A stretch of 64,000 nucleotides of DNA, taken from positions 1-64,000 of the forward strand of contig JAJFGZ010000059.1 of NCBI GenBank assembly GCA_021775855.1, given 5' to 3'. The position numbers and the translations under genes were made by a program. Source of the stretch: Hyphomicrobiales bacterium (lineage in GTDB: Bacteria; Pseudomonadota; Alphaproteobacteria; Rhizobiales; NORP267). Under the pieces are notes generated by a model, which made no database searches, was not told the DNA's origin, and worked only from the letters and a program-made list of their open reading frames with translations. Below, in pieces: positions 1 through 64,000 of this stretch (positions are counted from its first letter, which is position 1; each line of letters starts with the position of its first letter).

Positions 1-2
1 TG

Positions 3-1673
3 GACGGAAGTCTGGCGAATTCGGCTAACCTGAACGGTCTGTTTGAAGACTTTGTTATTGACTACGCGATGGAGACCGTTGATCTGGAACAGCGCTTCGG
101 CGATCTGGTCCTGGGTCGGCGGATAACCCCGGGCGGCCCCCTGAGTGGCTTCTGGCAGTTGGGTGTGCGGCTGACCAGCACTGATCTTGACCGGAATGTG
201 GTTTACCGGAACCTCGAGGGTGCCGCAGATATTGACACCGCGACGATTAATCTTAGTTCCGAGATGTGGGGCGTCGGCCCGACAATGGGTGCCGGCGCCA
301 CCCTGGCACTGACCCCCGGTCTTGCCCTGTCGGCTTCGACTTCGGTATCGGCGCTGTTCTCCCGGTTCGATCTGTCGCGCCGTGATTCCTATTTTAACAT
401 GTCTGCCAACGTCACAGGGATCCGCGACGTCTCGCTGGACTCTCAAGCGGTTGTACCGGTGTTTGACGCCGCTGTTGAGCTTGAGGCGAGGCGAGGGCGC
501 TACTTTGCCAGTGTTGGCTACACGGTGTCCGCGTGGCTTGGCGGCGCGCGCGCAATCTCGGTAGCCGGGTATGATGATCTCAATGATTCAACATCTCCCT
601 ACACGATCAGGCGCGAGGACCTGATCACACATGGCGTCTTCGCCCGGGCGGGGATGACATTTGGCGATACCAGTGGCGAGCAGGAAGTGTCGCTGTTTGG
701 CGAGGGCCCCAACGGTACGATCATCGATATTACCGGGTATTATCTGATGACCGGATTTGGTGGCGACCCGGCCTATGGGTCAATCACACCGATCACAGGC
801 GCCGGTCTTGACGTTGAGAGCTTTTCGGAGAATGAGAATTTGCCGGACATGGATGGCGGCGGAGTGCGACTGTCTGCCCGGCGCCTGCTTGGTCCGGCAT
901 GGTTCGCAGGGGCGCAGTTTACCGGCTTTGCCACCGATGACCGGGCCACGATTGGAAGCATCGTGAACAATACCGATGCCATCCACGCCAGCATTCTGGA
1001 CAGCGGTCTGGCGGACAATGCAAATTTAAACGGACAGTTTGACGACTTCCGGGTTGATTTCGCGATGGAGACCGTCGATCTGGAGCAGCGTTTCGGCGAT
1101 CTGGTTGTGGGACGACGCGTTACGCCTGCTGGCCGCTGGAGCGGTTTCTGGCAGGTGGGCGTGCGCGTTGCCGACACCGATCTAGACCGAGACGTGGTTT
1201 ACCAGAACTTAGAGGGTGCCGCAGACATTGACACCGCGACGATCAATCTCAATTCACAGATGTGGGGCGTTGGCCCCACGGCAGGCGCCGGGGCCACCCT
1301 GGCGCTGACCCCCGGTCTGGCCCTGTCGGCTTCGACTTCGGTATCGGCTTTGTTCTCCAGGTTCGATCTGTCGCGCCGGGATTCCTATTTCAACATGTCA
1401 GCCAACGACACGGAGATCCGCCAGGTGTCCTTGGACTCTCAGGCGGTTGTGCCGGTATTTGACGCCTCGATTGAGCTCGAGGCGAGGCGGGGGCGCTATT
1501 TTGCCAGCGTCGGTTACACCGTATCCGCCTGGCTCGGCGGTGCGCGCGCCATCTCCATCAACGGCTTTGACGATATCAACGACGAGACGTCGAAATACAC
1601 GATCAGGCGTGACGATCTGATCACCCATGGTATCTTTGCCCGGTTGGGAATGACGTTCGGTTCGACCGAGTAG
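3..1673 (+). CDS. Tandemly duplicated outer-membrane beta-barrel protein (Lpg1974-like), 5' end outside window
   Basis: Reading frame is open to the window edge (DGSLANSANLNGLFEDFVIDYAMETVDLEQ...). The block METVDLEQRFGDLVxGRR...ITHGxFARxGMTFG occurs twice. Confidence 0.8.
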   Translation, partial: DGSLANSANLNGLFEDFVIDYAMETVDLEQRFGDLVLGRRITPGGPLSGFWQLGVRLTSTDLDRNVVYRNLEGAADIDTATINLSSEMWGVGPTMGAGATLALTPGLALSASTSVSALFSRFDLSRRDSYFNMSANVTGIRDVSLDSQAVVPVFDAAVELEARRGRYFASVGYTVSAWLGGARAISVAGYDDLNDSTSPYTIRREDLITHGVFARAGMTFGDTSGEQEVSLFGEGPNGTIIDITGYYLMTGFGGDPAYGSITPITGAGLDVESFSENENLPDMDGGGVRLSARRLLGPAWFAGAQFTGFATDDRATIGSIVNNTDAIHASILDSGLADNANLNGQFDDFRVDFAMETVDLEQRFGDLVVGRRVTPAGRWSGFWQVGVRVADTDLDRDVVYQNLEGAADIDTATINLNSQMWGVGPTAGAGATLALTPGLALSASTSVSALFSRFDLSRRDSYFNMSANDTEIRQVSLDSQAVVPVFDASIELEARRGRYFASVGYTVSAWLGGARAISINGFDDINDETSKYTIRRDDLITHGIFARLGMTFGSTE

Positions 1674-1680
1674 GCAGGCT

Positions 1681-3003
1681 CTAGCTGCGGATGAAGTGCA
1701 GGCCACTGAAGCGGCTCCGGAACGCGGTGACATCGCGGGCACATGCATCAGGGTCGTTGGTGGTGATCGCCCGGGCAATCAGCCGTGCGAGTTCGGGCAT
1801 GTCGTCCGGGGTCATGCCGATGCGGGCGATTTCAGGGGTCCCGAACCGGAGGCCGTTCATATCGCCCTCTACTGGCTCTTCTGGAAGGCCAATGCCACAG
1901 GTCAGGATATTCGATTGGCGCAGTTTCTTGGCGAGCGTCTGGCCGCCATTGGCGGCAGCGGCGCGGGTTGCAAACTGATGTGAAGATGTGAACCCTCTCT
2001 CGCAGGAATATACATCAATCCCTTCATCCGAAAACGCTTTTGCCAATGCTGTCGACGTCGAGACCATCATTTTGGCGTAGGCTTCGCCGTATTCCAACCA
2101 GTCAAGCAGGGTGACTGCGAGGGCCGCTGACTTGGCCGCATCGAAATTTGCGGTCAGGCCGGGAAACGCAATCGCATCGATCTTCTGCATCAGGTCCGCG
2201 TCGTTGCCAACGATCAGTCCGCCGGGCGGGCCGCCAAGGCTTTTATAGGTGCTCATGTTCATCACATGGGCGCCTTCATCAAGCGGGTTTGGCCATGCCC
2301 CGCCTGCGATAATCCCGCACTGGTGGGCGGCATCGAACATCAGGATCGCGCCCACTTCGTCGGCAATGGCGCGCAGGCCCGCGACCGGGTGGGGGTAGAG
2401 GTTGAGGCTGCCACCGATCGTGATCAGTTTTGGATGGATCTTCAACGCGAGTGCCCGGGTGGCTTCGAGATCCACGGTATAATTTGCGGTGTCGATTGGC
2501 GCAGTATGGATATCAACGCCGTAAAGGCCGGCGGCACCGGCGGCGTGGTGTGTGACGTGCCCGCCAATTTCCGCTGGCGGGACTATGATGGCGTCACCCG
2601 GCCCGGTGGTGGCCATGAAGGTATAGAGATTGGCGAGCGCGCCCGAGCCGACCCGGATTTCGGCAAAATTGGCATTGAAAATGCGTGCGGCAAGTTCTGC
2701 GGTAATGACCTCGATCTGCTCAATGGCCTCGAGACCCATTTCGTATTTGTCACCCGGGTATCCAAGCGACGGCCGAGATCCAAGCCCGGCGCTGAGCATC
2801 GCCTCGGCTTTCGGGTTCATGACATTGGTGGCCGGGTTCAGGTTGATCCCGGTGTGGTCGTGAATCCGATGGTTTTCGGCGACAAGTTCGTTGATCTGGG
2901 CATGGATCTTACTCGGCTCGGAGATGTCCAGCCCGGCGGCAATATCCTGGATATAGGCTTCGCATTGTGCGGGAACCCAGTCTCTACGGATCTGTCGCGG
3001 CAT
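1681..3003 (-). CDS. Divergent serine hydroxymethyltransferase-like PLP enzyme
   Basis: SHMT-like motifs GGHVTHHAAG, FDAAHQCGIIAGG and the PLP-lysine region STYKSLGGPPGG. 440 aa. Confidence 0.8.
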   Translation of the reverse strand: MPRQIRRDWVPAQCEAYIQDIAAGLDISEPSKIHAQINELVAENHRIHDHTGINLNPATNVMNPKAEAMLSAGLGSRPSLGYPGDKYEMGLEAIEQIEVITAELAARIFNANFAEIRVGSGALANLYTFMATTGPGDAIIVPPAEIGGHVTHHAAGAAGLYGVDIHTAPIDTANYTVDLEATRALALKIHPKLITIGGSLNLYPHPVAGLRAIADEVGAILMFDAAHQCGIIAGGAWPNPLDEGAHVMNMSTYKSLGGPPGGLIVGNDADLMQKIDAIAFPGLTANFDAAKSAALAVTLLDWLEYGEAYAKMMVSTSTALAKAFSDEGIDVYSCERGFTSSHQFATRAAAANGGQTLAKKLRQSNILTCGIGLPEEPVEGDMNGLRFGTPEIARIGMTPDDMPELARLIARAITTNDPDACARDVTAFRSRFSGLHFIRS

Positions 3004-3004
3004 A

Positions 3005-4234
3005 TTATGCTGCCCTTAGCGTTACGGGGAGGTGATCCAGGCCGCGCAGTGAATTGCCAGCGCGCCAGACATGATCGCCGTCCGGCTCAATCGTTTTGAC
3101 CCTGCGCGCCAGGGCTGTCAATAGAACCTCAAGCTCGAGCCGGGCGATCATTTGACCAACGCAACCGTGAACCCCGACGCCGAGCGCCATGTGCCCAGTA
3201 GGTTTGCGTAAAATGTCGAATGTGTCGGGATCCACCCAATGCCGGGGATCGAGGTTCGCAGAATGCAGTCCGACCGAGATTTTGCGGCCCTCGCCAAGGT
3301 CTACTCCCTCAATCTCGACGTCCTCGGTGGTCGTCCGGAAGAAGGAGTGGATTGGAGATTCGTAGCGCAAAACCTCTTCGAACGCCTGTTTGGCAAGGCT
3401 CGGATCAGCCTTCAACAATTCCCACTGGTCCGGGTGATGGGCGAACGACAGCATGGCATTCCCAATTCCCGTGACCGTAGTATCGATGCCGGCCGAGAGC
3501 AGGGAGCGCACCAGCAATGCGGCTTCGTCGTTTGTCAACTTGCCTTCGTCCGCCGCCCGGTAAATAGCAGCCCCAAACCCGTTGTCTGTAAGGTTTTCGC
3601 GTTTGCAGCGCTCGATAATCCAGGGCACGACCTCCGTGGCGTTGGCGAGCGCCTTTTGTCGGACCCGGTTGTCAGGCCCCAGCGCGTTGAACACCATCGC
3701 GCCGTACGTGATGAGATTATGGCGGTTATTGACATCGAGCCCGACGGCATCCGGAAAAACCTTGAGCGGAAAGGCTTCGGCGAGATCTGGCACGACGTCG
3801 AAAGACCCGGTATCGAGCAGCCGGTCCACCAGGGTTTCTGCCACCTGCTCCATTATCGGGCGCAAGGAAAGGACACTCTTCGGCGACATGGCGCGCGCCA
3901 GGGCGTTGCGCGTCCGGCTGTGGTCGGGCGGATCAACTTCAAGGATTATGCTCGGCGGGCGCCAGGGTTTTTCCGTCTTGAAATCGGACACCCCAACGCC
4001 GCGGGACGAACAAAATCGTTTCCAATCGCCAAAGACCGAGCGTACCTGCTCGTAACGTCCGATCGCCCAGAAACCGTATTTCTCGATCCATACCACCGGT
4101 CCGAGTTCGCGCAGCGTAGCAAAATAGTCTCGCGGCTCGCGAAGGATGTCTTCGTCATATGGATCGATATCCCAGACCGGGTAGTCGCCGTCGGGCCGCG
4201 ATGAATTCTTCATTGCCATAATCCTGTTTTCCAT
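3005..4234 (-). CDS. Cytochrome P450, CYP199-like
   Basis: FCSSRGVGVSDFKTEKPWRPPSIILEVDPPDH, I-helix LLSAGIDTT, heme loop ALGVGVHGCVGQ. Strong recalled resemblance to CYP199A proteins. Confidence 0.9.
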   Translation of the reverse strand: MENRIMAMKNSSRPDGDYPVWDIDPYDEDILREPRDYFATLRELGPVVWIEKYGFWAIGRYEQVRSVFGDWKRFCSSRGVGVSDFKTEKPWRPPSIILEVDPPDHSRTRNALARAMSPKSVLSLRPIMEQVAETLVDRLLDTGSFDVVPDLAEAFPLKVFPDAVGLDVNNRHNLITYGAMVFNALGPDNRVRQKALANATEVVPWIIERCKRENLTDNGFGAAIYRAADEGKLTNDEAALLVRSLLSAGIDTTVTGIGNAMLSFAHHPDQWELLKADPSLAKQAFEEVLRYESPIHSFFRTTTEDVEIEGVDLGEGRKISVGLHSANLDPRHWVDPDTFDILRKPTGHMALGVGVHGCVGQMIARLELEVLLTALARRVKTIEPDGDHVWRAGNSLRGLDHLPVTLRAA

Positions 4235-4339
4235 AAAGCACGAAGATGCCTTGCTTGATCAAGATAACTTCAATAACTTTATAGAATAAACGGATTTTAC
4301 GAGGGAGACTGGTGTTTATTCCCGGCGATCCAGCATAAT

Positions 4340-4771
4340 TTACGCGCCTCCGAAGGAAGTATCGACCCACCACTCGGTGGCGTTTGCAATGAAGTTCTGG
4401 AATTCGTATTTATTCTGCGGTTTGGCCAAATATGAGGTCGCGCCGCTTTCGTAGGATCTCAGCAGGGATTCGTCGTCGTCCAAGCCCGTGAGGACAACAA
4501 CGCGGATCTCCGATAGGCCATCGTGTTTGCGGATGGCTTCAAGAAAATCAAACCCGTCCATCCCGGGCATATGGAGATCAAGCAGTATAAGATCGGGCAA
4601 TTTGTCTTCGGATTGACACTTGTTCAAGTAAACCAAAGCAGCTGCGGCATCGGAAATCACTTCCAGATGATAGTCAAAGGGCAGGTGGCGTAGCCCACGC
4701 CGGACGATGTAGGCGTCTTCTTCATCGTCCTCGATAAGCAGTATATTCCTTGTTTCACCTGCAGGCACCAT
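4340..4771 (-). CDS. Response regulator receiver-only protein (Rcp1-like)
   Basis: ILLIEDDEEDAYIVRRGL, LILLDLHMPGMDG, VVVLTGLDD, LAKPQN. Confidence 0.9.
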   Translation of the reverse strand: MVPAGETRNILLIEDDEEDAYIVRRGLRHLPFDYHLEVISDAAAALVYLNKCQSEDKLPDLILLDLHMPGMDGFDFLEAIRKHDGLSEIRVVVLTGLDDDESLLRSYESGATSYLAKPQNKYEFQNFIANATEWWVDTSFGGA

Positions 4772-4956
4772 CTATATTCCTACCCTAGCGTAAACAGAAT
4801 CACCTGTTCAGTTTATTTCAGTTTATATTACCTTTACCCAGCGTTAACTTAAACCAGGAATTTTGCTGACGCGTGAAGCTGGCATGTGGGTCAGCCGATT
4901 GCAAGGATTCCAGGGCGGCCTTTCTGGCCACGCTAATTTGCAAGGTGTGGGCGAGC

Positions 4957-6609
4957 ATGGAAAATCCAGCGCAAAATCTTGCGGCCTATAACCAGGCCCT
5001 AGAACGATTGCTGGAGCTATTTACCGCGCCTGACTTGTTGATCGAAGATCGCATTCGCAAGGTACAGGAATTCTGCGCCGAGTATCTTGAACTTCCCATC
5101 AGTCTAATTGGCCAAATCCGTGGCGACTTATACGTTCTCAATTATGCGATTGATCCGACAGGATCACGACAAGTTGGCGGCGTTTACAAACTAGACGAAA
5201 CGATTTGCAATATTGCAATTTCGTCTGATGAGCCTGTCGTCATAGATTCCGTTCCAGATTCTCCGTTCTACGGCTACTCCAATTGCGCGACAAATTCGAT
5301 AAATACCTATGTCGGGGCGTCAATCCGGGTTGGTGGCAGGGTCTGGGGAGCACTCGCGTTTGCCGGGCCCGAAGTGCGAGAGAAAAAATTTGATCCCGCC
5401 GATGTGACCCTTGTCAGACTGGTTGCGAACTGGCTTGGGGGACAGTTCGAGACTGAAGAGAGAACCCAGGGGCTTGTCCAGAGCGAACTACGTTTCAAGC
5501 GGTTGTACCGGAAATTGCCGTTGATAGCGTTTACCCACGACCGCGATATGATTATCAGCGATGTCAGCGATTATATGCTTGATTCTATGGGGTTTACTCG
5601 CGAGGAGATGATCGGGCGTAAAACCGTAGATTTCGTTGCAGAAGAGGTTCGGGCTCGCATCCAAAAGGTTGATCATCCAATCTTTTGGGCAACTGGATTT
5701 GCATCCTGCCTGCCACGGTCACTCATCACTAAAACCGGCAAAATACTTGAAGTGGAACTGTCCGCCGTCGCGTTCGAGGGGCCTGAAGGGACATTCGATT
5801 CAGGCCACGCGGTCATGGTTGACGTAACCGACAGGAACCGCGCACGCGCAAAACTTGCGCATAAGAATGAGGAGCTCGAGCAAGTCAACGAGCAACTCCG
5901 CCACTTTGCCTATATTGCCTCACATGATTTACAGGAGCCGTTGCGTAAAATTAGAGTGTTTGGCGATCAGCTCAGCGAAGAAACAGGAGACGACCTTAGT
6001 ACAGAAGGGAAGTTTGCGCTGGATACAATGGTTTCCGCAGCCGAACGTCTCTCCAATCTCGTCTCCGACGTGCTTGCATTTTCGCGCGTGAGTTACGCGG
6101 AATTCGCGGTCCGCGAAGTTAAAATCAGCGATGTGGTCACCCAGGTCATTGCAATCTTTGAAGAAAAAATTGAAGAAATCGGTGTGGAAATGGATATCGG
6201 TAATCTGCCAGTCGTGCAGGGCGATGCCATTCAAGTCAACCGGCTTTTGATGAATTTAATCGGCAACGCGCTAAAGTATTCGTGCCCGAGTTCGACGCCG
6301 AAAATAAGCATTTCGGGGCAATATGATCCGGATAAAAATGCCACCGACATCATCGTCTCCGACAATGGTATTGGCTTCCCGGATGCTTATTCCGAGAAAA
6401 TTTTCCTCCCCTTTCAGCGATTAAACCAGCGCAGCATGTATTCCGGGAGCGGGATTGGGTTGGCGGTTGCGCGGACGATTGCAGAAAAACACGGTTGGAC
6501 GATTTCTGCTCGTAGCGAACCCGGTGTTGGTTCCGTTTTCTCTATCCATCTTCCAGGGGTGCAGATGAACGAGGCGACAGAAACCGATGTCAACGAGGCG
6601 GTTGCGTAA
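4957..6609 (+). CDS. Sensor histidine kinase (GAF-PAS-HisKA-HATPase)
   Basis: PAS-like region, H-box HFAYIASHDLQEPLRKIR, N box NLIGNALKYS, G boxes DNGIGF and GSGIGLAVARTI. Start chosen at MENPAQN. Confidence 0.92.
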   Translation: MENPAQNLAAYNQALERLLELFTAPDLLIEDRIRKVQEFCAEYLELPISLIGQIRGDLYVLNYAIDPTGSRQVGGVYKLDETICNIAISSDEPVVIDSVPDSPFYGYSNCATNSINTYVGASIRVGGRVWGALAFAGPEVREKKFDPADVTLVRLVANWLGGQFETEERTQGLVQSELRFKRLYRKLPLIAFTHDRDMIISDVSDYMLDSMGFTREEMIGRKTVDFVAEEVRARIQKVDHPIFWATGFASCLPRSLITKTGKILEVELSAVAFEGPEGTFDSGHAVMVDVTDRNRARAKLAHKNEELEQVNEQLRHFAYIASHDLQEPLRKIRVFGDQLSEETGDDLSTEGKFALDTMVSAAERLSNLVSDVLAFSRVSYAEFAVREVKISDVVTQVIAIFEEKIEEIGVEMDIGNLPVVQGDAIQVNRLLMNLIGNALKYSCPSSTPKISISGQYDPDKNATDIIVSDNGIGFPDAYSEKIFLPFQRLNQRSMYSGSGIGLAVARTIAEKHGWTISARSEPGVGSVFSIHLPGVQMNEATETDVNEAVA

Positions 6610-6650
6610 CGCCGGGTCTGAACGACAGATAGGTATCCCGGGACTGTCTT

Positions 6651-7121
6651 CGTATTCTTATCGTCGACGACAGCAAGTTTTTCCGTACGTTACTTCGCAC
6701 GGTTCTACGTCAATTCAGCATACGTGAAATTCACGAAGCTGAAATCGGCAAGGCTGTGTTCAGCATACTGAAAATAACACAAGTTGATTTTGTTTTGCTC
6801 GATTGGCGCATGCCGGTTTGCTCGGGCGCAGAGCTTATGGCTGATTTGACTGATGTGCCTGGACGAAAAAAGGCTGGCGAGGCCGCGGTCATTGTAATTA
6901 AGGGGAACGCCTCGCGCCGAATGGTGAAAGAAGCCGCCGGGCTGGGTGTAGATGGCATTCTTAGCAAACCGATCGTGCCGAAACTTCTCATGAAGCGTTT
7001 GACGGAAGTATTTGAGAGCATACCCCTTAAAGACGTCGCGCCTGTTGACGATGTTGTAGATACCAAGCAGGGCTTAAACGAAATATCCGACCTGCAGAAC
7101 AAATCAGGGTTCGTTATTTAG
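6651..7121 (+). CDS. CheY-like receiver protein; start unclear (possible frameshift)
   Basis: Translation from 6651 gives RILIVDDSKFFRTLLRTVL...VLLDWRMP...LSKPIVPK. An in-frame TAG lies at 6630-6632 and no standard start codon precedes the beta-1 strand. Confidence 0.7.
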   Translation, partial: RILIVDDSKFFRTLLRTVLRQFSIREIHEAEIGKAVFSILKITQVDFVLLDWRMPVCSGAELMADLTDVPGRKKAGEAAVIVIKGNASRRMVKEAAGLGVDGILSKPIVPKLLMKRLTEVFESIPLKDVAPVDDVVDTKQGLNEISDLQNKSGFVI

Positions 7122-7584
7122 CCTTACCGGCCGGTGGCGAAGTGCGTGCAATATTGAACCAGAATTGAACAATTGTGTCGGCTATCACCATCATTCCGTC
7201 CAGGGTATCGGCTTTTGATATGACGGCGTTGGCGCCATCTCCATAAGCGCGGTCTTTGACGTCTTGTTCCTCGCTTGTTGTTAGCACCACGACGGGAATT
7301 ATTCGGAATCTCTGGTCAGCGCGGATGGCACGCAGAAACTCGTGACCATCCATCAGGGGCATATTCAGATCCAGCAAAATCAAGTTCAATTCGGTGAGCC
7401 GATCCGCCTCCACCATGTCCTCAAGATAGGAAATTGCCTCCTGACCATTGTGGACGATATCGATGGAGACATTAAGAGGGGTTTTTGCGATCGAGCGTCG
7501 CAGCACATAGATATCCTCAAGGTCGTCCTCGACCACCAGGATCAGGCCGTCATGGATATCTTCGTGCTCTGGCGTAGTGTTCAC
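7114..7584 (-). CDS. Response regulator receiver-only protein
   Basis: LILVVEDDLEDIYVLRRSI, LILLDLNMPLMDGHEFL, VVVLTTSEEQD. Confidence 0.9.
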   Translation of the reverse strand: MNTTPEHEDIHDGLILVVEDDLEDIYVLRRSIAKTPLNVSIDIVHNGQEAISYLEDMVEADRLTELNLILLDLNMPLMDGHEFLRAIRADQRFRIIPVVVLTTSEEQDVKDRAYGDGANAVISKADTLDGMMVIADTIVQFWFNIARTSPPAGKAK

Positions 7585-7643
7585 CTTCTCATTTATCTTC
7601 TACAAGAAACCCTAGATTGAAGCCTGCAATTGGTAAGGAACAA

Positions 7644-8051
7644 ATGTCAATGTCCGGTAAGTCCCGCTTTCTTTCACTCGGTTCGTTTTTTGCAATGTCG
7701 CTTTTTGCACTGACGGTTGAAGCCGAAGGCGATATCGCGAAATCGATTTACCTGAACACGGTGTATTGCCAGGGTGTTGCGGAAACATATTCGTCGCGCC
7801 TGGGGGATGCTGGCTCGGCCCACCGCTCAGAGTCGCGCCATGCGCGCCGGATCGCGCGTGCGCTTGAAGTACGGGGCGACGAAATGGCGCGCCGGTTTCA
7901 GTATCCTGAACAGGATGGCGAAGAAGCGCGTACCTTCGGTTCCCGCACAATCGATGGAATGTTGCCAACCGGTGGGGCCTGGATAAATGGCGGTGATGTG
8001 CCGATTTCCGCGTTTCAGCAATTCCAGCAATGCGTCAGCATCGTTGAATAG
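7644..8051 (+). CDS. Hypothetical secreted protein
   Basis: N-terminal hydrophobic signal-like segment FLSLGSFFAMSLFALTVEAE. No recognised domain. Confidence 0.55.
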   Translation: MSMSGKSRFLSLGSFFAMSLFALTVEAEGDIAKSIYLNTVYCQGVAETYSSRLGDAGSAHRSESRHARRIARALEVRGDEMARRFQYPEQDGEEARTFGSRTIDGMLPTGGAWINGGDVPISAFQQFQQCVSIVE

Positions 8052-8066
8052 AGGTTGAAAAATTTT

Positions 8067-9296
8067 CTAGTTGTTGCCCTCATCGGGGACAAAATATTCG
8101 GGCGGCAGGTGCCTGAATATTCCGGATTTCAAACCGGCAAGGCTGCGCAACATTTCAGTACGTGTGAATTTTATACGCCCAAGAATGGGAAAGCCGATAT
8201 CCCGGATGGTTCCGGGGAGTACATTGCTTGACTGGAAGAAAGGCGTGATCCACCGGCTGGCACGGCAATAGAATTTTGTCTGGTCACTGCGGTTTTGTTC
8301 CAGTTGCTGCAGGGCTTCGATGACCATTTCATTGTTGGTAAGGCCATGGGCGAGGGCGCTGGCATCAAGCAGGGCCATGTTGGCGCCCTGGCCGAGTTGC
8401 GGGCTGGTTACGTGGCAAGCGTCACCGATAAATACGATGCGGCCTACGGAAAAGCCAAATAGGGTCGTATCGCTGTAGCGGGCCTCGGTCAGGTCGTCGA
8501 TTGATTGGAATTGCTCAAGTAGCGGTTCCGTTTCAGGCCAAAGCGTCCATGCATCTTGTCGCCAGGCGTCCAACCCTTCTGTCCTCACGCGATCGAAATC
8601 TTTGACCGGAAGGCTCCAGAAAACGGCGACTTTGGCGGCTCCCTTGCCGCCATTGCCGAGCGGGAGGACTCCCATCATTTTGCGCGACGATTTGTAACGT
8701 TGGGTCAAACAATCGGTATCGAATTCGCGGGCGTCCACCACACCCCAAAAGGCACCATAGGGGTAAGGCTTGTCGTAGTGGATTTCGGCATGGGCCTTGC
8801 GGAGTTTGGACCCGGCGCCATCGGCCGCAACCGCAATGTCAAAAGGTCCGTATTCGTTGTCGTTTGTGTCAACAAGACTGATCTTGCCGTCGATCTGCTC
8901 CTTACCAGTGATAATCTCTGTGCCGGTGGTGACCGGCACCTTGAGTTTGCGCACTTCTGCGAACAGGAGGTCAAACAGGACGGCGCGGTGGATGCCGATA
9001 CCGTATAATCCCGGATAAAGGTCGCGATAGTCGAGATCAAAAACCTCCACCCCGCCATCGGCCACAAGGCCGGTAAGGCGATGGATGCGTTTCCCCCGTT
9101 TAAGAGCCTTGCCGGCAAGGCCGAGTTCCGCCAATACGGCGAGGCCGGTTGGTTGCAATAGCAATCCCGCGCCGAGCGGCTTTGGCTTGTCGAACTTTTC
9201 GAACAGCCGTACGTCGTGCCCAGCACGCGCCAGAAAGATTGCTGCTGTCAGACCGGCTATGCCGCAGCCTGAAATCGCAATTGTCCGCTCGATCAT
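8067..9296 (-). CDS. FAD-dependent aromatic monooxygenase (UbiH/PHBH-like)
   Basis: GCGIAGLTAAIFLARAGHDVRLFEK, ADGAGS, GDACHVTSPQLGQGANMALLDA. Confidence 0.88.
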   Translation of the reverse strand: MIERTIAISGCGIAGLTAAIFLARAGHDVRLFEKFDKPKPLGAGLLLQPTGLAVLAELGLAGKALKRGKRIHRLTGLVADGGVEVFDLDYRDLYPGLYGIGIHRAVLFDLLFAEVRKLKVPVTTGTEIITGKEQIDGKISLVDTNDNEYGPFDIAVAADGAGSKLRKAHAEIHYDKPYPYGAFWGVVDAREFDTDCLTQRYKSSRKMMGVLPLGNGGKGAAKVAVFWSLPVKDFDRVRTEGLDAWRQDAWTLWPETEPLLEQFQSIDDLTEARYSDTTLFGFSVGRIVFIGDACHVTSPQLGQGANMALLDASALAHGLTNNEMVIEALQQLEQNRSDQTKFYCRASRWITPFFQSSNVLPGTIRDIGFPILGRIKFTRTEMLRSLAGLKSGIFRHLPPEYFVPDEGNN

Positions 9297-10249
9297 TTGG
9301 TGTGTTTTCCGGGCCCGGCAAATCGGTTGCTCAATATGGCTTCGCGGGCGGCTTTGCCATGAGGTGTGTCGTCTAAAGTTTTATCGAGATAGGCTTCGGC
9401 CGGTCCGACAAGCTGCTTGTAGATCGCGGCACAGAGATTCCTGGCGGCGATGCCTTTCCAGTCGTGTGGCATCAGGTCCTCTGGCAAATCAGGGTCCTTG
9501 AGCAGCACACGGCGGTAATCGTGGATCATCAGGATACGCAGGCCAAACGCATTGAGGGGGTCAGGCGGGGTATGCAAGACTGAATCAAGGACGGGCGTGA
9601 AAACATTGATAAATCTAGTATATTCGACATTTAGATCGTCCAGGTTCCAGGCCTCACGGGCAACATTTCGTATGTGCTTGCGGTCAGTGAAATAGGCCGT
9701 CTCAGATTCAAACGTCAAGGTATCGTCGAGGGCGTCGTTGCGCTCCAACAGGCGCTCAATATCTTTTGCGGTACGGGTTGGGTGAGCAAAGAGGTTGGGA
9801 CTTATCTGACCAAATCCCGACCAGACCATTTCGGCGCGGATATCCTGTCGCTCAGGAGCCGGCATAGAGGCCAACAAATGGATGAGCCGCCAGGTGCCAT
9901 CCCATGCAACGGGTTCGGTGGCGTAGATGCGTTGCTGGGCTTCGTTGAATTTTTCGTTGCCGGCCTCCGTCAGATAGTAGCGCGCGCGGCGCCCCTGTGA
10001 GCGGGATTCAAGCCAACCCTCGCGCGCCAGCCGGTAGACCCCGGTGCGTACCAGGCGTTCTGATATACCAAATGAGCCGGCAAGTCCGATCAGGCTGCCC
10101 AACCAGATATTGCCGCCGCGCGGAAGCAGCGCATCGCCAAAGATGGTGATGATCGTTGCGTTGGCACGAAGGTCGATTTGGTCGCGAAGACGGTCGACCA
10201 AGCTGTCCAATTTACCGGAAATCGCCGATTTGGTACCGCCGGCTGTCAT
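9293..10249 (-). CDS. paaX: PaaX family transcriptional repressor
   Basis: N-terminal winged helix TIFGDALLPRGGNIWLGSLIGLAGSFGISERLVRTGVYRLAREGWLESRSQGRRARYYLTEAG. Adjacent to paaK. Start MTAGGTKS preferred over the longer ORF. Confidence 0.9.
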   Translation of the reverse strand: MTAGGTKSAISGKLDSLVDRLRDQIDLRANATIITIFGDALLPRGGNIWLGSLIGLAGSFGISERLVRTGVYRLAREGWLESRSQGRRARYYLTEAGNEKFNEAQQRIYATEPVAWDGTWRLIHLLASMPAPERQDIRAEMVWSGFGQISPNLFAHPTRTAKDIERLLERNDALDDTLTFESETAYFTDRKHIRNVAREAWNLDDLNVEYTRFINVFTPVLDSVLHTPPDPLNAFGLRILMIHDYRRVLLKDPDLPEDLMPHDWKGIAARNLCAAIYKQLVGPAEAYLDKTLDDTPHGKAAREAILSNRFAGPGKHTK

Positions 10250-10286
10250 GTTGTCTTTCGCGCTTTGGCCACCTGCTCCGGATTCC

Positions 10287-11609
10287 CTATTTGCGGTTGT
10301 CGACAACCCGTTGGGCCTTGCCCTCGGAGCGCGCGACTTTGCCGGGTTCGTGGACCTCGACATCGATCGAGATACCGACATTGTCTTTAACAGCTTTTTG
10401 CAAATAGGCCGTGCCCTGGTCCCGGATGTCGGACAGCGCGAGACCGCCGCCGGGATTCATTTCAACATGCGCCCGGAGTTTCTCCATATTGCCGGTCTTG
10501 AAGCGCTCCAATTGATAGTGAGGCGATAGCAAGTCGCTTTTCAGAATCAATTCCTCGATCTGGCTCGGGAAAACATTCACCCCTCGGATGATCATCATGT
10601 CGTCGGTGCGCCCGGTGACTTTTTCCATGCGCCGCATGGTGCGCGCGGTGCCTGGTAAAAGCCGGGTCAGGTCGCGGGTCCGGTAGCGAATGATCGGCAG
10701 CGCTTCCTTGGTGAGCGATGTGAAGACCAATTCGCCGAATTCACCATCGGGCAGAACCTCTCCGGTCTCGGGATTAATGATTTCCGGGTAGAAATGGTCT
10801 TCCCAGATATGGAGCCCGTCTTTTGTCTCGATACATTCCACCGAGACGCCGGGGCCGATAACTTCCGATATGCCGTAAATATCGATGGCGTGCATATCGG
10901 CGCGGGTTTCGATTGCCTTGCGGATTTCCTCGGTCCAGGGTTCGGCGCCGTAGATGCCGATTTCAAGACTTGTCTCGCGGGGGTCGATCCCCTGGCGGGC
11001 CATCTCATCCAGAATATTCAACATATAGGACGGGGTGACCATGATGATTTTGGGTTCAAAATCCTTGATCAACTGGACCTGCCTGGCAGTCATGCCGCCG
11101 GACATGGGAACCACCATGCACCCCAGCGCCTCGGCGCCGTAATGCGCACCGAGGCCGCCGGTAAACAAGCCATAGCCGTAGGTCACATGGAGCCGGTCGC
11201 CCGGTCGCCCGCCGGACGCGCGGATCGAGCGGGCCATCACGCTGGACCAGGTGTCGATATCATTGCGGGTATAACCAACCACGGTTGGTTGTCCGGTCGT
11301 GCCGGAGGAGGCGTGGATGCGCACGACCTGATCTTCGGGTACGGCGAACATCTTGAACGGATAGGAGGCACGCAAGTCTTCCTTGGTCGTGAACGGAAAC
11401 CTGGCAAGATCCGACATGGATTTCAGATCGTCGGGGTGAACGCCGGCGTCATCGAACTTCTTTCTGTAGCGCTCGACATTCGCATAAACATGCGCCAACG
11501 ACCATTTCAGGCGCTCAAGTTGCAGGGCTACGATCTCGTCCCGGCTTGCCGTCTCAATTGGATCGAGTGAATTCGGGTCCGGTTTAAAATCTGCGGCGGG
11601 TCTGGTCAT
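10287..11609 (-). CDS. paaK: Phenylacetate-CoA ligase
   Basis: HASSGTTGQPTVVGYT, YGYGLFTGGLGAHYGAEALG, GISEVIGPGVSVEC. Confidence 0.95.
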   Translation of the reverse strand: MTRPAADFKPDPNSLDPIETASRDEIVALQLERLKWSLAHVYANVERYRKKFDDAGVHPDDLKSMSDLARFPFTTKEDLRASYPFKMFAVPEDQVVRIHASSGTTGQPTVVGYTRNDIDTWSSVMARSIRASGGRPGDRLHVTYGYGLFTGGLGAHYGAEALGCMVVPMSGGMTARQVQLIKDFEPKIIMVTPSYMLNILDEMARQGIDPRETSLEIGIYGAEPWTEEIRKAIETRADMHAIDIYGISEVIGPGVSVECIETKDGLHIWEDHFYPEIINPETGEVLPDGEFGELVFTSLTKEALPIIRYRTRDLTRLLPGTARTMRRMEKVTGRTDDMMIIRGVNVFPSQIEELILKSDLLSPHYQLERFKTGNMEKLRAHVEMNPGGGLALSDIRDQGTAYLQKAVKDNVGISIDVEVHEPGKVARSEGKAQRVVDNRK

Positions 11610-11656
11610 CGGTTCGTCCTCTCTGCGATATTCAAGTGATTTCCGGGCCCGCTTGA

Positions 11657-12115
11657 TTAAAACAATGTTCCACGAACGGTGCGTGTCTTGCCACGAAATT
11701 CGGCAATTTTCTCACCCTCGGCCGATTTGACTGCAACGTCATAAATAGCGTTCCGCCCGGCTTTCCATATTTCGCGGGCGTGCGCCGTTAGATGCACACC
11801 GATTTTTCCGGGCGCTGTAAACGTGATGCTGCAATCCTGGGCAAGGGCCACACGGTTGTAGCTGTTGCTGGCAAAGGCCATGGCTGAATCGGCGAGGGAG
11901 AAAATATAGCCGCCGTGGCAAAGATTGTGGCCATTGACCATGGTGTCCCGGACGGTCATGGACATGGTTGCGGTTCCCGGTCCAACATCGACGACAACGA
12001 TGCCAAGCGAGCGCGACGCTTCATCCTTGGCGGACATGACTTTTGCGCATTGTTTGGCAATTTCATCGGGCGTCATTCCAATGTCTGTACTGTTCAATTC
12101 GCTATCGTCGTTCAT
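11657..12115 (-). CDS. paaI: Hotdog-fold thioesterase PaaI
   Basis: NGHNLCHGGYIFSLADSAMAFASNSYN; adjacent to paaK. Confidence 0.92.
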   Translation of the reverse strand: MNDDSELNSTDIGMTPDEIAKQCAKVMSAKDEASRSLGIVVVDVGPGTATMSMTVRDTMVNGHNLCHGGYIFSLADSAMAFASNSYNRVALAQDCSITFTAPGKIGVHLTAHAREIWKAGRNAIYDVAVKSAEGEKIAEFRGKTRTVRGTLF

Positions 12116-12179
12116 TTTGTTGCCTGCCCGCTGGACATGACCGTGGTTTCAAGGTCACGTAATGGAAACTCGATAAAAG

Positions 12180-12219
12180 TGATACATATATTTGCAGGTT
12201 GCTGCAATAATCGGTATCA
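12180..12219. promoter_or_regulatory. Candidate PaaX operator TGATAC-N28-GTATCA in paaI/paaG divergent promoter
   Basis: TGATAC at 12180-12185 and GTATCA at 12214-12219, perfect 6-bp inverted arms. Confidence 0.55.
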
Positions 12220-12257
12220 TTTTAATCCGGGGAAACAATACCAGGCGGAGAGAAATT

Positions 12258-13049
12258 TTGGGTGACGCACCGATCAAGTTGGACATAGAAAATGGCGTGG
12301 CCCTGGTGACGCTGAACCGTCCAGAAGCACTGAACTCGTTCACGGCAGATATGCACCGCGCTCTTGCCACTGCGCTCGACAACGTTGAAGCGGACAAGTC
12401 GGTGCGGGCTCTGGTGATTACTGGTGCTGGCAGGGGATTTTGCGCGGGGCAGGATCTGAACGAGCGCCAGCGGTCCCCTAACGACCCACCGCCCGACCTC
12501 GGGGAGACGCTTGACAAATATTATAACCCGTTGGTGCGCCGCCTTTATAGTTTCCCGCTCCCGACTATTGCCGCCGTCAACGGTGTTGCGGCGGGGGCAG
12601 GCGCGAATTTTGCGCTCAGCTGCGATCTGTTATTTGCGGCGCGCAGCGCCAAATTCATTCAGGCATTCTCGAAAATCGGGTTGTCGCCCGATGCCGGCGG
12701 GACCTGGTTCCTGCCGCGCCTTATTGGCCGCTCCAAGGCACTCGGCCTGGCGTTAACCGCCGAACCCCTGATGGCAGAAGACGCCGAACGGATTGGCCTT
12801 ATCTGGAAAGTCGTGGATGACGACGCGCTGATGGACATTGTCATGAAAATCGCCCGGCAATTCGCCGCCGGTCCCACAGCAGGGTTTCGCAAAATCAAGG
12901 AAAATCTTGCCAAGGGCGGGGCCAACAGTCTTGACGCGCAACTCGATCTCGAGCGTGACAGCCAGCGCGAACTGGGCCTTACCCACGACTATATGGAAGG
13001 CACCACGGCGTTTCTTGAAAAACGCAAACCCGTATTCAAAGGGGAATAG
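12258..13049 (+). CDS. paaG: Enoyl-CoA hydratase family, PaaG-type isomerase
   Basis: ITGAGRGFCAGQDLNER, GVAAGAGANFALSCDLLFAARSAKF, SPDAGGTWFLPRLIG. Likely TTG start at 12258. Confidence 0.9.
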   Translation: MGDAPIKLDIENGVALVTLNRPEALNSFTADMHRALATALDNVEADKSVRALVITGAGRGFCAGQDLNERQRSPNDPPPDLGETLDKYYNPLVRRLYSFPLPTIAAVNGVAAGAGANFALSCDLLFAARSAKFIQAFSKIGLSPDAGGTWFLPRLIGRSKALGLALTAEPLMAEDAERIGLIWKVVDDDALMDIVMKIARQFAAGPTAGFRKIKENLAKGGANSLDAQLDLERDSQRELGLTHDYMEGTTAFLEKRKPVFKGE

Positions 13050-13065
13050 ACCGCACTACATGATA

Positions 13066-13104
13066 TGATACAAAAAATATTGATCTATATCAAATTTTGT
13101 GTCA
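13066..13104. promoter_or_regulatory. Candidate PaaX operator TGATAC-N27-GTGTCA upstream of paaA
   Basis: TGATAC at 13066-13071 and GTGTCA at 13099-13104, within an AT-rich extended imperfect palindrome. Confidence 0.55.
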
Positions 13105-13177
13105 TATAAGTTTCGACTTTCCTCATCGGGAAGGGTCGGTGCATAGCACCGTGCGCGGGAAACAGGGCAAATAGACC

Positions 13178-14143
13178 ATGACAGACGAGGCCAGAATCGC
13201 GGAGCTGGAGAAGCAGTTCGACGATTATGTGGAAGCCGACAACAAGGCTGAACCCAAGGACTGGATGCCGGAGAAGTACCGCAAGACGCTTATCCGGCAA
13301 ATCTCTCAGCATGCTCATTCGGAAATTATCGGCATGCAGCCCGAGGGCAATTGGCTGACCCGGGCGCCGAGCCTGAAACGCAAGGCGATTTTATTGGCCA
13401 AGGTGCAGGACGAAGCCGGGCACGGGCTCTATCTTTATTCCGCCGCCGAGACGCTCGGGCGCTCGCGCGACCAGCTCGAAGACGATTTGCATCAGGGCAA
13501 AGCAAAATACTCATCGATTTTCAATTACCCGACGCTGACCTGGGCGGATGTAGGGGCGATCGGATGGCTGGTCGATTCCGCCGCGATCCTGAACCAGATC
13601 CCGCTCTGCCGGTGTTCTTATGGTCCATACGCGCGGGCCATGATCCGGATCTGCAAGGAAGAGAGCTTTCACCAGCGTCAGGGTTACGAGATCATGCTGG
13701 TGCTGAACCGGGGGACTGACGCCCAAAAGCAGATGGCGCAGGACGCCCTGAACCGCTGGTGGTGGCCGTCGGTGCAGATGTTTGGTCCGCCCGATGAGGC
13801 TTCGCCGAATTCGTCGCACACGATGAAATGGCGGATCAAACGGTTTTCCAACGATGAATTACGCCAGCGCTTTATAGACCAGGCGGTACCCCAGGCAGAT
13901 GTGCTCGGGCTGAAAATTCCTGACCCCGATCTCAAATGGAACGACGACCGGCAGGCTTACGATTTCGGCGCGCCGGACTGGGACGAATTTTTTGCCGTCG
14001 TCAAAGGCAAGGGCCCCATGAATAAGGCCCGGCTGGACCACAAGGTTCGCGTTTGGGATGACGGCGGCTGGGCGCGCGAAGCCGCCATGGCGCATGCGGA
14101 AAAAGAATCCGCCCGCCGCGCGTCTCAAAAATCCGCCGCATAG
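13178..14143 (+). CDS. paaA: 1,2-phenylacetyl-CoA epoxidase subunit A
   Basis: [40 protein letters not shown]; first gene of the ABCDE order. Confidence 0.97.
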
Positions 14144-14153
14144 GGAGAGACCG

Positions 14154-14441
14154 ATGACCGCAAAAGAATGGCCGCTTTACGAGGTCTTTATCCGTTCCGG
14201 GCAGGGGCTTGCCCACCGCCATGTGGGGAGCCTGCACGCAGCCGACGCCACTATGGCGCTGGAAAATGCCCGCGATGTTTATACGCGCCGAAACGAGGGA
14301 CTTAGCATCTGGGTTGTGCCATCAAAAGACGTCACGGCGTCAGCGCCGGAAGAAAAGGGCGAGATGTTCACGCCCGCCGACGACAAGATTTACCGCCACC
14401 CGACCTTTTACAATCTTCCCGATGATGTGAAGGGATTGTAG
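14154..14441 (+). CDS. paaB: 1,2-phenylacetyl-CoA epoxidase subunit B
   Basis: WPLYEVFIRSGQGLAHRHVGSLHAADATMALENARDVYTRRNEGLSIWVV. Confidence 0.97.
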   Translation: MTAKEWPLYEVFIRSGQGLAHRHVGSLHAADATMALENARDVYTRRNEGLSIWVVPSKDVTASAPEEKGEMFTPADDKIYRHPTFYNLPDDVKGL

Positions 14442-14444
14442 TCC

Positions 14445-15239
14445 GTGCCTATGAAGGATTCAGATAAAAAACAAGGTAAATCAGTGGTTAACGACGATGT
14501 GTTGACCTATTGCCTGCGCCTTGGCGACAACGCGATGGTGACTTCTCAACGGCTCAGTGAGTGGGTGCGCAATTCCCCCACCATCGAGCTGGATATCGCC
14601 TTTGCTAACATCGCTCTCGATCATGTGGGGCAGGCGCGGATGCTTTATAGTTATGCGGGTGAACTGGAGGGCAAGGGCCGCGACGAAGATAGTATGGCGT
14701 TCCTGCGCGACGAGCGTGAATTCGGCAATGTTCTGCTGGCAGAATTGCCGAACGGGGATTTCGCCAAATCCGTGCTGCGGCTGTTTTTCTATTCCGCCTG
14801 GGTGTTACCGCTTTACGAAGGATTGAACCAATCAAATGACGAACGGCTGGCGGCGATCGCGGGGAAAGCAGTCCTCGAAGTGCGCTATCAGTTAAAGCAT
14901 TCAGCCGAATGGGTGGTCCGTCTCGGCGACGGTACGGAGGAAAGCCATAAGCGGATTTCGGACGCGTTGATCGAACTCTGGCAATTTGTTGGGGAATTAT
15001 TTGAAGCCGACGAGGTCGAGAACCGGCTGGCGGATGCCGGGATCGGTGTTGATCCCACCAGCCTGAAGGGTGCCTGGGACAATACCATCAACGATGTCTT
15101 TGCCCGCGCCAACCTGACCCGGCCAGACGACGACTGGCACCTGACCGGCGGGCGGAGCGGCCAGCATACCGAGCATATGGGATATCTGCTTGCCGAGATG
15201 CAGGTCCTGCAACGCACCTATCCCGGATGCGAGTGGTAG
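14445..15239 (+). CDS. paaC: 1,2-phenylacetyl-CoA epoxidase subunit C
   Basis: LRLGDNAMVTSQRLSEWVRNSPTIELDIAFANIALDHVGQARMLYSYAG. Confidence 0.96.
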   Translation: MPMKDSDKKQGKSVVNDDVLTYCLRLGDNAMVTSQRLSEWVRNSPTIELDIAFANIALDHVGQARMLYSYAGELEGKGRDEDSMAFLRDEREFGNVLLAELPNGDFAKSVLRLFFYSAWVLPLYEGLNQSNDERLAAIAGKAVLEVRYQLKHSAEWVVRLGDGTEESHKRISDALIELWQFVGELFEADEVENRLADAGIGVDPTSLKGAWDNTINDVFARANLTRPDDDWHLTGGRSGQHTEHMGYLLAEMQVLQRTYPGCEW

Positions 15240-15245
15240 GGCGGC

Positions 15246-15761
15246 GTGGACACGGCGACGGATATCAGCATTGAAAATGCACACGATGTGGAGCGCATCC
15301 ACGATATCCTTAGCCAAGTACCCGACCCGGAAATCCCCGTCCTCAGCGTCGTTGATCTTGGAATCGTCCGCGATGTCCGGGTGAAAGGTGGCTGCGTCGA
15401 GGTTGACGTTACGCCGACCTATTCCGGCTGCCCGGCGACCGATGTTATCGCCCACGATATTGAAACCGCGCTCACAAAAGGCGGCTATTCAAACGCAACA
15501 GTGAACCGGGTTTTGAGCCCGCCCTGGACGACCGATCTGATCAGTTCCGGGGGCCGCGACAAACTGAAAGCCTATGGCATCGCACCGCCGGTTGGCGGGC
15601 GCAGCGTCACGGCGCTGTTTGGCGACGATCCCGAAGTTCCATGCCCGCGCTGCGAGAGCAAGGATACCGAACTGGTCAGCCCGTTCGGCTCGACCCCCTG
15701 CAAGGCGCACTACAAATGCCGGTCCTGTGCGGAACCTTTCGATTATTTCAAATGCCTTTGA
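15246..15761 (+). CDS. paaD: Phenylacetate epoxidase assembly protein PaaD
   Basis: DUF59-like LSQVPDPEIPVLSVVDLGIVRDV and C-terminal CPRCESKDTELVSPFGSTPCKAHYKCRSC. Confidence 0.96.
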   Translation: MDTATDISIENAHDVERIHDILSQVPDPEIPVLSVVDLGIVRDVRVKGGCVEVDVTPTYSGCPATDVIAHDIETALTKGGYSNATVNRVLSPPWTTDLISSGGRDKLKAYGIAPPVGGRSVTALFGDDPEVPCPRCESKDTELVSPFGSTPCKAHYKCRSCAEPFDYFKCL

Positions 15762-15781
15762 GAATAAGGACTAACTGACCG

Positions 15782-16846
15782 ATGTCCCAGTTTCATGCGC
15801 TCAGGGTTGCCTCTGTTGATAAAGTCACCGACGCGGCCGTCACCATCCGGTTCGACGTGCCGGGCGAATTGCGCGATACCTTTGGCTTTATCCAGGGCCA
15901 GTATTTGACGGTCCGCGCCGATATCAACGGGGAAGACGTGCGGCGCTCCTATTCGATCTGTTCGGGCGTCGATGACGGTGAGCTACGGGTGGCCGTCAAG
16001 CGGGTGCCGGACGGGCGTTTTTCGAACTACGCAAACGAAAATATCCATCCCGGCGACATGCTCCAGGTCATGCCGCCGAAGGGGAATTTCCACACACCGC
16101 TAGACGCCAGCGCAAGCAAAAACTATGTAGGCTTTGCGGGCGGCAGCGGGATCACGCCGTTTCTGGCGATCATCCGCACCATTCTGGCGCGCGAACCGCA
16201 CAGCACTTTCACGCTGTTTTACGGTAACCGCACGGTTGCCGATATTATGTTCCGGGAAGACTTGTCCGATCTGAAGGACCTGCATCTGGATCGCTTCCGG
16301 CTGATCCATATTCTCTCCGACGAGCGCCCCGACCTCGATCTGTTCCACGGCCTGATGACACCTGAGAAAGTCACCGAGCTAATGGCGAGTTTCGTCGATA
16401 TAGGGGAGACCGACTATTTCTATATCTGCGGGCCGGGGCCCATGACAGACTCCGTTCGCGGGGTTCTGGACAAGGCAGGCATCCCAGCAGAGAAACAGAA
16501 ATACGAACTGTTTGGTTCGCCGTTGCCCCAGGCCGGGCCAAAAACGTTCACCGATCCGGATGGCAAATCCTCCGACGTCACGGTGATCATCAACGGCAAC
16601 CGCACGGACTTCAAACACCCGGCGCAGGGTCAGAGCATTCTCGACGGCGCGTTGGCACGCAATCTCGATCTGCCGTTCGCCTGCAAGGGCGGCGTGTGCT
16701 GCACCTGCCGGGCCAAGCTCATTGAGGGCGAGATCGCCATGGATGTGAGCTTCGGGCTGGAGCCCGACGAGATCAAGGCGGGCTATATTCTGACCTGCCA
16801 GTCGCACCCGGTGAGCGAGAAAGTCGTCATCGATTACGACGCATGA
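15782..16846 (+). CDS. paaE: Phenylacetyl-CoA epoxidase reductase subunit E
   Basis: FNR-type N-terminus plus C-terminal plant-type 2Fe-2S site CKGGVCCTCRAKLIEGEIAMD. Confidence 0.96.
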   Translation: MSQFHALRVASVDKVTDAAVTIRFDVPGELRDTFGFIQGQYLTVRADINGEDVRRSYSICSGVDDGELRVAVKRVPDGRFSNYANENIHPGDMLQVMPPKGNFHTPLDASASKNYVGFAGGSGITPFLAIIRTILAREPHSTFTLFYGNRTVADIMFREDLSDLKDLHLDRFRLIHILSDERPDLDLFHGLMTPEKVTELMASFVDIGETDYFYICGPGPMTDSVRGVLDKAGIPAEKQKYELFGSPLPQAGPKTFTDPDGKSSDVTVIINGNRTDFKHPAQGQSILDGALARNLDLPFACKGGVCCTCRAKLIEGEIAMDVSFGLEPDEIKAGYILTCQSHPVSEKVVIDYDA

Positions 16847-16915
16847 CGTATCCGGCGTTGCGCTTCGCCACCAAATATCCGAAAACAGACAAAACACCAA
16901 ACAGGATGATTTCTC

Positions 16916-18118
16916 ATGGCTGACGCCTTTATCTGTGATGCGATCCGGACCCCGATTGGCCGCTATGGCGGTGGGCTATCTTCGGTTCGCGCCGACGATT
17001 TGGGGGCAATCCCCATCAAAGCGCTTGTGGAGCGCAACGGCAATGTGGACTGGGACAAAGTCGACGACGTGCTCTATGGCTGCGCCAATCAGGCCGGCGA
17101 AGATAACCGCAACGTCGCCCGCATGGCGTTGCTTCTGGCCGGCTTGCCGGAAACCATTCCGGGGGCCACCGTCAACCGCCTATGCGGCTCTGGCATGGAG
17201 GCCATCGGGTCTGCGGCGCGGGCCATTCGTGCGGATGAGGCTTCGCTCGCGATTGGCGGCGGGGTCGAGAGCATGTCGCGCGCGCCCTTCGTCATGGGCA
17301 AGGCGACGGCGGCCTTTTCGCGCCAGACGGAAGTATACGACACCACGATCGGATGGCGCTTCGTCAACAAGCTGATGAAGAAGCAATACGGCATCGATTC
17401 CATGCCGGAAACAGCGGAGAATGTTGCCGAGGATTGGCAGATCAGCCGCGAGGATCAGGACAAATTCGCGCTCCGCTCGCAGGAAAAGGCGGCGGCAGCG
17501 CAGGCCAACGGGCGGCTCGCAAAAGAAATCACGCCGGTCTCGATCCCCCAGCGCAAAGGCGACCCGGTCGTTGTTGAGGCTGACGAGCATCCGCGCCTTT
17601 CCAGCCTTGAGAAACTTGCCGCGCTCGGCACCCCGTTCCGCGACGGCGGGACAGTCACAGCTGGTAACGCATCCGGCGTAAACGATGGCGCGTGCGCGGC
17701 ACTGATTGCCAGCGAAGACGCGGCCAAAGAGCACGGGCTTGAACCCCACGCCCGCATCCTCGGCATGGCGTCGGCAGGCCTGATGCCCCGCGTGATGGGC
17801 TACGGCCCGGTGCCGGCGACCAGGAAGCTGCTGGAGCGCCTCGGCCTGAAAATTGAAAATATGGATGTGATCGAACTCAACGAAGCGTTCGCCTCGCAAG
17901 GCCTCGCCGTGGTGCGCGATCTCGGGCTTGCCGACGACGACCCCAGGGTCAACCCCAACGGCGGTGCCATCGCCCTCGGCCACCCCCTCGGCATGTCCGG
18001 CGCCCGTCTTGTTATGACCGCCACGCAGGAACTCCAGAATACCGGCGGCCGCTACGGCTTGTGCACGATGTGTATCGGCGTGGGGCAGGGCATCGCGATG
18101 GTGATCGAGCGGGTTTGA
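16916..18118 (+). CDS. paaJ: 3-oxoadipyl-CoA thiolase / acetyl-CoA acetyltransferase
   Basis: [56 protein letters not shown]. Confidence 0.9.
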
Positions 18119-18287
18119 CGGGGAAGGCTAATCCGCAGTTGGCGGTCATGCTGTGTAACCAGCGCTAACTTCCACTTTGTGCCAAAAATAGTCATTCATG
18201 GAATTTGTAGCGAACGGCAACTCGGAGCCCTTTTTGACGAATTCTGCGGAGAGTTCGAATGGTAGCTATATGGCTATATGGAATGAG

Positions 18288-18665
18288 TCATGCCGTCCCG
18301 GTTAAATCTTCTGCAAGCATGAGAGCATTACCATCGGGATCAAAAAAAGTTGCTGTTTTGACCATGCCCTCGACCACGTCAGTTTCGCCATCAAATCTCA
18401 CATTGGCCTGTTCCAGCTTCTGCCTTGCGGCATCTAAGTCAGCGATCCCAAAAACAGGAACACAGTTGCCGGGTGCGGGCTTTGTATGCTCGCCAAGGCC
18501 AATTGTTACTCCGACTGTATTCGTTTGAAGTTCCGACCAACCTGCGTCGTCCGCGTGGTAGATTGTCTCAAACCCCAGGATACCTCCATACCACTCGGCG
18601 CTTGCGTGCCGGTCATTGACCGATAATGCGATAGTGATGGTCTCATCCAGCGAAATAAGTGACAT
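18288..18665 (-). CDS. VOC (glyoxalase/bleomycin-resistance) family protein
   Basis: ITIALSVNDRHASAEWYGGILGFE and FFDPDGNALMLAE. Confidence 0.85.
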   Translation of the reverse strand: MSLISLDETITIALSVNDRHASAEWYGGILGFETIYHADDAGWSELQTNTVGVTIGLGEHTKPAPGNCVPVFGIADLDAARQKLEQANVRFDGETDVVEGMVKTATFFDPDGNALMLAEDLTGTA

Positions 18666-18683
18666 GGTCTTCCCTTTCGATTA

Positions 18684-18704
18684 AAAATATACTAACTATA
18701 TTTT
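18684..18704. promoter_or_regulatory. 21-bp perfect palindrome AAAATATA-CTAAC-TATATTTT between divergent genes
   Basis: 8-bp perfect arms with a 5-nt spacer, abutting the ATG of the regulator at 18705. Confidence 0.6.
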
Positions 18705-19247
18705 ATGTACATTAAATCGTTTGTCAACATCACCTCAAGGGCTTGGGCGTTAGCCATTTTATCGAACTTGCATGCAGGTATCCCTGGACGGCAGGCAGCA
18801 CTTTTGTCCGCAACTGGTGCGAGTAGAACCGCTTTCGCGCAAAGTTTGGATCATCTGATTAAGATGGGTTTGCTGGAACGAAACCCTGGCTACGGCCATC
18901 CGCTGCGTCCAGAATTTAGGCTTACGCAGTTCGGCATTACTGCGGCTGCAATTGCCAGCAAAATTCAAGATGTATCTACCGATGAAGATCAGGACTTGCT
19001 TCGTCGGTCATGGACGTTACCGGTGCTGACGTCACTGCACACACCAAGTCAATTTAATGAAATCAAGCGAAAACTGCAGACAATTACAGATCGCGCTTTG
19101 TCGCAATCGTTGAAATCGATGGAAGTCCGAAACTGGGTGTGCCGCAGCGTTGACGGGTCCGCTCGCCCACCCAGGTCGATCTACAGGGCTGTTAACGCTG
19201 GCGACGTGATAAGTAAAATAACGGCACCTGAAATTAGCTTTGTGTAG
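18705..19247 (+). CDS. HxlR-like regulator with two tandem winged-helix modules
   Basis: SRAWALAILSNLH...HLIKMGLLERNPG...FRLTQFG followed by RRSWTLPVLTSLH...IKRKLQTITDRALSQSLKSME. Confidence 0.7.
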   Translation: MYIKSFVNITSRAWALAILSNLHAGIPGRQAALLSATGASRTAFAQSLDHLIKMGLLERNPGYGHPLRPEFRLTQFGITAAAIASKIQDVSTDEDQDLLRRSWTLPVLTSLHTPSQFNEIKRKLQTITDRALSQSLKSMEVRNWVCRSVDGSARPPRSIYRAVNAGDVISKITAPEISFV

Positions 19248-19429
19248 CAAAACCAGCCGTTCGTTTAGACGTAGTGAACGGCAGAAACGTCCGCACTGGC
19301 GCCGTTCCACATGAGCGATGTGAATGGCTGCTTCGGGTCAAATTGAGACCTTTCTCGCTACCAATGTGAGAAGTCCCAATTCCACAGTAGAACACTCAGC
19401 GCGCGTACAAAAAGCGAGCGAGCTCTCCC

Positions 19430-19650
19430 TCAAAACGCCTTGAAACATATAATTGTGTGGGTGTTCCCGATGCCCTCGAAACCCTCAATGTTCTCAGACA
19501 CGACATAGCCGATATCGGTTTCGTCGTCGACGTAGAATTTTACCAGCAGGTCATAGTCACCGGCGGTTGAATAAATTTCGGAGGCGATTTCGGCGTCGGC
19601 GATCTGGTTTGCGGCGTCGTAGCATTTGCCGAATTTGCAAGCCCAGCGAA
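19430..19650 (-). pseudogene. 5'-truncated copy of Lrp/AsnC ligand-binding-domain gene
   Basis: Minus-strand reading ACKFGKCYDAANQIADAEIASEIYSTAGDYDLLVKFYVDDETDIGYVVSENIEGFEGIGNTHTIICFKAF*. Near-identical to 21009-21245 but lacking the N-terminus and a start codon. Confidence 0.75.
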
Positions 19651-19767
19651 CACCACAACGCGCTCCGTAAAATTTGGAAAGATTCAGTTTGGAATTTCCG
19701 GTAGGTTACGCTGTACTGGACATAGTCAGCCTTTGGTCAGGCCCGCTCAAGTTAAGGATTGGGACCG

Positions 19768-20991
19768 ATGTCAGAGCTTCCAGATCAAGCCAATGTCGTC
19801 ATCATCGGTGGCGGTGTCATTGGCGCGAGTGTTGCCTGGCACCTCACCCAGCTTGGCTGCGAAGGCGTGTTGATCCTGGAGCGTGGGCAACTGGGTTGCG
19901 GGACCACCTGGCATTCGGCCGGCAACATCCTGCGCATGAGTTCTGACCCGAGAGAGGTTGAACTTTACACCTATGGCGTGGAATTGCTCTCATCCCTCCA
20001 GGAACGTCGCGATATTGGCTGGAAAAAATGCGGCCGTGTGATGATCGCGCGAACAGAGAAGAGGGTTGCCGAGTTCGATGCGATTGCAAGAACCTTGCAG
20101 GCGTGCGGCGTCCCGGTTGATCGAATACAGGCAGACGCAGTCCACGATAAAGTTCCCGTTTTGCGTACAGACGATATCGTCGGTGCTTTATGGAGCCCGG
20201 ATGACGGGCGGGTCAATCCGACTGATCTGGTCGATGCCCTCGTCCGCGAGGCCAAAAACCGCGGCGCCCGGGTTTGCGAGGGTGTGGCTGTCGACCAGGT
20301 GTTGACCTCCAACGGGCAGGTCACGGGGATTTCCACCGATCGCGGGGATATTAGATGCGAGGCCGTTGTCAATTGCGCCGGTCTTTGGGCCCGGGATCTG
20401 GGTCTGCGCAACGACATCGATATCCCTGTATACCCGGTCGAGCATTTTTACGTGTTGACCGATGTGGTCGAGGGCGTTGCCCCTGACATGCCGACATTTC
20501 GCGATCCCGACGGTCTGATCTATGGACGTGAAGAAACAGGCGGGCTGTTGTTTGGATGCTTTGACCGAAATGCAATTCCCGTCCGGCCTTCGGATCTGCC
20601 TGAACCCTTTGTCTTCTCGCTCCTGAACGAGAACTGGGATCAGTTCATGCCCTATATGGAAGAGGGACTACATCGCATTCCGGCACTAAAACACACGGGT
20701 ATTCGGACCCTGTTGAACGGACCGGAGGCTTTTACACCCGACACCGAGCCGGTGTTTGGCGAGGCACCGGGCCTGAAAAATTATTTCGTGCTGGCGGGTA
20801 TGAGTTCAGCAGGTATCAGCCGATCCGCCGGGATGGGCCGGGCGCTTGCTAATTTGATTGTTGAGGGTGACGCGGGTTGTGATACGAGCAATTTCGACAT
20901 CAGCCGATTTGGCCAGGAGAGCAATGACGAGGCCTATCTGCGTAAATGCGTCCGCGATGCGCCCAGTCGGCACTTCAATTTGGAGCATTGA
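19768..20991 (+). CDS. FAD-dependent oxidoreductase (DAO / sarcosine-dimethylglycine dehydrogenase-like FAD domain)
   Basis: NVVIIGGGVIGASVAWHLTQLGCEGVLILERGQLGCGTTWHSAGN. No C-terminal GcvT-like domain. Confidence 0.85.
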   Translation: MSELPDQANVVIIGGGVIGASVAWHLTQLGCEGVLILERGQLGCGTTWHSAGNILRMSSDPREVELYTYGVELLSSLQERRDIGWKKCGRVMIARTEKRVAEFDAIARTLQACGVPVDRIQADAVHDKVPVLRTDDIVGALWSPDDGRVNPTDLVDALVREAKNRGARVCEGVAVDQVLTSNGQVTGISTDRGDIRCEAVVNCAGLWARDLGLRNDIDIPVYPVEHFYVLTDVVEGVAPDMPTFRDPDGLIYGREETGGLLFGCFDRNAIPVRPSDLPEPFVFSLLNENWDQFMPYMEEGLHRIPALKHTGIRTLLNGPEAFTPDTEPVFGEAPGLKNYFVLAGMSSAGISRSAGMGRALANLIVEGDAGCDTSNFDISRFGQESNDEAYLRKCVRDAPSRHFNLEH

Positions 20992-21008
20992 ATTTCCAAT
21001 CCGTCCCC

Positions 21009-21245
21009 TCAAAACGCCTTGAAACAAATAATTGTGTGGGTGTTCTCGATGCCCTTGAAGCCCTGGATGTTCTCAGACACGAAATGGCCGATATCGGTTT
21101 CGTCGTCGACGTAGAACTTCACCAGAAGATCATAGTCGCCGGCGGTTGAATATATCTCGGAGGCGATTTCGGCGTCGGCGATCTGGTTTGCCACGTCGTA
21201 GCATTTGCCGAGTTTGCATTTGAACTGGACGAAAAACGGAACCAT
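21009..21245 (-). CDS. Stand-alone Lrp/AsnC-type ligand-binding domain protein
   Basis: VPFFVQFKCKLGKCYDVANQIADAEIASEIYSTAGDYDLLVKFYVDDETDIGHFVSENIQGFKGIENTHTIICFKAF. No HTH. Confidence 0.8.
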   Translation of the reverse strand: MVPFFVQFKCKLGKCYDVANQIADAEIASEIYSTAGDYDLLVKFYVDDETDIGHFVSENIQGFKGIENTHTIICFKAF

Positions 21246-21440
21246 TGGGCTTTCCTGTCGCGGTTATTGTTTGGCGGTCTTATCGCTATGATAATCGATG
21301 ATGGTCGTCAATTTCTATAGCCATTCCGTCATTGCCGAAATGGTTATAGGTCGATTTCGCTCGCGGCTATTCCGCGTTTTCAAAGCGGGCCTGCGCGAGC
21401 ACCGCGTGCGGGGGTTCGATCCGTGCCGGGCAGGGCTTGC

Positions 21441-22331
21441 TTAGCTCTCGTCGCGGGCGATCACCGCCATGTCCGCGAATTGCTTGGTCATTTTGCTGTC
21501 CGGGTCGGACAACGCCTCGATGACCGTGAAGTGGTTCTTGCCCTTGGCGGAATGATATTTTGTCTGCAGCCCGGATTTTTTCCAGCGTTTCACCAATTGC
21601 TTGCTCTGCCAGTGGAATGCCTCGCTCTCATCGCCACCAACCCATGCCTGCAACGTGCCGCTTGTTGGGGCGTCCCCCAGCAATGGGCTCCATGCAGTTG
21701 CCGTCTCCACGGTCATGCCCACCTTGTCGTTGATGCTGGTTGCCACCAGATCGCGCAAATCGAACAGGCCGGAAATCGGCAAGCCATTGGTCACCAGATT
21801 TGATGGTGCGCCCGACGCGGCGAAGTCACGGGCCATCATGGCACCGGTTAAATGTCCGCCCGCTGAGTGTCCGCCAACAGCGATGCGGCGCCCGTAATTG
21901 CGCCAGATCCAGGTGCATGCAGCAGCCATCTGATCGGTGATCGCGCCGACATTGGTATCCGGGCAGAGGTCGTAGGACGGCATAAACAACGCAACCCCTC
22001 GCTGGTTCAGTCCGTTCGCCATATGGCTGAAACTTTTCCGGTCCTGGGCCTGCCAATAACCGCCATGGATAAAGACAGCGATGGGGCAATTCTGCCGATC
22101 GGTATTGGTCGGCCAGAAAATATCGAGCAGGGTCCGGACAGAGCCGCCGGCATGAGATTCCAGATAGGCGATATCGAGAGCGCATTCCGCGGTCTCCCGG
22201 TAGGCGGCGGCCTCGCCGATCCATTTCTCGCCGATCTTGGGATAGTCCGGCACCGCCGCGCGGGCGTTGTAGGCCTTTTCACAAAGATCTGCGAAATCAG
22301 ATTCGTCTGCTTTTCCAGCTACCGTATACAT
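21441..22331 (-). CDS. Alpha/beta hydrolase (kynurenine formamidase/BD-FAE-like)
   Basis: AVFIHGGYWQAQDRKSF, GGHSAGGHLTGAMM, KGKNHFTVIE. Confidence 0.85.
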   Translation of the reverse strand: MYTVAGKADESDFADLCEKAYNARAAVPDYPKIGEKWIGEAAAYRETAECALDIAYLESHAGGSVRTLLDIFWPTNTDRQNCPIAVFIHGGYWQAQDRKSFSHMANGLNQRGVALFMPSYDLCPDTNVGAITDQMAAACTWIWRNYGRRIAVGGHSAGGHLTGAMMARDFAASGAPSNLVTNGLPISGLFDLRDLVATSINDKVGMTVETATAWSPLLGDAPTSGTLQAWVGGDESEAFHWQSKQLVKRWKKSGLQTKYHSAKGKNHFTVIEALSDPDSKMTKQFADMAVIARDES

Positions 22332-22424
22332 GAGGTCCCCCGTTGACTGCCCCGGATTCTAACCCATGCCTGGATTGCTGCCTAGATTGTCATGCTGCGA
22401 AAATTCCTGTAGCAAGAGGCATCT

Positions 22425-22512
22425 CGTTGGGGTGCCCGAAATGATCCGGGCTGAGAGGTGCGTCGTGTCAACCCATTGAACCTGATCCGGATTGTACCGG
22501 CGGAGGAAACTG
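22425..22512 (+). ncRNA. TPP riboswitch (THI element)
   Basis: GGGGTGCCC...GGGCTGAGAGG...CAACCCATTGAACCTGATCCGGATTGTACCGGCGGAGGAA immediately upstream of thiM. Confidence 0.93.
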
Positions 22513-22514
22513 AG

Positions 22515-23300
22515 ATGGATGGCCCTACAAAAGAAACAATAATTCAGGACGTGTTAGGCGAGCAGGGGGACGTCATTGCCCGGCTGCGCGAACTAAATCC
22601 CAAGGTCCATTGTGTCACCAATCTCGCTGCCAATAATTTTACGGCCAATGTTATGCTGGCGCTTGGCGCGGTCCCCAGCCTGACATCGTCGCCGGAAGAA
22701 ATACCGGATTTTGTTGCCCGCGCTGACGCGTTGCTGATCAATCTCGGGACACTCGATTCTGAGCGCAAGGATGCCATTAAAACCGGCGTTGAAGTAGCCA
22801 CTGAATATGGCAAGCCCTGGGTGCTGGATGCAACTTACGCCAATGCGTCGACTGTCAGGCTTGAATTTGCCGCTTATCTGCTCGGGCTGCGGCCTCAGGT
22901 TATCAGGGCCAACCAGGTGGAAATCGCTTCGCTTTGTCAGGCACTTGAAGCTGACAATGCAGCCCGCGCACTCGCATTGGCGACCGGGAGCTGCGTCGCC
23001 GCGACGGGCGAAACCGATATTGTGACTGACGGTGTTCTGGATTTCCATGTCGATGGAGGCGACGCCATCATGACCCAGGTGACGGCTGTTGGGTGCGTGA
23101 CCAGCGCGATCATAACCGCCATGCTGACGGTCGAACCAGACCCCGTCAAAGCCGCGCTTGTAGGCCTGATCATTGCAAGCAGCGCGGGCGAGATAGCGGC
23201 CAAGCGTGCCCGTGGTCCCGGATCGTTTCAGGTCGAATTTCTGGACGCCCTTTATGCATTGGATGACACCACACTTCGCCAAAGGAAACGCGTGTCGTGA
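22515..23300 (+). CDS. thiM: Hydroxyethylthiazole kinase
   Basis: NPKVHCVTNLAANNFTANVMLALGAVPSLTSSPEEIPDF. Downstream of the TPP riboswitch. Confidence 0.93.
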   Translation: MDGPTKETIIQDVLGEQGDVIARLRELNPKVHCVTNLAANNFTANVMLALGAVPSLTSSPEEIPDFVARADALLINLGTLDSERKDAIKTGVEVATEYGKPWVLDATYANASTVRLEFAAYLLGLRPQVIRANQVEIASLCQALEADNAARALALATGSCVAATGETDIVTDGVLDFHVDGGDAIMTQVTAVGCVTSAIITAMLTVEPDPVKAALVGLIIASSAGEIAAKRARGPGSFQVEFLDALYALDDTTLRQRKRVS

Positions 23301-23962
23301 AAAAACCGGATATACGGCTTTACGGATTGATCGACCCGGACAATTCAGGCGGGCATGACCTTCTGTGGCTTACCGAGGGCATCGCCAGGGGCGGTGTTAC
23401 GATGATTCAGTTACGCGATAAGAAAAGCGAAACGGCAGACTTTATTCGCCTTGCCAAGGATATCAAGGCCATCCTCAATCCGCTTCACGTGCCATTGCTA
23501 ATCAACGACCGGGTCGACGTCGCGTTTGCCGCCGGTGCCGACGGTGTGCATCTCGGGCAGAACGATCTGGATCCAGAAAGCGCCCGCCGGATCCTTGGCC
23601 GAGATGCGATTATCGGGCTGACCGTCCGGGACCAGGCCGAGGCCGATGCCGCGCCGCTGGACATAATCGACTATGTCGGGCTTGGCGGCGTATTCGACAC
23701 GGCGAGCAAGGTCAACCAAGCGCCGCCGATTGGTCTTGAGGGCCTGCAATCTTTGTCTGAATCTCTCAGGGCGCGGAGGCCCGGTCTGACGATTTGTGCC
23801 ATTGCCGGGATTTCAATTGGAAATACGCCGAGCGTTCTCGACGCCGGGGCTGACGGCGTGGCAGTAATTTCGGCGCTGTCCGGCGTCGCGGATCCGACCG
23901 GGGCGGCTCGCGATTTCAGGGCGGCGATCGATACCGCGCTTACGGTCAGGGGGGCGGCATGA
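23297..23962 (+). CDS. thiE: Thiamine-phosphate synthase
   Basis: GVTMIQLRDKKSETADFI, LLINDRVDVAFAAGADGVHLGQNDLDPESAR. Confidence 0.93.
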   Translation: MKKPDIRLYGLIDPDNSGGHDLLWLTEGIARGGVTMIQLRDKKSETADFIRLAKDIKAILNPLHVPLLINDRVDVAFAAGADGVHLGQNDLDPESARRILGRDAIIGLTVRDQAEADAAPLDIIDYVGLGGVFDTASKVNQAPPIGLEGLQSLSESLRARRPGLTICAIAGISIGNTPSVLDAGADGVAVISALSGVADPTGAARDFRAAIDTALTVRGAA

Positions 23963-24825
23963 CCGCGATCGCCGTTACCATTGCGGGGTCCGATTCATCC
24001 GGTGGCGCCGGGATCCAGGCAGATTTGAAAACCTTCTCCGCGCTCAATGTTTATGGCGCGAGCGTCATCACCTCGCTGACCGCGCAAAATACGCATGGTG
24101 TGCAGGGCGTCCATGACGTACCGCCAGAATTTGTCGAACAGCAAATGGAATCGGTTTTTTCCGATCTCGCCGTCAGCGCTGTGAAAATCGGCATGATCGG
24201 GTTTGCGGAAACCGCCGAGATCGTGGCTGAAAATCTGGATCGCTTCGATCAACGCCGGGTCGTGCTTGATCCAGTCATGATCGCGACCAGCGGTGACCCG
24301 TTGATCGATGAAGATGCGATTGCCGCAGTGCGCGATATCCTGATCCCGCGGGCCATGCTGATCACCCCGAACCTGGCGGAAGCAGCCAGTCTGCTGGAAA
24401 CCGGGATTGCGGAAACGGTAGAGGAAATGGCCGAGCAGGCAGAGGCGTTGTTTGATTATGGGCCGCAGGCCGTGCTGATAAAAGGCGGCCACCAGATCAA
24501 CGCCGAAGAGGCGGTCGATATTTATTTCGACGGCTCCGAACCCGCCCGGCTGAGCGCCGATCTGATATCGACTGAGAATACCCATGGCACAGGGTGTACG
24601 CTCTCGTCAGCAATTGCCGCGGCGCTCGCCCATGATTTTACCCTGCCCAAGGCGCTGGCCCATGCCAAGGCGTATATCACCGAAGCGATTCGTCACGCCG
24701 ACGAGATCATTGTCGGGTCTGGTTCCGGCCCGGTTCACCATTTCCATGCGGTTTGGGGATACCTTCCGGTGCTCGGCGAGCCCGCGTCAAAATCCGTGGA
24801 ATCGGCCGACGACACCGAGGAATAA
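23959..24825 (+). CDS. thiD: Hydroxymethylpyrimidine/phosphomethylpyrimidine kinase
   Basis: AGSDSSGGAGIQADLKTFSALNVYGASVITSLTAQNTHGV, NTHGTGCTLSSAIAA. Confidence 0.95.
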   Translation: MTAIAVTIAGSDSSGGAGIQADLKTFSALNVYGASVITSLTAQNTHGVQGVHDVPPEFVEQQMESVFSDLAVSAVKIGMIGFAETAEIVAENLDRFDQRRVVLDPVMIATSGDPLIDEDAIAAVRDILIPRAMLITPNLAEAASLLETGIAETVEEMAEQAEALFDYGPQAVLIKGGHQINAEEAVDIYFDGSEPARLSADLISTENTHGTGCTLSSAIAAALAHDFTLPKALAHAKAYITEAIRHADEIIVGSGSGPVHHFHAVWGYLPVLGEPASKSVESADDTEE

Positions 24826-24867
24826 GAATATTCCCGGCAAAAGGTGAAAAGACTGATCAGTCGTTAT

Positions 24868-25602
24868 TTAAATCCGAATGGTTGATCGCGGCGCGGTCAC
24901 CGGGCTCTGTTTCGGCTGGCCGTTCTGGGTCCAGTGGATACCGCATTCTTTTTTACCAGTCCCACGCCAGCGTCCGGCACGGACATCTTCACCGGGTTGA
25001 ACTGGGGTTGTGCACGGCAGACATCCGATCGACGGATAGCCCATCTCGACCAGTGGGTGACGGGGCAGGGCGTGTTGCTCGAAATAGCGATCCACGTCCG
25101 GGCGGCTCCATCCGGCAAGGGGGTTGACCTTGAGCCGCCAGTCGACCTCTTCCAGCATTGCGATGCTTGCACGGGTCTCGCCGTGCATCTGTTTGCGGCC
25201 GGTGATCAGCGCCTGATAGCCGCGCAAGGCACGTTCCAGAGGTTCGATCTTGCGGATATGGCAGCAGGCATCAGGATCGCTCGCGTTGAGGTTCTCGTCG
25301 GGATCATAGGTCCCGATAACGGCTTCATCAGGTTGGATGGACACCACATTTTTTAGGCCAAGCGTTTCCGTTAGTTGATCCCTGTAGGCGAGGGTCTCGG
25401 GAAACAGACGACCTGTATCGACCATGATGACTGGGGTTTCGGGATCAATGCGTGCAACCATATGGGCAAGAATCGCGGCCTCTGCGCCAAACGAAGAGAC
25501 AAGCGCGATCCGACCCGGGAAGACTTTGCGGATCATAATTTTGAGAAGTTTTTCTCCTTCAAGATGGCCAAAGTCTGCGATGGCTTTTCGGTATCCGTTC
25601 AT
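24868..25602 (-). CDS. cysH: Adenylyl-sulfate (APS) reductase
   Basis: VSSFGAEAAILAHMVARIDPETPVIMVDTGRLFPET. Cys pairs DACCHIRK and GCLPCT plus KKECGIH suggest the Fe-S APS type. Confidence 0.92.
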   Translation of the reverse strand: MNGYRKAIADFGHLEGEKLLKIMIRKVFPGRIALVSSFGAEAAILAHMVARIDPETPVIMVDTGRLFPETLAYRDQLTETLGLKNVVSIQPDEAVIGTYDPDENLNASDPDACCHIRKIEPLERALRGYQALITGRKQMHGETRASIAMLEEVDWRLKVNPLAGWSRPDVDRYFEQHALPRHPLVEMGYPSIGCLPCTTPVQPGEDVRAGRWRGTGKKECGIHWTQNGQPKQSPVTAPRSTIRI

Positions 25603-26114
25603 GAACCAGCATACCTCCGCTTGTTAAAAATCTCGGCTGGAGCAAATCCCTGCCGTGCGACAAAGTCTGGCTGGTACGTAAGCGACATGGCGGTTGCCGT
25701 GCGTTGCCAAATATCCAGGGGTTGGTAGTCCGAGCGGATTTCAAAGGCGTCGAACCCGACCTGACGCATGAAAGCGACCTGATCGGCGAGCACATCGCCG
25801 GTTGCGCGGAGTTCCCCGGTAAAACCCAATTGTGTGCGGATGACGCGGGCAAGCGAATAGGCGCGCCCGTCGGTATAGGCCGCAAATTCCAGTGCGATGA
25901 CTTGAAGGCCGCTGACAAACGGCGTCAAGGTAGCAGGATCGGAATCTACCGGAAAACGCACGCCCAACCGCCCGGTGTCTGCAGCGAGCAGGGCGTAATC
26001 CTGCCGCAACCGATCCCAGGATACAATCACCGACGCGCCTTCAGGAAAGGACGCCCCGTCTTCCAGATCGAGGAAGGAATCGTCCTCGATTATTCCGCCT
26101 TTAAGCAGTGGCAT
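25599..26114 (-). CDS. DUF934 family protein
   Basis: MPLLKGGIIEDD...ALEFAAYTDGRAYSLARVIRTQLGFTGELRATGDVLADQVAFMRQVGFDAFEI; between cysI and cysH. Confidence 0.9.
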   Translation of the reverse strand: MPLLKGGIIEDDSFLDLEDGASFPEGASVIVSWDRLRQDYALLAADTGRLGVRFPVDSDPATLTPFVSGLQVIALEFAAYTDGRAYSLARVIRTQLGFTGELRATGDVLADQVAFMRQVGFDAFEIRSDYQPLDIWQRTATAMSLTYQPDFVARQGFAPAEIFNKRRYAGS

Positions 26115-27747
26115 AGAGCGCCTCCTTGAATGGGTCCGCGCCAACCCGGCGATAGGTATCCAGAAACCGTTCGTCGCCGGTCCTGATCGATTGGTAGGTA
26201 TCTACTAGTGTCTCAACCGCTCCATCGATTTTGTCGTAGGAAAATCCCGGCCCGAGGATCTCCCCGATAGAGGCGTTCTCGTCGCCCGATCCGCCAAGAG
26301 TGATCTGGTAATATTCCTTGCCCGCCTTATCGAGCCCAAGGATACCGATATGGCCTACGTGATGGTGGCCGCAGGCATTGATGCAGCCGGAGATTTTGAT
26401 TTTCAACGGACCCACGTCGTTCTCGCGGGCTTCCAGCCGCTTCGAGATGTTCTGCGCAACAGGGATCGAACGGGCCGTCGCCAACGAACAATAATCCAAG
26501 CCGGGGCAAGCGATGATATCGCTCGCAAGCCCGGCATTGGCGGTGCCGAGACCGGCATCCGCAAGGGCTTTGTAAAGATGGTGCAGGTCCGCCTTTCGCA
26601 CATGAGGCAGCACGATATTCTGTTCATGGGTCGTGCGGATTTCATCATGGCTGTAGAGCGTGGCCAGGTTGGCAATCAGGTGCATCTGATCGGACGTGGC
26701 GTCGCCGGGGATGCCGCCGATGGGTTTCAGCGAGATGGTGACAATGGTATGGCCGGGGACTTTGTGATCTACACTATTGTTCTGAATCCAACGGGCAAAC
26801 GCCTGATTTTCCGCCAAGTCGGATTGTAGCGTCCCTTCATCTGCGCTTTCCTCAAGCGGGGGCGGCGCAAAGAAAGCCCGGATCCGGTCAAGTTCGCTGC
26901 GCACATTGTCTGGATCGATATGGTCGATCTTGGCGAATTCGGCATCGACCTGACGGGTCAGCTCCTCGAGCCCGAGTGCCTGGAGCAGGATTTTGATCCG
27001 CGCCTTGTATTTGTTGTCGCGCCGGCCGTGGCGGTTATAGACGCGCATTAGGGCTTCAAGATACCCGAGCAGATCGCCAAGCGGCAGCCAGTCCCGGATA
27101 ACGGATGCGATCAGCGGCGTACGGCCGAGCCCACCACCGACCCATACCCGGACGCCCGCTTCTCCGGCGTCATTCTCGCAAAGCTGCAAGCCCACATCGT
27201 GCACCTTGATGGCGGCACGGTCGCCTTCGGATGCCGTGATCGCGACCTTGAATTTGCGCGGCAGGAATGAGAATTCCGGGTGAAGTGACGACCATTGGCG
27301 GATCAATTCAGCGACCGCGCGCGGGTCCTCGGCTTCTCCCGCGATGGCGCCCGCATACGGGTCCGTGGTGACGTTGCGGATGCAGTTTCCCGAGGTCTGG
27401 ATGGCGTGCATCTCGACGGATGCCAGTTCCTCGAGGATATCGGGAATGTTGCTCAACCCCATCCAGTTCAGCTGGATATTCTGGCGGGTTGTGAAATGGC
27501 CATAAGAGCGGTCAAACCGGTCTGCTATATCGGCGAGTTTGTGCATCTGGGCCCCCGACAGGGTCCCGTACGGGATCGCAATCCGCAGCATATAGGCGTG
27601 GAGCTGGAGATAGACGCCGTTCATCAGGCGCAAAGGGCGGAACTGTTCTTCGCTCAATTCGCCCTTGAGCCGCCGCGCGATCTGGTCGCGGAACTGGTTG
27701 GTACGTTCGCTGACAAACCGAGCGTCAAAATTGTCATATCTGTACAA
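26101..27747 (-). CDS. cysI: Assimilatory sulfite/nitrite reductase hemoprotein
   Basis: GHFTTRQNIQLNW, siroheme/4Fe-4S region GLDYCSLA...KIKISGCINACGHHHVGHIG. TTG start before YRYDNFDARF. Confidence 0.92.
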   Translation of the reverse strand: MYRYDNFDARFVSERTNQFRDQIARRLKGELSEEQFRPLRLMNGVYLQLHAYMLRIAIPYGTLSGAQMHKLADIADRFDRSYGHFTTRQNIQLNWMGLSNIPDILEELASVEMHAIQTSGNCIRNVTTDPYAGAIAGEAEDPRAVAELIRQWSSLHPEFSFLPRKFKVAITASEGDRAAIKVHDVGLQLCENDAGEAGVRVWVGGGLGRTPLIASVIRDWLPLGDLLGYLEALMRVYNRHGRRDNKYKARIKILLQALGLEELTRQVDAEFAKIDHIDPDNVRSELDRIRAFFAPPPLEESADEGTLQSDLAENQAFARWIQNNSVDHKVPGHTIVTISLKPIGGIPGDATSDQMHLIANLATLYSHDEIRTTHEQNIVLPHVRKADLHHLYKALADAGLGTANAGLASDIIACPGLDYCSLATARSIPVAQNISKRLEARENDVGPLKIKISGCINACGHHHVGHIGILGLDKAGKEYYQITLGGSGDENASIGEILGPGFSYDKIDGAVETLVDTYQSIRTGDERFLDTYRRVGADPFKEALYATA

Positions 27748-28078
27748 TTTCTTCTCCCGTGTATGCGTAAGTATCCGGTTTCCAGGTGCCGCTCTGATAG
27801 CCAAGGTCCAGGCGAACCGTTGGGCCCAGTGTACGCATGCGCTCCCGCGTCTTGATTGGGATGTTCGTGTTTTCGTTTGCTTCCACCTCGACAAGGTAGG
27901 GTTCAATCACAAGGCTTGCGGCCTTTGCCGCGCTCCCCGACTGGTCGAGGCGGGTTTTGTCTTCAGGCGAGGACGCGCGAACGGCATGGTTGGCGTTCGA
28001 GACCCAGATGCCGTTTTCACCAAGGAATACAACATGGCCTTCGGCTAGATGATTTGCGGTCAGGATGTGGGTGGTCAT
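27734..28078 (-). CDS. DUF2849 family protein
   Basis: HILTANHLAEGHVVFLGENGIWVS...LGYQSGTWKPDTYAYTGEEIVQI; position between cysG and cysI. Confidence 0.88.
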   Translation of the reverse strand: MTTHILTANHLAEGHVVFLGENGIWVSNANHAVRASSPEDKTRLDQSGSAAKAASLVIEPYLVEVEANENTNIPIKTRERMRTLGPTVRLDLGYQSGTWKPDTYAYTGEEIVQI

Positions 28079-29226
28079 TTGGAGTTCCCGGAGTTCGAAT
28101 GTTGGTCAATAATGACGGGAGGGGCGATGTATGCCGGCGGGCACCCGTGCATATCGTACTCGGTACGGGGAATGGTGCGCCGGTCCGCCTGTGGGAGCGA
28201 GGCGGACGCGGCGCAGGCCATGTCGGCGGAGATTCCGGGAATCAGAGTAACCTCGATCCCGGCTTGCTCGAGGGCAGCAAGGTCTTCGCCGACATGGTCA
28301 TTGTCACACGGATCCCTATTCACGAGACGGACGACAACGTTGCCGGCACAGGCTTCGCGAATGAGGATCCCGGTAATTTCGTTGTGCTGGATCAGCGGTT
28401 TGCCCAGATCGATGAAGCGTGCGTCGCGGCGGGCGCCATCGAGAATCGCTTTGTGCACACGCTGGTCGTGGACAACCACATCGGCATTCTGGAGCAGGCG
28501 GTGGGCCTTCAGGGTGAGAAGTTCGGGGTCACCGGACCCGGCGCCGACCAGCCAGACGTGGCCATTTGCCGCTTTTGGTTGCCCCTGCGCTTTTTGCGTA
28601 TGGCTGGCAAGAAGGGTCATTGCCTCGATCTTCGCCGCTTCCGTTTCGTCGGCTAGTAACTTTCTGCCAGGCGGCCCGCTGAGAAATTGCCGCCAGAATG
28701 ACCGCCGGGCATTGCGGGGCAGGGCGTTGGCGACGGTCTTGCGCCAGGCACCAGCAAACCGCGCCGTCGCACCAAGCCGGGCCGGCAATTCACGATCAAT
28801 TTTTGCCTGGACGTCGCGTGCCAGTAGAGGGGCATTGCCTTCGGTACCTATCGCTACAACAAGCGGGTCGCGGTCGACAATGGCCGGCATCAGGAAATCA
28901 CACAGGTCTTGCTGATCAATGGCATTGACCAGGATACCCTCCGCACGAGCCATCTCCGAGATCTGCCGGTCGGACGCGGGATCACCTGAAGCGGCAAAAA
29001 CATAATCTACGCCGAGCATGTCGACTGGCTCGGGTGCTCGGGCGATGACCTCAACATCCTGCTCCAGAGCCAAACCGGCAAGCTCCTCTGTGATCGTCTT
29101 TCCTACCAGCTTAATTCTGGCTTCCGATTTGGCCAGAAGACGCAACCGGGTCAGAGCCTGATGGCCGCCGCCGGTGATCAGGATGGTTTTGCCTCTAAGG
29201 TCAATAAAGAGTGGAAAATATTTCAT
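28075..29226 (-). CDS. cysG: Siroheme synthase with degenerate/truncated methyltransferase half
   Basis: N-terminal precorrin-2 dehydrogenase FPLFIDLRGKTILITGGGHQALTRLRLL, then SUMT start GHVWLVGAGSGDPELLTLKAHRLLQNADVVV. Ends at 383 aa without a KGGDPFVFGRGGEE motif. Confidence 0.85.
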   Translation of the reverse strand: MKYFPLFIDLRGKTILITGGGHQALTRLRLLAKSEARIKLVGKTITEELAGLALEQDVEVIARAPEPVDMLGVDYVFAASGDPASDRQISEMARAEGILVNAIDQQDLCDFLMPAIVDRDPLVVAIGTEGNAPLLARDVQAKIDRELPARLGATARFAGAWRKTVANALPRNARRSFWRQFLSGPPGRKLLADETEAAKIEAMTLLASHTQKAQGQPKAANGHVWLVGAGSGDPELLTLKAHRLLQNADVVVHDQRVHKAILDGARRDARFIDLGKPLIQHNEITGILIREACAGNVVVRLVNRDPCDNDHVGEDLAALEQAGIEVTLIPGISADMACAASASLPQADRRTIPRTEYDMHGCPPAYIAPPVIIDQHSNSGNSK

Positions 29227-29388
29227 AATTACCGGGTCTGTCTGTTATTCGTCCATTGGTTCTGTAATCAGAACGATTGGGGTGGGACTTTCCCTCACTC
29301 AAAAACTGAGGAAATTGGCCAATAAAACCATGTTGTGAAAATGTTCTTCAGGTTGTATCATCCTATACACGCCATTTGGTAAATAAAA

Positions 29389-29402
29389 AGTACGTTCGTA
29401 CT
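29389..29402. promoter_or_regulatory. Inverted repeat AGTACG-TT-CGTACT in cysG / XRE-cupin divergent promoter
   Basis: 6-bp perfect arms, about 20 bp upstream of the regulator start. Confidence 0.4.
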
Positions 29403-29422
29403 ATATAACATACGATTGAAAA

Positions 29423-30025
29423 ATGTCAAAGAAACCTCAGGACCTTTCTGGCGCCAGCGTTGTTTCCGGCCAGCTCGGCCAAACCATCCAGCGGCTGCGG
29501 AAGGCTTACAATCTATCGCTTGGGGAATTGTCGGAACAATCCGGCGTAGCGAAATCGATCATTTCCTCGATCGAGCGCAACGAGACCAACCCCACCCTGT
29601 CGACCATCTGGCGGCTCAGTCAGGCGCTGGATACGACTATAGACAAGGTTCTGGCCGAGACTGACAACGCACCGTTTATTGAACACGTTTTACCCAAGGC
29701 GATCCCGGTCCTCACCTCCGAAGACGGCAAATGTACGTTGACGATTGTCGGTTGGATCGAAACCGTGGATTGGGTGCAGTGGTACGACTTTTTTGCAGCG
29801 CCCGACGGGGTGCTGGAATCGGAGGGTCACCAGCGCGGATCGGTCGAACATCTAAGCGTCCTGGAAGGCGAGCTTGAAGTCGAGGTTGATGGCGAAGTGC
29901 GGCGCGCCCGGGCTGGCGAGATTTTGCGTTACCGGTGCGACCGCGAACACGTCATCCGCAATCTTGGGCCAGAGCCGGCGCGGGCGACAATGGTGTTAAT
30001 CGTGCAGGCAAGCGTTATGTCCTGA
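29423..30025 (+). CDS. XRE-family regulator with C-terminal cupin domain
   Basis: LGQTIQRLRKAYNLSLGELSEQSGVAKSIISSIERNETNPTLSTIWRLSQALD plus cupin HLSVLEGELEVEVDGEVRRARAGEILRY. Confidence 0.92.
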   Translation: MSKKPQDLSGASVVSGQLGQTIQRLRKAYNLSLGELSEQSGVAKSIISSIERNETNPTLSTIWRLSQALDTTIDKVLAETDNAPFIEHVLPKAIPVLTSEDGKCTLTIVGWIETVDWVQWYDFFAAPDGVLESEGHQRGSVEHLSVLEGELEVEVDGEVRRARAGEILRYRCDREHVIRNLGPEPARATMVLIVQASVMS

Positions 30026-30150
30026 GCGGAATCGGTTGATTCCCGGACGCACAAAAATGACGCCCTTCGGTCTGGTAATTACCGCTAAAATTCCCTAGTC
30101 ATAATCATCCGGATTCTCATATCCCTCACCGAATCGATCAGGCGCGCTCA

Positions 30151-32448
30151 TTGGCCGGAGAAGTTGACAAGACGAGACGCGGTCGCCAAATCGGTTTTGG
30201 CCTCGAGAAGATCGGGCTTGTCTGCGCGCACTGGCCACGCATAGCGGCACTTTTAATTGTTATCGCTTTTGCGATCGGCGTGTTCGGCGCCCTGAAAGTC
30301 GAGAACGACAATCAGTTGAGTGCGCTGTTCCGGTCCGACCGGATTGAATTTCAAAAATTTGACGCCGTCAGGCAATTGTTTCGCGAAAGCGAAAACGATG
30401 TCGCGATCATGCTTGAGGCGGATGACGTTCTCACAAGGGAGCACCTCCAGGCGGCACTTGATACCTATCTGGACGTTTTCCTTCTGGACGGTGTTGCAAG
30501 TGTTTTCTCGTTATTCACATTACGCGAACCGCCTGACGCAGAGGGCAATTCCGACCCGATATTTCCCTCGCCTTTGCCACGTGGCGACGAGTATCAGGAT
30601 CTACGTAATCTGATCGAAGACCATCCCCTGATTATGGGCCGCACCGTATCGCAGGACAAAACGCTGATCCTGATTATTGCAGCACTGGATTCGGATCCTG
30701 ATATGGGGCTGCACGAGTTGGTAACGTCGATCCGGGAAACGGCGGAGGGTATTGCCGAACCCGCCGGGATGACCGTGTATATGGCCGGGGTGCCGGCGCT
30801 GCGCGATCAAGTCAACACGGCGCGCGATCAGGATCGCATCGTATTCAATATCGCGGGTTTTGTCCTCGGTATTTTGATCTGCGCGATCTTTCTGCGCAGC
30901 GTGCGGTATACGGCCCTGGCGGCCATTCCACCGATGATCGCGGTAGCGCTTTCACTCGGAGTTTTGGGGTATACAGGCTTTCCCCTGAACGCCCTTTCCA
31001 ACGTGTTGCCGGCTTTGGTTATGGTGCTCTGTTTCTCGGATTCATTGCATATGGCGTTTGCTGTCCGGGACGGCATTTCGCAGGGCATGACCGGGCCCGA
31101 GGCCGCTGCGTATTCTGTCCGCCGCGTCGGCCCGGCATGTGTACTGACATCGCTAACGACAGCCGTCGCCCTAATGGCCGTGACCGTCACATCATCTGAA
31201 CTGATTTCGTCGTTCGGTATATCCGCATCCATCGGCGCAGTTATGGCATTCATATCCGTGATCACCGTGGTGCCGACAATTGCGGCATTGTTTATCAAAC
31301 CGTCGACCGACGGTGTGCGGGTTGCCGTACCCCTGGTCGATGGATTGTCCCGGAATTGCGAGCGGCTTGGATTAGTTGTAGCCGGTCGTCCGAAAATTTT
31401 TGCCAGTTTGGGGGTAATACTTGTAGCGCTTGGGCTATGGGCTTCATTCCTGCTCCAGCCCTACTACCGGATTTCCAGCTACCTGCCGGACAATGACGCG
31501 ATTTATAACGGGGTTGACCGGATGGATCGCTATTTCGGGGGTGCCGTCGACATACTTGCCGTCGTTCGCTGGGAGGGACAGGGCGAGGAGCGGATGCAGG
31601 AAGTGGTGGCTGCTGTGCGCGATGTGCACAACGCAATGGATGGGCATCCAGATATCACCAACGCGTGGTCGATCGAGGCCATCCGGCTCTGGCTGACGGA
31701 TAGCGCGTCGACCGGCGGTGTTACTGAATTGGCTAAATTTATTGCCAGTCTGCCACCGCACTGGCTCGATCGTTTGCTGGCGCCGGGCGGTAATGCGGCG
31801 CTCGTCGCCGGCCGGGTGCCCGATCTCGAAGCGAGGGGGTACCGCCGGATCGCCGATGAACTTGAACAATTGACGGCGGAGGCCATACGTCCCTATTCGG
31901 GAATGACTGTCGAAATTACCGGGATCAGCGCCCTTTCGGCTCGCGAAAGTGGTCCCATGATCCGCCAGCTGGGGTACGGTTTGATATCCGCAGTTGTCGT
32001 TATTATCCTGCTTCTGGGGTTCAGCTTCCGGTCGGTCAAAGCGGCTGCCTACAGTTTTATTCCGAACCTGTTGCCCGTGGTGCTGGGAACCGGGTGTTTG
32101 TGGCTGGCAGGCGTCGGTCTGCGCTACGAAACTGTTATTGCACTCACCGTGGCGTTCGGTATCGCGGTCGACGATACCGTTCATTTTCTCTATCATCTAG
32201 GACGCGACGGGTGGCATAACTCTAATCAACGCGAGGCGGTTATCGGGACTTTGCGCGAAATCGGCCCGATCCTGGTATTAACGACGTTGGTCCTGGCGGT
32301 CGGGTTTTCGGTTACGCTTTCAAGTGCGTTGCCACAGCTCAGGGCCTTCGGCTTAGTGTCGATTGCAGTCTTATTCTTCGCGCTTTTAGCGGATATGCTT
32401 TTTCTTCCAGGTTTACTATTATGGAAAAACAAGCGGCAGGCTAAATAG
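30151..32448 (+). CDS. RND/MMPL-family exporter
   Basis: Two related TM blocks (FVLGILICAIFLRSVRYTALAAIPPMIAV; VVVIILLLGFSFRSVKAAAYSFIPNLLPVV) and AFGIAVDDTVHFLYH. Confidence 0.88.
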   Translation: MAGEVDKTRRGRQIGFGLEKIGLVCAHWPRIAALLIVIAFAIGVFGALKVENDNQLSALFRSDRIEFQKFDAVRQLFRESENDVAIMLEADDVLTREHLQAALDTYLDVFLLDGVASVFSLFTLREPPDAEGNSDPIFPSPLPRGDEYQDLRNLIEDHPLIMGRTVSQDKTLILIIAALDSDPDMGLHELVTSIRETAEGIAEPAGMTVYMAGVPALRDQVNTARDQDRIVFNIAGFVLGILICAIFLRSVRYTALAAIPPMIAVALSLGVLGYTGFPLNALSNVLPALVMVLCFSDSLHMAFAVRDGISQGMTGPEAAAYSVRRVGPACVLTSLTTAVALMAVTVTSSELISSFGISASIGAVMAFISVITVVPTIAALFIKPSTDGVRVAVPLVDGLSRNCERLGLVVAGRPKIFASLGVILVALGLWASFLLQPYYRISSYLPDNDAIYNGVDRMDRYFGGAVDILAVVRWEGQGEERMQEVVAAVRDVHNAMDGHPDITNAWSIEAIRLWLTDSASTGGVTELAKFIASLPPHWLDRLLAPGGNAALVAGRVPDLEARGYRRIADELEQLTAEAIRPYSGMTVEITGISALSARESGPMIRQLGYGLISAVVVIILLLGFSFRSVKAAAYSFIPNLLPVVLGTGCLWLAGVGLRYETVIALTVAFGIAVDDTVHFLYHLGRDGWHNSNQREAVIGTLREIGPILVLTTLVLAVGFSVTLSSALPQLRAFGLVSIAVLFFALLADMLFLPGLLLWKNKRQAK

Positions 32449-32461
32449 AAAGGGAACGGCA

Positions 32462-33004
32462 ATGCTGCAGACATTTTCCCCAGGGTTGAAGGCGATAGGC
32501 CTATCGGGAGCGCTGGCAACGGCACTCTTGTTTGGAATGCCAGTATATTCCTATGCCGCTGAATTACCAGCCACGCTGGCCTCGCTGGTGGGCTCGTGGC
32601 GCGGCGGCGGGACCGCACGGGCCCGCTCTGGCGGTGATAATGAGGACGTCAGTTGCAAGGCCAGATACTCGAATATCGAGGCCGACGAAGCCATTAAGGT
32701 TGAAGTCACCTGCGCTGCATTGAACGCGAAGGGGACCATGGTCGGGTTTATCCAATATGGCGGCAATTCCGCTGATATTGATGGCAACTGGTACCAGAGC
32801 TGGAGCACGTCTGAAGGCGAAGAACACGGGACTTTTGCCGGTACGCTGACAACCAATAGTGTCAATCTGAATGTTTCTGCCGCTGGCACGTTGCGGGCGC
32901 GTTTGACTATGAGCGTCAGGGGTGAAAACGAGCACAATGTCAGCGTGACTGGAATTGTTGACGGTCAGGAAGAGCAAGGTATGGACGTCACATTCCGTCG
33001 ATGA
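32462..33004 (+). CDS. Hypothetical secreted protein
   Basis: Signal-like GALATALLFGMPVYSYAAE followed by a polar beta-rich-looking sequence. Confidence 0.6.
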   Translation: MLQTFSPGLKAIGLSGALATALLFGMPVYSYAAELPATLASLVGSWRGGGTARARSGGDNEDVSCKARYSNIEADEAIKVEVTCAALNAKGTMVGFIQYGGNSADIDGNWYQSWSTSEGEEHGTFAGTLTTNSVNLNVSAAGTLRARLTMSVRGENEHNVSVTGIVDGQEEQGMDVTFRR

Positions 33005-33044
33005 TTCAAAGACTTGGGGCTTCTTTTCAATTGGAAATATAAGC

Positions 33045-34226
33045 ATGCTTCGGACTGTTGGTCTCGACCGGCTTGGCGATGAGAACGCGTTTGCGGTTCT
33101 TGCCCGGGCGGGCGAATTGCAGGCGCAGGGCCGGGATATTATCAATCTTGGTATCGGCCAGCCTGATTTCCGTACGCCGGATCATATTGTCGAGGCCGCG
33201 ATCAAAGCCCTCAAAGACGGCCATCACGGCTATACCCCGGCGCTGGGGATCGCGCCGCTCCGGGACGCCGTGGCCGAGGATATCCACAATCGCCTGGGGG
33301 TGAGTATCGATCCGGAAAACGTCATGATCGTCCCGGGCGGCAAGGTCACGATGTTCTTCGCGATTTCCATGTTTGGGGAACCGGGCGCGGAAATTATCTG
33401 TCCCGACCCGGCATTTCCGATTTACCGCTCGATGATCGACTATACGGGCGCCAAGGCCGTTGTTCTGCCGATCCGTGAACAGGCGGGTTTCGGGTTTCTG
33501 GCGGACGAATTACTGGCTCTCATCACGCCTCAAACCCGACTGATCATTGTCAACAGCCCCGCAAACCCTACCGGCGGTGTGACGCCCAAATCCGAGACCG
33601 AAAAGCTCGTTGCGGGTCTTGCCGATCGGCCAGACATTGCGATCCTCTCGGACGAGATTTACGGACAAATGACTTATGACGGGGAACAGCATGCAAGCTT
33701 CCTGAATTACCCGGAAATCCGCGACCGGCTGATTTTGCTGGATGGCTGGAGCAAAACCTACGCGATGACCGGGTGGCGGCTGGGATACGGCGTCTGGCCT
33801 GATGCGCTGATTGACGGCGCCCGCAAGATGGCGGTCAACGCGCATTCCTGCGTCAACGCGGCGGCGCAATATGCCGGGATTGCCGCGTTGCAGGGGCCAC
33901 AGGACGCGGTCCACGACATGATTGCCGAATTCGACCGGCGACGGATCGGGATAGTCGAAGGCCTGAACAAGATAACCGGTGTGAGTTGTGTGCGGCCCAA
34001 AGGGGCTTTTTATGCTTTCCCGAATATTTCGGACACAGGCTGGTCGTCCAGGGAACTGGCAAGCGCGTTGCTTGAGACCGCCGGGGTTGCGACCATATCA
34101 GGCACTGATTTTGGCGCATACGGGGAAGGGTATATCCGCTTCTCCTACGCCAACAGCCTTGAGAATATTCTCGCGGCCGTTGACCGGTTTGGCGCGTTCC
34201 TTGATGACAATCCGAAGTCAGTGTGA
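33045..34226 (+). CDS. PLP-dependent class I/II aminotransferase
   Basis: NLGIGQPDFRTPDHI, NSPANPTGGV, LLDGWSKTYAMTGWRLGYGVWP. Confidence 0.93.
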   Translation: MLRTVGLDRLGDENAFAVLARAGELQAQGRDIINLGIGQPDFRTPDHIVEAAIKALKDGHHGYTPALGIAPLRDAVAEDIHNRLGVSIDPENVMIVPGGKVTMFFAISMFGEPGAEIICPDPAFPIYRSMIDYTGAKAVVLPIREQAGFGFLADELLALITPQTRLIIVNSPANPTGGVTPKSETEKLVAGLADRPDIAILSDEIYGQMTYDGEQHASFLNYPEIRDRLILLDGWSKTYAMTGWRLGYGVWPDALIDGARKMAVNAHSCVNAAAQYAGIAALQGPQDAVHDMIAEFDRRRIGIVEGLNKITGVSCVRPKGAFYAFPNISDTGWSSRELASALLETAGVATISGTDFGAYGEGYIRFSYANSLENILAAVDRFGAFLDDNPKSV

Positions 34227-34251
34227 ACCAGCCGCTTTTGGCTTGCCCTCA

Positions 34252-35334
34252 CTATTGCGCGTATTCCTCCACCGCTTTCTGATCCCAATCCATGCCAAGG
34301 CCCGGTCCGGTTGGCGTCAGCTCGCCATCAATGATTTGTGGGGGATTGCTGACGACCGCGCTCGCGACATCGAGGTATTCCAGGTAATGGGCGTTTGCGG
34401 TCACAGCCAACACATGGGCACTGGCCTCGACGAAGATATGGCTGGAGACCGGTAATGACGCGCTTTTGGCCTGCGCGACCGCCTGATTCCACCCCGTGAT
34501 CCCGCCGATCTTCATAAGGTCGGGCATGGCATAATCGCTGGCACCCGCCGCGATCGCACGGGAAGCGTCTTCCGGAAACCACCAGTTTTCTCCGGTCTGT
34601 ATCGCGACGTTGCAGTTTGAGCGAACCTGAGCATGGCCTGCAAGGTCTTCCGCCGGCACCGGCTCTTCGACCCATTCGAGGTCGAATTCGGCGAGGCGGT
34701 TGATGCGCCGGATCGCCTCGGGAACGGTGAGCGACTGATTGTAATCGATCATCAGCCGCAGATCGTTGCCGATGACATTGCGCACGGCGGCCAGGGTATC
34801 AATATCCAACTGCAAATCACCGGCGCCGACTTTGATTTTGACGGCGTTGAAGCCCTGCTCAAGAGTATTTTCAAGCAGTGCCAAATCCTTCACCGGATCG
34901 ATCACACCGAGACTGTCGTACGCTGGGAGAGGCTTGCATTCGCCACCGAGTAGCTGCGCAACCGGTTGATCAGCCGCGCGACCGAGTGCATCCCAGAACG
35001 CCATATCCAGCCCCGAAATTGCCATGCCAAGAAGTCCCTGTCGGCCCAGCAGGCGGAATGTTGCCTCGAATTCCCGAAAACGCGCAAACGGCGAAACAGA
35101 TTTGCCTTGCAATAGCGGAGCAAGGTTCGCGATCAACTGTACCAGCGGGCGCAAGGTCAGGGGGGTGTATCCGAAAATGTAGGAGCGCCCGATAATGCCC
35201 TGATCGGTGGTTACATCGATCAACACCAGAGGCGCCGCCGGAATGATTCCGGCCGACGTTGTGATCGGGTTCTTCAACGGCGCCGACACGGCTCTAGCGG
35301 TTATATCCTTGATTGTGAGTTCAGTTTTACTCAT
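34252..35334 (-). CDS. Mandelate racemase/muconate lactonizing enzyme family protein
   Basis: NAVKIKVGAGDLQLDIDTLAAVRNVIGNDLRLMIDYNQSLTVPEAI, EEPVPAEDL. Confidence 0.9.
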   Translation of the reverse strand: MSKTELTIKDITARAVSAPLKNPITTSAGIIPAAPLVLIDVTTDQGIIGRSYIFGYTPLTLRPLVQLIANLAPLLQGKSVSPFARFREFEATFRLLGRQGLLGMAISGLDMAFWDALGRAADQPVAQLLGGECKPLPAYDSLGVIDPVKDLALLENTLEQGFNAVKIKVGAGDLQLDIDTLAAVRNVIGNDLRLMIDYNQSLTVPEAIRRINRLAEFDLEWVEEPVPAEDLAGHAQVRSNCNVAIQTGENWWFPEDASRAIAAGASDYAMPDLMKIGGITGWNQAVAQAKSASLPVSSHIFVEASAHVLAVTANAHYLEYLDVASAVVSNPPQIIDGELTPTGPGLGMDWDQKAVEEYAQ

Positions 35335-35420
35335 TGCAAAGGTCCTTCAAATTTCGAATTTGGCCCAAGCTAGACGACGTTCGGATTTATTTATACCCAC
35401 TAGTCAGTATACATTGAGCC

Positions 35421-36008
35421 ATGGCGCGTTCGGGACAAAAGACAAAGGACACGATCCTCACCAAGGCGTACGTCCTTTTCTACAGGGAAGGCTTTGCCCG
35501 GGTGAGTATGGATGCCATCGCGGAGGCGGCGGGGACTACCAAGCGCACGCTTTATTATCATTTTGAAAGCAAAGACGCCCTGGTCGCGGCGGTTCTGGAC
35601 CACCAGCACATCCACGCCTTTGCCCGATTCAAGAGCTGGAGCAATCAGGCCTCCAATACACCCGAAAAGGTTCTGGCTGATCTTTTTGGAAACCTTGAAA
35701 TGTGGGCCAGATCGCCGCGATGGCTTGGGTCCGGTTTTACGCGTCTCACAATGGAGTTGGCCGACCTGCCGGGGCATCCGGCGCGCCGAGCGGCCCAGCA
35801 ACACAAGGCGGCGGTCGAACATTGGCTTGCCGGGGAACTGGCCCGCGTGGGCGTTGACGACCCGGACGAACTGGCACAACAGGTCATGTTGCTTGTTGAA
35901 GGTTGCCTGTCATTGATGCTTATTCATAACGAAACGGGGTACGCCAAAATCGCCGCATCGGCTGCACACCAATTGATCAAAGCTCAAGCCGGTCAACGGC
36001 CATCCTGA
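35421..36008 (+). CDS. TetR family transcriptional regulator
   Basis: ILTKAYVLFYREGFARVSMDAIAEAAGTTKRTLYYHFESKDALVAAVL. Confidence 0.93.
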   Translation: MARSGQKTKDTILTKAYVLFYREGFARVSMDAIAEAAGTTKRTLYYHFESKDALVAAVLDHQHIHAFARFKSWSNQASNTPEKVLADLFGNLEMWARSPRWLGSGFTRLTMELADLPGHPARRAAQQHKAAVEHWLAGELARVGVDDPDELAQQVMLLVEGCLSLMLIHNETGYAKIAASAAHQLIKAQAGQRPS

Positions 36009-36034
36009 TTGTCGGCTTGTTACGAGGATTTGCC

Positions 36035-37240
36035 ATGCCAGCTAAAATGCAACGCGAGAAGATAACGGCCAGCATTGATGCGCGACGGCGCTATGCCGGA
36101 CCGGCATTTCTGCAACAGGGCTTCCGGCCGTTTTTCATGGCGGCCGGCCTGTGGTCGGCTCTGGCTATGGGGCTCTGGCTGTTCGAGTTGCGCTGGGGCG
36201 GGATTCTGCCCGGCGAGGTTTCGCCGGTATTCTGGCACGCCCACGAAATGTTGTTCGGGTACGGCGCTGCTGTCGTGACCGGCTTTTTGCTGACCGCGGT
36301 GCCCAACTGGACCGGGCGGTTGCCGGTGCGCGGCTTGCCTTTGGCGGGACTGGCGCTGTTGTGGCTGGCGGGCCGGGCCGCTTTCAGCATGATGGACCCC
36401 GCCTGGCTTGTGGCCACGTCATTAATCGAGGGCTCGTACTTTCCTGTCCTGTTTGCATTTCTGATCCGCGAGATCGTGATCGGCAAGAATTGGCGCAATC
36501 TCATTGTGGCGGCGCTCGTCGCCGGATTGGCGGTCGCCAACGGGCTGTACCATTTGGAGCGCGTTGGTTTCTCCAACAGCGCCGATACCGGAATTCGTCT
36601 CGGTATTGCGGTCTTTGTCATGCTGATCTCGCTGATTGGCGGGCGCATTGTGCCGAGCTTTACAACAAACTGGCTGCGCAAGCAGGGCGTGGAGAAGATG
36701 CCGGCGCCGCTTGGGCGGTTCGACAAGATCGCGATTGTCGGTAGTCTCATAGGTTTGGTCGGCTGGGTGGTGTCACCCGCTGCGGTCTGGTCCGGCGTTC
36801 TGATTCTACTGGCGGCAACGCTCCAGGCCATCCGCTTATCGCGCTGGCAGGGGCACCGCTGTTTTAAGGAGCCACTCATCCTGATGCTGCATATCGGCTA
36901 TGGGTGGCTGGTGGTGGGTCTGTATTGCCTCGGTGCTTCCATTCTCTATGACGGCTTTCCGCAGTCCGCCGCCGTGCACGGCCTGACCGCCGGGATGATC
37001 GGGTCCATGACCCTGGTGGTGATGACCCGCGCCAGCCTCGGACATGCTGGCAGAGCGCTGAAAGCCGATTTCACGATCACTGCGATCTTTACGCTGGTCT
37101 TTCTGGCGGCATTAACGCGGGTGCTAGCGCCGGTCATCGCGGACGATTATATGTTCAACCTGATGCTGTCGGGCGGGTTCTGGATTGCCGCATTTGCGCT
37201 CTTCGTTGTCCGCTATCTGCCGCTCTGGGTCAGCAAATAA
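36035..37240 (+). CDS. NnrS family membrane protein
   Basis: FLQQGFRPFFMAAGLWSALAM, WHAHEMLFGYGAAVVTGFLLTAVPNWTGR, IGSMTLVVMTRASLGHAGR. Confidence 0.92.
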   Translation: MPAKMQREKITASIDARRRYAGPAFLQQGFRPFFMAAGLWSALAMGLWLFELRWGGILPGEVSPVFWHAHEMLFGYGAAVVTGFLLTAVPNWTGRLPVRGLPLAGLALLWLAGRAAFSMMDPAWLVATSLIEGSYFPVLFAFLIREIVIGKNWRNLIVAALVAGLAVANGLYHLERVGFSNSADTGIRLGIAVFVMLISLIGGRIVPSFTTNWLRKQGVEKMPAPLGRFDKIAIVGSLIGLVGWVVSPAAVWSGVLILLAATLQAIRLSRWQGHRCFKEPLILMLHIGYGWLVVGLYCLGASILYDGFPQSAAVHGLTAGMIGSMTLVVMTRASLGHAGRALKADFTITAIFTLVFLAALTRVLAPVIADDYMFNLMLSGGFWIAAFALFVVRYLPLWVSK

Positions 37241-37249
37241 CCGCGGCCA

Positions 37250-38020
37250 CTAGAACGCCCCGTTGAACAATCCGCCATCGATCAGGAAATTCTGTCCGGT
37301 AATATATCCGGCATGTTCGCTGGTGAGGAAGGCGCACAGTTTCCCGAATTCGGCCGGATCGCCGAGCCGTTTTGCCGGCACATTCGCCGCCCGTTCTGCA
37401 ACGAACTCTTCGATCGATTTTCCGCTGCTCGCATCGTGCCCGCCGCGTATGCGATCGGTGTTGAATACGCCAGGCAGGATATTGTTGATGGTCACGTTCC
37501 TGTTGGCGACCGGGCGGCAGATGCCGGCGAGAAAGGCCGTCAATCCGGCACGCGCGCCGCTAGAGAGATCGAGCCCGGTCAAAGGCATTTTGACGGATAT
37601 GGATGTGATGTTGACGATCCGCCCGAACCCGCGCTCGGTCATGCCGTCGATCACGGCCTGGATCAACTCGATCGGTGTAATCATGTTCATGGTTACGCCG
37701 GCCAACATATCGGCGCGGTCAAGCTCTCGAAAATCCCTGAACGGCGGGCCGCCGTTGTTGTTGATCAGGATATCAGGGTCCGGGCAGGCGCTGAGTAACG
37801 CGGCCTGTCCATCAGGGCTCGCGAGGTCCGCTGCGACAGGCGTTACCGTCACCGACCATTTATCGCTGATTTCCTGTGCAGTCTGCTTGAGCCTGGTCTC
37901 GTCCAGCCCGTTTATGACGATATCAACGCCTGCTTCAGCGAGCGCTTCGGCGCAGCCCCGTCCGAGCCCACGGCTCGACGCGCAAACGATGGCCTTACGG
38001 CCCCTGATGCCTAAATCCAT
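37250..38020 (-). CDS. Short-chain dehydrogenase/reductase
   Basis: SRGLGRGCAEALAEAGVDIVING; NNNGGPPFRDF; C-terminal GYITGQNFLIDGG. Confidence 0.9.
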   Translation of the reverse strand: MDLGIRGRKAIVCASSRGLGRGCAEALAEAGVDIVINGLDETRLKQTAQEISDKWSVTVTPVAADLASPDGQAALLSACPDPDILINNNGGPPFRDFRELDRADMLAGVTMNMITPIELIQAVIDGMTERGFGRIVNITSISVKMPLTGLDLSSGARAGLTAFLAGICRPVANRNVTINNILPGVFNTDRIRGGHDASSGKSIEEFVAERAANVPAKRLGDPAEFGKLCAFLTSEHAGYITGQNFLIDGGLFNGAF

Positions 38021-38160
38021 CTTAAACTCCCAAATTTGTTTGGCCTAATGTGTCAGCCCTGACAGGTTTGGCAAGGAAAATTGTGTATCGTAATTTCGAA
38101 CTTCAGGTATATGAATTTCATCACGACCCCATTGTGACGGCTGGAAAAGGTCACCCAACC

Positions 38161-39138
38161 ATGCTCCCTGGATTCTCCGACATTGCCGCTGCCCGGCAAC
38201 GCCTCAATGGCCATGCAATCCGCACGCCGCTTCTCGAGAATGCAGCGTTGAACGAGCGCGCTGGCGGCAGGGTGTTGATCAAGCCTGAAGTGTTGCAGCG
38301 CACCGGATCTTTTAAATTTCGCGGGGCATATAACCGGATCACGCAAATCCAGGACGAAAATCCGGGAACCCCGATTGTTGCCTTTTCGTCCGGCAACCAC
38401 GCCCAGGGCGTTGCCGCTGCCGCGCACATCCACGGCGTCAAGAGTACGATTGTTATGCCGTCTGATGCTCCTGATGCCAAATTGGATCGGACCAGGGCGT
38501 ATGGCGCGAAGGTGGTGCTGTATGAGCGAAAGGACGGCGACCGGAACATTATCGCGCAACAGATTGCTCATGAATCTAACGCCGTTATTGTGCCGCCCTA
38601 CGATGATCCGGGCGTCATTGCCGGGCAAGGCACAGTCGGGCTCGAAATTCTCGAAGACTGCAAGCGGCTCGAACTCGACCCGGGCGCCGTGTTGGTGCCG
38701 TGCTCCGGTGGCGGGTTAGCAGCCGGGATCGTGTTGTCGGTTCAGGAATTGGCCCCTGATATGTCGGTCTATACAGTGGAGCCGGAAAATTTCGATGACC
38801 ATGCACGCTCGCTTGCAAGCGGGAAGATTGAGCGCAACGCCACCCTGTCCGGGTCCATCTGTGACGCCCTGATGTCGTCTCAACCTGGCAAAATTACGTT
38901 CGACATAAATGGCACTGGTCTTGCGGGCGGGCTCGTTGTTACTGACGCCATGGTACTTGAGGCTGTGGCGTTTGCCACGCGCGAACTGAAGCTGGTTGTG
39001 GAGCCGGGTGGCGTGGTTGCACTTGCGGCACTATTGTCGGGCGTATTTTCGCTTGATGGGAGGCCGGTAGTGATTGTGCTCTCCGGCGGGAATATCGATC
39101 CAGATATATTGAAACAGGCGCTTGCGTTAGCTGAATAG
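38161..39138 (+). CDS. Threonine/serine dehydratase (PLP fold type II)
   Basis: RTGSFKFRGAYNRI, AFSSGNHAQGVAAAAHIHGVKSTIVMP, VPCSGGGLAAGI. Confidence 0.9.
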   Translation: MLPGFSDIAAARQRLNGHAIRTPLLENAALNERAGGRVLIKPEVLQRTGSFKFRGAYNRITQIQDENPGTPIVAFSSGNHAQGVAAAAHIHGVKSTIVMPSDAPDAKLDRTRAYGAKVVLYERKDGDRNIIAQQIAHESNAVIVPPYDDPGVIAGQGTVGLEILEDCKRLELDPGAVLVPCSGGGLAAGIVLSVQELAPDMSVYTVEPENFDDHARSLASGKIERNATLSGSICDALMSSQPGKITFDINGTGLAGGLVVTDAMVLEAVAFATRELKLVVEPGGVVALAALLSGVFSLDGRPVVIVLSGGNIDPDILKQALALAE

Positions 39139-40155
39139 CGCCATTTTGTGGCTATCGCTTAGATCTGCGATCTCCTCGTCGGGCGCAGCTTCGATTGCAC
39201 TGGCACCTGTGTCGCCTCCGGACGCGGAAATATCAGGCAGGTCTGGAGAAACATCGTCGTCGGCAATTGCAGGCATCGTAATTGAAAAATCTTCCGTGTC
39301 TGCATCGGTGGTGTCGGTAACCGGCGCAGGGACCCCGATGTCGGCCTGTGGTGCCGGGTCGCCAGCATCCTCAAGCTTCGGATCGAAAATCTCGACTTCG
39401 TCTTCAACAGCGAACGTTTCAACATATATTTCGTCGGCCAATACACCGTCGATTTCGTCTTGGTCGGCCGCTTTTGTGTCGATCTGGGGTCCGTTGAGAA
39501 GATGGGCATCGGGGCGCGTATCTTCAATCAATTCGCCCGGAGCTATTTTGGGCGCATACGTGTCTGACTGACCAGCCGGATTCCAGATATCGGTCATGGC
39601 TTCGATGCGCTGATCAATAAAGGCCAGGATCTTGATGATCTTCTGGGTACGCTGGCCGGTCAAGTCCTGGAATGAGCAGGCGGTGTAGATTTCGGTCGCG
39701 AGGTTGTCCAGCGCGGCGCAGGAACTTTCGTCGATCCCGTTTTCCCTGAGTGTCCAGGCGATTTCCTGAATTTGCTCGGCATGGTTCAAAATATCACCCG
39801 TCGCTTTTTCGGCGGTGGTGACGATTGCATCAAGCTCGATCGAGGCAGTTGTAATTCTGTCGTCCCCGCCATCCTGCGCACCCATCGCAGCGATTTCCTG
39901 CTTGGTGTTAGCGATCGCGCTGGCAATGTCCATCAATTCGTTTTTTATCCGCGGTGCGTCTGTTGATTCCTCTTGCTGGACAAGCGTGCCGTGGAGTTTC
40001 TCGATGGCACCCAACAGCATTTCGGTGTCAGCGGTGCGGTTATGCCGGGCATATTCCGTGAGGAACCATCGTCCGCGAGCCGTTTCCATAACGGCTGCCT
40101 GGATAGCCTCATAGTCTTCCGTACAGATCGGAGAAGGAGGTTCTGATTTTACCAT
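39127..40155 (-). CDS. CheZ-like chemotaxis phosphatase
   Basis: CheZ signature CSFQDLTGQRTQKIIKILAFID; long acidic linker and a short conserved-looking C-terminal tail. Confidence 0.75.
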   Translation of the reverse strand: MVKSEPPSPICTEDYEAIQAAVMETARGRWFLTEYARHNRTADTEMLLGAIEKLHGTLVQQEESTDAPRIKNELMDIASAIANTKQEIAAMGAQDGGDDRITTASIELDAIVTTAEKATGDILNHAEQIQEIAWTLRENGIDESSCAALDNLATEIYTACSFQDLTGQRTQKIIKILAFIDQRIEAMTDIWNPAGQSDTYAPKIAPGELIEDTRPDAHLLNGPQIDTKAADQDEIDGVLADEIYVETFAVEDEVEIFDPKLEDAGDPAPQADIGVPAPVTDTTDADTEDFSITMPAIADDDVSPDLPDISASGGDTGASAIEAAPDEEIADLSDSHKMALFS

Positions 40156-40240
40156 ATCGGCATTCTCGTCTAATGATCCCCTACGGGCGAATCCTTGTGC
40201 GCCTATATGACACTATCATTCGTTAGGCTTCCGTTAACTG

Positions 40241-41437
40241 ATGCGAGAAAATTTGACCGGCCCGGGCAATGACCAGGCAGAATCAACTGGAACCTTTTTT
40301 GCCCTGCGGATGAGCCTCGTTTATGGCGGCATCTTCCTGGTGATCGGGCTTTACATTCCGTTTTTCCCGGTTTGGCTGGATTCCCGTGGATTGTCTCCAC
40401 AGGAGATTTCACTGGTTTTGGCGGTATCCCTGTTTGCCAAACTCTTCACCAGCCCCATGATCGCCGCCTTTGCAGATCGGGTCGGCAATCGCCGGATGGT
40501 CATGACGGTGCTGGCAGCCGGTTCGACGCTGACCGCGATGTCGTTGTTCCTCGCCTCCGGATTTTTCACGATTCTGATAATAGTCGGGATTTTGACAATA
40601 TTCTCGAACCCGCTTTTGCCGCTAACCGAATCCGTTGCGATGGGTGGGGCTAGGGCGCGTGGCGTTGATTATGGCCGGATCCGGCTTTGGGGGTCGCTGA
40701 GCTTTATCGCAGCAAACCTGATCGGCGGATATCTGCTTGCGAGGTACGGCGTTGTGGCCGGATTGCCGCTGATTGTCGGGGCCTATCTGTTGACCTTTTT
40801 CACAACCCTTGGCTTGCCCGCGCCCGGGGGCCGGCGCGAGAATACGCTTAATTTCTCGGGTATATTTTCCGGATTTCGGATATTGGCGCGAGCGGATATC
40901 CTCGTGTTCCTGCTGCTCGCGGCCATATTGCAATCCAGTCACGCGGTCTATTATTTGTTCAGCACGCTTGCCTGGACCGCGCAGGGGATGTCGACACTGA
41001 CAGTTGGTGCCCTGTGGGCCATCGGCGTCGTTGCTGAAATCATTCTTTTCAACTGGTCGCGGCCGATTCTGACCAGGCTTGGCACCCACGGTCTGATGAC
41101 AGTGTCTGCTCTTGCCGTCATTCTGCGTTGGGCTCTGACCAGTCTGGAGCCATCGGTAACCTGGCTTTTCCCAATTCAGTTGCTGCATGGCATTACGTTT
41201 GGCGCGGCGCATTTAGCAGCGATCAATTTCATCGCAGACCGGGTCCGCCCCGACCTCGCGGCAACCGCGCAAACGGTCAATTTTGCGATCAGCGGCATAT
41301 TCATGTCGCTGGTGACAATCGCAGCGGGGCCAATTTATGCTGCGTTAGGAAGTGACGCCTATCTGGTCATGAGTGGTCTTGGCGGGTTTGTACTGATTTT
41401 CCTGGTATTGCAGACTTTGACAGGAAAAAGCTCCTAA
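40241..41437 (+). CDS. MFS transporter (3-phenylpropionate-type/LacY-like)
   Basis: VYGGIFLVIGLYIPFFPVWLDSRGLSPQEISLVLAVSLFAKLFTSPMIAAFADRVGNRR. Confidence 0.88.
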   Translation: MRENLTGPGNDQAESTGTFFALRMSLVYGGIFLVIGLYIPFFPVWLDSRGLSPQEISLVLAVSLFAKLFTSPMIAAFADRVGNRRMVMTVLAAGSTLTAMSLFLASGFFTILIIVGILTIFSNPLLPLTESVAMGGARARGVDYGRIRLWGSLSFIAANLIGGYLLARYGVVAGLPLIVGAYLLTFFTTLGLPAPGGRRENTLNFSGIFSGFRILARADILVFLLLAAILQSSHAVYYLFSTLAWTAQGMSTLTVGALWAIGVVAEIILFNWSRPILTRLGTHGLMTVSALAVILRWALTSLEPSVTWLFPIQLLHGITFGAAHLAAINFIADRVRPDLAATAQTVNFAISGIFMSLVTIAAGPIYAALGSDAYLVMSGLGGFVLIFLVLQTLTGKSS

Positions 41438-42414
41438 CCCCATAAATCCGGGCCGGGCGGCTGGATCGAACTGCCGTCGAATTCCAATCCCGGGCTGCGG
41501 TCCTGCGCCAGCAGCAGCGGGCCGTCGAGATCAACGTAGTCGGCTAATCCCGCGATATACATAGCCGGAGCCATGGAAAGCGAAGTGGCGACCATGCACC
41601 CGACCATGACGGCTAACCCGCGTTGCCGCGCTTGGCTGATCATCAGCACGGCTTCGGTCAGGCCACCGGTCTTGTCGAGCTTGACGTTGATGGCGTCATA
41701 TTTTCCGGAAATCGCACGCAAGCTTGCCAGCCCATGGACGCTTTCGTCGGCGCAGAGCGGGACCGTGTGAGGGAGACCGAGAAGCATTTCGTCCTGATCC
41801 GCGGGCAGGGGCTGTTCGATCAGTTCAACCCCGGCAACGGCACAGGCCTCGATCAGGGTTGTAAAATTGTCTGGCGACCAGGATTCATTGGCGTCCACGA
41901 TCAAGCGCGACCTTGGGGCGGCGGCACGCACCGCCGCAATCCGTTTCACATCGCCGTCCCCGCCAAGTTTTATCTTTAATAGCGGTCGGCTTGCTGCGCG
42001 CGCCGTTGCCGCGGCCATCATATCCGGCGTATCCAGGCTGATCGTGTATGCGGTCAGGACCGGGCCAGGCACGGGCACTTCCAGAATATCGCTGGCGGAC
42101 CGTCCGGTGGATTTTGCTTCAAGATCGATCAGCGCGCAATCGATGGCATTGCGAGCTGCGCCGGTCGGCATGGCCTGCCTCAAAGCATGCCGGTCCATAC
42201 CCTTTTCGATCGATTGGGTTTGGTCGCCAATTGAGCCGATTACACCGCTAACGGTCTCCTCGTATCGGGGATAGGGTACGCATTCCCCACGACCGGTCTT
42301 TCCCATTTCGATGATTTTGACGACGACAACACGAGCCTCGGCCTTGGTGCCGCGTGCAATGGTGAAACTGCCTGCGATTGGCCAGCTTTCGGTCGCGACT
42401 GAAATTGTGCGCAT
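41434..42414 (-). CDS. Dipeptide epimerase / N-acetyl-D-glutamate racemase-like enolase-superfamily enzyme
   Basis: LLKIKLGGDGD, LIVDANESW, ELIEQPLPADQDEML, VPLCADESVH, INVKLDKTGGLTEA. Confidence 0.87.
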   Translation of the reverse strand: MRTISVATESWPIAGSFTIARGTKAEARVVVVKIIEMGKTGRGECVPYPRYEETVSGVIGSIGDQTQSIEKGMDRHALRQAMPTGAARNAIDCALIDLEAKSTGRSASDILEVPVPGPVLTAYTISLDTPDMMAAATARAASRPLLKIKLGGDGDVKRIAAVRAAAPRSRLIVDANESWSPDNFTTLIEACAVAGVELIEQPLPADQDEMLLGLPHTVPLCADESVHGLASLRAISGKYDAINVKLDKTGGLTEAVLMISQARQRGLAVMVGCMVATSLSMAPAMYIAGLADYVDLDGPLLLAQDRSPGLEFDGSSIQPPGPDLWG

Positions 42415-42454
42415 TTGTTGACCTGTGACCTCAAGCCAAACAAAACATTTCGGT

Positions 42455-45400
42455 TTAGTCGAAACGGCCGCTTGCATGAGCGAGCATCAAATAGACCTTG
42501 CCGGTATCCGACGTCATGTAGGTTTGGGTCAGCATGTTGTCGCGGTCCTTGTCTTCGACGTCTTTGATCATGACCTCGAATTCGTCCACGTAGCGGTCGA
42601 CGGCACTGCGGAACTCATTTTCGCTGGTGTACTTGCGCCGGATGTCGTCGAAAGTGCGCTGGCCACGAATGTTATATAGACGGCGCGTGAAGACGTTTCG
42701 TTCGCCCGACTTGTAGCGGTTCCAGAGGTCCCCCGGCGCTTCGTGGTCGAGTGCCCGGGCCAGGTCCACAGAAATCGAATTCAGAGATTCCATCGTGTGC
42801 AAGCGAAATCGATCATCGCCGTTGCCCTGGTCGCGCTCGTTCGGGTGCGAATCCTTGTCTCGTTCAGAGGCGCGGGCGAGAAGTTCCTGCATCGACCAGT
42901 CGCTACCCTGCTCGCCTGGTCGTCCGGACTCTTCCGGGAGGGCTGATACAACCCGGCGGGCGGCTTCGAGGCGCGACGAGGTGTTTCCTTGCGCAGGCTG
43001 TTGCTGGCGCAGAGGCGGCCGCGGAGTTGGCTCAGCTGTTTGTATCGGTTGGGCTGGTGCGGCCCGGCTGGTGTCCAGGCCACCACCGTGGCGGGTTACG
43101 ATTGTAGACAGCTCGTCCAAGGCTCGGATCTGGTCGGAGACCATGCGCCGCATGGCGTTGGCTTGCTCTTCCGTTTCCCGGGGCAATTCGATCGCGTTGC
43201 GTCGCAATTCTTCGCGGGTCGAATCCAGGTCCTGGGAAATCTGCCGGACGGCATTGTGCATTTCCCGGGTCATGTCCTCGAAACCGGCCCGGGTATCCCC
43301 GATCACCTGGGCGATTTCATCGCGCATGGTGATATGCTGGGTACGGATGGCGGAGAGGGCGGATTCGTTTTCGGCTCCGGTTGTGGAGTTCATTCGCTCA
43401 AATTCGTCGCGGATAGTTTGCGACGATTGCGCTGCGCTGTCGCCGAGCAAAGCACCGATTTCCCGGGCGCGAGCTTCGGCGGTCGCGAGTGAATCTTCAA
43501 CGATGCCGGTATAGGTCCGCATCATCGTATCCACGTCTTCGGCCTTTTGAGACAGTGACGTTGTCAGGTTCGCAAGGGACTCGTGACGCTCCCGGAGGGC
43601 CGTATCCATTCGGCTATTGGAATCGGAAACGGCTTCAGCTGCTGCACTGAGAGCTTTGCCCTGGTCCTCGAACCGCGACGATAGTTGCGAAATATCCTTT
43701 AAAACGATCCCGGATACTTCCTGCAGGGCCAGAACCTGGGTTTCCATGCGGGCGCTGGTGCTGGCGGTCTCGTTGGTGGCGGATTCGATCGTCGTGCGGA
43801 AGGTATCGGCGCGATCGCCAAGACCCTGCTCGATCGCGGTCAGATGATCACCAGCGGATGCCAGAACGTCCTGCAAATCCTTGTTGGCACCAGAGAGCCG
43901 TGAAACAACCTCGGTAAAATTCTTGGCGACGCCCTGGTCTGTCGTCATCATGGCTTCGACCACTTGCTCACCATGTTCAACCATTTTGCGAGTCAGCTCG
44001 GCACCGGTGGAGGTCAAATGTTGACTGATATCGCCGGTTTTTGCGGAAATATTCTGTACGATTTCTGCACCTGCTAGGGCGAGACCTTTGGAAGCTTCGC
44101 TGCCCTTCTGCTCAATTGCCCGGGCAACGGCATCGCCGGTCTTGCTGATCGTCGATATGCGGGCGCCAAGGGCTTCAGCGTGGTTGACCAGGGTCTGATC
44201 CAACTCGCCGGTTTTTGCAGTAAGCAACGCGGTCAATTCACTGCTGTTAGACGCGAGCGATGCGGTCAATTCACTGCTGTTGGACGCAAGGGATGCAGTC
44301 AATTCACCGCTCTTGGAAGCAAAGGTTTTGCTGATTTCTTCGGTCTTTGCGCTAAGAGAATTGACCAGCCCGGAACCGCCAGAATCGATCACCTGGCTCA
44401 TTTCCCCGATGCGCGAAAGAAGGAGGTTGTTCATCTCACCGGCGCGGTCGGAAAGAGTAGTCCCGACCGATTCAATCTGCCGGGACATGGAGTCTTCGAG
44501 CTGGCTGGCCTGGCTCGCGAAACGATCGGCAACTTCGACCCCGCGTGTCGCCAGGGTATTGTCAATAGAGCCCAGCGATTGGGTGAGGTTGGCATTGATT
44601 TCGTTACCACGGCTATTCAGGTTGTTCAGCAATTCACCTCCCGCGCGGGCCAGGGTGTGGCTGATTTCGGTCGAGCGTTCCCCAAGCACCTCGTTGATCC
44701 GCCCGGCCTGGGCGTCAAGCCGGTTGTTCAATTCTTCAGAATGGGCGCCTAGGGTCTCGCCAACCTTGGCATTGTGCTGCACGAGCATCTCTTGTGCTTT
44801 GCCCATCGTGTTGCTCAGTGCGTTGCCAACTTCGGCGCCGGCGTTGCTAATCGTGCCAACGACTTCGGCTGAATATTGCTGCAGCTGTTGACCCATCTCG
44901 GATGTGCGGGCAATCAGGGTTTCGCTCAATTCGACGTTCCGCGTACCCATTATTTCGGCGATCGCGGTTCCAGCCTGGCTCAGATCTTCAGTCAGCTCCG
45001 CTTTGCGGGACTCGAAACTTTCAAAGATATCGGTCGTTGATTTATCCAGCGTTTCGGAAATTTCGTTTGCTTTACCGGCAAGAGATTCGACAAGGTTGGT
45101 GCCTCGCGCCAAAAGAGTTTCGGACACATTATCGCCGGTTGAAGAAATTGCGGACGTAATTTGGGCTGCGCGCAATTCCATCGTTTCGGTTAGCTGGTCA
45201 CCGGCGGTGGTGATCGCAGCCGCAATGCGCTGGGTGACATTATCGATGTCTGTGTTGAACCCTTCGTGGGATGTTGAAATCTGTTCGCGCAGGGCCTGCG
45301 AATGGGTCTTGATGGTCTCGCGCTCTGAGACAAGTTCTTCGACCAGGCCCTTGATACGGATTTCGTTGTCGCCGTAGGCGCGCTCAAGGGCGGAGACTTC

Positions 45401-46147
45401 GCCATGGACCAGGGCTTCGAGCTCCCCGGCGCGTGCGAGCGCACGCTCGACACCATCACCCATCGCGGCAACTTCGCGGCGTACAGCCTGTCCGACAGAA
45501 GCGACCGCATCCTTGGCAACGCCTTCGGGTTCAGCAAGTCGGGCGGCGACTTCGGTCATTGACTGGGCGACCAGGCGCAATCCCTGCGCACGCCGGACCA
45601 GAACGGCCAGTACAAAGAAAAACAGAATTGGGACGATGACTACCGTCGTCAGTGTCAGCAGAGCAGGCGACGCGAGGTAGTCGCGCAAACTGGATATAGC
45701 CGTCATTTCGTCGCGCAATATCACCCAGCCATAGGTCAGACCGGAAATCAGCCAGACCGACGAGATCAAAAGAGCCGCCCAATAGGGGGTCTTGGCAGGT
45801 TGGCGCTGGAGCGAATAGATCATGCTGCCGACCGAGGCGCGGTCGTCATTTGCCGGTCCGCTCCGGGGCAAGGGAGATTCAACATTCGCTCCGGGCTCGT
45901 CGGGTACGGAAATGGCGGCCTGGGTGACGGCTTCGCTCAGGGAGGAAGCTATCGCGGAGTCGAGATCAGTCGAATTACTGGGTAGTTCAACACCAGAATC
46001 CCTGGCGTCAGATGTCGTGCCACTGGTGTTTTCCCTTGCGTCCATCTCGGCCTGCATCTCGACCTGGACTTCGGTAATCGCCGATTCGATCTGATCTTCG
46101 GCTAATTCCGTTTCACTCTTGTCCGACTTTGGTAAATTACGCGCCAT
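42455..46147 (-). CDS. Large membrane-anchored coiled-coil repeat protein (apolipoprotein-like helical repeats)
   Basis: 1230 aa. Two TM-like segments (YWAALLISSVWLISGLTYGWVIL; LLTLTTVVIVPILFFFVLAVLV), then about 800 aa of degenerate helical repeats and a conserved-looking C-terminal domain. Confidence 0.75.
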   Translation of the reverse strand: MARNLPKSDKSETELAEDQIESAITEVQVEMQAEMDARENTSGTTSDARDSGVELPSNSTDLDSAIASSLSEAVTQAAISVPDEPGANVESPLPRSGPANDDRASVGSMIYSLQRQPAKTPYWAALLISSVWLISGLTYGWVILRDEMTAISSLRDYLASPALLTLTTVVIVPILFFFVLAVLVRRAQGLRLVAQSMTEVAARLAEPEGVAKDAVASVGQAVRREVAAMGDGVERALARAGELEALVHGEVSALERAYGDNEIRIKGLVEELVSERETIKTHSQALREQISTSHEGFNTDIDNVTQRIAAAITTAGDQLTETMELRAAQITSAISSTGDNVSETLLARGTNLVESLAGKANEISETLDKSTTDIFESFESRKAELTEDLSQAGTAIAEIMGTRNVELSETLIARTSEMGQQLQQYSAEVVGTISNAGAEVGNALSNTMGKAQEMLVQHNAKVGETLGAHSEELNNRLDAQAGRINEVLGERSTEISHTLARAGGELLNNLNSRGNEINANLTQSLGSIDNTLATRGVEVADRFASQASQLEDSMSRQIESVGTTLSDRAGEMNNLLLSRIGEMSQVIDSGGSGLVNSLSAKTEEISKTFASKSGELTASLASNSSELTASLASNSSELTALLTAKTGELDQTLVNHAEALGARISTISKTGDAVARAIEQKGSEASKGLALAGAEIVQNISAKTGDISQHLTSTGAELTRKMVEHGEQVVEAMMTTDQGVAKNFTEVVSRLSGANKDLQDVLASAGDHLTAIEQGLGDRADTFRTTIESATNETASTSARMETQVLALQEVSGIVLKDISQLSSRFEDQGKALSAAAEAVSDSNSRMDTALRERHESLANLTTSLSQKAEDVDTMMRTYTGIVEDSLATAEARAREIGALLGDSAAQSSQTIRDEFERMNSTTGAENESALSAIRTQHITMRDEIAQVIGDTRAGFEDMTREMHNAVRQISQDLDSTREELRRNAIELPRETEEQANAMRRMVSDQIRALDELSTIVTRHGGGLDTSRAAPAQPIQTAEPTPRPPLRQQQPAQGNTSSRLEAARRVVSALPEESGRPGEQGSDWSMQELLARASERDKDSHPNERDQGNGDDRFRLHTMESLNSISVDLARALDHEAPGDLWNRYKSGERNVFTRRLYNIRGQRTFDDIRRKYTSENEFRSAVDRYVDEFEVMIKDVEDKDRDNMLTQTYMTSDTGKVYLMLAHASGRFD
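44231..44329 (-). repeat. Three tandem 33-bp repeats within the coiled-coil gene
   Basis: GGTCAATTCACTGCTGTT... units begin at 44231, 44264 and 44297, encoding ELTASLASNSS-type 11-aa repeats. Confidence 0.9.
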
Positions 46148-46490
46148 GCTATATTCCCACCGCTGTTTGCATGTTTGTATTCCAAAAAACCGTATTATAT
46201 CAATCGATTATATGTATAATCAAAGGTAAATTCTCCGCAATTCTCGTGTCCGCGCGTTGATCAAGATTGGGCCTGACGCCGGTGCTTGGTATCCTAGTCA
46301 CGTAAATGACGCAGGAAAACCTAATTCTGAACAAATCATTAACGGTAGATTGCGGCTGGAATAGGCCTGAACCGGATCAGCCTCTTAACCAGATGTTATG
46401 GCGTTTGTGCGACCCTAAATTCGGGTGTAGTGGGACTGCAAACTGTTGCCCCGCTACGGAATGTGTTTGTTCTTTTGTTGGGGTACCAAA

Positions 46491-46886
46491 ATGGTTTCCG
46501 CGCGTACCGCATCGGCTCGGAAAGCCGGTCATTCACCTGATCCTGTCGTTCGTCCCGTGGATCTGGTTCATCTCTCCCATTATACACTTGGTGATACGGA
46601 ACTTGAGCGTGAAGTGCTGCAATTGTTCCAGGCACAGTCCAGTATCTATCTGGAACGCCTGAAATCGGCCGCTAAAGCTCAAGACTGGCGTGATGCTGCA
46701 CACACCATCAAGGGGTCTGCAAAGGGCATAGGCGCCTGGCGCGTGGCCGAGACCGCTGAGGTCGCTGAACTGGCCCGCTCCTGCCCAAAAGGCAAGGCTG
46801 CCGTGAAAGCGCTCAACGAGCTGGAACAATGCGTTGAAGAAACCAACTCGTTCATCTCCAGCCTACTGTCCCAGGGTTCAGTCTAG
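46491..46886 (+). CDS. Stand-alone Hpt (histidine phosphotransfer) protein
   Basis: DAAHTIKGSAKGIGAWRVAETAEVAE (HxxKG motif). Confidence 0.88.
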   Translation: MVSARTASARKAGHSPDPVVRPVDLVHLSHYTLGDTELEREVLQLFQAQSSIYLERLKSAAKAQDWRDAAHTIKGSAKGIGAWRVAETAEVAELARSCPKGKAAVKALNELEQCVEETNSFISSLLSQGSV

Positions 46887-46903
46887 TTCCGGATTGGCTT
46901 AAT

Positions 46904-47773
46904 TCAGCCTTGCACACCGGCTTTGGCGGTGAGCAGGATGTCCGCGAATTCGGCGAAGCCGTCGCCGCCACCACCTTTGGTCACGAATGCGGGACCGGTA
47001 TTTAGTCTGTCGCGGAATTCCATGATATTCGCGACCCCGATGCTGAGATCGAAAAATTCAAACATCGGGTCGTCGTTCGGAGAATCGCCGAGAAAAACGA
47101 TTGTCTCATTGGCAGTATCGATATCGATCCTGAATTCTTCGCTCAGCAGAAGCCGGGTCATGGCGAGCTTGTTGTAGTCGCCAAACCAGCCATTGACGTG
47201 GATCGAACTGACCTTGGCTTGGGCGCCATGAGCTTCAAATATCCCGACAATCCCGTCAATATCTGCGGCCGACAGTGGTGCGACATCCTCGCGGAAATCG
47301 ATTGCCAGATCAGCGTCCCGATAGGTTTGGTCGGACGCCAAAGCCGTGCCTGGGATTTTTGCTAAAATTTCGTCACGGATTTTATCGAGCTTTTGCCTGT
47401 CGGCAACGCGTTCGGCTTCGGACTTCCAGAAAGCGCGGATCAGCTTGCCCCTGTCGGTATCGTAGCGGAAATAGAGCGCGCCGTTTTCCCCGACAATCCC
47501 GTCGACTGGCCACATCCGCGCAATATGGTCACACCATCCACCCGGCCGGCCAGTTACAGGGATGACCATGAAACCGGCCCGCTTAAGATTTTCCAGCGCC
47601 GAATACGCAACCGCTGGCAGCCGGCCATCGTGCGTCAGGGTATCGTCGATGTCGGTCAAAACCACCCGCACGGATTGAAGCCGCTCCGCGCCAAGTTGAT
47701 CTATCGGCTGAAAACGTGCTGGCATACCGGGTATCGTCTCCGCTATCGAATGGCCGTCACGAGACGAACCCAT
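46904..47773 (-). CDS. HAD-superfamily hydrolase (Cof/mannosyl-3-phosphoglycerate phosphatase-like)
   Basis: VVLTDIDDTLTHDGRLP, VTGRPGGW, FLGDSPNDDPMFEFF. Confidence 0.88.
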   Translation of the reverse strand: MGSSRDGHSIAETIPGMPARFQPIDQLGAERLQSVRVVLTDIDDTLTHDGRLPAVAYSALENLKRAGFMVIPVTGRPGGWCDHIARMWPVDGIVGENGALYFRYDTDRGKLIRAFWKSEAERVADRQKLDKIRDEILAKIPGTALASDQTYRDADLAIDFREDVAPLSAADIDGIVGIFEAHGAQAKVSSIHVNGWFGDYNKLAMTRLLLSEEFRIDIDTANETIVFLGDSPNDDPMFEFFDLSIGVANIMEFRDRLNTGPAFVTKGGGGDGFAEFADILLTAKAGVQG

Positions 47774-47909
47774 TTTTCCTGATTTTCCAAGCTAAAATTC
47801 CTTGATATCAAATTCTAGTCTCTGGACTTGGTGGGAAACGAACGATACGACAGTTCGCTTGAAAACTCGTAAGCGGGTTGCACAACTTTTCTTCGCTGGA
47901 CCTGAATTA

Positions 47910-48230
47910 ATGGCAAAAATTACATACGTACAAACCGACGGCAGCAAGCAGACGATTGATGCCGAAAATGATTCCACGGTCATGGAAACCGCGGTTAAAA
48001 ACCAGGTGGCGGGGATCGATGCCGATTGCGGCGGGGCGTGCGCCTGCGCAACCTGCCATGTCTATGTCGCGGATGAGTGGATCAAGATCACCGGCGCGCC
48101 GTCTGAAATGGAAGAGGACATGCTTGATTTCGCCTACGACATTCGCGATTCAAGCCGACTGTCGTGCCAGCTCAAGGTGAGCGATGAACTTGATGGACTA
48201 GTTGTTCATATTCCCGAGCAACAGGGATAG
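47910..48230 (+). CDS. 2Fe-2S ferredoxin of the P450/adrenodoxin type
   Basis: [17 protein letters not shown]...SRLSCQLKV. Confidence 0.92.
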
Positions 48231-49310
<1,080 letters not shown>

Positions 49311-49320
49311 TCCGGTCTGC

Positions 49321-51378
49321 TCAGAAATCCTTGCAGAGCCGTAATGCGTCGTAGATCGCGGCGTGGATGTTGCGGGAGGATATGGCGTCACCGATCCGGT
49401 ACAACCGGAAATTACCGTCCTCATTTCCAACCAGTTCTTGTGGCTGTCCGTTGATCAGGGCGCGGTAATCTACGGCGCCTTTATTGATCGACGTATCTTT
49501 CAGTTCAAAATACAGATCGTCCAGGGGCAGGGTACCGTGTTCGACCACGATCTGGTCGGCCAGACGGTTCGAATTTTTAACATCGCCATAATCGCTCGAT
49601 AGCTTGGCCACCAATTTATTGCCGTCTTGCGCGACCGATCGGACCCGGGTGTTGATGGTGATCCGGGTGCCGCATTCCTGGAAGGCGCGGGCATAGTGGA
49701 CATGGTTCAGGCCGCCGATTTCCGGAGCAAAGAAGCGCTCTGGCGTGACGACTTCAAGATCGGACCCGGCGCGGGCGATCATCTCCGCCGTTTGCATACC
49801 GGAATGAGCCCCGTTATCGTCATAGAGGATAACCGTCTCGCCGGGTTTGATGTCGCCGGACAGAATGTCCCAGCTGCTCACAACATGCTCGTTGCCGTTC
49901 TTGAGGATATCCGTATTAGGCAAACCGCCCGTAGCGATGACGACGATGTCGGGACCCGTTCCCTGAACATCGGTGGCTTCGGCAAAGACGTTGTAGCGGA
50001 AGTCGACGCCGAGCCTTGCGCATTCCGCGAGCCGCCAGTCGATAATGCCCGCCATGGCCGACCGCCGGGGGAGCCGCGTGATCAGGTTGATCTGGCCGCC
50101 CGCCCGGTCGCCGGCTTCAAACACGATCACCTCGTGGCCGCGCTCGGCTGAGACTCTTGCGGCTTCCAGCCCGCCTGGGCCAGCTCCGATGATCGTCACC
50201 CGTTTCCGGGGACCGGTTGTCTTTTCAATAAATTGCGGCATTGAGGCCTCGCGCCCCGTGGCCGCGTTATGGATGCAGGCCGTGTCGCGGCCCTCGTAAA
50301 TGCGGTCGAGGCAGTAGGTCGCACCAACGCACGGCCGGATTTCTGTTTCACGGCCCGCCCGGGTTTTGCTGGCGATATGAGGATCGGCGATATGCGCCCG
50401 GGTCATCCCGACCATATCCAGCTTGCCGGACGCAATCGCATGGCGCGCGGTTGCGATATCATCGATCTTGGCGGCATGGAATACCGGGAACTTGGTCTCG
50501 GTGCGGATTGCACCCGAAAAATCCAGATGGGGCGCAGATGCCATGCCCTGTACGGGGATTACTCCCGTCAACGCAGCGTCAGTGTCGATATGGCCACGGA
50601 TCACGTTGAGAAAGTCAATTTGCCCAGTGGCGGTCAGTCGCCGTGCAATTTCCAGTCCGGTTTCAGTGTCGAAGCCTTCATCCCAGGCTTCATCAAGCGC
50701 CAGACGGATACCGACAATGAAATCGGGGCCAACGCGGTCACGCACGGCATTGAGAACGCGGAAGGTGAAGCGCAACCGGTTGTCGAGGCTGCCGCCAAAT
50801 TCGTCGTCGCGCCGGTTGGTGGCGGGAGACCAGAATCCGTCCAACAGATGACCATAGGCTTCTATTTCGAGGCCGTCGAGACCGGCAGCCTTCATGCGTT
50901 CAGCAGCGCAAGCATAGTCCGATATAATACGCTCGATATCCCAATCCTCGATCTCCTTCGGGAAGGCCCGGTGGGCGGGTTCGCGTATCGGCGAGGGGGC
51001 AACCACAGGGAGCCAGTCACCATAGTTCCAACCGGTACGCCGTCCGAGATGCGTGATCTGGATCATCACGGCGGCACCATGCTCGTGACACTGGTCAGTC
51101 AGGTCGCGGAGCGCGGGCACGATCTCATCACGGTAAGCGTGAAGGTTACCGAACGAGGGCGGTGAATCCTGGGAAACAATCGCGGATCCGGCGGTCATGG
51201 TCAGGGCAATGCCGCCCTTCGCTTTCTCTACATGATAAAGCCGATATCGTTCCCCCGGCAGGCCGTCCTCGGAATAATTTGGTTCGTGGGCCGTAGACAT
51301 CAGGCGGTTTTTAAGCGTCAGATGCTTTAGCTGGTAAGGCTGGAATAGCGGATCGGTCTCAGCGGAATATGTAGACAT
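49321..51378 (-). CDS. OYE-type flavin oxidoreductase (N-methylproline demethylase/TMADH-like)
   Basis: FQPYQLKHLTLKNRLMSTAHEPNYSEDGLP, AAGLDGLEIEAYGHLLDGFWSPATNRRDDEFGGSLDNRLRF; C-terminal FAD domain VTIIGAGPGGLEAARVSAERGHEVIVFE. Confidence 0.88.
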   Translation of the reverse strand: MSTYSAETDPLFQPYQLKHLTLKNRLMSTAHEPNYSEDGLPGERYRLYHVEKAKGGIALTMTAGSAIVSQDSPPSFGNLHAYRDEIVPALRDLTDQCHEHGAAVMIQITHLGRRTGWNYGDWLPVVAPSPIREPAHRAFPKEIEDWDIERIISDYACAAERMKAAGLDGLEIEAYGHLLDGFWSPATNRRDDEFGGSLDNRLRFTFRVLNAVRDRVGPDFIVGIRLALDEAWDEGFDTETGLEIARRLTATGQIDFLNVIRGHIDTDAALTGVIPVQGMASAPHLDFSGAIRTETKFPVFHAAKIDDIATARHAIASGKLDMVGMTRAHIADPHIASKTRAGRETEIRPCVGATYCLDRIYEGRDTACIHNAATGREASMPQFIEKTTGPRKRVTIIGAGPGGLEAARVSAERGHEVIVFEAGDRAGGQINLITRLPRRSAMAGIIDWRLAECARLGVDFRYNVFAEATDVQGTGPDIVVIATGGLPNTDILKNGNEHVVSSWDILSGDIKPGETVILYDDNGAHSGMQTAEMIARAGSDLEVVTPERFFAPEIGGLNHVHYARAFQECGTRITINTRVRSVAQDGNKLVAKLSSDYGDVKNSNRLADQIVVEHGTLPLDDLYFELKDTSINKGAVDYRALINGQPQELVGNEDGNFRLYRIGDAISSRNIHAAIYDALRLCKDF

Positions 51379-51473
51379 GGAACTTGCTCGAGTTGGATTT
51401 GCTCCAATCAGACTAGTTCACACCCGCGCTATTGCGCAATCGATTGATCGCCGGAACACGGAGGGTCTTGAAC

Positions 51474-52685
51474 CTATTCGGCTGGGTGACTGATTTCGCC
51501 GCGCTGCCAAACAAATTCTCTGCCGGGTGCGGGGGTTGAGGGCACGAACATGGCCAAAATGAACGATATGACCGCCATGCCTGCGCCGCACAGGAACACG
51601 AGCGCCGGGCTCCATAGCCAGATCAAGCCGAACACGACTGGGATGAAAACGGCCGCGATATGGTTGATCGAGAAGGCCACGCCCGCCGTCGGGGCGATAT
51701 CGGCCGGGTCGGCGATTTTCTGGAAGTAGGTTTTCATGGCGATCGCCATGGCGAAGAAAACATGATCAAGAATATACAACGCCATCGCGATCCAGGCATT
51801 GTCGACAAAGGCGTAGGCCGTAAAGATGATCACCAGGCCGATATATTCGACACCGAGTGCGCGGCGCTCTCCCCATCTGCCAATCAGCCAGCCGATCATG
51901 GGAGCCAGGAACATGTTCAGAACCATGTTGGCCAGAAACAGCAGGGACATGGCGGCGACCGATAGGCCGAATTTCTCGACCATGAGGAAACCCGCGAAGA
52001 CGAAGAATATCTGTCGGCGCGCGCCGCTCATGAATGTGAGCGCGTAATAAAGCCAATAGCGTTTTCTGAAAACCAGTTTGCGGCGTTGTTCGACTTTGCT
52101 CGTGAATTGCGGGAAGACGATTATAAGGGCAATCGCGACAACAACTGCCAGCCCGCCGCCTATCAGGTAAATCGTTTCGAACCCGACCCCGGCCATTTCC
52201 CAAAGCACGTAGACCATTCCGTAGCCCAGGACCGCCGCGAATGACCCGATTCCGATGATCTTCCCCATCGAATGAGCGGCCTTGTCTTTTTCGAGCCATT
52301 GTAGTGACAGGGACTGGTGCACGGTTTCGTAATAATGGAAGCCAGTCGACATAAGTAATGTCGTGATCCAGAAGCCGGTAAATGTCGGGAAAAAGCCTGT
52401 CAGCGCGGTGCCAACTCCGAGAATGATCAGGGCGAGCAGCCCAAAAAACTGTTCCTTGAAGAGCAGAAGCGCGAAAACAATAGTAAAGGCCAGAAAGCCG
52501 GGGATTTCACGGATGGATTGAAGAATTCCCATATCCGCGCCGGAGAAATTCACCGCTTCGACGGCGAAATTGTTGAGCAAAGCGCGCCATACGGAAAACG
52601 TCAGATGCATGGTTGCGGCCATGATCATCAGAAGTGCGATTGGTGAATTCCAGCCCGTGCTGGGGTGCGCCGCTTTCTTGTTCAT
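51474..52685 (-). CDS. MFS transporter
   Basis: About 12 hydrophobic segments, 403 aa; LFLANMVLNMFLAPMIGWLIGRWGERR. Confidence 0.85.
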   Translation of the reverse strand: MNKKAAHPSTGWNSPIALLMIMAATMHLTFSVWRALLNNFAVEAVNFSGADMGILQSIREIPGFLAFTIVFALLLFKEQFFGLLALIILGVGTALTGFFPTFTGFWITTLLMSTGFHYYETVHQSLSLQWLEKDKAAHSMGKIIGIGSFAAVLGYGMVYVLWEMAGVGFETIYLIGGGLAVVVAIALIIVFPQFTSKVEQRRKLVFRKRYWLYYALTFMSGARRQIFFVFAGFLMVEKFGLSVAAMSLLFLANMVLNMFLAPMIGWLIGRWGERRALGVEYIGLVIIFTAYAFVDNAWIAMALYILDHVFFAMAIAMKTYFQKIADPADIAPTAGVAFSINHIAAVFIPVVFGLIWLWSPALVFLCGAGMAVISFILAMFVPSTPAPGREFVWQRGEISHPAE

Positions 52686-52761
52686 GCCATTGGCGTATCA
52701 GCCGGATTGGGCGGGCGCAAACAGATTTCGTGGTTGACAGAATATGCGGCGTTGCCGGTAC

Positions 52762-53955
52762 TCAGGCGCTTTCCGCAAACCCGTTGAGGCGATTGCGCAG
52801 AGGTGTCGGCAGGTTTTCGTAAATGCTTTTCATACCTGGGCGGATCACTTTTAGATAAACCCCCATATGGGTTACGCCCCGCAGGGTCACTGGCAGAGCA
52901 TGGTCGCGGACGTCAACTTCGATATTTGACCATTCGTACTTATAGTGGTCAGCCGGGGCAAGCAGATCGTAGGTCTCGAAACCGCGCGCCATTAGCGCCT
53001 GGACAGCCTCTTCCATTAATAGTCTGCCCGGGCCGAATTTGCTGAACCATGGATTGTAAGTCCCGATATGAGCATAATAATGCTTTTTCCAGCCGAAACC
53101 TATCTCGACGGCAATCGGCTCGCGGTCAAGGTAGAGAACCGAGACGAGGCATTGGACAGGTTTTGGGCCACCCCGTGCCAATTGCAATACCAGGTCTTCG
53201 GCCGAGGCATTTACAAGCGTGCTGGTATACCCGTATTTCTTCAGCCATGTCTTCTTGAACAATAGTGCCTGTCGGGCGCATTGCTGGGCAACGATGCCAG
53301 GTTCAAACATCTCGAATTGCAGGCTTCCGATTTCTTGAAACCGCCGTCGGTACCGCGCCCGATCTTTTCTGTGTTTTCGTTTTGCAGAGGCGTCCAGGTC
53401 TTGCCAATTCTTGAACCGTGTTAAATCAATCGCGGGGGCCGATTGCGGGGCCGGGAGATTGTAGGCCTGGGCGTCAAGGAATGATGCGATTGCCGCATCG
53501 GCCCGCACTTTGCGCAAATAAAGGAGATCGATATCCGGCTGGGCGAGGAAAACTTTCCACGCTTCCACAATCCAGGCATCGCTTGCCGGATTTTGGGCGA
53601 CAATGATATCGCCATACTGGGTCAGCGGGGCTCCCAGCCAGTGGGCTTCGCGAACATTCAGGAACCCAGGTTCAGTTAGCGCCAGGGGCCAGATAAGTAC
53701 CAGTTGACCATCGTTCCAGCCTGTCAAAATCGTGATCGACCAAGGCGACTCTGGATCCGTTTTTTGGGCCGAACACCAATTCCAGCACCAGTCAAATGTT
53801 TGAAAAAGACTGGTTTTCCTTGATGCCGCGTTTTCCAAATCACGCCAATTGCGTTCGATATCACTCAGGTCGTCCAGAGACCGGAGAATACGAAATTTGA
53901 GTAGGGAGCCAGACGTACCGGTAGGCAAATCCGTGGGCATAGGGGACTTGCTCAT
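52762..53955 (-). CDS. GNAT/FemAB-like acetyltransferase (BcsL/CelD-type)
   Basis: LFQTFDWCWNWCSAQ..., KRKHRKDRARYRRRFQEIG, YYAHIGTYNPWFSKFGPGRLLMEEAVQALMARGFETYDLL. Confidence 0.82.
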   Translation of the reverse strand: MSKSPMPTDLPTGTSGSLLKFRILRSLDDLSDIERNWRDLENAASRKTSLFQTFDWCWNWCSAQKTDPESPWSITILTGWNDGQLVLIWPLALTEPGFLNVREAHWLGAPLTQYGDIIVAQNPASDAWIVEAWKVFLAQPDIDLLYLRKVRADAAIASFLDAQAYNLPAPQSAPAIDLTRFKNWQDLDASAKRKHRKDRARYRRRFQEIGSLQFEMFEPGIVAQQCARQALLFKKTWLKKYGYTSTLVNASAEDLVLQLARGGPKPVQCLVSVLYLDREPIAVEIGFGWKKHYYAHIGTYNPWFSKFGPGRLLMEEAVQALMARGFETYDLLAPADHYKYEWSNIEVDVRDHALPVTLRGVTHMGVYLKVIRPGMKSIYENLPTPLRNRLNGFAESA

Positions 53956-54136
53956 GTGAGGATCACCAGGATGTTCGAATATTATATTCGACGCTAATGG
54001 CAGAAGTTTAAGTTTTTACAAAAGAGAGCGAAAAATTTGAACCAGGTGATGGTGTTCGTTCGGACTTATTTTGTTCTTATTCCGTACCGAGTCATTCAGT
54101 ACACGGATTAAAAAGTTAAGACGAGAAAATTGCGCG

Positions 54137-55309
54137 TTAGCGCACGAGATTGCGCATGGCTTTGTCCAGTCCTTCGATGGTCAGGGGGTACATGCGGTCC
54201 TCGAAAACCTGACCGATCATTTTGATCGAAGGGGTGTATTGCCAAAATTTTTCAGGCACCGGATTTAACCAGGCACAATTCTCGTAGATCTCCGTTACAC
54301 GCTGCAGCCAGAGCGCACCGGGTTCCTGGTTCATATGTTCAACCGCGCCGCCGGGAACGGTGATCTCGTAGGGGCTCATGGAAGCGTCGCCGACAAAGAT
54401 TACCTTATAGTCCGAGCCATATCTGTGCAGGACATCCCAGGTGCTGGTGGTTTCCGTCCAGCGCCGCCGGTTGTCCTTCCAGACACCTTCATACAGGCAA
54501 TTGTGGAAGTAGAAATACTCCATGCTCTTGAATTCCGTGCGGGCAGCAGAAAACAGCTCCTCGCAAATCCTGATATGACCGTCCATCGATCCGCCCACAT
54601 CGAAGAAGAGCAGGACCTTGATCGCGTTGCGTCGCTCGGGGCGAAATTGCAGGTCGAGATAACCGCGATCCGCCGTGTGCTTGATTGTATTGTCCAGATC
54701 GAGTTCGTCGAGGGCGCCGTGGCGGGCGAATTTGCGCAGGCGGCGAAGCGCGACCTTGATATTCCGGGTGCCGAGTTCAACCGTATCGTCGAGATCCTTG
54801 TAGTCGCGCTTGTCCCAAACCTTGACCGCGCGGCCGTGGCGGCCCTTATCCTGTCCGATGCGAACGCCTTCGGGGTTGTAGCCATACGCGCCGAACGGTG
54901 AACGGCCGGCGGTTCCAATCCATTTGTTGCCGCCCTGGTGACGCTTTTCCTGTTCTTCGAGGCGCTTTTTCAGGGTCTCCATGAGCTTGTCCCAGCCCAT
55001 TGCCTCCAGCTCGGCTTTTTCCTCGTCTGACAGATATAGTTCGGCCATCTTGCGCAGCCATTCTTCGGGGATATCCTCGGCGATATCCTCGGGCATCAGG
55101 TCGAGCCCTTTGAATACGTGGCCGAAGACCTTGTCGAAGCGGTCCAGGTTGCGCTCGTCTTTCACCAGCGCCGAGCGGGACAGGTAATAAAAATTCTCGA
55201 CCCGGCGTTCAGCAACGTCGCTTTCCAGCGCTTCCATCAGGGTCAAGTATTCCCGCAGCGATACCGGCAGGCGGGCATTCTTCAGTTCCTGGAAAAATTC
55301 AACAAACAT
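54137..55309 (-). CDS. VWA-domain (CoxE-like) protein
   Basis: MFVEFFQELKNARLPVSLREYLTLMEAL...LLFFDVGGSMDGHIRICEELFSAARTEFKSMEYFYFHNCLYEGVW. Confidence 0.88.
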   Translation of the reverse strand: MFVEFFQELKNARLPVSLREYLTLMEALESDVAERRVENFYYLSRSALVKDERNLDRFDKVFGHVFKGLDLMPEDIAEDIPEEWLRKMAELYLSDEEKAELEAMGWDKLMETLKKRLEEQEKRHQGGNKWIGTAGRSPFGAYGYNPEGVRIGQDKGRHGRAVKVWDKRDYKDLDDTVELGTRNIKVALRRLRKFARHGALDELDLDNTIKHTADRGYLDLQFRPERRNAIKVLLFFDVGGSMDGHIRICEELFSAARTEFKSMEYFYFHNCLYEGVWKDNRRRWTETTSTWDVLHRYGSDYKVIFVGDASMSPYEITVPGGAVEHMNQEPGALWLQRVTEIYENCAWLNPVPEKFWQYTPSIKMIGQVFEDRMYPLTIEGLDKAMRNLVR

Positions 55310-55314
55310 TACGT

Positions 55315-56385
55315 CTATCCGGATTTTACAACTTCGCTCATCAAGTCCTTGATAGCCGGTGCGGGGAGGTGGCGAAAGGGCATAGGACGGCAAACTTCCA
55401 GCGCCGCCATGCCAATCCGTGATGTGAACAGGCCATTGAGGACACCTTCACCCAGGCGAGCCGATAATTTGGCCGCGACGCTGTGACCGAATACTTGCTG
55501 CAAAAGGTTGTCGCCGAGCGCTATCCCACCCGTCAGAGTGAGGTGGGTCAGGACCATCCGGGCAAGTTTCAGCATGCCGAGGGTACCGGGCCGTCCGCCA
55601 TAGAGAACCGCGAGCTTGCGCATTAAGGACAGGTTGGCGACCAGCACGAAGCCGATATCGATCAGGGCAGCCGGGCTGACGGCGGTGACGATGGAGACGC
55701 GTTTCGCAGCGCGCGCGATTTCGGCACGCGCCTGCAAATCCAGGTCTTTCATAAGGATCTGCTCCGCGACCTTCATAAGGTCGTCTGCGTCAAATATATC
55801 GGGTTCTGCATCCGCCAAGCGGGCCAATTGCCATTTACAGTCGTCGCGGCCGCGATAGAGGGCTTTTAACTTAACCAGCACGTCGCGGGCGGCGCGCTCA
55901 TTCTTGCTGCGTTCGGCCCGCGCGACCTCATCGCGGATGCGGCCAAGTTTTCGCAAACGGGCAAGCGACGTAATCTCCCGGGTCACAATCGCAATCAGCG
56001 CCAGTGCTGCGAGCGATGCCAGACCGAGAGCCAGCCAGCCCAACCAATCGGCGCGGGAAAACAGGTTTTCCACCAACGAGGCCGCGGCAAGTCCCGCAGC
56101 CATGGTGACCAGCGCTCCAATGCTCGAGAGCAATATCCCGCCCCATCGGCTGAACCCGCTTGTGAACCGCGCGGTTGCGCCGGGGGTGGACGTTGAAGGG
56201 GCGACAGCATTGGTGCCATCCGTGGTTTCTTCGTTTCCTTTGGTTTTCTTACGGCGCGTCTTATTTGCCGGCTCGGGCTCAACCGCGATCTCCAGATCCA
56301 AGTCCAGTGGCGTCGCCTCGGCAACGCGCAAGGCGGGATCATCGAGATCGAAGCTGGCCGGTTTTCTGCTGGTGCTGCAGGTCAT
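55315..56385 (-). CDS. YcjF/DUF697-family membrane protein
   Basis: Two TM segments near the N-terminus; C-terminal LTGGIALGDNLLQQVFGHSVAAKLSARLGEGVLNGLFTSRIGMAALEVCRPMPF; adjacent to ycjX. Confidence 0.85.
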   Translation of the reverse strand: MTCSTSRKPASFDLDDPALRVAEATPLDLDLEIAVEPEPANKTRRKKTKGNEETTDGTNAVAPSTSTPGATARFTSGFSRWGGILLSSIGALVTMAAGLAAASLVENLFSRADWLGWLALGLASLAALALIAIVTREITSLARLRKLGRIRDEVARAERSKNERAARDVLVKLKALYRGRDDCKWQLARLADAEPDIFDADDLMKVAEQILMKDLDLQARAEIARAAKRVSIVTAVSPAALIDIGFVLVANLSLMRKLAVLYGGRPGTLGMLKLARMVLTHLTLTGGIALGDNLLQQVFGHSVAAKLSARLGEGVLNGLFTSRIGMAALEVCRPMPFRHLPAPAIKDLMSEVVKSG

Positions 56386-56397
56386 GAAAATTGCTCG

Positions 56398-57855
56398 CTA
56401 TTGAAGCCGGTCGCCGATGAGAAAATTGATCGCCCGATCGAGCCGGATATGCGGAAGGATGGCCCTCCCGCCTGGCCCCTTGTTGGGTTTTGGCGGCCGG
56501 AAGCGCACGAACCGGACAGGGTTCTGTCCGGCCTTTGGTGTTGCAGCATCAAACAGGCTTTCTGGATCGTCTGGCAGGTCGCCGGGAAAAATCGCAGTAT
56601 CCTTCTTACCGTCAAACGCACTGCGGCCGATTTTTTCCCCGTCCACCGGGGTGCCGGTCACCAGCCCGAGGTCCATGCCTTCTTGGTGGACGCTCGCCTC
56701 GCGTGTTGCGCGGATCCCCGAGAGCGCAATTGCATCCACGTGCGCGCCGGCGAGTTCGGCGCGTTCCATGGCCTGTTCGGTCAGGCGCATGGCGACGGCT
56801 TCAAGTTGGTCATGGTTGTCATGGTGCAGGTGATCGGCCTTCGTGGCGGCAATGAGGATGCGCTCGACCCGGTGCGCGAGGATAGAGGACAACCAGTTAT
56901 TTGCTCCGGTCCGGAAGCATTTCAGGATATCGGCCAGCGCCGTTTCCAGGTCCTGCACGGCGTCGGTCCCGGCGTTCAGAGCCGCTAGGGCGTCGACCAG
57001 AATGATTTGCCGATCGAGGCGGGCAAAATGATCACGGAAAAACGGTTTGACGACGACGGATTTATAACTTTCGAAGCGCCGTTCCATCATCCCGGCAAGG
57101 GACTCGCGGGGATAGATTGTCCCCGCTACCAGACTTAACGGTGAAAATGTGAGGGCAGGGGACCCCTCCAGATCACCCGGCATCAGAAATCGCCCTGGCG
57201 GCAAGGCGCTAAGAGAGAGGCGTTCGTTGCGGCAACTCTGCAGATAGGCGGTGAATTGTTCCGCGTGATCCCGGGCGAGGGGCTCGTCGGCCTTGGCCGC
57301 GGGGTCGGCCTTTTTCAATATTCTGTGCCACGATTTTGCCACCTGGGATCGGGGTGATTTGCGGCTCGCTTCGATCGTCTGCGCTGACCATTCGGCGTAG
57401 GTCAAATTGAGCAGCGGCAGATCCAGCAGCCATTCGCCGGGGTAATCGACAATGTCAAGGTTGAGTTTGCCACCCCGGACGTTGCGGTCCCAGAAACCGG
57501 TCGGCTCAAATTCGATTGTAAGTCGCAATTGGCTGATGCGCCGGGTGCTTTCGGGCCAGACACGCCGTTTCAGAATGTCCGTGATATGACGCTCATAGTC
57601 GAAGCGGGGCACGTCGTCATCGGGCTGGGGCCTGAGGTAAGCGCGTTTGAACCGGCCTTCGGTGACCACGTCAAAAAGCGGTAGTTTCCCGCCGGACACA
57701 AGGTTGTGGATCAATGAGGTAATGAAAACCGTTTTGCCCGCGCCCGACAGGCCGGTGACACCAAGCCGGATGGTCGGCTCAAAGGTTTCGCTGGCATAGG
57801 TCGCCAATCCCTCGACGGCGAAGCGAGTTTCGTCCCAGATGTCAGACAATTTCAC
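56398..57855 (-). CDS. YcjX family P-loop GTPase-like protein
   Basis: IRLGVTGLSGAGKTVFITSLIHNL, LDIVDYPGEWLLDLPLL. GTG start VKLSDIWDE. Confidence 0.9.
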   Translation of the reverse strand: MKLSDIWDETRFAVEGLATYASETFEPTIRLGVTGLSGAGKTVFITSLIHNLVSGGKLPLFDVVTEGRFKRAYLRPQPDDDVPRFDYERHITDILKRRVWPESTRRISQLRLTIEFEPTGFWDRNVRGGKLNLDIVDYPGEWLLDLPLLNLTYAEWSAQTIEASRKSPRSQVAKSWHRILKKADPAAKADEPLARDHAEQFTAYLQSCRNERLSLSALPPGRFLMPGDLEGSPALTFSPLSLVAGTIYPRESLAGMMERRFESYKSVVVKPFFRDHFARLDRQIILVDALAALNAGTDAVQDLETALADILKCFRTGANNWLSSILAHRVERILIAATKADHLHHDNHDQLEAVAMRLTEQAMERAELAGAHVDAIALSGIRATREASVHQEGMDLGLVTGTPVDGEKIGRSAFDGKKDTAIFPGDLPDDPESLFDAATPKAGQNPVRFVRFRPPKPNKGPGGRAILPHIRLDRAINFLIGDRLQ

Positions 57856-57925
57856 GCAACAGGTCTCCTGCCTCCCAGTTAGGGAGCCTGGAGAAATATG
57901 CAAGTTGTGGGGGTGGCTGTAAACG

Positions 57926-57955
57926 AAAAGAGCCCGGAGCGCGAAGCCCCGGGCC
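57926..57955 (-). terminator. Rho-independent terminator of small-peptide cassette 1
   Basis: Minus strand GCCCGGGGCTTCGCGCTCCGGGC followed by TCTTTTCGTTT. Confidence 0.8.
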
Positions 57956-57972
57956 GTCAGTTTACTGAACCA

Positions 57973-58149
57973 TTAAAGATTGTTTGTCAGTTGGGCGATT
58001 GGCAGCCGGCCATCAATCGATCCACCTGTCAGGGAGTTGACGAGCAGGTCGTTGGTGCCGGGAGACACCCGCCCCAATTCAGTGCTGGCAAAGGCTGCCG
58101 GCACAGAGAGTGCCAGCAGCGTTACCGTTGTGAGAAGGAGGTTTCTCAT
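57973..58149 (-). CDS. Small exported peptide B1 (58 aa)
   Basis: MRNLLLTTVTLLALSVPAAFASTELGRVSPGTNDLLVNSLTGGSIDGRLPIAQLTNNL. Sec signal and gap-free paralogue of B2. Confidence 0.8.
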   Translation of the reverse strand: MRNLLLTTVTLLALSVPAAFASTELGRVSPGTNDLLVNSLTGGSIDGRLPIAQLTNNL

Positions 58150-58191
58150 TTTTATCACCCGATTATTAGAGGGTTTTGTGGTTCGACAGAC

Positions 58192-58368
58192 CTAGAAGTT
58201 GTGGCCGTCGTTGGTCAGGAATGCATCACCAGCGGCAGGAACCGTTGACGTCATCTGATCAGTGATACCAAGGTCTTCGTTGACCTGATATCCGGTTTCG
58301 GCCTGTGCCGTGACGATGCCAGTTCCAAGTGCTGCGATAGCGGCGACTGCCATAAGGGTCTTTTTCAT
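58192..58368 (-). CDS. Small exported peptide A1 (58 aa); absent from the ORF track
   Basis: MKKTLMAVAAIAALGTGIVTAQAETGYQVNEDLGITDQMTSTVPAAGDAFLTNDGHNF. SD AAGGAGAA upstream; paralogue of A2. Confidence 0.82.
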   Translation of the reverse strand: MKKTLMAVAAIAALGTGIVTAQAETGYQVNEDLGITDQMTSTVPAAGDAFLTNDGHNF

Positions 58369-58384
58369 TTTAAATTCTCCTTAT

Positions 58385-58448
58385 GCCTCTGTTTGGCGAG
58401 GCGTTTTAAAAATTCGCGTCCGGTTGGTTCGCGTCTGGGTTAGAGATA
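58385..58448 (-). promoter_or_regulatory. Conserved leader of cassette 1 (hairpin plus 33-nt block)
   Basis: Hairpin arms GCCTC 58385-58389 / GAGGC 58398-58402. GCGTCCGGTTGGTTCGCGTCTGGGTTAGAGATA at 58416-58448 matches cassette 2 at 32/33. Confidence 0.7.
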
Positions 58449-58604
58449 GGGAAACGGAAATCAGAAAAAAGTACCTGTACTGATCATGTGAAACGACGTG
58501 AAAAATGCGTGATTTGGCGCGATGAATTGCGAGTTTCAGAGCACAAAAAAAGTGATCAATTGACGGTTTGTCGTGGGTTTCCGCCGACCCGCTGGTAACG
58601 CAGG

Positions 58605-58621
58605 ATCACTTTATTCGTGAT
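58605..58621. promoter_or_regulatory. Palindrome ATCAC-N7-GTGAT upstream of cassette 1
   Basis: ATCACTTTATTCGTGAT; the same architecture recurs at 59501-59517. Confidence 0.5.
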
Positions 58622-58810
58622 CACACCGTGTAGGCGATTTGGAAGGCGACCAGCGCAGCCGGAAAACGGCAGGATTTCTGATATCAGAAATGCGTGAGAT
58701 CGGTTTTCAAGATCCATGCTCGCGAATTTGTTCCAGAAAATTCGCGGCATTTGATGTCGACCCGAGATCCCAGCAGGGTCCGACAAGATGTACAAATGTT
58801 TTGGGAGCCT

Positions 58811-58848
58811 AAATAAGGAAAGGGCCCGGGATATAAATCCCGGACCCT
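58811..58848 (-). terminator. Rho-independent terminator of small-peptide cassette 2
   Basis: Minus strand GGGTCCGGGATTTATATCCCGGGCCC followed by TTTCCTTATTT. Confidence 0.8.
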
Positions 58849-58863
58849 AGGTACGACGCTCTT

Positions 58864-59040
58864 CTAGAGAGTGTGCGTCAACCGGAGAATTAGCGGACAA
58901 CCTGCGATCGGGGCGCCAGTCTGGGAGTTGACTAGGACGCGGTTAGTGATCGGGGTTGCCTGCCCTGTTTCGGTTCCGGCGAATGCTGCTGGCGCGGAGA
59001 GCGCCAGCAGGGTTACCAGAGTGAGGACTAGACTTTTCAT
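58864..59040 (-). CDS. Small exported peptide B2 (58 aa); absent from the ORF track
   Basis: MKSLVLTLVTLLALSAPAAFAGTETGQATPITNRVLVNSQTGAPIAGCPLILRLTHTL. SD GGAGGACATATT; aligns gap-free with B1. Confidence 0.8.
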   Translation of the reverse strand: MKSLVLTLVTLLALSAPAAFAGTETGQATPITNRVLVNSQTGAPIAGCPLILRLTHTL

Positions 59041-59080
59041 AATATGTCCTCCGCTGTTTGGGTTGTTCCTGGTGAACGAC

Positions 59081-59260
59081 CTAGTAGTTGTGGCCGTCGT
59101 TGGTCAGGAGGTTGTCGGGGTTGCCAGCGGAAGCAGTGGTTTCCAGCTGGGTCTTGAATGCAACGCTTTCGTTGGCGTTGTAACCGGTCTCGGCTTGTGC
59201 CGCGATGATGCCGGTGCCAAGAGCTGCAATAGCGGCGATTGCTGTGAGGGTCTTTTTCAT
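59081..59260 (-). CDS. Small exported peptide A2 (59 aa)
   Basis: MKKTLTAIAAIAALGTGIIAAQAETGYNANESVAFKTQLETTASAGNPDNLLTNDGHNY. SD AAAAGGAGAG upstream; paralogue of A1. Confidence 0.82.
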   Translation of the reverse strand: MKKTLTAIAAIAALGTGIIAAQAETGYNANESVAFKTQLETTASAGNPDNLLTNDGHNY

Positions 59261-59278
59261 TTTCTTCTCTCCTTTTGC

Positions 59279-59343
59279 GCCTCGGAAGGGTGAGGCGATC
59301 TCCAAATTTCGCGTCCGGTTGGTCCGCGTCTGGGTTAGAGATA
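59279..59343 (-). promoter_or_regulatory. Conserved leader of cassette 2 (hairpin plus 33-nt block)
   Basis: Hairpin arms GCCTC 59279-59283 / GAGGC 59292-59296. Conserved block 59311-59343. Confidence 0.7.
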
Positions 59344-59500
59344 GTCGGGAGAAACAAGGAAAAAAGAGGCTATCCTGTGCATGTGAGACAGTGTGAAAAC
59401 GACGTGATCGGGCGCGATGAAAAGCGAGTTTCAGGGCCCTGAAAAAGTGATCATTGGACGGATTGAAGAGCTATTCCGCCGGTTTTCCACTCACTGGGGA

Positions 59501-59517
59501 ATCACAATTTGCGTGAT
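59501..59517. promoter_or_regulatory. Palindrome ATCAC-N7-GTGAT upstream of cassette 2
   Basis: ATCACAATTTGCGTGAT, same spacer length and nearly the same distance to gene A as in cassette 1. Confidence 0.5.
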
Positions 59518-59545
59518 GACGCGCTGTTGGCGATCAGGTTCGCAA

Positions 59546-60313
59546 TCAGGAAAGCGCGGAAAAGTCCGGGTTTCTTTTTTCAATAAACGCCGAGAATGCT
59601 TCGCGCGCCTCTGGTGACGTGAGCTGCTGGCCAAATATTCTGGCCTCTTCGGCTATAATAGCGTCCATCCTGGCTTGTTCGCCCTTCAACATGCGTTTAG
59701 CCATACGCACGGCTTTGGGCGGCTTTGCGGTGAATTTGTCCGCAACCGTTTTGGCTTCCTCGTGGATTTTGCCGGATTTGACGGTTTTGCTGGCGATACC
59801 CAGTTCGACAGCGCGGGCGCCGGAAAATTCCTCTGCCAGCAAGGTCAGCTCGGCTGCCCGCGTATAGCCCAGAAGACGCGGCAGGAGGCGCGTCGAACCG
59901 GCTTCCGGTAACAGGGCGAGATTGATGAACGGGAATTGCAGGCGCGCATCCTCGGTGACCAGGACATAATCGCAATGCAGCAGCATAGTCGTGCCGACCC
60001 CTACGGAGACCCCTTCGATTGCTGCGACGATGGGAACTGTCGCGCGGGCAATCGCGGAAATAAACTGGAGCGCAGGGGCTGATTCATCGATGGGCGGTTT
60101 TGATAGGAAGTCGTTGACATCGTTGCCCGAGGTATAATTCCCGCCGGCACCGTGAAACAGGACCACGCGCACATCCAGGTCCTTTTCGGCGGCCGCCAGC
60201 GCCTCCGTCATGGCAGAGTACATTTTCAGGGTCAGGGCGTTTTTCTTATCCGGACGGTTGAACCGGATATCCAGAATATGCCCGTCGCGGGTGATGATCA
60301 CATCGTCTGACAT
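59546..60313 (-). CDS. Enoyl-CoA hydratase/isomerase family protein
   Basis: LFHGAGGNYTSGNDVNDFL, AAIEGVSVGVGTTMLLHCDYVLVTEDARLQFPFINLALLPEAGSTRLLPRLLG. Confidence 0.92.
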   Translation of the reverse strand: MSDDVIITRDGHILDIRFNRPDKKNALTLKMYSAMTEALAAAEKDLDVRVVLFHGAGGNYTSGNDVNDFLSKPPIDESAPALQFISAIARATVPIVAAIEGVSVGVGTTMLLHCDYVLVTEDARLQFPFINLALLPEAGSTRLLPRLLGYTRAAELTLLAEEFSGARAVELGIASKTVKSGKIHEEAKTVADKFTAKPPKAVRMAKRMLKGEQARMDAIIAEEARIFGQQLTSPEAREAFSAFIEKRNPDFSALS

Positions 60314-60323
60314 GTTGCATCCT

Positions 60324-60845
60324 TTATGCTTGGTTGATGGTCTTTGGCGTGGCGAATTCGATCAGGTCTCCGTCCCCTTGACTGATGTCCGACCACTTGC
60401 CCACCGCGAACCGGATCACCGCTAACCCCGAGGTCGGGTATTTTCTTGACAATCTCTCGACGTCATTTGGCCCGCCGCGGCCGGATAGTTCCAGCGCCAA
60501 TTGGTGGATGGTCGGGTTGTGCGCCAACAGCATCGCCGATGTGCTGGTATCCGGCAATTCGCGGATGAGATTGAAATAGGCCTGGACACCCCCGCTATAG
60601 AGTTCGTCCGAAAAGCGGATGTCGATCTTCTGGTCCCAGTTTTGTCTGGCCAGATCGAGGGTTTGCCGGGTTCTGGCGGCGCTGGAACAAAGGACCGTAT
60701 CCGGTAGATGACCAGACGAGCGCATGTAACCCCCCATCGCGCTGGCGTCCTTAATGCCGCGCGGGGCCAGAACGCGATCGCGGTCGGGACCTCCTTCAGA
60801 CGGCCAGTCAGATTTGGAGTGACGAAATAGATAGAGGTCAACCAT
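60324..60845 (-). CDS. SixA-type histidine phosphatase
   Basis: DLYLFRHSKSDWPSEGGPDRDRVLAPRGIKDASAMGGYM; AMLLAHNPTIHQLA. Confidence 0.9.
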   Translation of the reverse strand: MVDLYLFRHSKSDWPSEGGPDRDRVLAPRGIKDASAMGGYMRSSGHLPDTVLCSSAARTRQTLDLARQNWDQKIDIRFSDELYSGGVQAYFNLIRELPDTSTSAMLLAHNPTIHQLALELSGRGGPNDVERLSRKYPTSGLAVIRFAVGKWSDISQGDGDLIEFATPKTINQA

Positions 60846-61778
60846 TCAGCTATTCGTTTCTCCATTCCCGATATCGTCGAGGGTAAAGGGCGTTGATTGA
60901 TACATTTCGTTGATCCAGTTGCCGAAAAACAAATGGGCCTGGCTGCGCCAGCGATTGACCGGTGTTGCGTGGTTATCGTCCCCGGGGAAATAATTTGCGG
61001 GCATCTGGACGGGGTTTTCGCTATCCCGATCCCGCCAGAATTCTTCGCCGAGCGTGCTGCTGTCATATTCGATATGGTTGAACATATAGAGATAGCGCCG
61101 CTGGGGGTCGTGCACCAGGCAGAGACCGGCTTCGTCGGATTCCATCAGGATTTCCAGACCCTGGTCCTGGGGTAAATCTTCGGAATGGACTTCTGTCCAG
61201 CGCGACACGGGGATCGAGAAATTATCGCTGAAACCGCGCAAGAACGGCGACGCCGGGTTGCGGTTACGGTGTCGGTAAACGCCAAAGGATTTTTGCGGCA
61301 GGGTGTATTTCGGAACACCGTGAAAATGCTGTATAGCCGCCTGTGCTCCCCAGCAAATACTCATCGTTGAATGGACATTCTCCTGGGACCAGTCGAGAAT
61401 CCGGGTCATTTCGTCCCAGTAAGTCACCTCGGAAAAATCATACAATTCGACCGGTGCGCCCGTGATGATCAGGCCGTCGAACTTTTCATCCCGAATTTCC
61501 TCCCACGGCCGGTAAAAGGCCAGCATGTGTTCCTGCGGGGTGTTCTTGGTCAGGTGATTGGTCATCCTGACCAGGGTCATCTCGACCTGAAGCGGTGTCG
61601 CACCGATCAGCCGGGCCATTTGGGTTTCAGTGCGAATCTTGTCCGGCATCAGGTTCAGGAGGGCGATCCGCATCGGCCGGATGTCCTGTCGCGTAGCGGC
61701 ATCCTCGGTCAAGACCATGACGCCTTCTTCGGCGAGGGTTTCGCGGGCAGGCAGATTATTGGGAATTTTGATCGGCAA
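60846..61778 (-). CDS. metA: Homoserine O-acyltransferase, MetA family (probably acetyl-CoA specific)
   Basis: [71 protein letters not shown]. Confidence 0.94.
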
Positions 61779-61884
61779 GGCGATGCTCCGGGTTCAAGGA
61801 TCGAAATCTATGCGTAATTGAAAATTGCCGCAAGACGGGTTTCGTCATTGCAGTTCCGGCGCCTCGAGGGTAGTTCCTTGAAGA

Positions 61885-63171
61885 ATGAATACCCAATCAG
61901 ACACTTGGTACGCGGCAACCGTTGCGGCGAGGACCGTCTATCCCGCATTTGCGGGCCGGGCCGAATTCGACGTTGTTGTTGTTGGCGGCGGGTTTGCGGG
62001 GCTGACAATTGCACTCGAACTTGCCCGGCGAGGTAAATCGGTCGGGTTATTTGAAGCCCGGGAGATTGCTTGCGGCGCGTCAGGCCGGAATGGCGGGTTT
62101 GTTTCAGCCGGGTTTGCTGAAAGTATCGAAAAAATTGCCGCGCGCGTAGGACCTGAGAACGCACGGTCCCTGATGGGGCTCTCCCTGGAGGGGGTTGAAT
62201 ACGTTCGCTCGGCAATTGCCGAGTACGGAATGAAGGGGGTGGATCCAGTACCCGGTGGACTGGATGTCCAGCGTTTTGATGACGCACCCGCGATGCAGCA
62301 GCGTGTCGAGCGGTCAACAGAGCAGTTCGGGCGTCCATTGGAATATTGGGATACAGGACAGGTGCGCGAGAAGCTCAAATCCGAGCGGTATTTTCAAGGT
62401 GTCTACGACGCCGATGCTTTTCACATCAATCCATTGAAATATGCGCTTCAACTGGCTGAAGTTACAGAGAAAAAAGGCGTTTCGATCTTTGAAAACAGTC
62501 AAGTCGTCTCTGCGCAAAACCACGCCGCTGGCTTCGAGATTACTACGTCCCGCGGCACCGCCCGTGCCGGCCAGATTGTGGTTACGGGGAGCGCTTATCT
62601 CGGGCGCACGTTCCCGGCTGTTCGCCGGGCCATCCTGCCAGTTGCGACCCATGTGGTGGTTAGCGCACCGTTTGCCCAAACGCCGGATGACGCAATTAGC
62701 TTTGCCGGTGCGGTCTCAGACACGAGGCGGGCCGGCGATTACTACCGGCTTTTGCCGGATAGCGGATCGGGGCGGCGTCTCCTGTGGGGCGGAAAGATAA
62801 CGACCCGCACGGCTCCGCCTCACAACCTGATTGCTACAACACAGGCTGATATAGCAAATATCTACCCTCAACTCGGTCGCGTCCCGCTGGAGCATGCCTG
62901 GTCGGGATTGATGGGGTACGCGGTCCACAAAATGCCACTTATCGGTGAGATCAGGCCTGGCCTTTGGGTTTGTACCGCTTTCGGCGGTCATGGGCTGAAT
63001 ACAACGGCCATGGGCGGGCTGGTCGTGGCGCGGGCGATCTGCGGTGAAGATGACCAGGTAAAGTTGCTTGCGCCTTACCACCGGCAGTGGGGTGGTGGTA
63101 TCTTTGCAAGGATGCTAGTTCAGGGAGCCTACTGGTTTATGCAGGCCAGGGATCGGCGGGATGAGAACTGA
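61885..63171 (+). CDS. FAD-dependent oxidoreductase (PuuB-like)
   Basis: FDVVVVGGGFAGLTIALELARRGKSVGLFEAREIACGASGRNGGFVSAGFAE; C-terminal TAFGGHGLNTTAMGGLVVARAI. Confidence 0.9.
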   Translation: MNTQSDTWYAATVAARTVYPAFAGRAEFDVVVVGGGFAGLTIALELARRGKSVGLFEAREIACGASGRNGGFVSAGFAESIEKIAARVGPENARSLMGLSLEGVEYVRSAIAEYGMKGVDPVPGGLDVQRFDDAPAMQQRVERSTEQFGRPLEYWDTGQVREKLKSERYFQGVYDADAFHINPLKYALQLAEVTEKKGVSIFENSQVVSAQNHAAGFEITTSRGTARAGQIVVTGSAYLGRTFPAVRRAILPVATHVVVSAPFAQTPDDAISFAGAVSDTRRAGDYYRLLPDSGSGRRLLWGGKITTRTAPPHNLIATTQADIANIYPQLGRVPLEHAWSGLMGYAVHKMPLIGEIRPGLWVCTAFGGHGLNTTAMGGLVVARAICGEDDQVKLLAPYHRQWGGGIFARMLVQGAYWFMQARDRRDEN

Positions 63172-63275
63172 CAGGGCCCACTGGTAGAGCCTATTGAGGC
63201 TGCCGCGCCGGTTTTTGGCCATGATTTGGTCACAATTCGACTCCCACTATTTTACACGTGTTTAGAGGGAGGATT

Positions 63276-64000
63276 ATGATGCCTTACAATCTCAAAATTT
63301 CGCGAAAATCTCAGCGGGCGATCCGTCGGTTTTTGACCGGGTCGGCGATCGCTGCTCTAGCGGTGTCACCAATCACTTTGATGAACTCGCCAGGTTCGGT
63401 CGCGCATGGTCAAACGGTTTTCCAGCGCTCAATTGATAGTATCGATACGGTATCTCGTATTTCTCTGACTAAACTGCTGCATGTAGGTGAAAGGAGCGAA
63501 AAATCACATATCACGTATCATTCCGATGATGGCGGGGATGGTGAAGATCCGAAAGCAAGGGACGGCGCGGCAACAGATTCGGAAGCTGCTCCGGATGCCG
63601 GCGTTGATAAGAGCACCGATCCAAAAGATGAGACAGACAAATCAGCGGATGCAGACGGAAACGCAGACTCGGACGCTGAACCAAAGGATGGCGATGGTGA
63701 TGACAAGGGATCAGCATCTGACGTTGAACCGGGTGCAGACGACAGCAAGGGAGCGACTGCTGAAGCTGTGCCAAAAGCTGATGACGAAAAGGACACAACC
63801 GCTGAGGCCGCACCACATCCGGAAAATGGCAAGGGCACGACCACCGATGCCGCGCCAAAGGACGATGACGACAGGGGCGCCGAGAGGGATGCTGCACCAA
63901 AGGCTGGCGATGACGGCAAGGGTGTAGATGCCGACGATGCACCAGCGGCTGAGCATGAGGATAAATCCCCGGCAGATGATGACGCGCCGAAGGCAGATGA
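63276..64000 (+). CDS. Secreted acidic repeat protein, 3' end outside window; absent from the ORF track
   Basis: MMPYNLKISRKSQRAIRRFLTGSAIAALAVSPITLM..., then acidic repeats such as EAAPHPENGKGTTTDAAPKDDDDRGAERDAAPKAGDDGKG, with no stop to the window end. Confidence 0.7.
   Translation, partial: MMPYNLKISRKSQRAIRRFLTGSAIAALAVSPITLMNSPGSVAHGQTVFQRSIDSIDTVSRISLTKLLHVGERSEKSHITYHSDDGGDGEDPKARDGAATDSEAAPDAGVDKSTDPKDETDKSADADGNADSDAEPKDGDGDDKGSASDVEPGADDSKGATAEAVPKADDEKDTTAEAAPHPENGKGTTTDAAPKDDDDRGAERDAAPKAGDDGKGVDADDAPAAEHEDKSPADDDAPKAD

Follow-up and report, generated by a model that had tools for sequence, protein, structure and literature searches.

The entericidins EcnA and EcnB are two very short exported envelope peptides encoded by adjacent genes, and both are lipoproteins with a lipobox cysteine. 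Bufferins are short Sec-exported RiPP precursors with a Sec-type signal peptide, whose cysteines are modified by an adjacent MNIO enzyme (PMC12452194). Class IIb bacteriocins also consist of two small peptides from one operon, both needed for antimicrobial activity, with a double-glycine leader and a dedicated ABC transporter and immunity gene. Finally, taxonomically restricted (orphan) exported small proteins are genus-limited, short, provided with a signal peptide and devoid of any known domain.

The cassette described here, which encodes two small peptides named A and B, shares features with all these systems but differs from each of them. The predicted cleavage sites (AQA↓E in A and AFA↓G/S in B) lack the cysteine of the entericidins, and no entericidin (PF08085-type) family was found among the Pfam matches of A and B up to E = 1. 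Unlike bufferins, A is devoid of cysteine and B has a single one that is not conserved, and no MNIO (DUF692) gene was seen adjoining the cassette, where genes beyond the immediate neighbours were judged from ORF translations only. Unlike class IIb bacteriocins, A is acidic and B near neutral, both have a predicted Sec-type leader and no double-glycine leader, and the ORF translations revealed no dedicated ABC transporter, nor any other transporter or immunity gene, beside either unit. Unlike typical orphans, A and B make up a two-gene operon that is itself conserved, has a conserved promoter region of its own and has undergone two independent duplications. Judged from their sequences, A and B are new families without known relatives, although of an expected kind, namely short exported lineage-specific proteins.

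The cassette is located in the 64,000-nucleotide stretch of DNA that was analysed (the window), which belongs to a genome of 3.14 Mb in 88 contigs (G000). The window sequence contains two head-to-tail minus-strand units, each of them with A followed by B:

about 59546-58821, minus strand, unit 1: promoter region, A1, B1 and intrinsic-type terminator
59084-59260, minus strand, A1: 59 aa, signal sequence at residues 1-23 (AQA↓E), mature part of 36 aa
58867-59040, minus strand, B1: 58 aa, signal sequence at residues 1-21 (AFA↓G), mature part of 37 aa
58821-58848, minus strand, unit 1 terminator: 12 pairs, loop of 4, T-rich tail
about 58680-57931, minus strand, unit 2: promoter region, A2, B2 and intrinsic-type terminator
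58195-58368, minus strand, A2: 58 aa, signal sequence at residues 1-23 (AQA↓E), mature part of 35 aa
57976-58149, minus strand, B2: 58 aa, signal sequence at residues 1-21 (AFA↓S), mature part of 37 aa
57931-57955, minus strand, unit 2 terminator: 10 pairs, loop of 5, T-rich tail

Coordinates of the four genes exclude the stop codon, which is formed by the next three bases. A and B are separated by 40 and 42 nt in the two units, and the mechanical ORF list contains A1 and B2 only as slightly longer ORFs with alternative starts. The tandem A-B, A-B cassette on the minus strand, as proposed in the original prediction, was borne out, and the duplication also spans the upstream region and the terminator, since the similarity of the two units starts about 290 bp 5' of A and continues through the terminator that follows B. 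The immediate neighbours are an enoyl-CoA hydratase gene (59546-60313) on one side and the DUF463/DUF697 genes ycjX and ycjF on the other, with the start of ycjX at 57864. Further along, positions 63258-64000 belong to a gene that runs past the window (L013:7259-8236) and encodes an exported, very acidic, low-complexity protein with DDEKD/AEAAPK-type repeats; its counterparts in two related genomes, G001 and G002, are near metA and differ in repeat content.

The conservation of the reading frames indicates, with good confidence, that the four ORFs are real genes. B1 and B2 align without gaps, as had been claimed, with 59% identity, and A1 and A2 share 62% identity with one single-residue gap; a search with A1 recovered its paralogue and the orthologues at E values of 1e-13 to 1e-17. 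Frames of A and B are open across units and genomes, the only gaps being whole codons (one per family), and substitutions are enriched at third codon positions in most comparisons of units and genomes. A Shine-Dalgarno-like AAGGAG or GGAGGA precedes each start. The ORFs antisense to the genes are a by-product: none of the three reverse frames over A is open in all copies and one is open over B, which is expected in GC-rich coding DNA. Codon usage gave no sign of high expression in a genome whose codon bias is weak: A is slightly displaced towards the usage of ribosomal proteins (p = 0.057) and B is not (p = 0.72).

The dN/dS comparison proposed in the original prediction revealed purifying selection on A and B, in full-length sequences as well as in the mature parts, somewhat relaxed after duplication. 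Values lie overall on a scale of 0.04-0.4, and those of full-length A and B, of 0.2-0.4 between units and genomes, indicate a similarity beyond chance; as only three genomes carry the cassette, these estimates rest on few substitutions. With the Nei-Gojobori method, full-length dN/dS between units was 0.36 (A1/A2) and 0.28 (B1/B2), and between G001 and G002 it was 0.11-0.14 for A and 0.32 for B. In the mature parts, it was 0.39 (A1/A2) and 0.33 (B1/B2) between units, and 0.09 (A) and 0.17 (B) between the G001 and G002 orthologues. The mature parts had been described as showing the pattern expected of functional diversification. They have diverged between units, but this term overstates the evidence of selection; a relaxation of purifying selection after duplication suffices. 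Similarly, the signal peptides, which had been considered the conserved part, are not uniformly the best-conserved one: between G001 and G002 the signal peptide of B has a dN/dS of 1.1 (over few sites) and evolves faster than the mature part (0.17).

By inspection, the N-termini of both peptides present a start led by lysine/arginine or asparagine, a hydrophobic stretch and an AxA motif, which by eye predicts signal sequences of the Sec/SPI type. Mature A (35-36 aa) has a net charge of -3 to -6 and its two ends are conserved, with ETG(Y/F) at the start and N(D/N)GHN(F/Y) at the end, while the middle varies; all five copies end in NDGHNF or NDGHNY/NNGHNF. In mature B (37 aa, net charge -1 to +1), the central L(V/I)(N/T)S-TG and the final L are kept, and a single cysteine is present in B1 and in the B peptides of G001 and G002 and absent from B2 and from B3, a solitary copy described below. 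The absence of a named family, already pointed out in the original prediction, was confirmed, as neither A nor B is accounted for by a Pfam, NCBIfam, PHROG, PADLOC, PDB or Rfam family. Scans of Pfam, NCBIfam, PHROGs and PADLOC gave only sub-threshold matches to the signal sequence, and Rfam returned nothing for the cassette. A PDB profile match was discarded, given that it covers only residues 1-26 of a hypothetical protein, that is, the signal sequence. AlphaFold2 produced no confident fold for the two peptide alignments (pLDDT 52 and 55), although these alignments have five rows and such low confidence says little about disorder. No description of a peptide pair of this kind was found in the literature.

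Among the genomes sampled, homologues of A and B appear confined to one genus. They are present in its three genomes in the order A-B and directly upstream of ycjX, with A-B in G001 and A-A-B in G002, and they were absent from the three other genomes of the family. In samples that are not exhaustive, a full-length relative of A was found in none of 150 genomes of the order and none of 387 of the class, and a full-length relative of B in none of 298 and 387, respectively. The two best order-level matches of A (in G011 and G097) were rejected as signal-sequence matches within larger proteins rich in glycine and tyrosine (173 and 156 aa). Furthermore, no relative was obtained by searching the genome contigs with A, the viral contigs with B, or plasmids. 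The expectation that A and B always occur together and in this order therefore stands for the three genomes of the genus, but not strictly, due to the A-A-B arrangement of G002 and the existence of a lone B gene:

37851-38024 of contig C74 of G000 (L011:1501-1674), B3: 58 aa, found by profile search

B3 is 38% identical to B1, was detected at E = 2.7e-10 with a B profile built before B3 was known, and has no A gene alongside, so B can exist apart from A. Its neighbours are a divergent TetR-family gene and, downstream, DUF1348 and PNPOx-type genes. The palindrome TGTACCGATCAGTACA is located inside a promoter-like stretch (TTGACA-N17-CATATA), in its spacer.

Empty sites point to the place where the cassette was gained or arose. 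About 95 bp separate the enoyl-CoA hydratase gene of G003 from the ycjX gene that follows it, and about 60 bp lie between sixA and the following ycjX in G005, in both cases without the cassette. This suggests that the interval between the enoyl-CoA hydratase gene and ycjX first came to contain the cassette in the stem of the genus. Later steps would be a tandem duplication in the lineage of G000 and a copy to a second locus in G002. In fact, the tree of the units joins units 1 and 2 against G001 and G002 with a support of 100/100, which argues for a duplication in this lineage; the branch of unit 2 is longer (0.35 vs 0.19). With B alone, the tree has poor resolution.

In G002, the contigs break inside the cassette copies, and the pieces, found at four contig ends (L015:1-800, L016:1-190, L082:1-330 and L083:1-330, on C23, C10, C28 and C6, respectively), are not joined. 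C28 and C6 end in the promoter, and C23 and C10 begin within the cassette, in such a way that the native site corresponds to C28 (enoyl-CoA hydratase and thioesterase) plus C23 (ycjX), and the second site to C6 plus C10. The dispersed copy is near-identical to the native cassette. A short stretch of the C6 copy recurs at the native site, where it constitutes the 3' end of the C28 thioesterase gene, and the similarity of the C10 copy to the native site ends just past the terminator. Both observations suggest that the second cassette is probably derived from the one before ycjX. Visual inspection of its borders gave no obvious inverted repeats or target duplication. Other genes also occupy the space between the enoyl-CoA hydratase gene and the cassette: an acyltransferase-like membrane protein gene in G001 only (L014:5573-6805) and the thioesterase gene in G002, neither of which is present there in G000. 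This intergenic site seems prone to gene gain.

The upstream regions of the two units, aligned with each other and with the relatives, contain the following elements:

59501-59517, unit 1 inverted repeat, ATCAC-N7-GTGAT
59382-59408, minus strand, unit 1 triple TCAC element, ATCAC-N-TTTTCAC-N-TCTCACA, steps of 11 and 10 bp
59339-59344, minus strand, unit 1 candidate -10 element, CTATCT, followed by the conserved leader start CAGACGCGGACC
58604-58622, unit 2 inverted repeat, GATCAC-N7-GTGATC
58487-58513, minus strand, unit 2 triple TCAC element, exact pattern match, steps of 11 and 10 bp
58444-58449, minus strand, unit 2 candidate -10 element, CTATCT

Five copies were compared. The inverted repeat TCAC-N7-GTGA is kept in all of them and is less perfect in the relatives, where its counterpart is TTCACGAGGATTGTGAT or similar. 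The triple TCAC element, whose 11/10 bp spacing places its three parts one helical turn from each other, is conserved in G001 and G002 as well, and looks like a putative site for a dedicated regulator: the exact pattern occurs in the 3.14 Mb genome only in the two units, and allowing three mismatches added two further sites, compared with none for the reversed-pattern control. About 40 bp beyond the TCAC elements, CTATCT is invariant in the five aligned copies and is a candidate -10 element; no sigma-70 consensus pair was found at this position. The leader beginning CAGACGCG is also kept in the five copies, and short hairpins are predicted in it which differ between lineages and match no RNA family (Rfam). 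As a whole, 58440-58622 and 59335-59517 contain many TCAC half-sites, first as the inverted repeat with a 7-bp gap and then as three in-phase direct repeats. An equivalent of the hairpin 3' of B is found in G001 and G002.

What these comparisons show is a conserved, genus-restricted and duplicated operon with a predicted promoter region and terminator of its own. An activator or repressor acting on the TCAC elements would turn on the synthesis of a bicistronic mRNA, about 0.5 kb long, and A and B would be exported by Sec and cut by signal peptidase I. The released peptides would be short and largely unstructured (35-36 aa and acidic, and 37 aa and near neutral) and could go to the periplasm or outside, with the envelope of the producing cell as their target; most likely they would be regulatory or protective peptides induced under certain conditions, and not enzymes or toxins. 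That A and B act jointly is something that we infer solely from the order of the genes, and B3 occurs without A. The best fit would be a pair of peptides that act as a signal or tune the envelope. To the reading as a whole, a regulated operon of two small exported peptides that act on the own envelope, with an origin in the stem of the genus and later duplications, we give an even chance of being correct.

Among the alternatives, it is rather unlikely that A and B give rise to a secreted intercellular signal of two parts, in which fragments of the A C-terminus (NDGHNF/Y) and of B are read by a receptor. The lack of a catalytic or structural domain, the divergence of the duplicated copies and the conservation of both ends of mature A (ETGY/F and NDGHNF/Y) around a variable middle agree with this possibility, but an end conserved to a similar degree would be equally consistent with any peptide that binds a partner, and no receptor, exporter or peptidase gene is attached to the cassette, its neighbours being the enoyl-CoA hydratase and ycjX/ycjF genes.

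It is improbable that A serves a periplasmic PDZ protease as decoy or ligand, with B as its partner, and that the pair tunes envelope stress. The aromatic residue at the C-terminus of A, kept in five copies, resembles the tails of misfolded outer-membrane proteins, and the cassette always adjoins ycjX-ycjF, whose E. coli relatives are induced by membrane and heat stress. However, a terminator parts B from ycjX and the second copy of G002 lies away from this gene, so the linkage may be only an inherited position. We consider similarly doubtful the more elaborate idea that A and B are the halves of a new genus-specific secreted two-peptide factor for signalling or envelope control, where the copies would be separate channels and B3 a TetR-controlled stand-alone partner.

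An antimicrobial role, which had been mentioned as a hypothesis, was disfavoured by the net charge, and a two-peptide bacteriocin or contact toxin with a Sec leader is very unlikely. One operon with two small exported peptides, duplicated and diverging, would be consistent with it, but charges of -3 to -6 (A) and -1 to +1 (B) and the missing transporter and immunity genes argue against it, as do the absence of a double-glycine leader, the strong purifying selection on the orthologues and the presence of the cassette in every genome of the genus instead of a strain-variable distribution. Finally, the least probable reading by far, that the small ORFs are spurious and their conservation reflects a regulatory RNA, finds some agreement in a very well conserved upstream leader that is predicted to fold into small hairpins, but is already contradicted at the sequence level by the excess of third-position changes and the dN/dS values under 1 for both frames, the single whole-codon indel per family, the Shine-Dalgarno-like motif ahead of each start and the lack of an Rfam match.

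In this genus, a conserved operon of two families that are orphans in the libraries appears to have arisen at a known chromosomal site. The cassette provides a concrete set of very short genes that are easily missed by annotation and, if they are expressed and exported, it would be a clear example of gene birth or gain within one lineage, in which occupied sites can be set directly against empty ones.

Follow-up and report, generated by a model that had tools for sequence, protein, structure and literature searches.

Two tandem cassettes of exported-peptide genes

In the window, i.e. the whole stretch of 64,000 nucleotides analysed here, the minus strand carries two tandem cassettes, flanked on one side by a YcjX-like gene (DUF463) and on the other by an enoyl-CoA hydratase gene, each cassette in the order leader, A, B and terminator, A2/B2 forming the upstream cassette and A1/B1 the downstream one. 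The products of A and B (57-59 aa) bear signal-peptide-like N-termini and their predicted export is implied in the following description. For MetA, encoded nearby, the best plasmid matches come from alphaproteobacteria, chiefly rhizobia, in keeping with an alphaproteobacterial host.

59261..59517, minus strand: leader 2, with the anatomy of leader 1, for cassette 2, from alignments with leader 1 and the leaders of G001 and G002
59081..59260, minus strand: gene A2, 59-aa exported peptide
58864..59040, minus strand: gene B2, 58-aa exported peptide
58821..58848, minus strand: terminator-like hairpin 3' of B2
58369..58621, minus strand: leader 1, an intergenic region with the putative promoter, operator and 5' UTR for cassette 1, at 71% identity to leader 2 and aligning with the leaders of G001 and G002
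58192..58368, minus strand: gene A1, 58-aa exported peptide
57973..58149, minus strand: gene B1, 58-aa exported peptide
57931..57955, minus strand: terminator-like hairpin 3' of B1

Both peptides are orphans restricted to the genus. Across 398 genomes of the order, A returned just weak partial matches, in or near the signal peptide, and no homologue was found in the genome contigs, viral contigs or plasmids searched; for B, the order gave weak or partial matches only and the plasmids none. Assignment of A to Pfam SepZ or to NCBIfam AimP was rejected, both matches being below cut-off and the latter spanning the signal peptide alone. Elsewhere in the genome, a third B-like gene (L043, G000:C74:37851-38027, plus strand) has neither an A gene nor the cassette leader; it is divergent from a TetR-type gene, and repeated TGTACCGATCAGTACA-like sites are found upstream of it.

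Regarding the leaders, the resemblance described in the earlier note was recovered, namely 179/253 identical positions (71%) between 58369-58621 and 59261-59517, a 33-nt block at 32/33 identity (58416-58448 against 59311-59343) and spaced GTGA motifs with matching 10/11/43-bp spacing (58488, 58498, 58509 and 58552 in leader 1; 59383, 59393, 59404 and 59447 in leader 2). Permuting the columns of the leader 1/leader 2 alignment yields a 32/33 run in 0.4% of cases. With 7-8 GTGA/TCAC tetramers in 257 nt, where the 64-kb window averages 1.6, both leaders are the densest places for these motifs. One other place, at about 51.0 kb (50950-51260), also reaches 7 in 257 nt.

Conserved islands of the leader

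The cassette is present in three genomes of the genus, each time adjoining ycjX, and the leader alignment comprises four leaders from three species, in two close pairs. As the earlier note had proposed, the homologous upstream regions were aligned, and the conserved columns of the four leaders cluster in sharp islands: a distal TCAC-N7-GTGA, then TCGC, TCAC, TCAC and TCAC in steps of 10, 11 and 10 bp, CTTTT, CTATCT and CAGACGCGRACCRA. These islands and the associated predictions are located as follows.

58602..58622, no strand assigned: distal element TCAC-N7-GTGA (58606-58620), copy 1, its spacing common to the four leaders
59498..59518, no strand assigned: distal element TCAC-N7-GTGA (59502-59516), copy 2
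58487..58522, minus strand: putative operator, TCGC-TCAC-TCAC-TCAC direct-repeat array, copy 1
59382..59417, minus strand: direct-repeat array, copy 2
58467..58472, minus strand: putative -35, ACTTTT, of which CTTTT is invariant in the four leaders
58444..58449, minus strand: putative -10, CTATCT, invariant in the four leaders
58416..58448, minus strand: 33-nt block, with the putative -10 and the predicted transcript start
59311..59343, minus strand: 33-nt block, copy 2
58415..58433, minus strand: predicted RNA hairpin 1, at the transcript 5' end
59310..59328, minus strand: hairpin 1, copy 2
58385..58402, minus strand: predicted RNA hairpin 2, immediately 5' of the Shine-Dalgarno site
59278..59297, minus strand: hairpin 2, copy 2

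In the three genomes, the full block motif occurs only at the cassettes, and array matches occur only in cassette leaders, the controls giving 0. When one mismatch was allowed in the 12-base pattern, the search for a wider array regulon gave extra matches at about the chance level, some 14 per genome being expected by arithmetic.

CTATCT is a plausible -10 with the invariant CTTTT upstream, the putative -35 being placed by its spacing of 16-17 bp to the -10 and departing from the consensus hexamer; a sigma-70 scan predicted no promoter there. The block would hold both the -10 and the initial transcript, since the predicted transcript begins near CAGACGCG. The designation of a long leader in the earlier note was too generous, as only about 70 nt would be transcribed, and the promoter and upstream operator would take up most of the 253 bp. 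The predicted 5' UTR of A1 lacks any start codon preceding the gene, and no such codon is conserved across the four leaders.

Within this predicted 5' UTR, the minimum-energy fold of the four leaders gives the two hairpins, at like positions, their energy being reached by 16/1000 column shuffles for hairpin 1 and 0/1000 for hairpin 2, in a test whose hand-made, structure-aware alignment favours such a result. Hairpin 2 exhibits one compensatory change (U-A/C-G), and among the leaders taken singly, only that of A1 has an unusual folding energy.

The probable control region and its candidate regulators

Taken together, the conserved stretch is probably the shared promoter, the upstream regulator-binding array and the short, structured mRNA start of a tandemly copied exported-peptide operon. 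It would exert the transcriptional control of the two genes A and B, copied as a unit with an upstream gene tail, and would be ordered, from far to near, as the distal TCAC/GTGA cluster, the four-unit array, a weak promoter and the 5' UTR of about 70 nt. The array, with TCGC/TCAC every 10-11 bp, would be bound by an oligomerising activator or repressor; the weak promoter would consist of CTTTT, 16-17 bp and CTATCT; and the 5' UTR would start inside the 33-nt block and fold into two hairpins, one at the 5' end and the other just ahead of a strong Shine-Dalgarno site, which probably protect the mRNA or govern its translation. As such, the leader is an ordinary kind of control region, attached to an operon of orphan exported peptides; it is conserved far more tightly than the product and is copied along with it. 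The array, the block and the two hairpins offer a concrete and small target for finding the regulator of these lineage-specific peptides, and hence the role of the peptides.

A more specific proposal, on the unlikely side, is a dedicated circuit of the genus, in which a regulator would target only these orphan cassettes via the four-unit array, with a new 5' UTR element acting alongside. Were it true, the peptide sequence would drift while dosage control stays fixed and is copied with each duplicate.

As for the protein binding the array, an OmpR-type response regulator with a winged helix is the most likely candidate. In all four leaders, direct repeats spaced about 10-11 bp precede the putative promoter, the arrangement of OmpR-family operators, and each genome has 8-9 Trans_reg_C genes as candidates. 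The nearest published motif found is the TGA-N8-TGA operator of CenR, an OmpR-family regulator of Rhodobacter sphaeroides with mostly envelope or exported proteins as targets and tolQ, in the tol operon, as a conserved one (PMC9275681). Like the array, CenR operators are direct repeats about one helical turn apart, and TGA-N8-TGA, read on the plus strand, spans GTGA motifs two and three of every array. In contrast to CenR, the array comprises three to four consecutive units and stands at a single operon type, and tolQ in this genus is without such a conserved repeat: upstream of tolQ, no conserved TGA-N8-TGA was found in G000 or G001, and the upstream sequence at the G002 locus, for which no usable tolQ start was obtained, shows no conserved repeat either. 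With regard to autoregulation, the array is absent upstream of the OmpR-type (Trans_reg_C) genes examined in the three genomes, a set leaving out L048. CenR is therefore not established as the regulator, the array being confined to the cassettes and absent before both the Trans_reg_C genes examined and tolQ. ChvI, from a response-regulator system that serves the cell envelope in alphaproteobacteria, differs in motif, with TTGC-N3-GCAA in Caulobacter and GCC-N8-GCC in Sinorhizobium (PMC9731502); neither is present in the conserved leader columns of the alignment inspected by eye, and a ChvI regulon was rejected.

A dimeric regulator, of the CRP/FNR type or another, could instead use the GTGA motifs as its half-sites, as the inverted pair TCAC-N7-GTGA of the distal element, present in 4/4 leaders, would suggest. 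The CRP site is GTGA-N6-TCAC, however, so that the inverted pair has the opposite order, and the proximal sites recur in a single orientation every 10-11 bp, which makes a regulator of this type rather improbable next to the OmpR-type binder.

Control could also be mainly post-transcriptional, the block acting as a cis-regulatory 5' UTR element bound by a protein or a small RNA. Besides the presence of both hairpins in the four leaders, the 5' arm of the block is invariant while its 3' arm varies by insertion and still pairs; yet the array and the -10-like hexamer lie upstream of any predicted transcript, the sequences are few, and an Rfam search of the window returned no leader match at the gathering score. 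An RNA element as the main function of the block is thus doubtful, to much the same degree as a dimeric regulator. The only Rfam match in the window was a TPP riboswitch (22418-22526, plus strand; RF00059, 67.6 bits). The pairing of a 5'-end hairpin and a strong Shine-Dalgarno site is, by analogy, reminiscent of the ompA-type 5' UTR, whose stem-loop at the 5' terminus is stabilising (Emory et al. 1992, cited in PMC7509114). A short 5' UTR, a predicted hairpin near its 5' end, a strong Shine-Dalgarno site and an exported product, here a predicted one, would be common to both; the sequences are unrelated, and the predicted hairpins here are short.

Duplication and constraint

The likeness of leader 1 and leader 2 is first of all a matter of common descent, because the copied unit took in part of the upstream gene and G001 has a second copy of its own.

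58629..58699, minus strand: enoyl-CoA hydratase gene-tail remnant, copied with the cassette (alignment score 38, shuffle maximum 33)

This remnant lies just beyond leader 1 and its score was reached by 0/2000 shuffles, marking the boundary of a duplication that took the cassette and the tail of the upstream enoyl-CoA hydratase gene as one unit. The cassette duplicates repeatedly in the genus: in G001 (L009, L022, L044; C23, C6, C10), a second, nearly identical cassette is found at another place and likewise carries an upstream gene tail, that of a thioesterase gene. G001 also has two near-identical tandem A genes, with contigs breaking at the copies.

Tandem copying could then suffice to explain the likeness, with the leader under no special constraint, and both gene tails speak for it. 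Against this, divergence is very uneven. The block is closer between copies than the peptides are, as the earlier note held (97%, against 64% nt for mature A and 47% for the A-B spacer); the array stands at 75%, and similarity is as low as 51% in the stretch separating array from block and 48% past 58622, the array-to-block stretch and the A-B spacer indicating the local neutral level. The same elements are moreover kept in G001 and G002: between the window and these two species, the block is 78-83% and the array 74-79% identical, versus 37-40% at fourfold sites of the neighbouring genes. For G001 the figures are 81-83% (block), 79% (array) and 52-60% (A peptides, aa), with fourfold sites at 40% in ycjX and 38% in the hydratase gene, so that neutral sequence is near saturation. 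Uneven divergence and cross-species conservation already largely refute plain duplication, a very unlikely account of the leaders, and on these alignments the array and the block are under selective conservation beyond duplication. The claim that regulation is more constrained than the peptides accordingly stands for the conserved islands, through the cross-species comparison, and falls for the whole 240 bp; the A1/A2 pair alone, being tandem duplicates, was insufficient to establish it.

Membership of the block in a small coding gene that runs antisense to the leader was rejected as extremely improbable, for the plus-strand frames crossing it in both window copies are not continued in G001, whose own plus-strand frame there is unrelated in sequence.

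Of note, A2/B2 are nearer to the peptides of relatives (60/61% aa to G001) than A1/B1 (52/49% aa), and copy 1 therefore seems to be the faster-evolving one.
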